Source: Pagrus major (taxonomy: Eukaryota > Chordata > Actinopteri > Spariformes > Sparidae). Taken from it: a stretch of DNA of 64,000 bases. The stretch lies in contig NC_133221.1 in assembly GCF_040436345.1 (NCBI RefSeq), positions 17,419,165 through 17,483,164 on the forward strand, given 5' to 3'. Position 1 is the first letter of the stretch. Every line of letters begins with the position of its first letter. Under the pieces are notes generated by a model, which did no database searches, was not told the DNA's origin, and worked only from the letters and a program-made list of their open reading frames with translations. Below are positions 1 through 64,000 of the stretch, piece by piece. A program made the translations under genes and the position numbers.

Positions 1-254
1 TACTCGCTCAATCCCGCTCTCCCATTCTTTAGTTGCCTCATCAACTTCCTCCTCCTCCTCCCCTTTAGCTTCCCCTTCTCTAGCCATGCCCCCATGAATT
101 GACCTTGCTGCATCTCAAGGAGAATTGATTTCTCTTTTGGTCTTTGTGTGAAACCCTATCTCAACAGCACTCTGAGGAATTTCCTCTTCCCCCAGAGCTG
201 GATGGAGCTAATTCTCTTTCATGAGGACACTTTTCACTCCATTTTATCTATATG

Positions 255-258
<4 letters not shown>

Positions 259-305
<47 letters not shown>
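259..305. repeat. (TC)n microsatellite
   Basis: About 23 uninterrupted TC units, ended by a G. Confidence 0.95.
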
Positions 306-311
<6 letters not shown>

Positions 312-960
312 TCCCCCTCCCCTTCTACCCCTCTTCTCCTCTGAGCACACAGAAATAGAGCAGGCATGATTAATGCAACATCTATTGCCGCCAAACGTTA
401 GCTTTGCTCAACCTTTTTATGCCTGGCTGCTGTTTGGGAAATTGTTATTCATGCACCTTCCAACGTCGCTACTGAATTATCACATCAGTGGATCTATAAA
501 ACAGTTTGACTTCTTACATTTGATGAGCGGGATTGGTAAAAAGAAAACATGAGGGCTGGATTAGGCTTTGATCGAACATGCACCGCGTCTGATTTCATAA
601 ATGTGACATGTGGCTTTGTGAAACATTCTGCTGTTTCCAGCAGTGCAGCAGCAGATTGTTGTGTCTAATAATAATCAAAAAAAATGTGAAATGCAACTGG
701 AAAAACTACCACAGTGTGAAACTTTTAAAGGTGGTCTTGCATGGCTGCTTTGAAGCTATATTCTTTTTGTCTGTTTGTTTGTTTTTCAAAATGTTAACCC
801 AACAACATTAACTTCACCTGATTATATCAATACACATTGTTGGTCTCCGGTATATAGTTGAGTCAAGATCTGAATGGTATTTTCAGTCCAGTAACCAGAA
901 GAAAATGTTGGTATTTACATTTCTGCAAACCACGGATAGGTTAGATTTTGTATGTATCAT

Positions 961-1240
961 ACATAGTGGCGGATTCAGGATGTTTGAGGGTTAGGGGCGA
1001 AAAAAAGAGGGTAAGTATGCAGGGAGGGGGCACCAGTGCGCAGAAAGTCATAATGTAGGCCTATTTACAGTAAAGAGAGGGCACTTTGTCACATTTTGTC
1101 CACCATAGGGGCGTCCAAGAGGGCATTTTCGCTGTGTTCTTTTGAACATGGGGCCACCAGTGGTCATATGTATCATACCAACATTTCATATTACATTCAT
1201 AGGAGCTGACTTTCATGTCAGGAGTTGGAGGGGATGGTGG
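961..1240. mobile_element. Possible hAT-like remnant
   Basis: The stretch begins with AGTGGCGGATTC and contains G-rich blocks of the kind seen in degraded fish hAT elements. A related inverted end (AATCGCCACTG) lies near 35110-35121. The family assignment is from memory of such repeats; no target-site duplication was found. Confidence 0.3.
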
Positions 1241-4200
1241 TGGTGTTACCACTGGGTGTGATGGCTGAACCTGATGCTTGTACAAAAAATTGTATTGTAT
1301 CCCACACATTAAATTCACCTCTGCCATGCTTTTTGATTATTTTATCAAGACATTTCTCATGTTACACTTATACATTTCAAGCAATTGGTTTGCACGTTAC
1401 ACATTTTATTGTAAGTGTGTCATGCAGTGTAGGACTCGCACACGCAAATCTGTTTTATAACACAGTTTTGTCACTGCACTGTCCTAACTGTCCAACTTTC
1501 TAAAATGCCTTTCTGTCATAGTGACGAGAAGTACAATGTAAGCATTCAATAATAAATCCAGTCTTTTGGTCTCCAGACATTCATCAGGACAAATGTTTGA
1601 CATGAATTCAGCACATGTACTATGTAATGCAAGAACCAATTTATCACAGCACATGAATATTAATCCAACCAAAAGGCGATCAAGATATCAGTAAGATATA
1701 TCAGAATTAAAGTGTAGATTGAACTGTAAGAATTGTAACGACATGAGGAAAGTACAATAAAAGTTCAACATGATAAAGGCAACAGTGCCTCTTTGTAGAC
1801 ACTAGAGAGCTGCAGTGTGAAGAATCATCTGTGCCTCTTTCCACTTTGTGATCAGAGTGTCTGTTGAAGCATACAGAACATTTTCCAGGCTTCAACTCCC
1901 AGGTGTCTTGTAGCCCCAGGATTCCCAGTAAGTACTCAGCCGGGCTGCCTTGGTGAATGCACTAATGTGACACCATAATCACGCACAGGTGCATTTTTGT
2001 GCTTCACAGAGCAACAGTGCCCGGCTGCTGCTGCTGCTGGTGGTGGCAGGTGCTCGCACTGGTGTGTGTTGCTGTGAACTGTGCGTTTTATTCAAGAGTA
2101 TGCGAGCGCAGGAAAGCTGCATCATGTTTACATTCGGTGAGTGAAAAAAGACCGACCTCATCACTCTTAATTCACAGAATGAAACCACGCATGCCTTTGC
2201 GCCGTTCTGGCCTTTACTCCTAGTGAATGATCTTCGTCAGAAGGCACTGCAGTGAGGCCAGTGAAGCAGTGGGAGTCAGAGGAGCAGACACCTCCACCTC
2301 CACCTCCCTCTGCTCTGCAGTGCTACACACTCTGATGGGCCACACACACACGCGCACGCACGCACAGATGCACTCACAGACACAATGGGTTGCCTTCCCA
2401 CCCGTCCAATAACAGGCCTATTCATTAGAGTCTCTTACAGACAGTATTGACAACCTGCTGACACACAGTCACTCCAGCATAAACAAATGGAGCAATAGAG
2501 AAGAGCAGGGGAGGGAGGGAGGGGAGGAAGGGAAGAGACCTGTTATAGTGGCTTTTTGACTGAGGAGTCCTCCACAAAGCAGGAGGGAGCCAGACTTTTA
2601 GAGGAGGAAGAGAAAGAGTGCAGCCACTTCTATCCATCCACTCACACAACGCAGTCACCCTTCAGACGAGTGTCACATTAATCTCGCATCCTAGGTAACT
2701 CCTGAGATATGTGGCCTATTCTTATTATGGGAATAAGTCTTCTTGATGAGTGCCTCGCTACATGGATGAGCTATTGAAAGGTGAACTGGGTCAAGTGCAG
2801 TGGACTACTCATCATCACAGGGCACCATGTCACAGCCATCCGTCCACTGAAAGGAAACAGGATATTCTGCAAAACAACGTAAAGAGTGCACATTGAGTTT
2901 TAACTAAAACAACCAAACAGCCAATTAAACTGTGGGTTTGCAGAGTGATTTAGTGAGATTCAGTATTCAAAGGTGCTAATATTGTGGCATGAAGAAGTAG
3001 TCATGCATAGTTTGTTCAGCATGTTTCGCTGCAGAATTCTCAAGTTTCAGTTGCACTGAAGTGTTCCAGTTATATCTTGGATATGCAAAGAAGCCTAAAG
3101 GGACAAACTGTGCCATGCATACCAAATATCTGGCTCATTAAGGAGTTATAATTACTGTGTCACTTTGACATAAACAAAGAGAGCAGAGCAGTCATGGAGA
3201 AAATGGGCGGAAAAAAACTGCTGATCAGCTCAAAGACATATCCTCTGGTGTCTCTTTGAGTTGATCTCTGCAACCAGGTGAGTGTGTGCAGGCTGGTAGA
3301 GGTAGGGGGGCTGAATGGAATGAGCAATAGCTATGCAGACAGGACAACAGAGAGAGACAGATTTTATGAAGACAGATGAGGCCGGAGTGGGCACACAAAA
3401 CACAAAGACAAAGAGACAGATAGACTGCGTGGCCCTGAGCTCAGGGGGTCAGCTCTGACTCAAACAGACAAGACAGATGAGACATAAAACGACATCCAAA
3501 CATGAACTGAGGCTCCCTTCCCAAAAAAACTTTTAGCTGAAGCTAACAAAGTGCAATGTCCCAGGAAAGCTTGTCAGACAGTCTTCATGCAGCATTTCGG
3601 GTGACAGCAAGAGGACGTGATAGACATTTCTTATCTAAAAGCAAATTCCATACCAGGAGCTCCCTCCAGGCACCAGCGGGCTGAAAGTGTAGGAGGTTCT
3701 TTTAGACAACATGGCGGCTGATCACAATGACACCACAGTCAATCGAGAGGCTCTACGTCAACAAGAGCCCGGTGATCATGTTCTCTATTAGCTTGCTATT
3801 GTTCCGCCGCCGTGTCGCTCTGTTCTCTGCCAAGATAATACAGACGCACTTTAATACGCAAACACACACGGCACCAGCAGCAGCCCCATACCCCTAACTT
3901 GGTGCAGAGCCCATGTCAGGCAGAGAGCTAAGCTGGCTTTGTGTAGAGCACACTGTACAGCACAACCACACGTCCACGGCCATTATCAGCATCGGGACTG
4001 TCATCGCTATCACAGCAGCCAAAGACCTCTGCTGCCAGGGCCCCAGATTGCCTATGACGATAGTTATCATGGACTTGTGAATACAACGTCAAGGACAGAG
4101 CAGCACTGGGAAAGGTTGTTTGCTCAAGGTCATAGAAAAGCAATGGATAGAAATAGACCCACTCAGACATAGCTGGGGATGCATGCGGTTTACACACACA

Positions 4201-5275
4201 CCGTGCACATATCACACACACATTTAAAAAAAAAAAAAAAAAAAAAAAATGATATGTGTATTGCCATTTGTTGGAGATATGTTATCACAACCTTGCAGAT
4301 TTATATCGAGGAGCTGAATCAGGAAATTTGCTGATTGGAGGTCCAGATCAGCCAGCACCAGAATTGTAAAGGTCATTACAATGACATTACCCTTTTCAGA
4401 GGAGGAAAGCCAGAAATGTCAAATCGCTCAGCAGCCACATCATCACGCAAATGGAGCAGAATGTTAGACACTGGAAAATCTCAACGTTCAGACAGAAATA
4501 ATTGAAGATAGTTATCTGATGGACGACTTAATTGGGAGATGTCGGCTTTTTTGGCAGCAGTGATGGGAGAAGATTTTACATATTATTGTTGATGTGACTA
4601 AAAGCAAAGATTTGGTACATTATCATTGTTTAAACGCTGTTCATTCTGCTGTAAAAATCTGCTGCACTGATACTGAGAGCAGTCAGTTTTCCTGCAAAGG
4701 CAAACAGAAGTCACATTCCATGTTTTATTACTGCTACCACCACAACTGTAGCGCTAAACAGTTAAAAAATACGCACTGTAATAACTACCTTCACTTCTCT
4801 TAAGAGCGAGTTTACCGACTGCTTGTTTCAGCGAGACAGCTGTGGATGAAGGTTAACATCCTGGCCAAAAAATCATTTACGGGAGCTGCTACCACCTGCA
4901 ACCTGATCAAGACAGTGCTTGTCAAATTGTTAAATGAGGTGTAAATCAGGTAATCGTTCAATTTGACCAGCAGCAGAACCTGGAAATGTAGCCCAAAATG
5001 CAAAAACTAAAATGCCACAAATCTCCATGAAAAACTGAAGAGAGTGGGAAAGTTTCATTCTCATAGACATGAACTTTACAGACTTGCTCGGAGGAATACA
5101 TTCTCTGCAATGTGCACACTCCAAACTCGCACACCTCAGACTACATGACTCCCTATAATCATTAGAGATGTCTGCTCGAAAAACATGCCTGCCGGGAGTG
5201 CAGAGGAGCAGAGCTGCGCCTGAATCAGCCCAGGCATGCGTTAAAACAAAGTGGCCTCTCCGGCAGAGAACATCG

Positions 5276-5278
<3 letters not shown>

Positions 5279-5315
<37 letters not shown>

Positions 5316-5391
5316 AATGCACGCACAATGACCTCACACAGACGCGACCATACAGAAAAAATAGAAGACTCTAGAACACCTTCACAAGCTG

Positions 5392-5426
<35 letters not shown>
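5279..5426. repeat. Two (CA)n microsatellites
   Basis: Two CA tracts (5279-5313 and 5397-5426) are separated by about 83 bases of non-repetitive sequence. Short frames crossing them are artefacts of the repeat. Confidence 0.95.
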
Positions 5427-5428
<2 letters not shown>

Positions 5429-6339
5429 CTTACTATGCCATCCACACAGCAGCAGGGTCAGGATCAGTCATATCACTGGACTTACAGTGGCAAGCTCCCA
5501 TCCTCTGTACGAAGCTGACTATGTAGAGCACAGAGACCACACAGAATCCCCTCTCTCAGACGTGGCCACTATGAGACCAGAATACTAAAACAGAAAGCAC
5601 TGGCTGACACAGAACAGAACAACCCTGTAGCCTATAATGATGACTAAAAGCTACACTGTGCTGCAAACTAAGGACTGAATCTTTAATGTTTTTCTTGGTT
5701 GCACGTGTGATGACCCATGTGCTCATTATTGGTAAGGAAAGGTGAGGAAGAAACTAGGTGGTAATTATCTGGATGAATATTTGTATAAATTTACATTTCA
5801 TCAGTTAACAGCAGGTCAGTGTGAACCTGTCTTTGTCAGTTCACCTCTCTTGGCAGGACAGGAGAATGGTGGAGCCTAGTCATGTGACCAAACAGTCCAG
5901 CTCCAAACACTTTGACCTTCCTCTTCATCACTCACACCTGCCACATTAATGGCACACTGTTATCGTAATTACAAGCACTAACCATGATTTAAAGGTTCAT
6001 CCCACAGCTCGATATTGACAGATGTCTGTGTGGCGTTGAAGCCGAGCAGAGTGCGCTGTTAGTTAAGAGCTGCTGGTGGCCAAGTTTAAGTAGGGATTAA
6101 TGATCAGACAACATGATTGACCTCTCCAAAAATCCCCATGCACCAAAAAGCGACAACTCACCCAAAATCATGCTGTGTGTTGCCTTTGGTGTATCCCTGG
6201 CTTGACAAGTGCTCCCTCACTGCCCCCCGTCTCTCCTGCTTTCGCCAGGGGACAATGGCTCCAAAATCTCTTTTCAGAGTTCCTCTCCACTCTCCAGAAA
6301 GAGGCAAGTCAGAGAGGCAGCGCTAGATGTGAGGAGAGA

Positions 6340-6372
<33 letters not shown>

Positions 6373-6481
6373 CTGCTGCACATGCCGTCCCTTGCGCCTG
6401 CCCTCTCCAGGTGAAAAGCTGAGTATGTGTGTGAGAGAGAGAGAGAGAGAAAGAGAGAGAGACAGAGAGGGAGAGAGAGAG
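6340..6481. repeat. (CTG)n followed by (AG)n tract
   Basis: An imperfect CTG/TTG tract (6340-6379) is followed by an AG-rich tract (6432-6481). Frames through them give poly-Leu, poly-Gln or Arg-Glu runs, with no sign that they are translated. Confidence 0.9.
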
Positions 6482-9400
6482 TGTGTCTGTATGTGTGTGT
6501 GAGTGGAGGAGGGGGTCCAGCGTTTCTGCAGTTGTGGCTCAGGTAAGCCTGAGGACAGTATGGAGGGGGAGAGAGAGAGAGAAGAGGGGAGTGAGAGAGA
6601 GGGGGAGCCTAAAGTGTGACAGCCAATCACAGGGGGAGGGCTACACAGCCAAGATCTTCTTCTCCACAGCAGCCAGGAGGAATTGCAGTGGTCTCCAACA
6701 AACAGCTGACAAGCAATTTCTTCTAGACTGTATCATTTCACAGGAAGGTCTTCTCCGCACTGACGTGAAGGTCGGAGTCTGCTGTGGTGTCTCTCTGTAA
6801 AACACACACTTCCTTTCCACACTCTGGCTTTCTATCCCTCTCTCTGCTTCTTGTTTTTGGGGTTGGGTATAACCTAAAGGCACCTTACATGCCTCTGCTC
6901 CGATTGGTGGCAGCCTCGACCAATGGGAACAGCGGCACCGATGCCTGTCATCATGCAGAGTGGAAGTCATGAAGGAGAGACGGAGCTTGACTAAAAATGC
7001 CGTCTCCCCCAACTACTGTTTCTCCCTCTCATTTCACATGTTCTCCTCACTCATCTCCCCCTCATGGAGAGCTTGATTGTCAGATCTCTTTATTGTGTTT
7101 CTTGTTTATTACCCCTCCTCCCTCCTCCCTCCGTCCTTTGACTCCATGTGTGTGTGGACTTGTTAGAGGATTAACCTTTTATCTGTGTGGCTCTGTCCTT
7201 CTGCCTTTCTTTCCCTCCAACTCTTAACCTGCCCAGGCGAGGTTACGCCTTTTATCAACCTCTGTGATTTCGTCAAAAGGTTGGAATTTAGACTGGGAGA
7301 CGGGGGGGTGGCAAGCAAAAAAGGGGAGATGAAATAGAAAGCGACAGAGCGGAGGAAGCAGAAGAAGGAGGGGCAGCGACTAAACTAAATACAAACTGAC
7401 AGAGGGATGAAGAGATGTGGAGTGACAAGAAGAGAGACAACCGGGAGGATGGAACACAGAGACAAAGACAGACACAGTCGGACACAGGAGAAGGGCTGCG
7501 GAGAATTCAACTGTGTGGACCACAGCAATGCAGTCACTAATTGAAGAGGCGCTTCACAGCCAGCTTCTTATGGTCCACTTCCTTCTCACCGAGAAGCCAC
7601 TCAAACAACGTCTGGTCTCATGTCCGAGCACTACTCTCTGTCCCTCTCTCTCATCCAGGATAACTGGGGAGAGACTTTTGAAAATCACACAACCACGATG
7701 CTATTGAATAGCTCAGCGCTTAAGAGAAGGCTTAACAAAGCTGTCAAAAAATTAATCCCCTTGGGCAGGCATGCTTGCAAACACACAGACACAAACACGT
7801 GAGCCGGGGGCTACAGAAAATGCTGCCTGATGTTCATAGTGCCTCCTCTTGTCCTGCTCTCTCTTCCTCTTTTCCTTTTCCCTTTCTATCTCTACCCCCC
7901 CACCCTTCTCACGCTCTCAGGCTGAGGCTGTGAGTCACAGGGTGTCGGAGTGAATACTAAGGAGGGTGGCTGACACCTCCAATACCTCTCCGCACAGCAG
8001 CTTCACTGCACACATTTAAGCCTTTGTATGTAAACACTGGCAGACTGAGGGGCCACAAACACCCACACAAATTCTTACAGATTGTAAGTTTGGCGAACAT
8101 CCACCGACTAAAAGCTGTTGGTATTACCGAACATATGGTAGCTCTTGAGAAAGGTGCACAAAAATCTCGCTTTCACAGTCGTCACTAAGATGTAACACCT
8201 GCAACAGCAATGAATATGAGCAGTTACACACACACACACACGATGAGCTTACAGATGTGGAACAAACATTTATGGTGCAAAAGGATGAACTTTTACTATA
8301 AAAGGAAGAATGTGAGCCTGTGGGTCCTCGGATCAAACACATAAACACACATCATGTCTGCAGGAAATGGACTGAGCACTGAGAATATTAGTTTTTGAAA
8401 GTGGGACACCAACAGCTGGAACAATAGTTTTTATCGATAAAGCTATGCGAGCAAGTCCTTCCATGAGCATTTGTGTGTGTGTCAGTAAAAGAGCTGAGAT
8501 AGGGTTTCCTCATTAGTTGTGTTGGTATCAATAATTCAGAGCCGGCCCTTGTTGGCGTTCAATGGGCCGAGTGCTAATGTGCTGTCGGGCCAACGGGGGC
8601 CCAGGGCCCAGCGCCACTTTAATGGATGTCATGATGAGAGGGTGAAATCGGAGCATGGAGATCCTGTATCATCCATAGGTAAGGAGAGGGAGGGAGGACA
8701 GGGCAAAGGGGAGGCGTGAAGAGCCAGGCATGGGGTGAAGGCCACTGGGGGAGGACAGATGGCGTTATTGGACAGGTATGAGAGCAGAGGGGAGACAGGG
8801 AGGAACGAGGAAGAAAACGAAGGAAAGAGGGGAGAAAATTGGGCTATTAGGTCCCTTCATTTGCCACTGGCGACAGATCAATCATTCTGAAGATGATGTG
8901 CTGACCTCTGTCGCCTTCACCATGGGACACATGTTCAGTGGCCACTAGTGGAATATTTTAAATGAATAATGAACAGACATTAGTCACTTGAGTTGCTAGA
9001 AGTACTTCACTCACAAATGCCTCTTCAGAGAGAGATGGGAGAAATAGAATATATGGCACTTTATTTTACAGGTCCATAATTTCCAAATCACTTCCCAGGA
9101 AAAGTTTTACGAACTATGTAATTTAATTTGATACTACTAGTATGAGGAAATGAAAAAAAATGCAAATTATTATTAATATATGTTGAATTGTATGCTTAAT
9201 AGGGACTGATTTTTTTTTTTCATTTTAGCGTGTTCAGCTGAATTGCTGTGCCCTGACCAAAAACTCTATTGGTTACACTATCAGTTCATTGAAATGAAGT
9301 AATTGGATGTGTACAAAAATTGTCTCTACTTTCCATATAAAAGTAGCAATTTACATAATTACTTTCAGAAAATGTTCTGATGATCCACAGGAAACTCCAT

Positions 9401-9536
9401 GCTAAATAAATATGTAAACTAAACTAAAAGAAATTATTCTACTTTGTAGTGAAAGGTTCCTGGGAGGCAAAAGCGAAAGAGAGTCAAATAGATCTACATG
9501 ATGATAAATATACGGTGGCCCTGAGGTGAAAAAGTA

Positions 9537-10139
9537 TGGAAGCCCTAAAGGGCCATGCATTCATACATTTTATTTCTTCCGTTTTCCCGTGATAACGAGT
9601 TAATTTCATTTGTTTTCTCGAGATCTCGAGTTATTATCTCGAAATAACAACTGCCGTTTTCCCAAGATAACGGGATAATTTTCTCAAGATCTCAAGATAA
9701 CGAAACTTTGTTTTCCCGAGATAACGATATAATTTATTCGAGATCTTGAGCTGTTGTAACATTCATTCATCCCTTCATCAAAAACTAATTTAGTATAGAA
9801 AGCATAAACGCACAAAACAAACGGAGAAATAGACTTACCTACAGTAGTGTTCAAGAAACCCATCGGTCAGCATGCCATGCCACTTGTGTGATGGAAATCT
9901 CAGGCCTATCATATCACAGTCATTATCTCGAGATCTCGAATTAATTATATCGTCATCTCGGGAAAATAAAGTTTCATTATCTCGAGATCTCGAGAAAATT
10001 ATCCCGTTATCTTGGGAAAACGGCAGTTGTTATTTCGAGATAATAACTCGAGATCTCGAGAAAACAAATGAAATTAACTCGTTATCACGGGAAAACGGAG
10101 AAAATAAATGTATGAATGCATGGCCCTTTAGGGCTTCCG
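9537..10139. mobile_element. Fold-back MITE with long inverted arms
   Basis: The left arm (about 9537-9756) is repeated as its reverse complement at about 9918-10139, with the same order of landmarks: GGAAGCCCTAAAGGGCCATG, a CGTTTTCCCGTGATAACGAG block, then CTCGAGATCTCGAG. Each end is flanked by TA (9535-9536 and 10140-10141), consistent with a TA target duplication. Inside the arms the palindrome CTCGAGATCTCGAG recurs at 9617, 9981 and 10047 and variants occur elsewhere, so the element is a palindrome of palindromes. It has no transposase, so it would be non-autonomous. A 100-aa open frame at 9872-10174 is only a translation of the repeat. Confidence 0.85.
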
Positions 10140-10289
10140 TAAAAAAGACAACAACACTGGACAAACCATTATAACAGAACTGAATGAAGTAGAGTTTCAT
10201 GCTGTTAAAGTGCGCCAACTAGGAATCTTGAAACATTGTCTATGGGTAGAAATGAACAGGACTTATACTTTGTTTATGTCCTATGTAAT

Positions 10290-10680
10290 ATATGAATGTT
10301 TTTTTTATCTACTTTTAATGTTGACGTGCTTTCTGTTTTGTTGTGTTTTCAGTAATGTTGTTTTCTGTTTAGTTGTTTCTTCTATTCTAAAATGCTGTTT
10401 TCTAAAATGTGTTTCTGAAATATTATGCTTTCTGTTTTGATGTGTTTTCTAAAATATCGATGTGTTATATTTTGTTGTTGTGTTGTCTAAAATGTTGTTT
10501 GAAATGTTTTTTTCTTCAATGATGTTTTGTTTTCTAAAATCTATTTTCAAAATATTGTTGTTTTATGTTTTGATGTGTTTTCTATAATGTTGTTTTTTGT
10601 GAAATGCTGTGTTTTGTGAAATGTAGTATTTTCTGTAATGTTTTAGTATTTTCTGCAATGTTGTTGTGTTATGTCCAATA
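10290..10680. repeat. Degenerate T-rich tandem repeat
   Basis: Variants of TTTTCTAAAATGTTGTTTTC and TGTTTTGATGTGTTTTC recur with irregular spacing across about 390 bases, so this is a decayed minisatellite. Nothing suggests a gene. Confidence 0.7.
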
Positions 10681-11156
10681 TTGTTACGTTTTGCACCCCA
10701 GGGCCAGATGATGGTGAGATTGAGGAAGATCCATGGATTCAATCAACATACTTGACTTTCTCACTCTGCGGCAGGAGCATTATGTTACCCGTCAGCCACC
10801 TTTCCACCTGCCCACCCACACACACACACGCACCAACTTGTTTTTGTTACTTGTGAGGGCACTGTATCAACTCACACTTATCCCCTGGAAGCTAATCCCA
10901 GCCATGACCTTAAGTACCATATGCCAGACCTTTATCCCACCTTTGACCTTAACCTAATTCTAATCCTGAAACTGAAAACACGTCTAAACCCTAAAATAAA
11001 TGGCTAATGGCCTGTGAGGACCGCCTTTTGTTAGTCTACACACCGACACACACACATAGATACTGCACATACACATAATAAAATGACAGAAAGAGAGAGA
11101 CAGGACTCAATATTCTTGACATCACAGCTCACCCTGGATGGAGATCAGTAGTTAAT

Positions 11157-11177
11157 CTATGCTGCCCTCTAATGGTG
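11157..11177 (-). promoter_or_regulatory. Candidate CTCF site
   Basis: On the minus strand the sequence reads CACCATTAGAGGGCAGCATA, which matches the CTCF core (CCA..AG.GGGC) with about one mismatch. This is a motif match by eye. Confidence 0.4.
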
Positions 11178-14149
11178 TAAACCTGTCAACTCAGGCTTAA
11201 GACCATGTAAACAGACCCTAGGAATCTGTCAAAGTATTCCAGCTTTAGCAACTCCGGTACGAGACAACACTCTGGAAAAGTCCTGTAATGAAAAACGATC
11301 CCATGTAAACTGAGAAGCTTATATGTTCTGAGAGTCATGTCAACACACGGGGGTAGATAAGGGAACCAAACAGACATGAGGCACAGCTGGTACAGCACTG
11401 ATGGCCTGTCAGACTGAATCAGAAATACCTCTGTCAAGCAGAAAACTATTTACACAACTGTCTTGACAAAGCTGCTCTGACCAGTAATCTTACTGGAGCT
11501 GTTTTTAATAGCAGGATGGTGAATTAGGTAAAGTGCACAGTGGCTGAATGCAGCAGGTCAAGTGTGGAAGGAATGACTGCTGACTGTGAGGGACTTATAA
11601 GGAGTTAGCAGCCTGTGAGAGAAATATAAAAACCCAGGGGAGAGAACATCAAACTACTCCATTCAGACAATCCTATGATCTGTCTTCCTCATTCTTTCCT
11701 GCAGAGGAAAAACCACAGTAAATCTACACTCACTGAAATCTGCCAGACAGACTCTAACTCACTTCGTTACATCACCTCAAACGCAGCGTCAAAATGCAAC
11801 TTCTGTTGATCATAAATTCTGGTCATATTTCATGAGCCGGGCCTGCAGGCACTGTGTGACTTTCCAGAAACATTAGTTCGCCCTTTTACTCCTTCTAGTG
11901 TTTGCTTGCGGGGTGTAATGAAAAGGATTTTTGTTGATACAGAGTCCACACCTAGCTCATATATCATGCTTCGGGTGTCTCCTGGCACTGTGGTGGTGAA
12001 TTTAGAGTCTGCCTATGAAGGTCAAAGGTGAGGAGGCCAGGCAAGCACCAGGCATCTGCATACTTGCACTTCCCCTCATAATATGAGCTAAAACTACCCG
12101 GCAATAAATCATTATTAGACTATAACGTCTTAGGTAACTTTAAAGGAAATGAATCATCTCTCTCTCCAAAAATTGAGCCCTCACACTCACAAGCCAGCTC
12201 AGTATGAACTAAAGGACCTCTGCATTCCCCTTGAACTGGGCCTGAGCCTGCAAGTCTGACAGTTGAGCATATCAGTTTGCAACTGTGAGGGATAATCATC
12301 TCACTAAATTTAGACTATTGATCAGGTGTGGATATGTGCAGGAAATGTAGCCAGCCGTACAATGTGTTTCCTGTGCGTTCAATTTTCTCCCAAATACAAT
12401 AACAAGTACTTTAATAAATCAATACACGTTTGATTGATAAAAAATGAAGCAGGATTATTGTTGCCTTCTATGACAACTGATGACATTTCAAGCCTTTAGT
12501 TTTTGTAGCCCAAACACTGACATCTACTGTATGTGTGAGAGGGAGGAGTCAGTTCAAATTATGTTTTCAGTTAGTTCAAAGACACTTTTAACTTAAACAA
12601 ATATATAATAAAATAATAATATAGTTAAAGTGGAAACAAACAACTTTCCCCCTTGACGTCTCTTAGAGGTCTAACTGTCACAGAGACAAACAAGATCGCT
12701 TTCTGTTTTCCTAAAAGACCAACAACACACGACAGAACGTGACTTCACTTATTCATTCTATCTTCAGTCTATAATGGAGACATGAAGGCAGGTATGAGTG
12801 GACTGGATCACCAGTCAGCCTTCATTTTCCTGAGAAATAAAGTTTATAGAGAACCAATCTAAATGCCGATGGTGTTATTGTGCTATAGCCATTAAACTGT
12901 GCAATTGACATTTACTTCATAGTGATACATTCAAGCAAAACAACTTGTCTATTGCTGGTTTTATGATAATAACAAACTGGCTATCCAAACGACAAATTAA
13001 ATAAATAAAACATTCCCTGAATTAACAGGATAATATATAACTTGCCTTTATGTAAGGAAGTTTTTTTTTCTTTCTTAATGTTACAACAAAGAATTTGTTT
13101 ATGTATTTATTGATTTATTTGCACAGGAAAACAGGGCAGCAGAAACACAACAACAACAAAAAGTGGCAGATTGTGCAGGTGAGATTCAGAAAACCCACAG
13201 AGGCTTGTAATGGGAATCTCACCTCAAAACATATAAGAAGCACGTACAAGAGTCCTAGAATATACAGAAATAAGTAAATAAATAAGCATAGGATCTAAAA
13301 GCAGGAATAAAAGAGCCTACGTGAGACTGCAAAAACATTAAATCAATCCTGATAAGATAAACTGGTCAATCAAGAAAATAATCAACAGCTTAATTGAGAC
13401 ATGAAAAGATTTATGAGTTGCAGCTCTGAATTTGTACGTATGAATTACTTCATGTGTGTGTCTACGTTTGTGTGTGTGCTTTAGCAACATTATTTTTGGT
13501 CAGACTTCGATGCCAATAGAGCTTCATGAGAGAAAAACACACTGTAGGTTTTTAAGGATTCATGTATGTGTGTACACAGGTGGGTGTGCCTGTGCTGTGG
13601 ATCCCCGCCTGCTTACAGAGATGGAGAATGTTGATGTTGACTGTCACACTCTCACACGCCCCTGACATTTTTACACCAGCGCCAGAGAACAGGACGTCTT
13701 TCTTTCCAACCACATTCAGATCATTTGGCCCATGACTGCTTGCATTTGGTACTTGTTGAAACTTCACTACAATAATTCTTGTTATGCTGCCCTTACTAGA
13801 CAAAATACTTTAGGCTGACACGTTCCAAGTCGTTGTTACGCAGCGCAGACAGCAATTTGAAGTAATTATCTTCTTCACAGACTATATTCTATTTCTAAAG
13901 CTCAGACATTCCTCAGCTAAGAGTGATGTGGCAGATGAAAAAAAATCTCCTTGGGAGTCGAGGGTCAACTACATCCCTGCTGCAGAATTCAGTCTCCTTC
14001 ACACACTCATCACACATTACACATCTCATTTTTTATCTCATTTTTTTGTAGCCCAGTCGCCAGACTAAAATGTTGGCAGTTTATGTTGCGGATCACGTGC
14101 CATATTGACATTTCGATAAGATGCTGACATCAGTAATAGAATAACGATT

Positions 14150-14560
14150 GGATAGTAATATATATACAATGATATTGAGAAGTAATAAAAGGTAATATTG
14201 CACATGATATCAGAAATATTGCACCTGATGGATAGTGAAAAAAATAATATTGCACCTGATATTATAAAGGTAGTAATGAAAATGTTATTGAACAGTGAAA
14301 AGTAATATTGCACGTGACATGTCCAGTAATAACGCACAAGAAAGTAAGGTCATAAAAATGTTCCAGAGGGGGGAAGTATCAAAGTACAAATACTTTGTTA
14401 CTGTACTTAGGTAGATTATTCAGGTATCTGTACTTTTTTAAGTCTTTATTTTCTTTGTGCTTTTTTTACTTTGAGTACATTTCAGAGCCTATACTTTTTT
14501 GAGTATCTGTACTTCTAATTGCGTAAATAATGTGTGTACTTTGACCTGACTTTCATATCC
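14150..14560. repeat. Diverged interspersed repeats
   Basis: From 14150 to 14330 a degenerate unit containing ATATTGCACCTGATAT recurs about four times. From 14360 to 14530 the sequence is rich in GTACTT and AAGTAC motifs and contains GAGTACATTTCAGAG, typical of a common teleost DNA-transposon-derived repeat that also appears inverted near 38560-38660. Confidence 0.55.
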
Positions 14561-14957
14561 GAAGGGGAAGGGAATAGTGGTGGAGTTAGGCGACAATGCT
14601 GCCAAGGCCGTGACCGCAGTACGTAACTGCGTTTCAACGTTTTGAAGTGATACACTATTAAATATCCAGCACTGTGGTGAAACAAAACAGGTATTTTAAG
14701 TTTTCCTCACAAAAAACCTGGTGGTTTTTGTGCCTAAAGCTAACCAGACCATAAGCACAGCATTGTCACAACATAAAATTGAAAACTGAACTTAAAACCT
14801 TCAAGTTGCATCATCAAGATGATAATGAAAATGTAAAGTTTCTGGCGATTGTGTTGCATTTTGTTCTGAGACAAACTATAATTTGTGCACACAGTCACAC
14901 ACAGCAACTTTTCCTTAGCCATGCATAAAAACACACACACACATACAGCATGGAAGC

Positions 14958-14959
<2 letters not shown>

Positions 14960-14990
<31 letters not shown>

Positions 14991-15156
14991 ACGAGATCAG
15001 CTTCACCCGAATGTGTCTTGGTGTTAGGGCAGCAGAAAACAGGTGGAGCTGTCAGGACATTTGTCAGCTCCAAAGGGACATGTACTGTATATATTTGAGC
15101 CAAGAATGACGACTCAGCCCGAAGATCAATTGCTTACACACACACACACACACACA
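14960..15156. repeat. (CA)n microsatellites
   Basis: CA tracts occur at 14960-14988 and 15137-15154, with a shorter one just before at about 14931-14943. Confidence 0.9.
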
Positions 15157-15939
15157 AGTTGTCCAGTTACTCATTGGATTTAATTTTTGTGCTCCATTTA
15201 ACCATGTTTATAGCCCCAAAACTCACACAATAACGAGTATACACTAGATGGGAACACAATAGATGTATTTCTTGCTCCCCACAGAGACAGTACTGCATCA
15301 TTTTAAATGGGAGCAGACAGACACAGAGGCAGTAGATGGTAATAGGCTCCTTTCTTACCTGTGCTCCACATTGATTGCACCTCTGGTCCTCCTGCTGCTC
15401 TCACTGAGTCAATCTCCAAACCTACACAGGCACACTGAGCAACAACTATTTCCCCTGCAAAATTCTTCCCAGCATGAAACCGGCCAGGGCTCTCCAGGTG
15501 GAAGAAAAATAACCGGAAAGATCCTCAACTGCAATTCGAAAAAGATTCCAACATATAGCCTTACGCCCACGACAGCAATGCAAAGGACATATGAGACATA
15601 AGACCACAAACACATTGGCTCTGTCACCTCCCCTCCACCTCTCTACATCCTACCTCCTCCCCCCCACCTTCTCTCTGCCACTCTCAACCCTGTGTGAAAA
15701 CAAAGCTAGGGCAGGAGATTCCAGCAGCTAATCGTGGCAGACTTTAATAAGTGAGGGTGAGTTGTATCAGAGGAAGGAGGGTTGAAGTCAGGGAGGCTAC
15801 GAGTGCAGGAAGAATCAAATGTCAGTGAAGGCACGAGGAGTAAAAATGAGATACAGTACACTGAGGGAGGAGAAATGTCAATGAATTTGTGGCAAACTCT
15901 AACAGTCAAAACAGTGAGAGACAGCAAAACTGTCTCTCA

Positions 15940-16429
15940 TTAAAGGGTACCTCCCCAATTTTACATTTTAAAGTATTTACAAATCTTGGGGAGTACTACT
16001 GCATATGTGGAAAATGTAGTATTAAACCCTTTTTGGCTCCAGAGGAAGCTGCATGTAATCTAATAAATTGCCTCCAGTGATGTCACTAAGTGGTTAAGTT
16101 GCATTGTGGGTTCTGTAGGCACCAGATTTTGAAAAGGATGAATGCGTGGGAAAATAATAATATAATTAATGTATTGATTTTTGATCTTTTGTCCAACAGT
16201 GATTGAGGAGTGCAACAGACCAGTGGACTGCTTTTCAAAACCTGGTGCCTACATTACCCACAATGCATCTTGGCCACTGAGTGACATCCCTGGAGGAATT
16301 TATCAGATTACATGCAGCTTCCTCTGGAGCCACAAAAGGCTTTATATTACTTTTTTCACATCTGCAGTCGTACTCTCCAAGGACCTGTAAACACACTTTA
16401 AAGTGTAAAATGGTGGAATTACCCTTTAA
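15940..16429. mobile_element. Fold-back MITE, TTAA-flanked
   Basis: Two arms of about 198 bases (15940-16137 and 16231-16429) are imperfect reverse complements separated by a 93-base spacer. Landmarks seen in both orientations include TTAAAGGGTA at the ends, CTCCAGAGGAAGCTGCATGT, and GCATTGTGGG beside GTAGGCACCAG. TTAA stands at both extremes, compatible with a TTAA target duplication. No transposase is present. Arm divergence of very roughly one base in six suggests an old insertion. Confidence 0.8.
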
Positions 16430-17457
16430 GGACCACCCATTATCAGAGAGAAAGTAACAAATACAACATTTTAAACCTCTGTAAATAACCAATATGGACC
16501 TTTCTATCAACCACACCAACATTATTACTGGTGCTTCATGCTAGACAACCCATTTCAGCACAAAACGTGGGTATGAAGGTGTGCAAACTGATAAACTTTA
16601 CACGTATGCTGCAGCATTGTTGACAGAAATAGCGTAAGATTTTAATCTATGGAGAAACGCCAAGCGACAACAGTAACACACACATGCGTAAATTCAGAGG
16701 TAGACGTTATTCTGCACTGTCTGCAGTAGGCAGCCACCCACCAAACAGCCCACTTGGAACAACAGTGACAAGACATCCAGTGTACAGTTAAATGTCCAAT
16801 TCACTCAGGGCCTGCTCTTCAATAAGCCCTTACACAGCATCACCTTTCAAAGGACTGCCAACTATTAGAGTGGATAAAAATCACACAGTCTCAGCCTTAT
16901 AAGCAGGCACACTGCGTCTCAGCGCTCCCTCAGGCACTCTGCTGGAAGATAAGGTTAGAGGGGGGAGAGGACAGCAGTTTACAGTTGTAAGCACATTTCA
17001 GCACCCAGGAGCCTGAGGGGTAGTGTTACAGGGACACACTGCACACCACGACTGTCACTGTCTCTCACAGTAATAAACAGGCCAGTAAAGTTTACATCAT
17101 GAAAGCCATTAAATTGGACAGTTGACTTTGTAGCTACTATGTTTTTGTTTGCTTTTTAAAATGTCTTAAAATAACTCACCTGGAAATTGTATTTCAAAAC
17201 TGAAAACTTACAATAACAATGCCTGTTCATTTTTGTGGTAGACAAACATTTGTGACTGACTGAAAAACACAGCATGTGATGCACAGCTTTGAATATGTGT
17301 TGTCTGTGAGATGTTTGGAAAAAAGCAGATTAAAAGAAATCAAGAAGTCATCACAGATTTAAACTGAACCTCTTGGGTAGTTCATCACATAACAAGACAG
17401 GAGAGGAGAAATGAGGATGTACTCATTACTACAATGGTATCCTTACATTTCTCTCAA

Positions 17458-17475
17458 CAGCCACCAGGGGGAGGT
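17458..17475 (+). promoter_or_regulatory. Candidate CTCF site
   Basis: CAGCCACCAGGGGGAGG is close to the vertebrate CTCF core CCACCAGGGGGCG. It also sits between CAG and GTAAG and so could resemble a micro-exon, but no gene frame supports that. It lies 1.4 kb upstream of birc5. Confidence 0.5.
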
Positions 17476-18184
17476 AAGTTCCTCCACTTTCCAAGGTGTC
17501 TTTTGAGGACTGATGTGACTTAAAGCAGTTTCAAATAAATCTTTTAAAACACTACAATACATTTTTATAAGTATATTTAACCTTAATGTTTCAGGGGATT
17601 GATACATTGTCAATAGGTTCACACCTTTCAAGCCTGCCTTAAAACAACACCGACATGTCCATATTTTGAAAGAGTATTCAGTAGCTGTAGTTTTCTCTCT
17701 GAAAAGATACCAAACCAACAAGATTCAAATGTAAGAGATGTGAGAGAAAATCCATCATTTTCTTTTGTGTATCAGTCCCTCCACTGCAGCTCAGCCAGGA
17801 AACAGGCACAGAGTGGGAATATGGTACTAAAAGAGACAAGCTTTCTAATACACTGTCTTGATTTGTCTGACTCAAACAGTTGAAGCCTCATATTATCTTC
17901 AGCTCAACTTTGGTTTTAAGGTTTACCTAAAAAGTTGTAGGTTTCATTCTCACAATTTCAGCTGTGAAATGCAGGGTGGATGGCATTCTTGAGATTGTTC
18001 TTAAAGGGTAGTGTGCAATAAAGAATACTGACTATAAGAGTAAATAAGGGTTAGAAACATAAATATAAGCATAGATTTTCTAAGATTAAAATGCTGAAGT
18101 GTATATCGGCTGTATAATTTTATTTTCTTGTTTCATCTTTCCTGTCAGTCTGCATCAGAACAGAAACATACGAGCAAAAACATA

Positions 18185-18600
18185 TTAAAGGTGATATATG
18201 TACATTTATTTGTCAGGAGCTGTCTCCAGCGGTGAAGAGCAATGCCAGTGATAATAAAAAAAATCTTGTTTTGTTTCTATTTCTGTCACTTGTTTCTTTG
18301 GTGCTGAACATGGTTTCCTGCCCTCAGGGCACTACTTTTTCATTGTGTCTTGTTGGACTGACGGCTGACTGGTTGCGATAGTGACTCTCTAGCACCTCTT
18401 GAGCTACAAAGTGGTCCCCTGAGACAAGACACGGAGAAGCTAGCTGGTTAGCATGCTAACCTTAGTGCATATCCGTGCAACACTTTACATAGAAGTCTTT
18501 GCCAAAGCGTCAAAACTGTTACCTCTTCACATTCTGCTGGTAATTCTAGTTCATTAAAAAAAAAAATTCAAACTACAAATGTTACATATAGCTCCTTTAA
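18185..18600. mobile_element. TTAA-flanked MITE (piggyBac-like)
   Basis: The left end TTAAAGGTGATATATGTAC and the right end (minus strand) TTAAAGGAGCTATATGTAAC form terminal inverted repeats about 19 bases long with a few mismatches. TTAA occurs at both boundaries, the target preference of piggyBac-type elements. It is 416 bases long with no coding capacity and lies about 300 bases upstream of the birc5 start codon. Confidence 0.7.
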
Positions 18601-18713
18601 TACTGAATCGTGAAGACAGCAAACTTAAGATTGAGGGCCTGTAGAAAGGAAGCTTCAGTTCATACAGAACGTATAGGTGTGTTTTCCTAAATGCAAATCA
18701 AACAGCAGCACTG

Positions 18714-18714
<1 letters not shown>

Positions 18715-18748
<34 letters not shown>
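18715..18748. repeat. (GATA)n microsatellite
   Basis: About eight GATA units, in the upstream region of birc5. Confidence 0.95.
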
Positions 18749-18785
18749 CTTGTATTTGTCTGTTTTACCAAACAGCACACCATGG

Positions 18786-18793
18786 CCCCGCCC
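18786..18793 (+). promoter_or_regulatory. GC box upstream of birc5
   Basis: CCCCGCCC, an Sp1-type GC box, lies about 110 bases before the birc5 start codon in otherwise AT-rich DNA. Human survivin also has a TATA-less promoter with GC boxes. The start of transcription cannot be placed. Confidence 0.4.
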
Positions 18794-18900
18794 ACCTTGG
18801 ATCAGCCAAAATTGAACACACCTGTTGAGCTGTCTAAGAGCCATCAGCACACATCATACACTGTGAATTAAATGAAATTGAGCCTGGTTTTGCTGAAGAG

Positions 18901-21011
18901 ATGGCCAGCATAGATGTGTTGACAACAAGGTTTTACTCGTATGATAAAATGTACCTTCAGGAGTCGCGTGAACAAAGCTTTGTGGACTGGCCATTTAGAG
19001 AGGAATGTAACTGCACACCAGAAAAGGTAAGAAGGCTGTAAAGTCTTGAGAACACTTTTTGAATTATAAAATACTTAAAGAAAAAAGGCACCAGCTACTT
19101 TGACAGGGGTGAGACGGGGTCAGCAGGAGGTCAGACATGTGTGGGATGTGTCAGACAGCTCTCTTGCCCTTTAGAAATACAGCCTACTTTACAATTATTC
19201 ACACAATGTTTGACTATAGCTGAATAAAAATAATTATAAGTAAACTTCACCTTGTTTACACAGCCATTTTATACCACAGGCTTTAATCCAAGGCTCTGAC
19301 AGCTTGTGATGTGCTCAAGCAGGTGCCAGATTCAGTTTCATTGCATCAGGTGTCCAGTTCCCACCATCATCTTGTCATGATGGATGAGCTGCTGACACCT
19401 CACTTAATGAGCAACACTCTCTGCCATGTTACCAACTCTTAAACCACCCAAAGAGATCATCATCTGGTTTCAGTGACGCTAATCCTCCTGCAGCGAGGCA
19501 TCTGTTGTTCTTGGTTTGCACTTGTCATCTTTGTAGCCGAGTTTTTATTTATTTACAGTAGTTGGAAAGATACGCTAAAGGCATTGAGGCATGTGTTGCT
19601 GTTTATTTTGTCTTTTACAGATGGCTAAGGCTGGGTTTGTCCACTGCCCTAGTCAGAACGAGCCAGATGTTGCCTGCTGTTTTTTCTGTCTGATCGAGCT
19701 GGAGGGCTGGGAGCCAGATGATGATCCCTGGTAAGAAAAGCAAAGCAGCCCCCTCAGGCCTTTACCTTACCAGTCTCTATAAAGCTTTGAGTCACTGAAG
19801 AATATTATGGCTGTTTGGGTTCAATATAAATTTCAACACAATCCAGTAAAAAAACAATTGGTGAGGCTTTGAACACATGTACAAAGAACCACAAAAATCA
19901 TGAAATTCAGCTCTCAGGGCTAGTGCATTAAGTATTTGGAAACCTTGCTATAGGATTTAACAAGGTCTCATGAATTTAATAGAAGTTTTCTTTTTCTTCC
20001 AGAAAATCCATTACATGATCTTGGAAAAGTCCTGAATTCTACTATTGTTTTTTTGTATTTTATCATTTGTTTTGATCCACATTAACTGTGCCCTAAAGCA
20101 CAGCTACTCTTCCTGGGTTTCACACATTACAAAGAAATACACATGCATATAAAAACATTTAAAAACATAATGTATTACAGTGCATGCACATACAGCATAT
20201 TATCACATTGGAAACAAAAAACGATTTTCCTAATTTGCTTTTAAATATTGATTTCTGTGTTAATTTAGTCAATGACCGAGGCAAATAATCCCATTGTAAA
20301 GTTTTGATTGCTCTATATACTGTGCCCAGTTCAGACAGAAGCGCATGCTATTTGTGTTTTTGTCATGTGAGAATGTGCTGTGAGTAGAGTATTTAATTAG
20401 GAGTTTAGTTAGATTAGATGTAAAGTATTTGTTGGCATCTCCTTACCATAGCTGGAACCACAGAGTTGGCATGGACGCACCCAAAAGATAACATGGCTGC
20501 CACATAAAGTTGATCTCATTACAAAACTCCACTTAGATGTAACTAGTACATCTGTTTCTTAATCTCAAACAGCATAATGCTAAAACCTCTTTTGTTGTTA
20601 TATGTTGATTTTGCATAACTTTGTATCCTTTTATTAAGATGGATTACGCAGTGTTGCATACATTATTGTGTCTGCTCTTCTGTGTTTTCTCTGTCCAGGT
20701 CTGAACATATGAAACGCTCCCCTAACTGTGGATTCCTAACCATGAAGAAAGACTTCACCGAGCTCACTGTGGCTGAATTTTATCTCATGGAAAAGGAAAG
20801 GCTGAAGGTCTTTTATGTAAGTGTCTCCGCCAGCTGAAATTGTGTGCAATGAAGTGATGTTTGGCTGGAATACTTAAGAAGGGATTGTTCCACATTCTGC
20901 TTTTTCTTTTTTTTTTCTTAGAGAAGGGTTTGTCATAAGAAGATGGCATGTTTGCGGGATGACATAGACCAGACGCTTGAACACCTTAAATCTCAGTTGG
21001 AGTCTATTTGA
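18901..21011 (+). CDS. birc5: Survivin-like BIR protein (baculoviral IAP repeat-containing 5), 4 exons
   Basis: Coding exons are 18901-19026, 19621-19730, 20699-20816 and 20922-21011, all with GT-AG junctions, giving 147 aa (human survivin has 142). Exons 2 and 3 are 110 and 118 nt, the lengths known in human BIRC5. A single BIR domain spans about residues 10-95, with zinc ligands Cys62, Cys65, His82 and Cys89 in the expected spacing and the signature [11 protein letters not shown]. The tail is a charged helix (about 100-147), the part that in survivin joins borealin and INCENP in the chromosomal passenger complex at centromeres and the midbody. Here it is diverged and has extra cysteines. 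By family it is a mitotic regulator with a debated anti-apoptotic role. Teleosts have two survivin genes; which one this is cannot be settled here. Confidence 0.93.
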
Positions 21012-21067
21012 ATTAAATATAAATTCTTGACTCAATATTTCTTTGTGCTTACTGTTTTTAAAATATC

Positions 21068-21073
21068 AATAAA
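21068..21073 (+). terminator. birc5: birc5 polyadenylation signal
   Basis: A canonical AATAAA lies 57 bases after the birc5 stop codon, implying a very short 3' UTR. Confidence 0.8.
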
Positions 21074-24000
21074 GTTTTGTGGAATGACAGTTTGTTTGTA
21101 GTATTGTCTTTAACCACAAGATGGGGCTTTTGCTCCAAAGCTGCAGTTTCCCTATGTCACACACTTTCTGGAGTTTTCTAGTCTCAACACTCAATCCTTC
21201 ACAAAGGCGATCTGAAATGAAAGCGCACATTGAGCAGGATTACAATGTGGGCTATATTCCCTCTTTTCAACCAAATACTTACCATTTTCCTGAACGTGCC
21301 ACCATCCCTACCAGCCCTTTTCAAAACTTGACCCTGGACAGATGGCCTGAAGCCCCTCCCCTTCAATACCAACTGTTGCCCCAGTAACATCTGTTACATA
21401 TAGGGGGACAGTGTCCACTGAGAGGGCTCACCAGGACACTTGCTTAACCTTGTAAGGAGAGCTGAGATTTAGGAAACGCTGGAGGATGCTGCAGCAGACA
21501 ATGGAAATTGTGCAAAAGGTGCTCATGCAGTAAACACTCCAAAAAGGCTCTGTCACACTGTAATGCTTCACTGCTCTCCTTTAGCATCTCAAGAACGAAG
21601 GTTTAACAGTAATAATAATAAGTTGGACTAAAGTCTTGAGATTTTTAGTGTCTTGTATGAGCAGAAACAGAGGATGTTGGGCTCAGTTTGTGTCTGTCTG
21701 ATGGGAGGCCTGTCTGGATGGAGTGCAGGATTAAAAGATGCTATCCCTTCTCCAACCTTCCACTGTTCTGGATTAATGTCTAATGTAACACTCTGGCCAC
21801 TGAGCCCAGATCAGCTGCTTAATTCTCCTTTATCCGCTCACTGCAGAGCAAATTGAAGAGGGAATATTTTTAGCCAAAAAAGTAATATACGCATGGGTGA
21901 TGTAACATTTCCGATGAAACTGTTATTCTTCCATTTTTCAGGGTGTTTTATTTTTTTTTGTCTTAAATCGATGCTATTCCGAGATACTTCATCGTCATAA
22001 TCATATTTTGCTCTAGTGGCTGGAAGTATTTATTTTAGGTACATGTAGCTATCTTGGTTGGAGAGGAACATCCACTGAAAAACATTTTTACTAATGAGAT
22101 GTTAGTTTAGGTAAGTGGGGTGGCATTTGCATAAATACACAGATTATAAGGAGCCTGTTTACAGTAATTGCTAATGTAACTCTAATCAGGGTTTATACCC
22201 ACATCCCGTGTAAATCCACTTATTTCTGTGTGCTCCAGAAAATAAACAAAGAGAATGGTATGGCGTGACTTCTGTCCATGAGCGGCACAGATGTGGTAGA
22301 TGGGCTTATCTGTGTGGGAATGGTGCAAAACTGTTGATTTGATTGGATCTCAGCTGGGGTGGGGGCTTTGCCTTCATATGTTAACCCCTCAACCCAGATT
22401 TATAATAACTATAACCCCATTAAAATGTGTTTAAAATGAGTCATTAAGCTAATAGGAACCTGCATTGCACCACTACACTTAGATTCTCCTCCTGATCTAA
22501 TTAAAACGCTGTGACAAAGGGTGCACCGGTGGCGTCCGCTGCAGTTTTTCTAATTAATGAGTTTGTGCTAAACAAACTGTAAACAGCGAGTGTAGCAGAT
22601 GGACAAACGGACAGATGTTACCAACAGAAAGTTTACAACCTGAGCTTTCCATCAGGCCCCATCTGTTGCTCTTGCGCCCGGTACCTCCCTCTACCCTCCT
22701 CCAATGCTTCTCCTCGCTCCTCATCAGCATCTATCACCTCTCCCCTGATGCTCCACACACGAATGACATCAGCATTTAGCCTCTCGCCTGACCTGGTTTA
22801 ACCCTTAATAAACAAAGGCTAAATGAACGTCATATCACATCTGAGCACTAACGATTCAAAAAACATACGTCTTTCTCGCTGTAAGGCTTCTCAGCTTCCT
22901 GAAAGCACTTGTGAGAAAACACAAAGCAGGATAAATGATTATAAGGCTGGCATGTGCACAAAGAGGCCTGCACTGCACAGTTATCCAGCATCTCTCCAAG
23001 TTACACTCTCCCTCGCATTATAATTAAGAAGAATCTAAAACCCCCTTTTCAGCTTTTATTCCACTCCCTCCTCCACCTCTATAATGTTCTCCCACGTCTC
23101 TGGCAGGAGGGCATGCTGGCTGCTCGCTCGCTCGCTCTCTGACACCACGGCCCTCCTACCTTGGCTGTTTTTTGTGCCCTCTTCCAAAGGGACCTCCATC
23201 TGTCCCCTACACTCAGCCCATTGTGGTGTCCCAAAGCCCAGCAACTTCCACAATGCAGTGGGCGTGCAGGGAAGGGGGGGGCAGGGTAAACACGACAGCA
23301 TCCAGATCCCATTAGAAGCTCTTTAACTCCTACACCCTAATACTCTCGGAGAACTCTGGGAGGAGAAGGCCCACCCCTCGTCCTCGTGCACAATGTCACC
23401 TTTTACATCCACTCCCATAGGTAATGAGTTCCCAACTGCCCTCTTTCTTTGCCTCCCATGTACAACTCCTTTTTTCTTTCTTTTCTTTGGTCATTATATT
23501 AATATTAACTTTCTTTACATGTTGTGCAGAAGGAACGGTGGTGTTTTATTAAGAGATGTTGTCATAGAGAACAAATCTTTGGGTCAGAAAAAGTTAAAGT
23601 TTTATTCATTTCTATTTAATCACTTCCACCATGTTGACCATGACCAACCCAATCATCATTTTTAATTCCCCCTCCTCCTCCTCTTCGGTCCCTACATCTT
23701 CTCATAACGCCAGCCTTGCCATCTTCCATTGTTTTCCTCTGTCTTTTCCCACATCTCTCTCTCCATCCATCTCCTCGCTCTTTCTTCCACCAGCTGCTCC
23801 TCTAAGTCTAGGGCGTCTATTTTTCAGGGTGCTCCACCTCTCAACCTGGGCACTCGTATCCCCGTGCTCCCCACAGAGACGTGTGTGTGTGCATGTGTGT
23901 GCATGCGCATTGTGGCCCAAGAGGAGGGGGGGATCACTGTGTTCGCCCCAGCTTAAAGGCAGAGGGATTACCGGCACACAGACACTGATTAAAGCCTTCC

Positions 24001-24715
24001 AGCCTCCTATGGCCCCATTAATACAATCTTAATCACAATGCTTTATCCCTCTATCTAGCTCCTATGGATCAGGACCTTTTCATTTTAGTGGGAGCCACTC
24101 TTGTTTGGCCAGTGGATTAAGTGTGCTGCACGCAGAAACTCAAAAATATGCGCAAGAGAGCGAGAAGGAAGGAGAGCAAGCTAATAGTTTTAGCTCAGAT
24201 TTAGTTTTTTCTTTTCTTCCTCTGTCAAAATGTCTTAACTTTAAGTTTATTTTATGTTGACATAAAATCATATCATGCCATCATGTTGTTGCCATCTTCT
24301 GCATAATTTAGAAATAAAATCCAGACCACAAAAGTTAAGGAATCAATAGTTGGAGTGCAGCACCACTAATTCTCTGCGGGGTGATGTCTGACATGACCTC
24401 ACCCTCCCCAGGGATTGAGCTACAGGTCGCGCTCTGCTGCGGGTCGTCTCGGCCAAGACGACATTACAGAGCATGTGCTCCCTTCCCATTAGGAGACCCT
24501 CATGCTGTTATCACAGATAACAGCCACTTGATACCCTCAATCTGGCTTTGCAGCCTGGACTGAGAGTACTGCTGAGTCAGGATCTTTTGGTATTTTATTT
24601 ATTTTTATAATGTTAAACATGATAAATGTTCATCTTTGTGTAACCTTACTGTATATATTATATTTACTTTGGGTTATTTTGATTTCTTAAATTTACTACA
24701 CTGATTTGTGTTGCT

Positions 24716-25150
24716 TAAAGGTGCAATGTGTCAGAATTTTGGCTTGAAACATTCAAACATTTACTAACATTTTAACGGACTGTGAAGAAACATTTTTGAC
24801 TTAATGTCAAAGATGTCTATGTATAGTGTAGAAGATATCTACTGAAGTTAGCATGCAAACCAGCTAGCCCAAGGACGTCACATTAAAACCTGGATACAGT
24901 GCTGGAGCCAGAGCCCCATTCACTCCTCTGAAAGCTGCTCAGTGGCGCATGAAGCCAGAAAAGCTCGATTTTCTGGGTATATAATTACCCGGATCTTCTG
25001 CGTTGTGGGGCCCATAGAGCGAGCACACTAGAGACTTCTAGTTTAGTGCCCAGCAAACTTTAAAAGAGATAAAATGATTCATCTTGCAGCTCTTCTAGAC
25101 TTTTCAAATGAATCATCTTGCTGGGACGCCTGGTGAAGTTGGGTATGAAC
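24716..25150 (+). mobile_element. Dispersed repeat, copy 1
   Basis: The segment starting TTAAAGGTGCAATGTGTC contains GAAAGCTGCTCAGTGG, then AAGCCAGAAAAGCTCGA, then GCTCTTCTAGACTTT. The same landmarks occur in inverse orientation at about 34280-34500, so the two are copies of one dispersed element. No coding capacity is seen and the boundaries are approximate. Confidence 0.55.
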
Positions 25151-25796
25151 TGTCTTTCCAAGTTGGTGTCCATTAAAAAAAGATTCAAAGAGTAATGTAG
25201 CTCTCTTATTGCCATCATGCCAGAAGGTACTCTAACAACTAAGAGCAGATGGTTACAGTTGCAGCAATAAACTTGAAAGTTGAATACAAAATGTTAAACC
25301 TAAAACTTGTTTTAAACTGAACATGCATATATCTTCTTTTTATCTTCCTGAATTGTTCCATGTAACTATCAAGCTACCTCTCTATCGCCTACCCCAATCT
25401 CCAGATAATGTCCTGCATCTCTGTGTTTTGTAATCTTGTATCCAGAGTTAATTTACGTGGATTATTTCCATATCCACCCACTCATGTATTCGGACTCAGG
25501 AGGATAATCCACATACCCTGCCCCCCACCGTTTTTTGCCATAACAAAACAGCAAAGACACAAAGAGGGTGTGCGCCAGGCAGCTAACTCTGCCAGTACTT
25601 TCTCACAGGCCAAATGGTTGCCTGTGTGTGAAGCAATGTGTCATTCCTCTGCCGAGGCTGACACGCAGGAGCAGAGAAGACAAACTTTGTGAATGAGGAG
25701 CAAGGACCTCGTCACCTCTCCTGCCCTCTCATTCTCTTTCCTTTTCTCCCCTTTCCCCCAACACACTAATTCCCCTGTCCCTTTCCCTCTCTCATC

Positions 25797-25818
25797 TCTC
25801 TCTCTCTCTCTCTCTCTC
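25797..25818. repeat. (TC)n microsatellite
   Basis: A short TC tract inside a C/T-rich region. Confidence 0.85.
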
Positions 25819-26676
25819 ATGCCCTCACTCTCTTCTCTCCCTCTCTCTGCCCAAATTGGCCCAGCTGTCCATCAGCCCTCCCGCAGTTCCCCCAGCTGTC
25901 TGCCCTCCCCGAACGAGAAGCCCCACAACAATACAGGTCACAGGTCAAGAGAAAGAACAGGCTGCGTTCACAATGGACCAGTGGCGCCCAGTAAAACAAT
26001 CGTTCCCTTTTTCTCCTTCACCCTTTCTCCACTGTTGCCAGGACTGGAAAAGACAAACCTTTTGGAGAGGTAGCTGAAGAGGGGGGAAGTCCTCTTGGAC
26101 AACAGCCTCTTAGGCACCTTCCCCATCTTACAATTGCCTAAAGGACCACAATGATAAACACACTCGAACACACCAGCTCTTGGTCTCACCTCTTCATCTT
26201 TACACTCTGCCACCACTTTCTTTGTGAAATTCAAGTGCCATCATGTCCTTCAGCACCATCATTAAAGTCAAAACTGACACTTGTGTCATTAGTGTAGTGA
26301 TATAAATGTTAGGAAGCTTGCCAGTTGTATATTTTATTGCCTTTATGCTGGAATTTCAATTCAGAAAGGATTTATTATGACCCTGAACTAAATATTAGAT
26401 TAATTATTTTCCATCCATATGCTCTGCCTGTGAACAGAAGCCTGGTGTTTTTCACTCTTTAGTTAATGTGGATGGATTCTTTAAAATGAGCTCTTGCCCC
26501 ACAGTGTTTTGGCATGAGCTACATGGGAAAATGGGACATGTGGGAGAGAGAAAGCGGATTGCAGAGACTCAGAAAGGCCTCTGTGACACATTCACCTGTT
26601 CCCCAGAGCTGTTTTCCCATGGCCCACAACAGCCTCCTGCCTGACCTGATAGACACCCCCGGAGCTGAAGGACGCA

Positions 26677-26679
<3 letters not shown>

Positions 26680-26721
<42 letters not shown>
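26680..26721. repeat. (CA)n microsatellite
   Basis: About 21 CA units without interruption. Confidence 0.95.
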
Positions 26722-26726
<5 letters not shown>

Positions 26727-27480
26727 TCCTGCAACAGATCTCTATTAGCCCGGCCACAAAGTGATCCTTTATTCCAGCAAGTTAGCCTTAAACATTTTTA
26801 ATATCAGGTTTAATATCAGTCTGCCCATGAAACTGAATCACTTCACATTAAATTACTTTAGTCTGACATTCAATTTTAGCTTTTATTTTTTGTAATGTAG
26901 GTTTTTTTTCTTTAACAATATGCCTCAATAGCAAAGTAGTGAGGTATTCTTACACTAATTGTTGGAAACCTGCACATTATCACTGCCCTTCTACTAATTC
27001 AAATAAATGTCTCAAGCTGAATGTGTGCAAAAGGAACTGTGATACGAGTAAGTGTCATATGTGAGTTGGCATCGAGTCCCTTGTAAAATAATTACAATAA
27101 TTGGAACTTAACCTGGATTTCGTTGTGAAATTGCAGGAACTGCATTTTAAGCGAAAATTCAGTAAATGATTTATATTCATTTGGTATCCACATGAACTGT
27201 AGCATTAAGGCAGCATATACACCTATTAAATTGAAGTTGTGCCAGCTAAAAAAGTCTTTACTACCTAAAATTATTAGTTTACATTAATAATTATTTTGAA
27301 GTAATCAGTGTCCTTGTTTTTTTAAGTAAAGTCACTTTGTCATATTTTACAGTGTAGGTACCCTCTGTTGTACTGGGAGACTTCCTGTTGAACAGTAACT
27401 GAAGCACAGGATGGCAGCAGAGCCCAAGAAAACACATGGCAAATATTGTTACCATGGAAATAGTATATAATATAAGAATA

Positions 27481-27486
27481 TTTATT
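27481..27486 (-). terminator. neurod4: Probable neurod4 polyadenylation signal
   Basis: TTTATT on the plus strand is AATAAA on the minus strand, about 750 bases after the neurod4 stop codon. The stretch 27487-28238 would then be an A/T-rich 3' UTR. Confidence 0.45.
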
Positions 27487-28238
27487 CAATTAAGTGCGAA
27501 ACAGCAAAATATTTACAACAGTACAGTATGACAAAAAATTGTGACACCAAATGAACAAGTACCTGAAAGACCTCAAATAAATAATTTAAATACAGTACAG
27601 CTGCCAGTGACTGACAACAAACCAAGAAGACAGTGAAACATAAACTGTGCTGAGAAAAATATTTTAAAAAAAGGACGAGACATTATCAAAATAAATATTA
27701 AATACAGATATAAATAGATGCATTGCTTTTTCCTGTGGCGAGGGGGGACATTGGTTGTAGGCCTCAGTGCACACTTTAGGTTTAGGTTGGCTGATCAATT
27801 TCTTTTGCAGACATGCAGATCTTCTAACAAACTTTATCATGTTTTTGTTCAGTCACTGATCTTACACAGAGATCTGTGTGATGTCTAAGCATGACCAGTT
27901 TGGGAAAACAATCTTTAGTTTGCTGTTTAGTTACAACTGAGGGGGCAACTTATTGAGAAAAATTATAATAATCATAATCCAAATACCAACATAAAATCAT
28001 GACAAAAAAAGAATAAATAAAATATTAAAAGTTATGGGTGCGTGTTTGTATCAGGTAGATTGAGTTGAGGTGTTGAGTCTCTCTGAGCATTCAGTGCTCT
28101 CCCAGAGTTCTAGACAACATAAATGCAAAATCGTTTTTTTCTATACAGTTAGAACCACGGCCATCGTTTTTACAGTTCATTCAAGAGTGGTGCTTCTCTT
28201 CTGCCAGTTTTATAGTGTCAATAACCGCAAATCACAAT

Positions 28239-29321
28239 TCAGAGGGTGCCCATCTGAGAGGTGATCAGGTGAGAGGGAGCGAAGGAGTCAAAGGCCACAT
28301 CCAGGGGCAGCTCATAGCGTGAAGCCTGAAACAGTGGGTGGCCCTGAGGCCCCCCTGGTAGGCCGCCAGTCGTGGAAGTGGGGTAATGGTGGGACGAGAG
28401 GTAGTGGGCATGGTGGCCGGGGTGGGGTGTGTAATTCCTCTCTGAGTCATGGGGAGAAGGCTCTTGCTTCAGGGCAAAGTTGCCACTGATGCTCAGAGGG
28501 GGAGTGAGGGGGCCGTCATATGGTGGGGTGCCGCTGCTGCACTCGTTAGGGGAGGGGTTGTCATACACCGGCCCCTTGTATCCCTTCATATGGAGGAGGT
28601 GGGATGCCTCCAGGGAGCCATAGGGAGGGCTGGGAAGGCCTGGAGATGGGTAGCTGAGGGGATGGCCAGCCTGAACCCCCATACCACCGACCCCCGGGCC
28701 TCCACACTTGTCCTCCTGCTTGTTGAGCATCATCGGACTGGGTCCCAGCTGCAAGCAGCCGGCCACAAGGTTACTGGTGGGCTGAGACAGACCTTTACAC
28801 AGCATCTCCACAAAGCCATGGCTCTCTGGGGACTGGCCACTCTCAAGCACCTCCGACAGAGCCCAGATGTAGTTGCGGGCCAGCCTTAGAGTCTCAATCT
28901 TCGACAGCTTCTGTGTCTTGGAGTAGCAGGGCATCACTCTGCGAAGACTTTCCAGGGCATCATTCAGCCCGTGCATGCGTGAACGTTCTCTGGCGTTGGC
29001 CTTGACTCGCCTGGCACGAAACCTCTCCTGTCTTGCTTTGGTCATCTTCTTCTTCTTGGGGCCTCTCCTTTTGGGAGCGTTTTCCCCATTTGGTCCAATC
29101 TCCTCCTCCTCTTCCTCCTCCTCCTCCTCCTCCTCTTCCTCCATATCCTCACTGCCCAGCTCTGTGCAGGAGTGGATTCGGCTCCCTAAGGTCAGGCGCC
29201 CCCTCATCTCTGGGCTTTGCTCTCCATCCTGAGAGCTGCCGTCCTCCTCCTCCTCCAGCCAGCCAAGGGAGCTCACCAGCTCACTCATATCGCCGCTCTT
29301 TCCGAATGGTTTGGTCATCAT
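28239..29321 (-). CDS. neurod4: Neurogenic differentiation factor 4 (bHLH transcription factor)
   Basis: The whole coding sequence is in one exon: 360 aa starting [16 protein letters not shown]. The start is chosen because a splice acceptor (CTTCAG, cut before 29327) lies six bases upstream; the open frame beyond it is intronic. Residues 61-74 are a run of 14 Glu, followed by the basic [14 protein letters not shown] block and a bHLH domain (about 105-157) with [16 protein letters not shown] and [18 protein letters not shown]. After it come the NeuroD-family segments [20 protein letters not shown] and [26 protein letters not shown] and the opening sequence fit NeuroD4 (NeuroM/Ath3) rather than NeuroD1, 2 or 6. 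The protein is a nuclear E-box activator that drives neuronal and retinal differentiation. Human NEUROD4 has 331 aa. Confidence 0.95.
29100..29141 (-). repeat. neurod4: GAG/GAA tract encoding poly-Glu in neurod4
   Basis: Fourteen glutamate codons, mostly GAG with two GAA-type interruptions, stand upstream of the bHLH domain. Acidic tracts here are usual in the NeuroD family, but their length varies. The tract is a likely site of length polymorphism. Confidence 0.9.
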
Positions 29322-30239
29322 TTTGATCTGAAGGAACACAGCAGAAAAAAAACTGTCAGTCAACAGATATAGTAAGACCTTGAGTGTTAAATATCTGTTC
29401 ATGTAAATCTATGATGCTTCTGCCTCCTGTGTAGGGACAGGAACTAGAGCTCTTGTCCCATGAAATACAGAATGAGTGCTTTCATTTCAGCACTACAGTG
29501 TGGACAGCTCACTCATCTTTCTCAGGAGCTGGTGGCTCTGACTGTTTGGAAGAAACTCTGTAGCTATTTAAAGGGGATTTTCTGATATTAAGGAATATAT
29601 AACTGTTTTTAAAATGAGGAGGCTGATTGGTCTCCTGCTGTTGTGCTGTTGTCTCCACAGAGACGCTGTCAATCTGGGACGCGACGGGATTTGCTCAGCA
29701 AATAAAGCTCAAAGATTAAATAGGCAACATACAACCCAACACACATGTGGACAAGCCGCCCACATACTGTTTATAACGTTCCAGGCGACTAGATTTCAAA
29801 ACTAGGTTTCATCTTGCAAAATAAATGCACATAACCTAAACTTTAACAGGGACTAATGCAATGTTCTTTAATTGACACGCAGATTTCGTGCAGAGAATTT
29901 GCTATTGTTTTGAAAAACTGTCCCAGTTAATTATTGTGCACTAATGCGTAAAAGTGGGACAGATTACTGTAATTTATGAATGCAGAAGTTTAGACACGCA
30001 ACTGTGTCACGACGCAGCTGGGACATAATTGCAAGAGCACTGCAAATATAAAACTTTAATTTTAGTTTATTAAAATAGACATTTTGTAAATGAGCTTTGG
30101 TGGATTTTTTTGTATGTCCCTTAAGAGGAAACACAAGTGCTCCATAAAGCAACACAAATGTGGTTCACTAATCACATCTATTTTGGATGTTTTTCTTTAA
30201 AGGTTATGACACTAATAATGAACAAATGTTTAAACTCAC

Positions 30240-30480
30240 CTGTTTGGATTCACTTCTCGCTCTGCCAAAATAACAGACACAGAATGGCTAATTTCTTTTT
30301 TTTTTTTTAAAAGTTCGTTAACTGCGTGATAAGTCCAAAGTCCAGAGATCCTCCACAGTCCAAAACGCATCCACTCCTTCAGATAGCCATCAGCTCGCGT
30401 GCAACTTTCATCTCCAACTGGCACGGCCCGGCTCGGGTTTTTTGCCTTTAGCCGGGTAAGCCCCTCCCTCGGGCGCCCCA
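30240..30480 (-). other. neurod4: neurod4 5' UTR exon (3' edge certain, 5' edge estimated)
   Basis: On the minus strand the sequence ATCCAAACAG is followed by GTGAGT, a strong donor cutting after 30240. It pairs with the acceptor before 29327, giving a 912-base intron (29328-30239). This copies the NeuroD layout of a non-coding first exon and a single coding exon. The transcription start is not visible; the upper limit is a guess from the start of GC-rich DNA. Confidence 0.6.
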
Positions 30481-30610
30481 CCCACCACATCCAAACGCGC
30501 GTGGCGGGCTCGTGGCCAGAAGTTTTCAGCCAACAACAAATGAGTGAGGGACAGAAGGTGCGCGCGCCCGGGTGCGCGTGTCGACAGCGCTTTATTTTGT
30601 AAATGAGACA
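30400..30610 (-). promoter_or_regulatory. neurod4: Probable neurod4 promoter, CpG-rich
   Basis: In an AT-rich neighbourhood this stretch is GC- and CpG-rich, with GGGCGCCCCACCC, ACGCGCG and GCGCGCGCCC. A CAAATG E-box-like core lies at about 30537. No clear TATA box stands out on the minus strand. Confidence 0.45.
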
Positions 30611-31499
30611 GAGGGTGAAAGAATGACGGGTGAGTGCAGAAGATGGAAAACACTTCGATCCTAATCACAGATGATGTTGAGATGAGGAGCTATCTGAGGA
30701 CTGAGCCTCTAATAAAGACGCATATCTGCTCATAACCATGGACCACATTATTCCCCAAAGCTTAGCTGCATCTCATCCCAATACTTCGGATTAACAAATA
30801 TTTTGTTATAATTTTAATAACTAACAGAAATGTGACCAGTATTTAAATCCTCTTCATATCACTTGACATTATAAACTCATCAATCTTTTTCTGACCCTCT
30901 GCATGTCTCTATACACAATCTAACGGTCACAATCTGGGATCATGTTGAGTCCAGATCCGGCAGAAATTAACTCCTGCATAATATGTTCCTCCTCAAAGCG
31001 ACATTACACATCTTCACACTTGGACATGTGGGAGTAGCCCCCCGGAAAAAAAAAAAATTCCACTGTTGTGTTTTAATGCCATGTGTTAACCATCTTAATC
31101 GATTGTCTATCTCTTCATTAGTCGGTTGGATTAGGAATTTTCCACTTAATTAAACACAGTGTAGGCCCGGTGCTCGCTGCGTAAAGAGACGCTCTTCCAT
31201 GTGTGCGTATGTAAGTGATTCTGACAGCTTAGTGTGCGGAGAGCAGGTGTGTGCGTTGTTCACCCGGTTATTCAGTTGTTTTTCGTCCATTTTTAGCGTC
31301 ATATTCCGCCCCCTAGGGCTATCTGATTATTGAATCGATTGGTGTAATGATGAGCGGACAGGTACTTTATGGGAAATAGTATCGGCCTACAGTATTCATA
31401 ACACTAATAGCCAATGCATGATAAATTAATTGTCATAGGTCAGGGTTTTTTGTAGTTCATTAATTTTTTTGTAGCTTTTGTGTGTGTTTGAATACTTGT

Positions 31500-32000
31500 T
31501 TTTAAGTTAACAGGCACATTAACACCGACAGTGACCAAAAGACCTTTCCTCGCACCCCCTGAAGGTCTTGACATGACTATATGGTCTTTAATTATTATTA
31601 ATTGTTTGTCAATATTGAGCATTTTCCACAGTTTTGACAACAAATACCACGGCATAATAAACGGCCGCCAGTCCTCGTGCGTGGCGAGCCGCGGCTCAGT
31701 GGGGGTCTATTGTCATTATGGCCATTGACAGCCGGGGTCTCGCGAGTCGCACGTGCCCCCGCATTGATCCCATTGAGCGCGCGATTGCGCACAGCTGTGC
31801 TCGAGACTGGCGGAGACTGAACTTTGCCAACTCCGCTGCGGGCTCTGGGTGTTCAGGCGAAATTTCCAAGTCTTGGAAATAAGATCTGGTCACGTGGCTA
31901 CTCGGCAGCATCGCGTTAAAACAGGCACTTATCCAACGATTTATTGAACAGGCCCTAACACTAACAGATGGCTGGATATAGGAAGCGTTGGGGGTGGGGG
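31500..32000. promoter_or_regulatory. Candidate regulatory block upstream of neurod4
   Basis: AT-rich homeobox-like sequence (TTTAATTATTATTAATTG near 31587) passes into a CpG-rich stretch with CACGTG-like and CAGCTG E-boxes and the 17-mer CCCATTGAGCGCGCGAT at 31769-31785. The composition differs from both flanks, and no frame through it looks coding. It is 1.2-1.6 kb upstream of the neurod4 first exon. Confidence 0.4.
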
Positions 32001-32563
32001 CATCTGTTGCTTGGGTGCTCACGCGTCACCGCTTGGCCAAGATGATGTCTCGTGCTGAAACAGCATTTATCCGCCTCGCTAACGGCCCTAATCACTCCTG
32101 GTCAGTGCGCTGGCCACAAAGGCATGTGGACAGAGAGAAAGAGGAGCCCGGTCCTTTGTGTGTTTGAGTGTGTGTGTGTGCGTGTGGCCCCATGCGAGCC
32201 AGACATTGCATGTGTGTACAGCAACAACTCTAGACTAATGTGATGGGTCCAAGCCTCCCCAGGTACATGCACCCCTACACCCCCACCCCCCAAACACACA
32301 ACTCCTCTGTCCCAGGAGTGTGAGCTTGGCCTCCACCACACCTGCAGCCTGCATGGGGAATTGGAGCCTGACAGTCTCCTACAATCCCCGTCGGTTTCCC
32401 AAATGACTGACTGACTGACTAACTGATGGAGAGGGAATTGTGTCCTGCTCCCCTTTAAGCAGTAACATAGATAGTCAGCCTTCTGGAAGAGGTCATAGTG
32501 GACACATGTGATCAGAACCAACTTCTGATGAGTTTGCATGATTTTAACAAATGTACTTTTTAT

Positions 32564-32886
32564 AGGGGCACTAGTTTTGGAGAAGAAATTCAAACTCTGG
32601 ATTTTAATATTTACAATATTAAGAGGAAATAATGCAAGCTCAGAAATATTTTTTTTTTCTGTAACTGAATAAACAAGCTGTTTTCAGAGGAAATAAGGTC
32701 CCAGACCACTGTTTGAAGCTAGAAAGTTGGCGGGGTCTGCCAAATATAAGCACAATCAGTTTGTTAATTCAGTTTATTCAGTCATGAAGACGAAGAGAGT
32801 TTATTTATTTAGTATGTTTAGGCATAAAAGAATCAATCACTCACCTGATTAACATTTCTTTCCCAAAACCACATAGTGCACCTTTA
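32564..32886 (+). mobile_element. MITE family A, copy 1
   Basis: It starts AGGGGCACTAGTTTTGGAGA and ends CCAAAACCACATAGTGCACC before TTTAA, so the ends are inverted repeats. Diverged copies lie at 51720-52021 (inverse) and 60019-60235, sharing CAGAGGAAAT, AGCTAGAA and the terminal sequence. Confidence 0.7.
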
Positions 32887-34279
32887 ATATAATGAGTCAA
32901 TCCATTACGGACTTATGTGTCCTCCCCCTAATATATTTAAAGGAAAAAAGGAAAGGAAAAGATTCAGAAGAACAATTTTGTGGCTACATTTTGTGATTAA
33001 GATGCATGTTGAGTTCAGGTATGAGCTTTGTCAAGTTTTTGTTTAAAGCTACCAAAAAGAAATGAAAAGTACCAGTCTTACATGAGCTATTTAAGTGCCG
33101 TTGTTGTTATTAATGGGGGTAACCCCCTTCCTCACAAAAAACACTGCCACAAGTGAGTTGTCTCTCGCTCGTGTCCCCTGGGACTCGGAGTGGAATGGGA
33201 GGGATTCGTGCGCTGTGCTGACAGATGGGTCCTTGTTCCTGTCTTTTTCTTCATCTCTATCTCCCTCTCCCCTCTTTTCGCTAAAACACAGACACACTCA
33301 CACACACCAAGACTGCACGAATACAATAGGAATTAAAGCTCTACACACATGCTCCCTGGACCGCTCCTGAAAGCTGAGCCCCTTGTAGTGATCATAAAAG
33401 ATGGAGGGAGCGTGGTTGGATTTGCGAAAGGGGCTTGGCGTGGTGAGGAGGTGGGGGTGATGTGGCACAGGGTGGTGAGACTGGAAATACAAGTTTGGTT
33501 ATGTCAGCCTTTTGGAGATAGTATTTTATCTGTAGCACATTTGAGGGTTCAAAAAGTTTATCCTGTGCACGTACACTTTATCTGAGCTATTTCCATTTTA
33601 TTGCCATGCTTTACAGCTTTATGTGTTAGGAAGTCCCAGGGCTCAGTTCTCTCCATTTGCTGCTCACTGAGGCTGAATATGGTTACATAGCAGACTTTCC
33701 TGAGGGAGAGACTGACAGGCCTACTGACTCTGCTGCACACTGGGGAACATCAGTGGTCTAACACACACACACGGGCACACAGACAGTCGTGAATCATGGA
33801 CTTTTAACCCTAACCTCAGTTAAATCTCTTGATGATATCTGGCTCTTCCATCATTGGTTCATTTTTCACTGTAAAACATTTTAAAGAAGATATTTTAGAT
33901 GTTGAAGCATGTCAGAGTCAAACCTCAAGCCAAAAGAAATCAGCGTTTTCCTCTATGCAGTGGTCTATCATCAGGAGGGGCAAACCGGGTACATTTTTGG
34001 GGCAAAGGGGGAAAAGGGGCCCCTGATGGCTACCATACCACTTTTTCACCGAAATGAGTGGGTCCACACAGGTTTTTTAAATGTGGGCAAACCTGCTAAA
34101 AATCACCTATTGACCCCATTCCTCCTTCCCACAGGCAAGGCTGTGATTTTTATCTGAAGCCTTACCTTGTACATCACGTTTCATGTCACGAATGCGCCGG
34201 AAACAGTTGTAACAGAAGAGAAAATAACAATACACCCACTGTGAAAGAAGTGTCTGTAAAACGGTGGATACATTTTTTT

Positions 34280-34500
34280 TAGCATCACAACTCACGAGAA
34301 ATGACTCATTTCACTTTCATAATTGAGCCATTCGGTCCAAAAATATTTTGAAAGTCTAGAAGAGCTTCACGATTCAATTATTTTATCCACATTCAAGTTA
34401 GCCAGTTCCTACACCGGGAAGTCGAGCTTTTTGGCTTCAAAACACCACTGAGCAGCTTTCATAGGAATGAACAGGGCTCCACCTCCAACGTTGTGTACAG
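34280..34500 (-). mobile_element. Dispersed repeat, copy 2 (inverse)
   Basis: On the minus strand it contains GAAAGCTGCTCAGTGG, AAGCCAAAAAGCTCGAC and AGCTCTTCTAGACTTT in the same order as the copy at 24890-25130. Confidence 0.6.
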
Positions 34501-36399
34501 TAATAAAATACATGCCAAATTCCTTCCTTATTTACGCGCCCCCACCGGATGTTGATAACGCGCCATCATTTCGCGTGGCAGAATTGGGCGTGTTCACCCA
34601 AGTCTTACATTTAGATCAAAGTCTGTGTCTACTGCAGAGACAATTGACCCAGGTGTAAATGCACAGTTTACACATTACCATTGCACACAAAAGCCTGATC
34701 TTAGCAGGTTTACGTGGGATTTTTGACCAGAGGAAATATGTGGAGGTATCATGTTGGCACATTTTTCAATGACAACTATACACCCCCTTAAGACTCCCAT
34801 AAAAGTACTATACTGTGCACCGCTGCTGCTTCAAAATCATTGTTTTATGTGTTGATGATCACTGGCCTTATAATGTGGGTTATTGTCAATGTGACAACTT
34901 TGAAGTTGTTTAGTTATCAATTTAGGTTTTAATTGTTCTGTTGTTTTTTTTAATCTTATTTATATTGGAAAATTCTACTTATAACATTGGAAATAAAAAG
35001 GTTTGGGTTTTGTTTATGCTTAGTTGGTGTCAGATTTATAACACATTGCTGTTGAACGCTGGTTGGAGGGGCACCTTGGAACTTTTCCCATGGGTCCCAA
35101 CAGACTCTAGAATCGCCACTGCCTCTATGTGTAAATCAAATTATATTAATCATGGAGATTACTGCTTGAATGGAAGTTAAAAACTGCCAATTTTCACTGT
35201 GCCACCTGCAGCCAGCACCTTATATCTTTGCACATGAACGCACAAGACACATGATAGCTTTCGACTCAAAGAAGAAAAAGGCATGTGTGTGATTTAAAGC
35301 CCCCAGGACAAGTGGACAATTACCTCCTTGTGTAGGAATATAATCCCATGTTTGACGTCTAACCAGTTTATATATGTTTTGGAAAATGGTTCACCATATC
35401 CATAAAACTATGATGTAAACAGCTTTGGGTTCTCCAGCTCACAAAGTGAGTTTTTGATAAGATCTAGCAGCATTTCATCCAGGCAATATGAGCAGATTGT
35501 TTGCAGCTTATTCGTCTTCCTTTAGGCTAATGGATTTGGAAGACATTCCAATCTTGACGAAATGTAGCTACAGAATGGGAATCAGGCCTGAGGGCAATTC
35601 TCACTAAGTGGGGAGAGAGCCATTAAACAAAGGTGCCTGTGGTTTCATATTCAGGATACTTTACAACCTCCGTCCCAGGACATCAACAGTGTTTTTGGGT
35701 GTGCTGTTAGAGGGGGGCAGAAGAAGGGGGAGGAGGATCCATCTGCCACGCTGCCGGTCCTCAGGGAGACGGGCATATCCCAGGGGTGTTTTGGAGAGAG
35801 GGGGCTGAAAGGATTACACCCAACCACTAATCAACGACGGTAATCTGTGGGCCCCCGTACAAAATCCCCTCCGATCCAAACAACAATTTGGGACAGAAGA
35901 TAAAACCTCAGTGTACAGGGACGTCGGACTGATGTTGGACAACCTGACAAATCCAAGGACAAATACAGGTGATTTTTAATTGGGAGAATCGACTGTGGAG
36001 GTGTGATTGGCAAAGAGCCATGGTGTCTCTGTGATCAGGTGCAAGTGTCCCACAAGTGGCCTAGTCTGATTCCCAGTGTGACCATTATGCAAATATGGCA
36101 ACTAGACAAGCCTGCAACATAAATTAGTCTAACGGATAAAAGCACTTCTCTAATCAAATCAGATTGCAGGAGGATTTTCTTGCATTTTTGTTGTATAGCA
36201 ACCAAAATAGGAAAATATTTGTAAAATTCTAAGACTATTTCATGAGTGTTACAGTAGACAGTACACATTATACTTTTTTTGTAGACAGAAAACAGGAAAT
36301 ACTGTTTATTTGTCTTAAAGATGAACTTCAAACAGCTTGTTTCAAGGTGAGCCTGGCATGGCAGTTTTCTCTGAGCCTTTCATAGACTTTGGCACAGCA

Positions 36400-36960
36400 G
36401 GAACCTACACAAGGTGCAGCTGCTGAGCCGTCGTCCCGGCAGGTCTCCCCATCCGGTGAAAGAATAGCAGGGAATCAAGTTGCCACTAGTTTCATGGTCC
36501 CTTGTCAGTATGGTTTTGATGTCTGGGGCCTGGGTGGGGTCTGGATCTGGTAGTGGTGGCTTTAAAGCTCCGCAGGACTATAGAAGAAGCTGCCTAATGA
36601 TGGTGCCAGTCCTCCAGGGCATAGGGAACTGGAGCATCCTGGCCTGCATCTCCTCTACCTCCTGCAGTATGCCCATTGGCTAGGCAGCCTCTAAGCTCCC
36701 GATCCCCATAGCCTCATTGTTTAGTGGGCCCGGCACTGTCAATATTAAGCCTGGCTAATGTGATCTAGAGGCAGCTGGAGCAGCCCCGATTATTACCATG
36801 ACACAGCCGACTGAGGGGTGTAATATCATTAAAAATAAATCAGGTGGTTTGGAGATTTGCTGTAGCAGGGGGGACTTTGAATGGCATTAGGTGGGAGAAC
36901 TGCCATAATTTCATTAGTCAGTTGGGGCACCTCGGAGGATCTGTTGAAACATTTCCTTTA
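36400..36960. promoter_or_regulatory. Candidate conserved non-coding block
   Basis: This is unique-looking, balanced-composition sequence with homeobox-like TAATATCATTAAAAATAAAT, CAGCTG E-boxes and GGGCCCGGCACTGTCAATATT, without repeats or a coding frame. It resembles developmental enhancers around neurogenic genes; conservation is untested. Confidence 0.3.
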
Positions 36961-37439
36961 AGTTGGAGTAATTGAATTTGCTTTCACAACACTGCTCACA
37001 AAATGAAAGACAGAGGAAATTATTCGATGATGGTAATTTTTCAAATTAAGTGTCTCATAATTTTAAAAATTAATTTCAGACATGTTGGGAAATATGCAGA
37101 CACCTGAATATTATGAGAGGATAATATTTCAATTTCCTAATTATATCCCGTATAATCTATTTGAAAGCAGACATAAAGGATACTCCTGTTGTTATTATTA
37201 GCCTGTTGTAGTGGATTATTGTTGCAAAACGATGGGGAAAACGTGAGGCGCTGCTAATCTTCTTAAACTGAGCTGTCTGCTCGGCAGACTCATCAGCAAT
37301 CAGCTGCCAAGTGAATAGGCTGCAGGCTGACAGAATCTATTAACATTTCAGAATAAAATAGTAAGAAAGCTTTTCTACATCGAACCTTTGTTGTGTTTAA
37401 TACTCGGATGACTTTGTCGGGAGGTCTTTTTTTCCTCAT

Positions 37440-37640
37440 TCTGCATGTTCGATCCGCTATTAAAAGCGCCAGAAGTGCCGTTGGTCTCGCAGCAAGGGTC
37501 TTATGTCGCTATTGTTTTGACGCTCGAGCCACATAAACGGTGATTTCAAGGCCCATTGAGCGCGCGATGGATTGTGGCCCAAAATCCGCTAACGAGTGCA
37601 GGGCATTGATTATTGGAGGAGAGGCTACAGTGACGCCAGG
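37440..37640. promoter_or_regulatory. Candidate regulatory block with repeated 17-mer
   Basis: A CpG-rich island in AT-rich DNA carries CTATTGTTTTGACG (SOX-like core), ATAAACGG, and CCCATTGAGCGCGCGAT at 37552-37568. That last string is identical to one at 31769-31785. No coding frame is seen. Confidence 0.4.
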
Positions 37641-37723
37641 AGTTGTAAATCCTTATTTTTGTCGATCATCACAGTGATTTTAAATTCAACAATCATTTGA
37701 CACCCAAATAATTTACAGCCATA

Positions 37724-37737
37724 TTATAATAATAATA

Positions 37738-37774
<37 letters not shown>
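37724..37774. repeat. (AAT)n/(ATT)n microsatellite
   Basis: AAT units turn into about a dozen ATT units, making a partial palindrome. Confidence 0.9.
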
Positions 37775-37775
<1 letters not shown>

Positions 37776-37901
37776 AAGTTTCAAAAGTTTAATTTCTTTT
37801 TTAACTCAAAGGGTCACTGACAAAGACTTTTTTTTATATATATAGTTGAAACGAGTTGAAGCCCAAAACTTTATGGGGTCATGTCTTCCTGTGATGTAAT
37901 A

Positions 37902-37919
37902 GTGACATCTGGTGGCACC
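37902..37919 (-). promoter_or_regulatory. Candidate CTCF site
   Basis: On the minus strand it reads GGTGCCACCAGATGTCAC, matching the CTCF core with about one mismatch. Confidence 0.35.
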
Positions 37920-37949
37920 CTTTGGAACTATTTCCTCTTGGTTGTATGG

Positions 37950-39090
37950 CTGTACTGAACACAGTACATGATATACAGTATGTGTATCATGTTACACAAG
38001 TTAAAGTATGTGAGTATTATCAACTACATTTTTATAAAAGTATAGTCAAAGTACTCATCATTGGGGAAAAAGGTCCAGTGTCAGTTCAGTGTTTTACTAT
38101 CATGGTGTTTTTGGATGCATTCCTGCATGCGTTGCATTCAGGTCCTGTTAATCTTTACGGTTGTGCTCTTTTAACCACTTTATATACTGCTGGGTAGTTT
38201 GATCTATAGCAGTGCATCATATCCTATAAGATTATTATATAGTTTGTAGAGTCTCTGTCTGCTTTTAATGTTTTCTTTGTTACAATGCATTTTCCAGCTG
38301 AACCAATGTTGTTGTTTTTTAACATAGTTTATTTAATTTAAGAAGTAGTAGTTTCTCAACCCATAGAGGAACACTCAAACTTTCATTTTATCATAAAAAC
38401 AACAACAACAAAAAACAAACAAAACAATTAAAAATCACTATATATATAATGTTTTTTATCAGACAGGATTGGTATGATAAGTTATAATCTGTAACTCAAG
38501 TTTTCAGAAAAAAATAATTGAATAAAAAGATATTTGCCTCTGAAATGTAGTGGAGTAGATGTATAAAATGACATAAAACTGAGAAACTGAGATACAAACT
38601 ACAATACTGTGATACAAAATTGTGCTTAAGTACAGCACTTCAGTAAACATACTAGTACTAGTACTTCTTCCATCATGTGGATGATGGAAGAAGAACTACA
38701 TTACTAGAATATAAAAATACCTACAAGTGAAAAATAACAAAATTTTAAAAGTTTGGCTAAGTAATCATATCATGAGCAAAATCTACTGAAAGATCAATGT
38801 AAAAGTACTCATCATGTAGCAGAAAGAGCCCTCTCTATGTTGTATTAGTATTATTATATCAACCAATTAATAAATTAATGACAGTGTAAACATCATTATA
38901 ATGTTGGGGCTTTTTTTGTAAAGTTGGACTTTATAAATCCTATTTTATAAAACGATCATAGACCATATGCTAAACTTAATCTGCGGAGTAATTAAAATAA
39001 CTAAAGCTGACAAATGAATGAGTAAAAAGTAGAATTTACCTCTGAAATGTAGTGAAGTAGAACTATAGAATAGCATAAAATGAAAATATT
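37950..39090. repeat. Fragments of a GTACTT-rich teleost repeat
   Basis: Pieces such as AAAGTACTCATCAT (38050, 38805), CTCTGAAATGTAGTGGAGTAG (38540) and its near-copy (39041), and CTTAAGTACAGCACTTCAG (38625) mark several inverse, broken copies of the repeat seen at 14360. No coding content is seen. Confidence 0.55.
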
Positions 39091-40059
39091 TGGGTCAATT
39101 AAAGGGGCTCTGTGGAACTTCTGTTTTGTGTTGGAAGCCAGTCTATAGTTTATGTCAGCAGACTCATGGATATGGACATGTGAAAACAAAATGATAACAA
39201 ATAGAGTAAGCTATATCATTGGTATTTGTATTCTTTAGAAGTTTGTGGCATCTTGATCCGTTCTTATGTGTTATTACAAGCCAAGTGGCAACCTTTTGCA
39301 TATTTTGGCCACCACAACTATTGGTAATATATGTATATGTAATGTGGATTAAAATACGGTAAATGCAAAAACATTGCTGCACACAATATTAATGTATGCA
39401 CATATATGGACTCACTGTTCAAGCAATGTATTCTGTATGAATCAATGACATTCAGTCCTCGCACAATAAAACATACGGTATAGGGTCTAAATTGACTCTA
39501 AACTCAGTGAACTGTTTCACATATTGTGTCCTCTCTGTCTTCTGTTTCTGAGCACTTAGTATCGGTGTCAGCACCTCTGCAGGAGTCAGGAGGAGAATAT
39601 CTGGTGGGCAGAGACAAAGAGAGCATGTCTTTATTTTAGAACAACCTATTATTAGCTGCAGCATGGGACTGCAGGTTATGAATGAGACACAGTATTTATG
39701 ATACATCTTATAACACATCTTCACAAACATAAGATGATGTAATTTGGGCTAGAATCTGTGTATTGTGCTTGACAAAGAAACCCTTCACATTTCTGCTTCA
39801 CTCCCCCACACACACTTGCATGTCTGACCCAAATAAAATCATGTGCTTGGAGTCATACAGAGGCGCCTGCTTCTTTCTATATCCATCCCCCTCGTTATTC
39901 CACACTCCACTTTTCATCTCTGCTCCTCCTACGCCTTGCTTCACAAATTCACTCACATGCTTCTCCATACCTACATCCACCTCTGCCTCATCCACCTGCC
40001 GGTCCCTGAGCATCATCAGCTTCATCAACCTGCTTCTCCCCCCACCCCCACCTCCACAG

Positions 40060-40165
40060 GCTACGCACAGCTGACACACTTTACTTGGTATCTCCTCTCA
40101 GCAGCCACAGCGGCAGCTGTTCTCAGACGTCTGACACTAACTTCTGGCTGTCCAGGACATCAGAA
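40060..40165 (+). promoter_or_regulatory. myl6: 5' UTR/promoter region of the long myl6 form
   Basis: Two CAGCTG E-boxes (40068-40073 and 40114-40119) stand within 100 bases of the long-form start codon. CCACCTCCACAG ending at 40059 after a pyrimidine run could be a splice acceptor for an upstream non-coding exon. Alternatively transcription could begin in this stretch. The sequence cannot decide. Confidence 0.35.
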
Positions 40166-40342
40166 ATGGCTCCTAAAAGAGAACCCTCCATTAAAAAGTC
40201 TCCTTCACCAGTGGGTCAACCCAGACTGGGTCCTCCGTACCCCTGCCTCCCTACGACTCCTGTGGCTCCAAAATCGGCTCCAGAGCAGAAACCGAGGATG
40301 CTGCGCCCCTCGGATACACCGTTTGACCCAAGTACTTTGGAG
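40166..40342 (+). CDS. myl6: Long-form first coding exon of myosin essential light chain (MYL6B/MLC1-type N-terminal extension)
   Basis: The exon starts at an ATG in strong context (G at -3 and +4) and encodes 59 residues beginning MAPKREPSIKKSPSP and ending TPFDPSTLE. It then meets a consensus donor (GAG/GTGAGT) in phase 0. A MAPK start, Lys-rich head and Pro/Ala-rich linker are the mark of the long essential light chains (MYL1, MYL3, MYL4, MYL6B), whose extension contacts actin. PFDPSTLE corresponds to the FDP segment before the first EF-hand region in MYL4. In-frame joining to the myl6 exons gives 209 aa; human MYL6B has 208. No other light-chain exons lie nearby, so it most likely belongs to the myl6 gene downstream. 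Confidence 0.8.
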
Positions 40343-42697
40343 GTGAGTGGAGTCACTACTTCTTAAGACAAAGCTAATGTGGGGCACTCAGAAATTAGGG
40401 CTACGTTTACAAATCTTATTCTAATAATCAATCTTATTTCATGAATAGTTTTTGTCAATAAGATCCATAAAAACATAACATGCTGCTGATTTATAGAGTA
40501 GCTGTCTAAGTTTTTGATGCTAATAAGCTATCAGCTTCAATGTGGAATACGACGGAATGTAAAGCAAAGAAATGGGGCACTGAAAGTGAGGCTGTCAGTC
40601 AGTCAGTGGCCTCCTTAGGGACAAACAGGCTGTTTCTTGTCACAGTATGTACTATTTCTTTCATCGGGAAGGTCCCACAAATTAATATCCATCTCCTTCT
40701 GACCTACACACAGATTGTGTGATCGTTTCAAGAAGCAAAAATAACAAAATGTAAGTCCAAACTCAAAGAGAGGACATAGATTTTTCCACTGGATTAAAAA
40801 TTTAGTGAGCTTTGACTTGACCCATTTTTCAAAACTGAAAACTGGCTACACAGAGAATAGACCTCCACAGAGTCCCGTGATGTGGATAACAGCTTGTGAG
40901 ATAAGTCACAGATAGAACCTGACAAACCTGAGGCACACCATTGATTCATCATGTCACAGATATAGTACAGTAACCTTTGTCTTGGTTGTGTCTTATGTTG
41001 TCTGCTTATACAAAATAAAACGTTTAAGGCAACAAGAGTTTGAGGTTTTATAGAAAATGTGTGATTATTTTATAGTCTGTCCAGCAGCAAATTCTGTACT
41101 CCATTATTAACAATATTCTGCATGAAGTATTTATGGAGAGTAGCATGTTATGGCAGAGTAGATGGTGCTGCAGAGTCTGTTCAGAATTATAGTTTCATTT
41201 TTCAGCTTCCTCTGACGCGTGTCTTTGTCGGAGCTCAATAATAAATTTGGATGCATCTTTGGTAATATGTTAAAAGGAACAAATGATGCTACTGGATTTT
41301 GAATCACCCCATTTCTTCAACGCTCTGTGAGAAAAGAATTGTGCATTTTCTTTAAAGTATAGGTTAGAGGTCAGAGTACTGGATTATACAGACAGAAAAT
41401 GTTCATGGAAGTTAGAGAAGCTCATTTAAAACTCTTTTCTTTTGGTAAACTTTGTGATTGATATCAGGCATTTATGTAAGATTTCCTGAATACCGACTGA
41501 AATAAATAATTGTATTAATTTATTCAATTAGTAAATATAAGATATCAGTAAATATAGTAATTTAGTAAAAAGATAAGTAATAATAATGACTTTTATTTAT
41601 ATAGCGCCTTTAGAAATAAGAGTTCAAGCCAGAGAAGGATGCCTTGTCTAAGAAGAAGACAAAAACACAAGATGCAAAACACAAAATGTCAATATGAATG
41701 ATTAGTAAAGGAATGATGGTGATAAAACAGGCAAAATCACAAAAGCAATGCAAATAAAGAGATTAAGAAAAGAATGAAATAAATAAAGGATGATACGAAG
41801 ATGACATCAGTAGGTACCTTGATCAATGAAAACATGCTAACATTACATAAGTCCACACCATTACAGTGTTCTCATGTCAAAGGCAGGCATAGACCAATTA
41901 GACAAAACACTTTAATGTAAAGAAATGTTGAAAAAACTCAATATTTCAAACTATATTGATGCCCACATTAGACTTTGTCCTAAAGTGCTTTGGCTTTGTC
42001 GGTGCTTTAGCTTTGCTGCCATCCTCATGTGCTTAAGTGTTACACTGTGTGTCCTGCATGATTTTATAGATTGAGACTGTCCCATTTAGCTTGCGAGGAT
42101 ATGTGGGCCATGTTAAGATATCCGCTTCTGCTCACAGTGGGACCACAGACAAGGCAGGGGGGCCAGAGCTCCCGCTGAGCGCAGAGAGCACTTTAGCCAG
42201 GCTGTTAAGAGATGTGGCATGAGTCCATGGTCTAACAGGCCTGTATTAATCCATCGTTCCTGCACGGCCAGACGCTCACATCCTTAATGCAAAGCCTAGC
42301 AAAGTCATTCACTGCAGTCATGCATTTATTTAGGCAAGTGGAGTCAAGATTACCAAAGGCAAACACACAGCACAAAGAGACAAACATCCTTTTAAACATC
42401 TTAAAAATGCGTGTCTTAATCACAACACACATCAGTTAACATACAGTAGGACCCATCGACTCGATGATTACATTGTGAGGTTAAGGGCGGGCTGCTTAAA
42501 CACATCTTATTTTAAAGATCCCCCTCCAAACATGTATTGCAACATAAAATCCAGTACTTGGAACATTAGTTTATGTCAGAGAAAATGTTCAATTACCTTG
42601 TTAAAAGGTCAAATACATTGAGATGCAAATATTAGCATTTAAAGAATGGAACTACTTGACACAAGATGTGTAAAGCTTCAGCTACAATGCTCTAGAG

Positions 42698-42943
42698 CAG
42701 GGGTGCCCAAACTCTTATGATTGGAGGACCAAAACTGAAAGTTAATGGAGGGCCACGGGCCAAGAGCAAGCACCTATTATAAAGTATTGAATTGTTAAGA
42801 TAGCACAAACATTTATTTATGTTATAATTTCTTACTTATTCTTCTTTTCTTTTCTTGTTTTTTTAGCTAGAAACATCTGGCAGCCATATTGAACCTCATT
42901 GTGGGCCAACTTTGGTCCACAGTCCTCACTTTGGACAGCCCTG
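42698..42943. mobile_element. hAT-type MITE with 8-bp target duplication
   Basis: The ends CAGGGGTGCCCAAACT and (minus strand) CAGGGCTGTCCAAAGT are inverted repeats. Both sides carry the identical 8-mer CTCTAGAG (42690-42697 and 42944-42951), the length and NTCTAGAN form known for hAT insertions. The element is 246 bases without coding capacity. It lies in the first intron of the long myl6 form. Confidence 0.9.
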
Positions 42944-43287
42944 CTCTAGAGAAACTAGAGTCTGGTCAATTTTGTATGGGCATTGTAGGCTTCAAATTTC
43001 CCACTGACACTAGTTGCAAATCATGCTTGTAGGTACATACCTTAAACTCAGATTTAAGGTGAGCACAAGAACAGCTTCTAGATGGGGGCTTTGAGTATTT
43101 TAATCCCTTAATAATTGATATAAGGGCAGGCTGGTCAGAATAAGTGAATTAAATTCAGCTCTTAAATTCAGCTTAAAGTTACTTATTCCATGTATCAGTC
43201 ACCTCAAACATAGAATAAATAGTTTAAGGACTTTTAAGGCATATAAGTCATGTAGTGTAAATCACACACCATGCCTAGATGTTCATT

Positions 43288-43334
43288 CCTATATATGGAG
43301 CGTGGCTGTTGTACGTCGTGCGTGCATTACGTCA
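43288..43334 (+). promoter_or_regulatory. myl6: Probable promoter elements of the short myl6 form
   Basis: CCTATATATGG (43288-43298) is one base longer than a consensus CArG box and also a possible TATA box. TTACGTCA (43327-43334) is a CRE/ATF-like site. Both lie 100-150 bases before the short-form ATG. SRF control would suit an actomyosin gene. Confidence 0.4.
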
Positions 43335-43436
43335 TGACGCACTCCCGCTCGGGTTTTCTCACCCTGCCCTTCTCTGAGAGCCGTCACACATTCTTTGGCT
43401 TGCCGACGCCTCGGACACACCTCAGCCAACACAGCT

Positions 43437-46400
43437 ATGGTGGGTTTTTTTTTTTGTTCCACTCCACTTAACCAGCATTATTCACGTTTTTGTGTAATTG
43501 AATTATTGTTTCAAGATTCTCGTTTAGCTTTCCAAAGACGTTGAATTGAGTTTGAATATCTGAATTGGCTCTGTGGTCGCTAGCGGAAGTGCAACTTTTG
43601 AGAAGCTAACGTTAGCTTACACGAAAGATAAAGTTAACCCCACTATATCCTTATTAATGTGTCCAAAGTACCTGCGAGTACACCAGTCATTGCTGTATGT
43701 GCTGTAGTCGGGTAATATCTGGCTTGAGTTGATCTAACAAAGTGAAAAATATGTTTTAAAGCGTTTGATGTTAACCCAAGTTAGCTTTACGCTGCGCTGC
43801 AAAGGGAACCATTTTCATGTCGCTTAATTTCTCTTTGAACAGTCTGAATTCACGGAAGATCAAATCCTTGGTGAGTTTTGATTTTGTGTTGTGACATTTT
43901 CCAGATCTCGCTTGTTGTGCATGCTTTCATTCTTGCTTGGTTGAGAAGACACTTTGCCCTGTATCTCCACTATCACCCTGCTCTGTGCTCGCCTGTCATA
44001 GCAGTCGTGGTTGTAGGCTAGGTTTTCCTTCCTTATTTCCGTACTGTTTCACCACTTTCCACTTGCAACTGCTTGTCCTTTCCAGATTGAATTTAACGTG
44101 GATCAAATTCATGGTAAGTCAGCGAAATGGGGACCGCCTTAGCACAAAAACTGATGGCTATCTCCGAGTGTTTAGGGTGTGATCTGCATGTTGGTTTTGG
44201 AGTAACCTAAACTGTAATAAATGTGAATGAGAGTCGCTTTGCACTGTTGTTTGGTACGTCCAAATCAGTCATATGTTGCATATACAACGTAATAGTACTT
44301 ACCAGCTTTGACCGTGTGTTTCAGTGTTTTTGTAACGTTATGTGGTCAATCATGCATTAGCAGTACTTACCCGTTCTCATAAGACAGTGGTCATTCCTGG
44401 ATGTGTCCGTTTGCCATAAACTTTGCCTGTTATCTTCCAAGCGGTCCATCTCCACGAGTGTGCCCTTTTTTGGTGCTTGATACAGTGGTGGATGGTTTGT
44501 GTCCTAGGGCTGGTTTGTTTAATCATCGTTGACATAATAGGCTGCAGCTACTCTCACTCTCCTCCTACTTTCCTCCACTCCTCTAATACCAAATATGGTG
44601 TTGGGAAAAAGTGCTCACAGGCTACAAGGGAAGAGGCACATTCCTCAGAACAGGAAAAACTCCACAACAGTGCCTGAGCTTTTTTGGGGAATAGCCTTGT
44701 CCCACAACATTGGGAACAGACCACTGCCCGGATATTGTGTAATCCAACTCCACTTCTCCCTGATAACAAGATCTCAGCTAAGCTTTTTTTGTTTGGCTGT
44801 TGAGCCTAACAACTACAATGGTTGATGTTAGATCAAAGCTACATTAATCAACCTTTTGATCAATGACAAGATTGCATCTTTGCTGTCAGTTGATTAAGCA
44901 TCAATACTCAATATATGGTAATGTGAATGCCTTAGAGGGCTCAGGTAGCTGACAGCTGTATTGACTTTTCAGCAGTGCTGTAAAATATTGATGTCAAAGC
45001 TGTGTTGGCAAACAGTAGGGATGTCAGATTAAGCATTTGAAAGTTTTTGAAAGCAAATTTTTCAAGTTTACCGCAAGACCATGCTGCCAGATAGACTCTA
45101 CCAGACGCTAAATCTGGTAAAACTAATAACTTAAACCAAGTGAAATACTTACACACTAATCTTTTGTTTGCTATCATAAAATGAGTAATAAAATATTGTT
45201 AGAGATGACCTGACATGACATGAATCTGTTACAGACAAGTCGCAAAACAGTATAAGTTGAGTCACATTTGAGTTTTTTGTTTGATGCTTTGGCAGGCGAT
45301 GGACTGAAAAGTTATTTCCTGTTTGTGAGTTTTCTCAGTTTAAAGCCTCCTGACAGTTGCAATAGCAGAAAAAAATTGTTGATTCATTACGTTTGTGGTT
45401 AGGGTTATCAAGTGAAATTACTGAACATTTTGTTGGTTGTGGCATTTCACTCAAGATTTGTTTTTCCAAGCATAAAGATCAAGGGCAACTTTTAGAATTG
45501 TTTGGGGGTCAAAAATACAGCCACTGTAATGTAATTGTTTAAAATACAAGTTAACTGTAAATAAACTTATCTTGTTGACTTTTAGGTCACTTTAGTGAGT
45601 GCTTCTGTTGACTATTTAAAGATTTTTATCTGTTGTTGATGTTCAGTGGAAAATCTGATTATTTCTATTTAGACATACAGCCTTTAGGATGGTCTCATTT
45701 TCTTCAAGATAATAAATCTCTTTAAAAAGCTACATTATCTTTATCTTCAGAGTTTTAAAAACAGTCTTTAAAACTTACTCTATCCATTTCTGGTTGTTCT
45801 AAAGCTTTATTTATGCTATGGCATGCATAGTTACTACTACACTTATATGCCTTCACCTGTAGTTCCGAAATATCAAAATATAATTACATATCGATTCTGA
45901 ATATTTGAAAAAGTTTTAATACTCATTTTCCACAGTATCAATAGGCCTGTACCAGCTGAGCTTTCTCGCTCTCTCTTCTCTCACACAGCAAGTTGACACA
46001 TGCACTGCTGCAGTGCCCACATAGATCTGCCTCCTTCCGCTCTTCTGACTATGCTCAGTAGTAAATTAGTTTAGATATTGTTCTTGATGTTATGCTTAAC
46101 ACACAGTACACAAGCCTTTATAAATTTATCTTTTTATAAAAATCTAAATTTTATGTCCTCATATTGTATCAATACTTTTTATGTTTTGTATCAAAATGAG
46201 AAATTCCACTGTCATGACAACACTATTTGATGCTTTTGGAAACTTAATCCATGTGTTTGCATGTTCAAACTACAACAAGGATGACAGAGCATGTAGTATT
46301 GCACTGATAAAGTTGTTTAACCATGTTTTTGTTGATTTGTTGTGGACAAAATCCAAAACTGACCAGATGACTGACATAAACAAAGTATTTGTTGAATTGG

Positions 46401-49400
46401 GGAAATTAGCTGGATGTTTGCAATGTTAACCACAGAGTACAGAGAGCAAACTGTTTTTAGTGATTGCTTCCACTCTACCATGCAAATGGATTAAGGTTGG
46501 GTCGATGTAAAAAATTCAAACTGGTTTGGTATCCAGCCAACTGGAACTTTGAATCGGTAGTACTAAATTTACCCATCGGTGTTGCATGTGACTCAGTGGC
46601 TTCCTCTCACTATGTCCCACTGTGAAAAATTACTTTTTGATTTTCCACAACGTCTTACTGCTAAAAATTGTCAGTTTAGTCCGTTTACGTAAAGTCAAAC
46701 CGGTTGACAGCTCATACACATGACTGGATCACTAAAACCGGAAGCCAACCAACCCTAAATTGTAAATAGTAATGACATATTGATTTTAAAAATTCACTTT
46801 TCAGCTTTGAAATGTAAGTTTTGAGCGTTTGAGCAAAGCATGCCTGTGCAACATGAGTTTGGGGGTACAATTTGGCAGACATGTATTATCCTGGATAGGC
46901 CAGCCAGAGATATCTCACCTATAGGGGCCTTTAAGACCTACCCGGGTTAGTCATTCTGGTGCTTTGTGCTCTGCCTGCTCAGATAACCGCTTAATCACTT
47001 GTCATGATCTGTGCCTTCTCTAGTCTGCTTGTTCTCACTTTCTTTCCCATCTGTCTAGCTCTATTGTTTCATCTATTGTCATTTCACTTCTTATCTCCAT
47101 ATAATTCCTACATACATGTCTGCTTGTCTCTTCACCTCTGCTTAATTCATACCCATTCTCTAATTCGTCATGTGTTTGTGTATCCTGCAGAGTTTAAGGA
47201 GGCATTCCTGCTGTTCGACAGGACAGGAGATGGGAAGATCAGCTTCAGCCAGTGTGGGGACGTCATGCGGGCCCTGGGACAGAACCCTGTCAACGCTGAG
47301 GTGCTCAAAGTCCTGGGCAACCCCAAGGCTGAGGGTGAGAGGAAAACTAGGAGATATATGTCTTTAATGTGCATAAAACATGTAATTGTGCTGAAAAACA
47401 CTAACTTTCTCTCATAATCTTTCAGTGATAATGTTGCACTGCCCAGAGACTTGCCTCCTATAATTTGTTTTTCTTATCTTTTTGCAGAGATGAACCACAA
47501 GATGCTAGACTTTGAGCAGTTCCTGCCCATGTTCCAGGCCATCGCTAAAAATAAAGATCAGGGCTCCATGGAGGATTTTGTGGAGGGATTGCGTGTCTTT
47601 GACAAGGAGGGCAACGGCACAGTAATGGGAGCAGAGCTCCGTCACGTCCTCACCACGTTAGGCAAGTTCCATATTTATCATCCGTGAATGAACATATCTG
47701 GATAGGTGGACTATTTTTGGGTTGATTTCTTTTATACACACCATTTACATTTTTCACTGACAGCACAGTACTGTAATCGCCACAATGGACAGTATCAATG
47801 CAGAACTAATTTACTGAAAACTTGATGTGCATGTTTGTAAATTCATTTGGCACTGTGAGGTATCTATTTTATAGGATTATCATCATCATTTCCTGTATTA
47901 TTCATTTTTCTGTATGTGTAAAATCCTTTTTTTTCCCACCCATGTAATGTCACCCATGTAATGTGAAAACGTTCCATTTACAGGTGAGAAAATGACAGAG
48001 GAGGAAGTGGAGACGCTCTTGGCGGGGCACGAAGATGCAAATGGCTGCATCAATTATGAAGGTGAGAGTGAAGAAGAAACAAGAACAAAATGGGATACTT
48101 GCTATAATCAGGCTGATGATGTGTGACAATGTTGTTGCTGTAAACCTGCAAAGTATTCAATTTTAACCATCACACCCAAGAAACCTTGGTCATGAATTAC
48201 ACTTTATGTGTTCTGTGTTTATTTATGTGTGTAAAGTTTTGTTCTTTAGGGGTGTGACGATTCTGAAACTGAGATTGAAGCAAGTTGTGTTCTCAAGTTG
48301 TGGTCCTGCAAATACTGTGAAAAAAGACACTTCTCCCCTCAAACCGACCTGCTCCTCATCTCAAAACCTGAGATTTCTCTGTCAGTCTGTGGTAAACAGC
48401 TGCCTGTTTTTGTCACCTGACTGCATGCTACATGGTGCATTTAGGGGCTGCTCGTAAAGTACAAACAAGTCCATTCACATCCCATGTTTCAAATACTTTT
48501 TGCTGGTTTTGACAGGTTTTAGGTTTTTTATTTATTTTGTTTTCTAATTTAATTTGTCAAGATTATTTATGAAAATGTATGTAAACCGACTCTTGGATTT
48601 GGAGAATCGTTGCACCCCTAAAGTCCGAGTTATCTAAAGGCAATTATTGAAAGCCCCCCTTAACTATTAAACTTGATTTAGTCTTGCGATAAGGTGGGTG
48701 TCTATTTACGTTACTGTGTACTGTCTAGTATGTGTTTTCTTTACACTTGTGGACTGTTTTAAGAGGCCATGTATAAATGTCAAATGCTGACAGTGTGTTA
48801 ACTGTTCTTCCTCCGCAGCATTTGTCCGCCACATCATGTCGGGCTGAGGGCTGGTACGGGCATTGGGTATACAATGAGATGGCACCTCCAGGCTTTCCTG
48901 CGTTTTAGTTGTGAAATAATCCACTCCCATTATGCCACCCTAACACTAATCAACTGTAGTGGTGCCCTTCATATTGGCAAACAGGAACAATGTGCCGTTG
49001 CAAAGTAGATTTGACCCGTAGGTGTCTGTGGGAAAGCCTAGCGGTTCCTCTCATCTTTAGTCCTGAGGCTTTGACCCATGTGTAGCCTCCCTGCTGTTCT
49101 GTCTCTCTCCTGCAGCCCTCTGTCTTGGCCCCTGGCTGCAGCATGCCCCTCTGCATGTGTCTGGGACTCCCCTCAGTTTATGAGGGGATATGGTGGACAC
49201 ACAGGGAAGTGACTGGTCTCATTCAGAGAAAGTCTGGTGGCCACTGTCGAATTATCTGATGGGTGTGGAGGTCACAATGCCGGCTCTTCTAATCTCATTT
49301 GCATGTCATTGGTGCTATTAAAATAAGCTTTTTTCCTCTGTTGGTGTTAGAGGTGTTGCTCTTTTCATAGACAGATCAAACAGTTTCTTACATTGTAGAC

Positions 49401-49943
49401 ATGTTTTACATTCAAGTACAGCCACCAGCTTTGGGAGAGTGGACCAGTCCCTTTTTCTACTAACCAGAGAATTGCAATGAGTTGCTCTTGTGCTGATTGT
49501 TTTCTCCTCTGTACTGATGGAAGCTGAGTTTCAGCTGGCCACTCTCTGACTGGAGTGTAGCTCCCCTTGATCTTCTCCCCTTTTCTCTGCTTCTCAACTA
49601 GAGGAAAGCAAACAGCGAGGATGGCTTCTCTAACCAGCTCTTCTTGGATTGTAGACACGGCCAAATGCTTTGGCTGAATAGGAGATAGAGATGATTACCT
49701 CACCTCTTTCTCTCATACCTTCCTAAACCCTTCTTTTTCCTATGGATGAGCAGAATATAGGGGATCTGCCTCCAAATACAGCACCTCCCACCCAGCCTAA
49801 CCAAAGCTGGATGAGGAGGGGGAGCCTTGGCGCCATATGCTGTAGTTGGAGGGGGTCTCTGCCAAGATCTCGACCATGAATCTAACATTTGTCTCTTTCT
49901 CGCCTCTTTTACAGAACTCGTCAGGATGGTCATGAACGGGTGA
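43437..49943 (+). CDS. myl6: Myosin essential light chain 6 (MLC17), short form
   Basis: Exons are 43437-43439 (ATG only), 43843-43870, 47191-47334, 47488-47661, 47984-48061, then either 48819-48847 or 49915-49943. Either form has 151 aa, as in human MYL6, beginning [22 protein letters not shown]-hand-like repeats run from [17 protein letters not shown], through [18 protein letters not shown], to the last exons. The protein binds the first IQ motif of non-muscle and smooth-muscle myosin II heavy chains in the cytoplasm and stabilises the lever arm; it does not regulate by phosphorylation. A lone ATG first exon followed by a 28-nt exon also fits mammalian MYL6 (recalled). Intron 4 is GC-AG (47662-47983). 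The coding start is fixed by splicing. Confidence 0.92.
43843..43870 (+). CDS. myl6: myl6 exon 2a (short-form type)
   Basis: A 28-nt exon between AG and GTGAGT encodes SEFTEDQIL plus the first base of Glu. It starts in phase 0 and matches the SMALL-form MYL6 head (CDFTEDQ in human). It is paired with a duplicate at 44086-44113. Confidence 0.9.
44086..44113 (+). CDS. myl6: myl6 exon 2b, putative mutually exclusive long-form exon
   Basis: A second 28-nt segment lies between a pyrimidine-rich acceptor (TTTCCAG) and a near-perfect donor (GTAAGT), 215 bases after exon 2a. It encodes IEFNVDQIH plus the first base of Glu, has the same phase and matches exon 2a at 19 of 28 bases. IEFN.DQ is the form found in MYL6B (IEFNKDQLEE), not in MYL6. 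It therefore probably follows the long-form first exon, giving [24 protein letters not shown]. Using both 2a and 2b would shift the frame, so they must be alternatives. Not a chance match, given phase, length, splice sites and homology together. Confidence 0.82.
46491..46758. mobile_element. Possible MITE in myl6 intron
   Basis: It starts AAGGTTGGGTCGATG and ends CCAACCAACCCTAAA, with weakly inverted ends. The internal text (TTCAAACTGGTTTGGTATCC) resembles a common fish repeat. No target duplication is clear. Confidence 0.35.
48249..48618. mobile_element. TA-flanked MITE in myl6 intron 5
   Basis: The ends GGGGTGTGACGATTC and (minus strand) GGGGTGCAACGATTC are inverted repeats with two mismatches, and TA lies on both sides. 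It is 370 bases long and ends 200 bases before alternative exon 6. Confidence 0.75.
48819..48847 (+). CDS. myl6: myl6 alternative exon 6 (non-muscle C-terminus)
   Basis: After the acceptor CTCCGCAG the exon completes an Ala codon and encodes AFVRHIMSG and stop, matching the AFVRHILSG end of human non-muscle MYL6. The exon can continue past the stop to a donor at TGG/GTATAC (48866). Inclusion would leave exon 7 as 3' UTR. Confidence 0.88.
49915..49943 (+). CDS. myl6: myl6 exon 7 (smooth-muscle C-terminus)
   Basis: After CTTTTACAG the exon completes a Glu codon and encodes ELVRMVMNG and stop, matching the ELVRMVLNG end of human smooth-muscle MYL6. It is coding only when exon 6 is skipped, and otherwise is 3' UTR. 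Confidence 0.88.
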
Positions 49944-50462
49944 AGACGAAGAGCATCCCGCTTTTTTTTTTTATCCTGTCACACATACCCTCTTTTTGCA
50001 GTTAGCTTCTACAGTCCCCCTTCAGCCTTTTCCATGGATTAGTTCCACCTTTAATTTAAGAAGTGCCTTTACATTCCTTAAAAAAAAAACACAAGTGACT
50101 GGCAATTGCTGTCAGGTCCATTCACACGTGACCAACTTGTATGCATTCAGGAGTCTTGCATTGTGCTTGCATTGTTTGCAATAACATTCCAAGATGCAGC
50201 ACTTAAGACGACATAAATTGATAATGAAAAACTGTAACTATTGATACCAGTGTGTTCAAGTTGGATGGGACATTAATATATATATACGTAAAAACTGTCG
50301 GCGACTTACTGTATCATTGGCTAAGACTTGCTTTGGCTGAGGAACTTGTTCCTCCTCAGATTCTGCAGATAAGCAGTATATTCAAAGCCATACTGTCATT
50401 AGGTAGAAAGAGACATTTCAAATGGGTTCCCATTGTTTTAATTCACCCCAATTTTGTTGCTA

Positions 50463-50468
50463 AATAAA
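50463..50468 (+). terminator. myl6: myl6 polyadenylation signal
   Basis: An AATAAA 520 bases after the exon 7 stop codon ends the likely 3' UTR (49944 to about 50490). Confidence 0.7.
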
Positions 50469-50595
50469 TGTGTTTCCTGAAAACGTATCTTGGTTGTTTA
50501 TTAACAGATTTGTTTGATTCAATAGAATAAGGTGCAAGATGTGTGACAACCTTGTCTCAATAGGTTCTACACAAAGCGTCTGTGTTTTTCCTTGG

Positions 50596-50611
50596 ACACA
50601 AGAGGGCAGTG
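50596..50611 (+). promoter_or_regulatory. Candidate CTCF site
   Basis: ACACAAGAGGGCAGTG contains the AG.GGGCAG core, 130 bases after the myl6 polyadenylation signal. The upstream CCA half is imperfect. Confidence 0.4.
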
Positions 50612-51719
50612 TTGCTGCTGGAATCTGCTATGTTAAAAAGCCCACCAAAACTGTCAAGATATACAGTGTACAATGCAAGAGTAATATCTTGAGCTGTTCT
50701 TCATGCTGTCTTGAGCCAAAGAAGAATTTAATCATGAGTCTACGCTTTGGTGCTAGTCAAAATAATCCATTATTGGCTGTTGGAGACAATGTTTGGTTTC
50801 TCCTGATGGTTTGCAAACTCAAATTTTAGCCTAAAAATATTTTATACTTTGGCTGCGTGTGGTCAATTTTTCAAGAAATGATTTGGTGACAAAGCACCAG
50901 GATATGAGCAGTAGAAGGCTGTTTGGTGGCTTCCTGACCTTTTCTTCATTTTCTTCACAAGCAGCCACAACTATTTCCCCTCATTAGGCACCAGCGCTAG
51001 TGGAGTGTGGAGCTTATGTGTGTGTGTGGGGTAAGGTTCAGGAGGGTGTCATAGTCCACTGCTGAATAGGTTGTCCACTAATTACTCGGTGTGTGTGTGT
51101 GTATGTGTGTGGTCGATGGAAGTCAAGGCTATTGATTATTTTAATCCTCCTATTTGTGAGTCTGTGATCCTCGTGGCTCTGCATTCGACAGGGGAATCAC
51201 TAATGGGCCTCAGCGCAGCCTGTCTCAGACCTCTCCCCGTCCAATTAACTTTCAACTGGAATCTGCCAGGAGAGAGAGCCGGGGGCTGGGCCCAGGCATG
51301 GCGCGGCTACATCCCTCTTTCTCCGCTCAGGAGCAACAGATTCTCCAAATCCTTTAAGTCTAGAAAGCCATCCGCTCTCTACTCTAATTAGACACTATCC
51401 CTTTTTGCCAATAATCTAAGATTCATTCTTTTTAACATGGAGATGATGTCTCTCTTTGGTTTAGGAAATGCTACCTTTATGGAAAATATATAATAAACTG
51501 GTCAAATGAAGTGTAGAAAACGGCATACTGCAGAAATATTAATATTCTGACTCTAGCTTTATATTGCACATAGCCGAGATTTGTAATAATTGTTGGTTTA
51601 ATTATTTTTGCATAACCATCAATGAAGTGACACCCAGTGTCAACATATATGGTGTTTATCATTTCACACCATGTTAAAACAGTTTATAGATATAGATTCA
51701 TAAGAAGGGAGAAATCCTC

Positions 51720-52021
51720 ATTCATTGATTTTCACGCTTCAACTAAATAAACAAGCTCTTCGTTTTCATAACTGGATAAACTGAATTAACAAACTGACCT
51801 GAGAGGACAACACAATTTCATACTGCTTTACTTTGTTTGTATTTGGCGGACCCTGCCACCTTTCTAGCTTCAAACAGTGTTCTGGGGACCTTATTTCCTC
51901 CGCGGAAGGGTTATTTATGCAGTTATGGAAATAATAAATATTTCTGAGTTTTTATTATTATCAATATTGTGTAGTTCTGAGTATCTGAATTTCTTTTTCC
52001 AAACTACATAGTGCCCCTTTT
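51720..52021 (-). mobile_element. MITE family A, copy 2 (inverse)
   Basis: On the minus strand it begins AAAGGGGCACTATGTAGTTT and carries GGAAATAAGGTCCCCAGAAC and GGCAGGGTCCGCCAAATA like the copy at 32564-32886. The far end lacks the second terminal repeat, so it is truncated or decayed. Confidence 0.65.
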
Positions 52022-53237
52022 TACTGAAAGTCTTTGGGTTTACAGGCTGTTAGTTGCACAAAACAAAGCATTTGAAGTCATCTCAGTCCCTGAGAAATTG
52101 TAAGGCCAGTTTTGACTTTTATCAGACATTTTACAGAGCAAAAAAATTGGTGATTAATCATGAAAATAATCATTACAAGGATCAGTAATGAAAATATGTA
52201 TCAGTGGCTGCCCTAATCAAATTTAGGAGGTGATTGTGTTTGGTATTCTATTTCACATAGCACTGTAAATGTACTGAATGTATTCAGAGATGTAGGCTGG
52301 AGCACAGCATGGCTTCACTAAAGTCACTAAGATTATCAATAAATTAAGAGACATGTACGAGTATTATTTAAGGCAAAATTCTAACCAACTCCCTGTATGC
52401 ATTTCTTGTTATATGTGGGCTTTCCAACAAATTATCTCTGTTCAAAACCCTGATAAACAATGTCGAGCCTTATCGAACACTGCACCAATTTGGTTCGCTT
52501 GTACAATTGATCACTATATTGTTACATTTAAAATGGCTGGATTTTGCAGATCCTTGGTGTATTATAAGCTCAGATCAATACAGCGGTATTAATGTTTGTG
52601 TCTTCGACAGTGTCTTAAGACATATTGGAAATCCATGTTGTAGCAGGCAGTGGCTGTGGTCCGCCACTGTTGCTTCGCCACTGTTGCTTCGATCTTGGAT
52701 GTAAGTCCACGCTTCCGTGTCATACATCCAATTCTGCGAGTGTTCACTCCAAATTAAAACTGAAAAAGTAGTCCGTGTGTGTGTACTTACATGAATTAAC
52801 ACTGATCTTCATCATCCCAAAACAAGAACACAGACAAGATAGGTATAGATATTTTAATAGCAACTGTCTAATCAACCTATTCAGCATACCAGATAGCCCA
52901 TCCGGGGGTCACTGTGTTTATACATATGATGACAGGATCTCTCAAAAATAAAGTACTAAGTAGGTATGGCAGTGTAATTACAGTTACGTGCCTGTAAGGT
53001 ATTATACAACATTTGGTGTAAATAAAACACTGCAGCTGCTTCATTATCTTACAGTTTATCCACTCACACATACTGACATACCCACACACACTTACACACG
53101 CAAAACATATTGTCAGTAATGCACTTGGCAATTAAAACTTCATCACACACAAGTGTCATTCGACTATGTTTTGTTTTATCTTGCTGTGTGATGTCCTGCG
53201 TCATGAACGAACAGGAATGACAGGTCAAACATCTGTG

Positions 53238-53301
53238 TTTATTCAGATGGCCTTTTTTTAATCAGCCCCAATGCAGGGTGACTCACAACAGGGGCTTTAT
53301 T
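53238..53301 (-). terminator. c1ql4: Candidate c1ql4 polyadenylation signals
   Basis: Minus-strand AATAAA occurs at 53238-53243 and 53296-53301, about 640-700 bases after the c1ql4 stop codon. Which is used is unknown. Confidence 0.35.
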
Positions 53302-53940
53302 CATTTCATCTGCGGAATTCACTTGAGGGCAAAAACGAAAATATTTTTTTTTTTTACAATGATGATTTGCAAAATAGACAGCAGGCCGTTTGATCAGAGG
53401 TCACTGGAATGGAGAGCAGAAATGTATAAGATTGGAATACAGTAGGTGTGCATTTACCTCAGCGTAGTCATCTTTGATTAACGGCACCCTTAACACCATT
53501 ATTGCGGTAAAAAAAACAATTAGACTGATGGTGTTTGTTATATTCTCACGATGTCAGTTAATATGGAACACATCAAAGTATTTTTTAAGATATTTCAGAG
53601 CCACAACGTGCAATTGTTATGTGCACCTATACTGTACATCTTCTGGTATTCATATTTGCACATAAAGGGCTCCAGTAAATGCAGTTGCTCATGATGCTTG
53701 GCTCAAAATCACACAACTCCACCTAATTCCACATATCTCTGATTTTCACTCAATCCACACTTCACTTTTCTGTTGTAATCTCAGAGTGTCTGCATGTGTG
53801 TGTATGTGTGTATATTTGTGTGTGCACATGCAGGCATTGTGTGCACGCATGTCTGTGTGTGCGCATTAATTTGCATACGTACATGTAACTGTGAGTGTTT
53901 CCTGTGTGTGTGTTTGTGTCCGTTCTCCCTGGTTTCAGAT

Positions 53941-63651
<9,711 letters not shown>

Positions 63652-64000
63652 TCACTGGGCTAAGTATGAGAGAGAGAACGAAAATGGCAGTAAGGTAGCC
63701 AGGAGGGAAATAACTGGATCCTAGAGAAACAATAAAGATGTCCAACGGACCAGGAGCAAGATTTAAAATGAGGCCTTTACACACCACAGCGTTTAAGAAA
63801 ATAAACACAAAAATCTGGACGTGTCAGATTTGTGGTGACACACTACAAAAAACATAATCTATCTGAGCAGTTAGATCCGTTCACCTTTTTGACTTCCTCT
63901 GTTGTCCTCCAGTCAGTTTAATTTTCAGCATCAGACAGAAACCATGACTGGCACTGAGAGGGCTGGTGTGAGAGCAGAGCTTATTAAAAGTGTGCTGGAA
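63652..64000. other. c1ql4 upstream region, window edge
   Basis: No coding exon or clear promoter motif is recognised. The transcription start and any further 5' exon of c1ql4 may lie here or beyond the window. Confidence 0.5.

Follow-up and report, generated by a model that had tools for sequence, protein, structure and literature searches.

In human, MYL6B (208 aa) and MYL6 are encoded by separate tandem genes, while MYL1 provides a long and a short light chain from a single gene with the exon order long start, short start, short-specific exon, long-specific exon and common exons. The myl6 locus of Pagrus major raises the question of whether one fish gene of the MYL1 design can encode both a MYL6B-like and a MYL6-like chain, and whether such a gene is older than the human pair. 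The stretch of DNA analysed, referred to here as the window, covers 64 kb (C7:17419165-17483164) of the 786-Mb, 25-contig assembly GCF_040436345.1. Exons were cut by script after the stretch had been read and their coordinates are positions in the window (Table 1). The locus is most probably the fish counterpart of human MYL6/MYL6B, kept as one two-start gene, with tandem copying having come later in the tetrapods.

Exon structure and predicted products

The exons of the window gene lie in the order L1-S1-S2-L2; downstream of these are three exons common to both forms and a choice of two coding ends. The MYL1-style layout described in an earlier note on this DNA, with a 59-aa MAPK-type phase-0 exon, an ATG-only exon, two 28-nt exons and shared exons, was confirmed by exon cutting, as were the exon coordinates. 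In structure, the MAPK-start first exon ending in phase 0 and the downstream ATG-only exon, 3.1 kb from L1, are those of a MYL1-type two-start gene. The small exons likewise follow the MYL1 type, in that the short-type S2 precedes the long-type L2 and only one is usable by frame. The L1 peptide starts MAPKREPSIKKSP and finishes TPFDPSTLE, and the L1 donor is GAG/gtgagt. The alternative coding end at 48819-48847 is an addition to the earlier picture, which had 49915-49943 as the last exon; this c6a exon probably continues beyond its stop codon. Both MYL6-type ends, of the AFVRHILSG and ELVRMVLxG types, are therefore present in the window gene. The c4 donor at window position 47662 reads TTAG/gcaagt, with GT in the C6 counterpart. 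No tRNAs were found.

Table 1. Features of the window and of related loci in the Pagrus major assembly. Positions without a contig name are positions in the window.
Feature	Position	Strand	Remarks
L1, long-form first coding exon	40166..40342	+	177 nt, 59 aa, MAPK-type, phase 0 end
S1, short-form start exon, ATG only	43437..43439	+	donor ATG/gtgggt
S2, short-form 28-nt exon	43843..43870	+	SEFTEDQIL, AG/GT borders
L2, long-form 28-nt exon	44086..44113	+	IEFNVDQIH, acceptor ccag, donor gtaagt
c3, shared EF-hand exon	47191..47334	+	exon cutting, frame, Pfam
c4, shared EF-hand exon	47488..47661	+	GC donor instead of GT
c5, shared exon	47984..48061	+	exon cutting, frame
c6a, alternative coding end	48819..48847	+	AFVRHIMSG + stop; compare human MYL6 AFVRHILSG
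c6b, alternative coding end	49915..49943	+	ELVRMVMNG + stop; compare chicken MYL6 ELVRMVLSG
NeuroD-type bHLH gene, one open frame	28302-29318	-	Pfam Neuro_bHLH 1.7e-41
C1q-domain protein	62902-63651	-	Pfam C1q 3.4e-18
NeuroD-type bHLH gene, second copy	C6:21336328-21337164	-	about 20 kb upstream of C6 myl6
Intronless light-chain gene	C12:18069523-18070128	-	full-length, MYL4-like sequence (TPTGEMKIT)
Intronless light-chain gene	C5:41597067-41597657	-	full-length, MYL4-like sequence (TPTGEMKIT)

Exactly one of the two 28-nt exons is usable, because joining both breaks the frame, with stops after 11 or 69 residues, and joining neither also breaks it, with stops after 50 or 108 residues. Either 28-nt exon alone keeps the frame, and L1 and S1 are each in frame with S2 or L2. 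Since the frame permits all four combinations of start and 28-nt exon, we infer the pairing of L1 with L2 and of S1 with S2 from the paralogs and known proteins, in which the first residue of the 28-nt exon is I, L or V in long forms and S, C or T in short forms. Joined in this way in silico, the exons reproduced the 209-aa (L1+L2) and 151-aa (S1+S2) products that had been predicted earlier. Either end is possible for each, so the two alternative ends double the predicted products to four. The human chains are of 208 and 151 aa and come from two tandem genes, whereas C7 has one gene. The IEFN-DQ of fish L2 matches human MYL6B and the FTEDQ of fish S2 matches human MYL6.

From an upstream promoter, L1 would be spliced to L2 and on to the shared EF-hand exons to give a MYL6B-like chain with a Lys/Pro-rich N-terminal extension. 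From a downstream promoter, S1 would be joined to S2 and the same shared exons to give a MYL6-like chain lacking this extension. Two promoters 3.1 kb apart would then choose between the 209-aa and 151-aa chains. In a motif scan run without a chance control, a MEF2-like site (39646) and E-boxes (39993, 40068 and 40114) were seen before L1, and a CArG-like site (43288), a MCAT-like site (43284) and a CRE half-site (43329) before S1. The N-terminal extension of MYL1 is stated to bind F-actin in an excerpt of PMC10777021.

The 28-nt exons and the long first exon

S2 and L2 are identical at 19 of 28 bases. A 28-nt exon motif with splice borders has exactly two matches on the + strand of the 64-kb window, which are S2 and L2. 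It has no match on the - strand, nor in any of 40 dinucleotide-shuffled copies of the + strand. The exon pair is not expected by chance. Counterparts of S2 are SDFTEDQIM in the C6 copy and DFTEDQ in human MYL6, while those of L2 are IEFSADQID (C9), LEFTPEQLE (C21) and IEFNKDQLE (human MYL6B). The ATG-only design of S1 is also readable at C6, as ATG/gtaaga at 21356236.

L1 has a single genome match by DNA search and no Pfam match. When it was compared with the first exons of paralogs, the observed score was reached by 0/2000 shuffles for C21, 23/2000 for C12, 13/2000 for C5 and 18/2000 for C9, with z = 4.4 for C21 and a modest z of 2.5 to 2.8 for the other three. The middle part of L1 is poorly conserved. 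The two paralogs without introns, on C12 and C5, are in register with L1+L2 (22 residues of the latter aligned against FDPKSITLEYSADQIEEFKEAF).

The weak conservation of L1, together with a C6 copy that manages without L1 and L2, could mean that these exons are unused remains and that the 151-aa product alone is made. This is improbable, as L1 has an uninterrupted frame and a good donor and L2 keeps exactly 28 nt, its frame and both splice borders; two remnants would be unlikely to stay intact together. On its predicted exons, the gene is a real, well-formed two-start myl6 of known architecture.

Light-chain genes elsewhere in the genome

The search of the genome with the 209-aa fish protein gave 31 matches at E<=0.01, and 62 candidates were scored. 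Seven loci are light-chain-like, on C7 (the window), C6, C9, C24, C21, C12 and C5 (41.6 Mb), the rest being weaker EF-hand genes. These remaining matches are at most 53% identical with the fish query or 56% with a human MYL6B query, an example being that on C15, which is calmodulin-like by sequence.

The C6 locus is a second myl6, with a core 94% identical to that of C7, and of the two 28-nt exons it carries S2 alone. Neither L2 nor a recognisable L1 was found in 29 kb of C6, 21.5 kb of which lie upstream of its single 28-nt exon. The best C6 segment scores 39 against L1, below the shuffled-L1 mean of 40.3, and 178 of 300 shuffles reach 39. Three C6 candidates for L1 found with a loose MAPK pattern score 13 to 25 against it, under the best random segments. 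The c6a end of C6 is shortened (C6:21359107-21359129), reading AFIRHII and a stop, and its c6b is intact (ELVRMVMSG); therefore the two myl6 copies differ also at the 3' end.

A long-only myl1-type gene (L2 only) is located on C9 and a short-only gene (S2 only) on C24, with cores 78% identical. No second 28-nt exon of full score was found at either, and one loose C24 candidate for L1, from the MAPK pattern, is unlike it by eye. The long-form gene on C21 belongs to the MYL3/MYL4 group, of which it is the sole multi-exon member seen in the searched genome. Near 19984370 on the - strand this MYL3-like gene has a one-base shift within an EF-hand exon, which is either an assembly error or damage to the gene. 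The genes on C12 and C5 are long-form and group with MYL3/MYL4 (97/95 in the 13-row tree described below). Since their coding parts are without introns, this suggests that they are copies of a long-form mRNA, and they may be retrogenes that replaced a parent gene.

Search for a separate myl6b

A check of the genome for a separate myl6b, proposed in the earlier note, used the long fish protein and human MYL6B as queries. No such gene was seen among the 31 matches to the 209-aa fish query at E<=0.01, nor among the 48 matches at E<=1 (57 scored) to human MYL6B, which added no light-chain locus. The human query missed L1 of the window even at E<=1, so L1 is far diverged from the human MYL6B first exon. 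A lone diverged long first exon could escape in this way; the shared exons would not. No complete separate gene owning the long exon was found in the searched genome.

That the single locus is a product of collapsed or misjoined copies in the assembly is scarcely credible. The one-base shift on C21 does occur in the same assembly, but the window is continuous without N, L1 has its single genome match and no leftover 6B-type exons were found elsewhere in the genome searches.

Identity and neighbourhood of the gene

Human MYL6 shares 85% identity with the fish C7 core; human MYL6B and rat MYL1 each share 80%. Identity alone is not decisive, because rat MYL1 is as near as MYL6B. The C7 and C6 genes group with MYL6 and MYL6B with moderate support (81/84 in an 11-row tree and 72/84 in the 13-row tree).

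The neighbours of MYL6 in human 12q13 are ESYT1, SMARCC2 and NEUROD4, with SMARCC2 adjoining MYL6. Upstream of both fish myl6 genes, on the - strand, is a NeuroD-type bHLH gene, the two copies being 60.7% identical over 295 aa; judging by position, we take the window copy to be probably neurod4. Because they share this upstream neighbour, C6 and C7 represent a duplicated block, for which the teleost genome duplication is the simplest origin. A SMARCC domain is located about 6 kb from the C6 myl6 and none is next to that of C7 (3 matches in all). ESYT-type domains are within 0.5 Mb of both copies, with the 16 matches spread over five chromosomes. The bHLH, SMARCC and ESYT neighbours expected of a MYL6 orthologue from human 12q13 are thus found about the fish genes.

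The C1q-domain protein of the window also has a collagen-like stretch, which falls below the Pfam cut-off, and judged by eye it begins with a membrane-spanning segment. A synteny analysis excerpted from PMC3679108 names as neighbours a C1q-like gene and MYL6B. Elsewhere in the window, a survivin-like identity for 20619-20834 was rejected, there being no Pfam match, and the sole Pfam match of 21088-21384 is below the cut-off.

Age of the two-start state

The 13-row tree has 134 columns, with one row of provisional sequence, several forks drawn open and one fish genome represented. In the best such tree human MYL6B joins human and chicken MYL6 with weak support (75/86), this being 88/90 in the 11-row tree, and human and chicken MYL6 are grouped at 93/93. 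The MYL6/MYL6B split is therefore best placed, without certainty, in the tetrapod lineage, earlier than the divergence of chicken and human. Gene conversion between the tandem human genes could mimic this grouping. A grouping of fish myl6 with MYL6B is not rejected (p-AU 0.078). A myl6b listed for Anolis in PMC4139331 agrees by name only with a split before that of chicken and human.

The earlier note had suggested that mammals later split the two forms into two genes. A later split fits the best tree, which puts it before the chicken-human split (93/93) rather than within mammals; a grouping of human MYL6 with MYL6B alone, as a mammal-only split would give, is not rejected (p-AU 0.075). Its proposal that the fish locus keeps the pre-duplication state holds in so far as both sets of starts lie at one locus, the searched genome showed no separate myl6b and the interleaved order argues against fusion. 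A duplication before the fish-tetrapod split is nevertheless not rejected (p-AU 0.079).

Such an early date would have MYL6B and MYL6 already separate before fish and tetrapods parted, with fish then losing MYL6B and fish myl6 keeping its own older long exons. The tree in which fish myl6 and MYL6 are held together is just 4.69 log units worse than the best, and orthologues of both MYL6 and MYL6B are listed for corals in an excerpt of PMC11203038; a coral MYL6B, judged by its ortholog label only, would make MYL6B old. We consider this early split unlikely, since it requires an extra gene loss and the best trees join MYL6B with tetrapod MYL6. Under it only the timing of the split would change, and the fish gene would still be one with two starts.

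The exon order bears on whether the locus could instead have arisen in fish by secondary fusion of tandem MYL6B and MYL6 genes, which would also bring both exon sets into one place. Deletion of the DNA between such genes would leave the order L1-L2-S1-S2 or remove S1/S2. The interleaved order is not that of one deletion in a MYL6B-MYL6 tandem, because L2 comes after S2 and directly before the shared exons. The observed L1-S1-S2-L2 would need extra rearrangements, yet matches the MYL1 order, and a fusion is very improbable. Because the order equals that of MYL1 and one deletion in a tandem pair cannot make it, a retained ancestral two-start gene is the best reading.

The retained two-start arrangement was probably inherited from a common ancestor of MYL1, MYL3, MYL4 and MYL6. 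In tetrapods a later tandem duplication of the gene would have left the long start in MYL6B and the short start in MYL6. We infer both the use of the two promoters and this ancestral polarity from sequence. One two-start ancestor is the simplest account for the light-chain family. Vertebrate essential light chains are regarded as having arisen from a single gene once tunicates had split off (PMC7397655), and the separation of MYL1, MYL4 and MYL6 as older than that of fish and tetrapods (PMC2235844).

Relation to MYL1 and other divided genes

MYL1 of mammals and birds, like fish myl6, is one gene with long and short first exons, two small alternative exons and shared EF-hand exons. Unlike MYL1, the fish gene is a smooth/non-muscle (MYL6) locus; it also has two alternative coding ends, and its long exon is of 59 aa. 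Both MYL1 products come from one gene according to excerpts of PMC10777021 and PMC10039937. The excerpt of the latter also states that in mammals a single gene makes both fast-muscle alkali chains, which teleosts encode at different loci, and that shark cDNAs suggest a single MYL1-type gene. The teleost myl1/mylz3-type genes on C9 and C24 have the same long and short designs as fish myl6, with the long (C9) and short (C24) forms on different chromosomes, in agreement with that excerpt. Because C9 and C24 fit this account, it is fairly likely that the two lineages split opposite genes, teleosts having divided MYL1 and kept MYL6 joined (as on C7 here) and tetrapods having split MYL6 and kept MYL1 joined.

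A division of alternative exons between copies after duplication was reportedly described by Altschmied and colleagues in 2002 (cited in PMC1890551), going by the title, for teleost mitfa/mitfb. This is a different gene, and there it is the teleosts that have two genes and the tetrapods one. No description of a two-start fish myl6 or of opposite splits was found in the open-licence literature, among the matches listed (titles and abstract starts). The long fish transcript may well already be present in genome annotations.

If the opposite splits are true, they are two independent natural experiments in alternative promoters becoming separate genes. In the fish gene, the likely ancestor of the human MYL6/MYL6B pair would be preserved in living form. 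The gene would help to date and explain the origin of MYL6B, and would provide a clean test of how duplication divides alternative promoters. Knocking out this fish myl6 would eliminate the predicted long light chain of the locus along with the short one.
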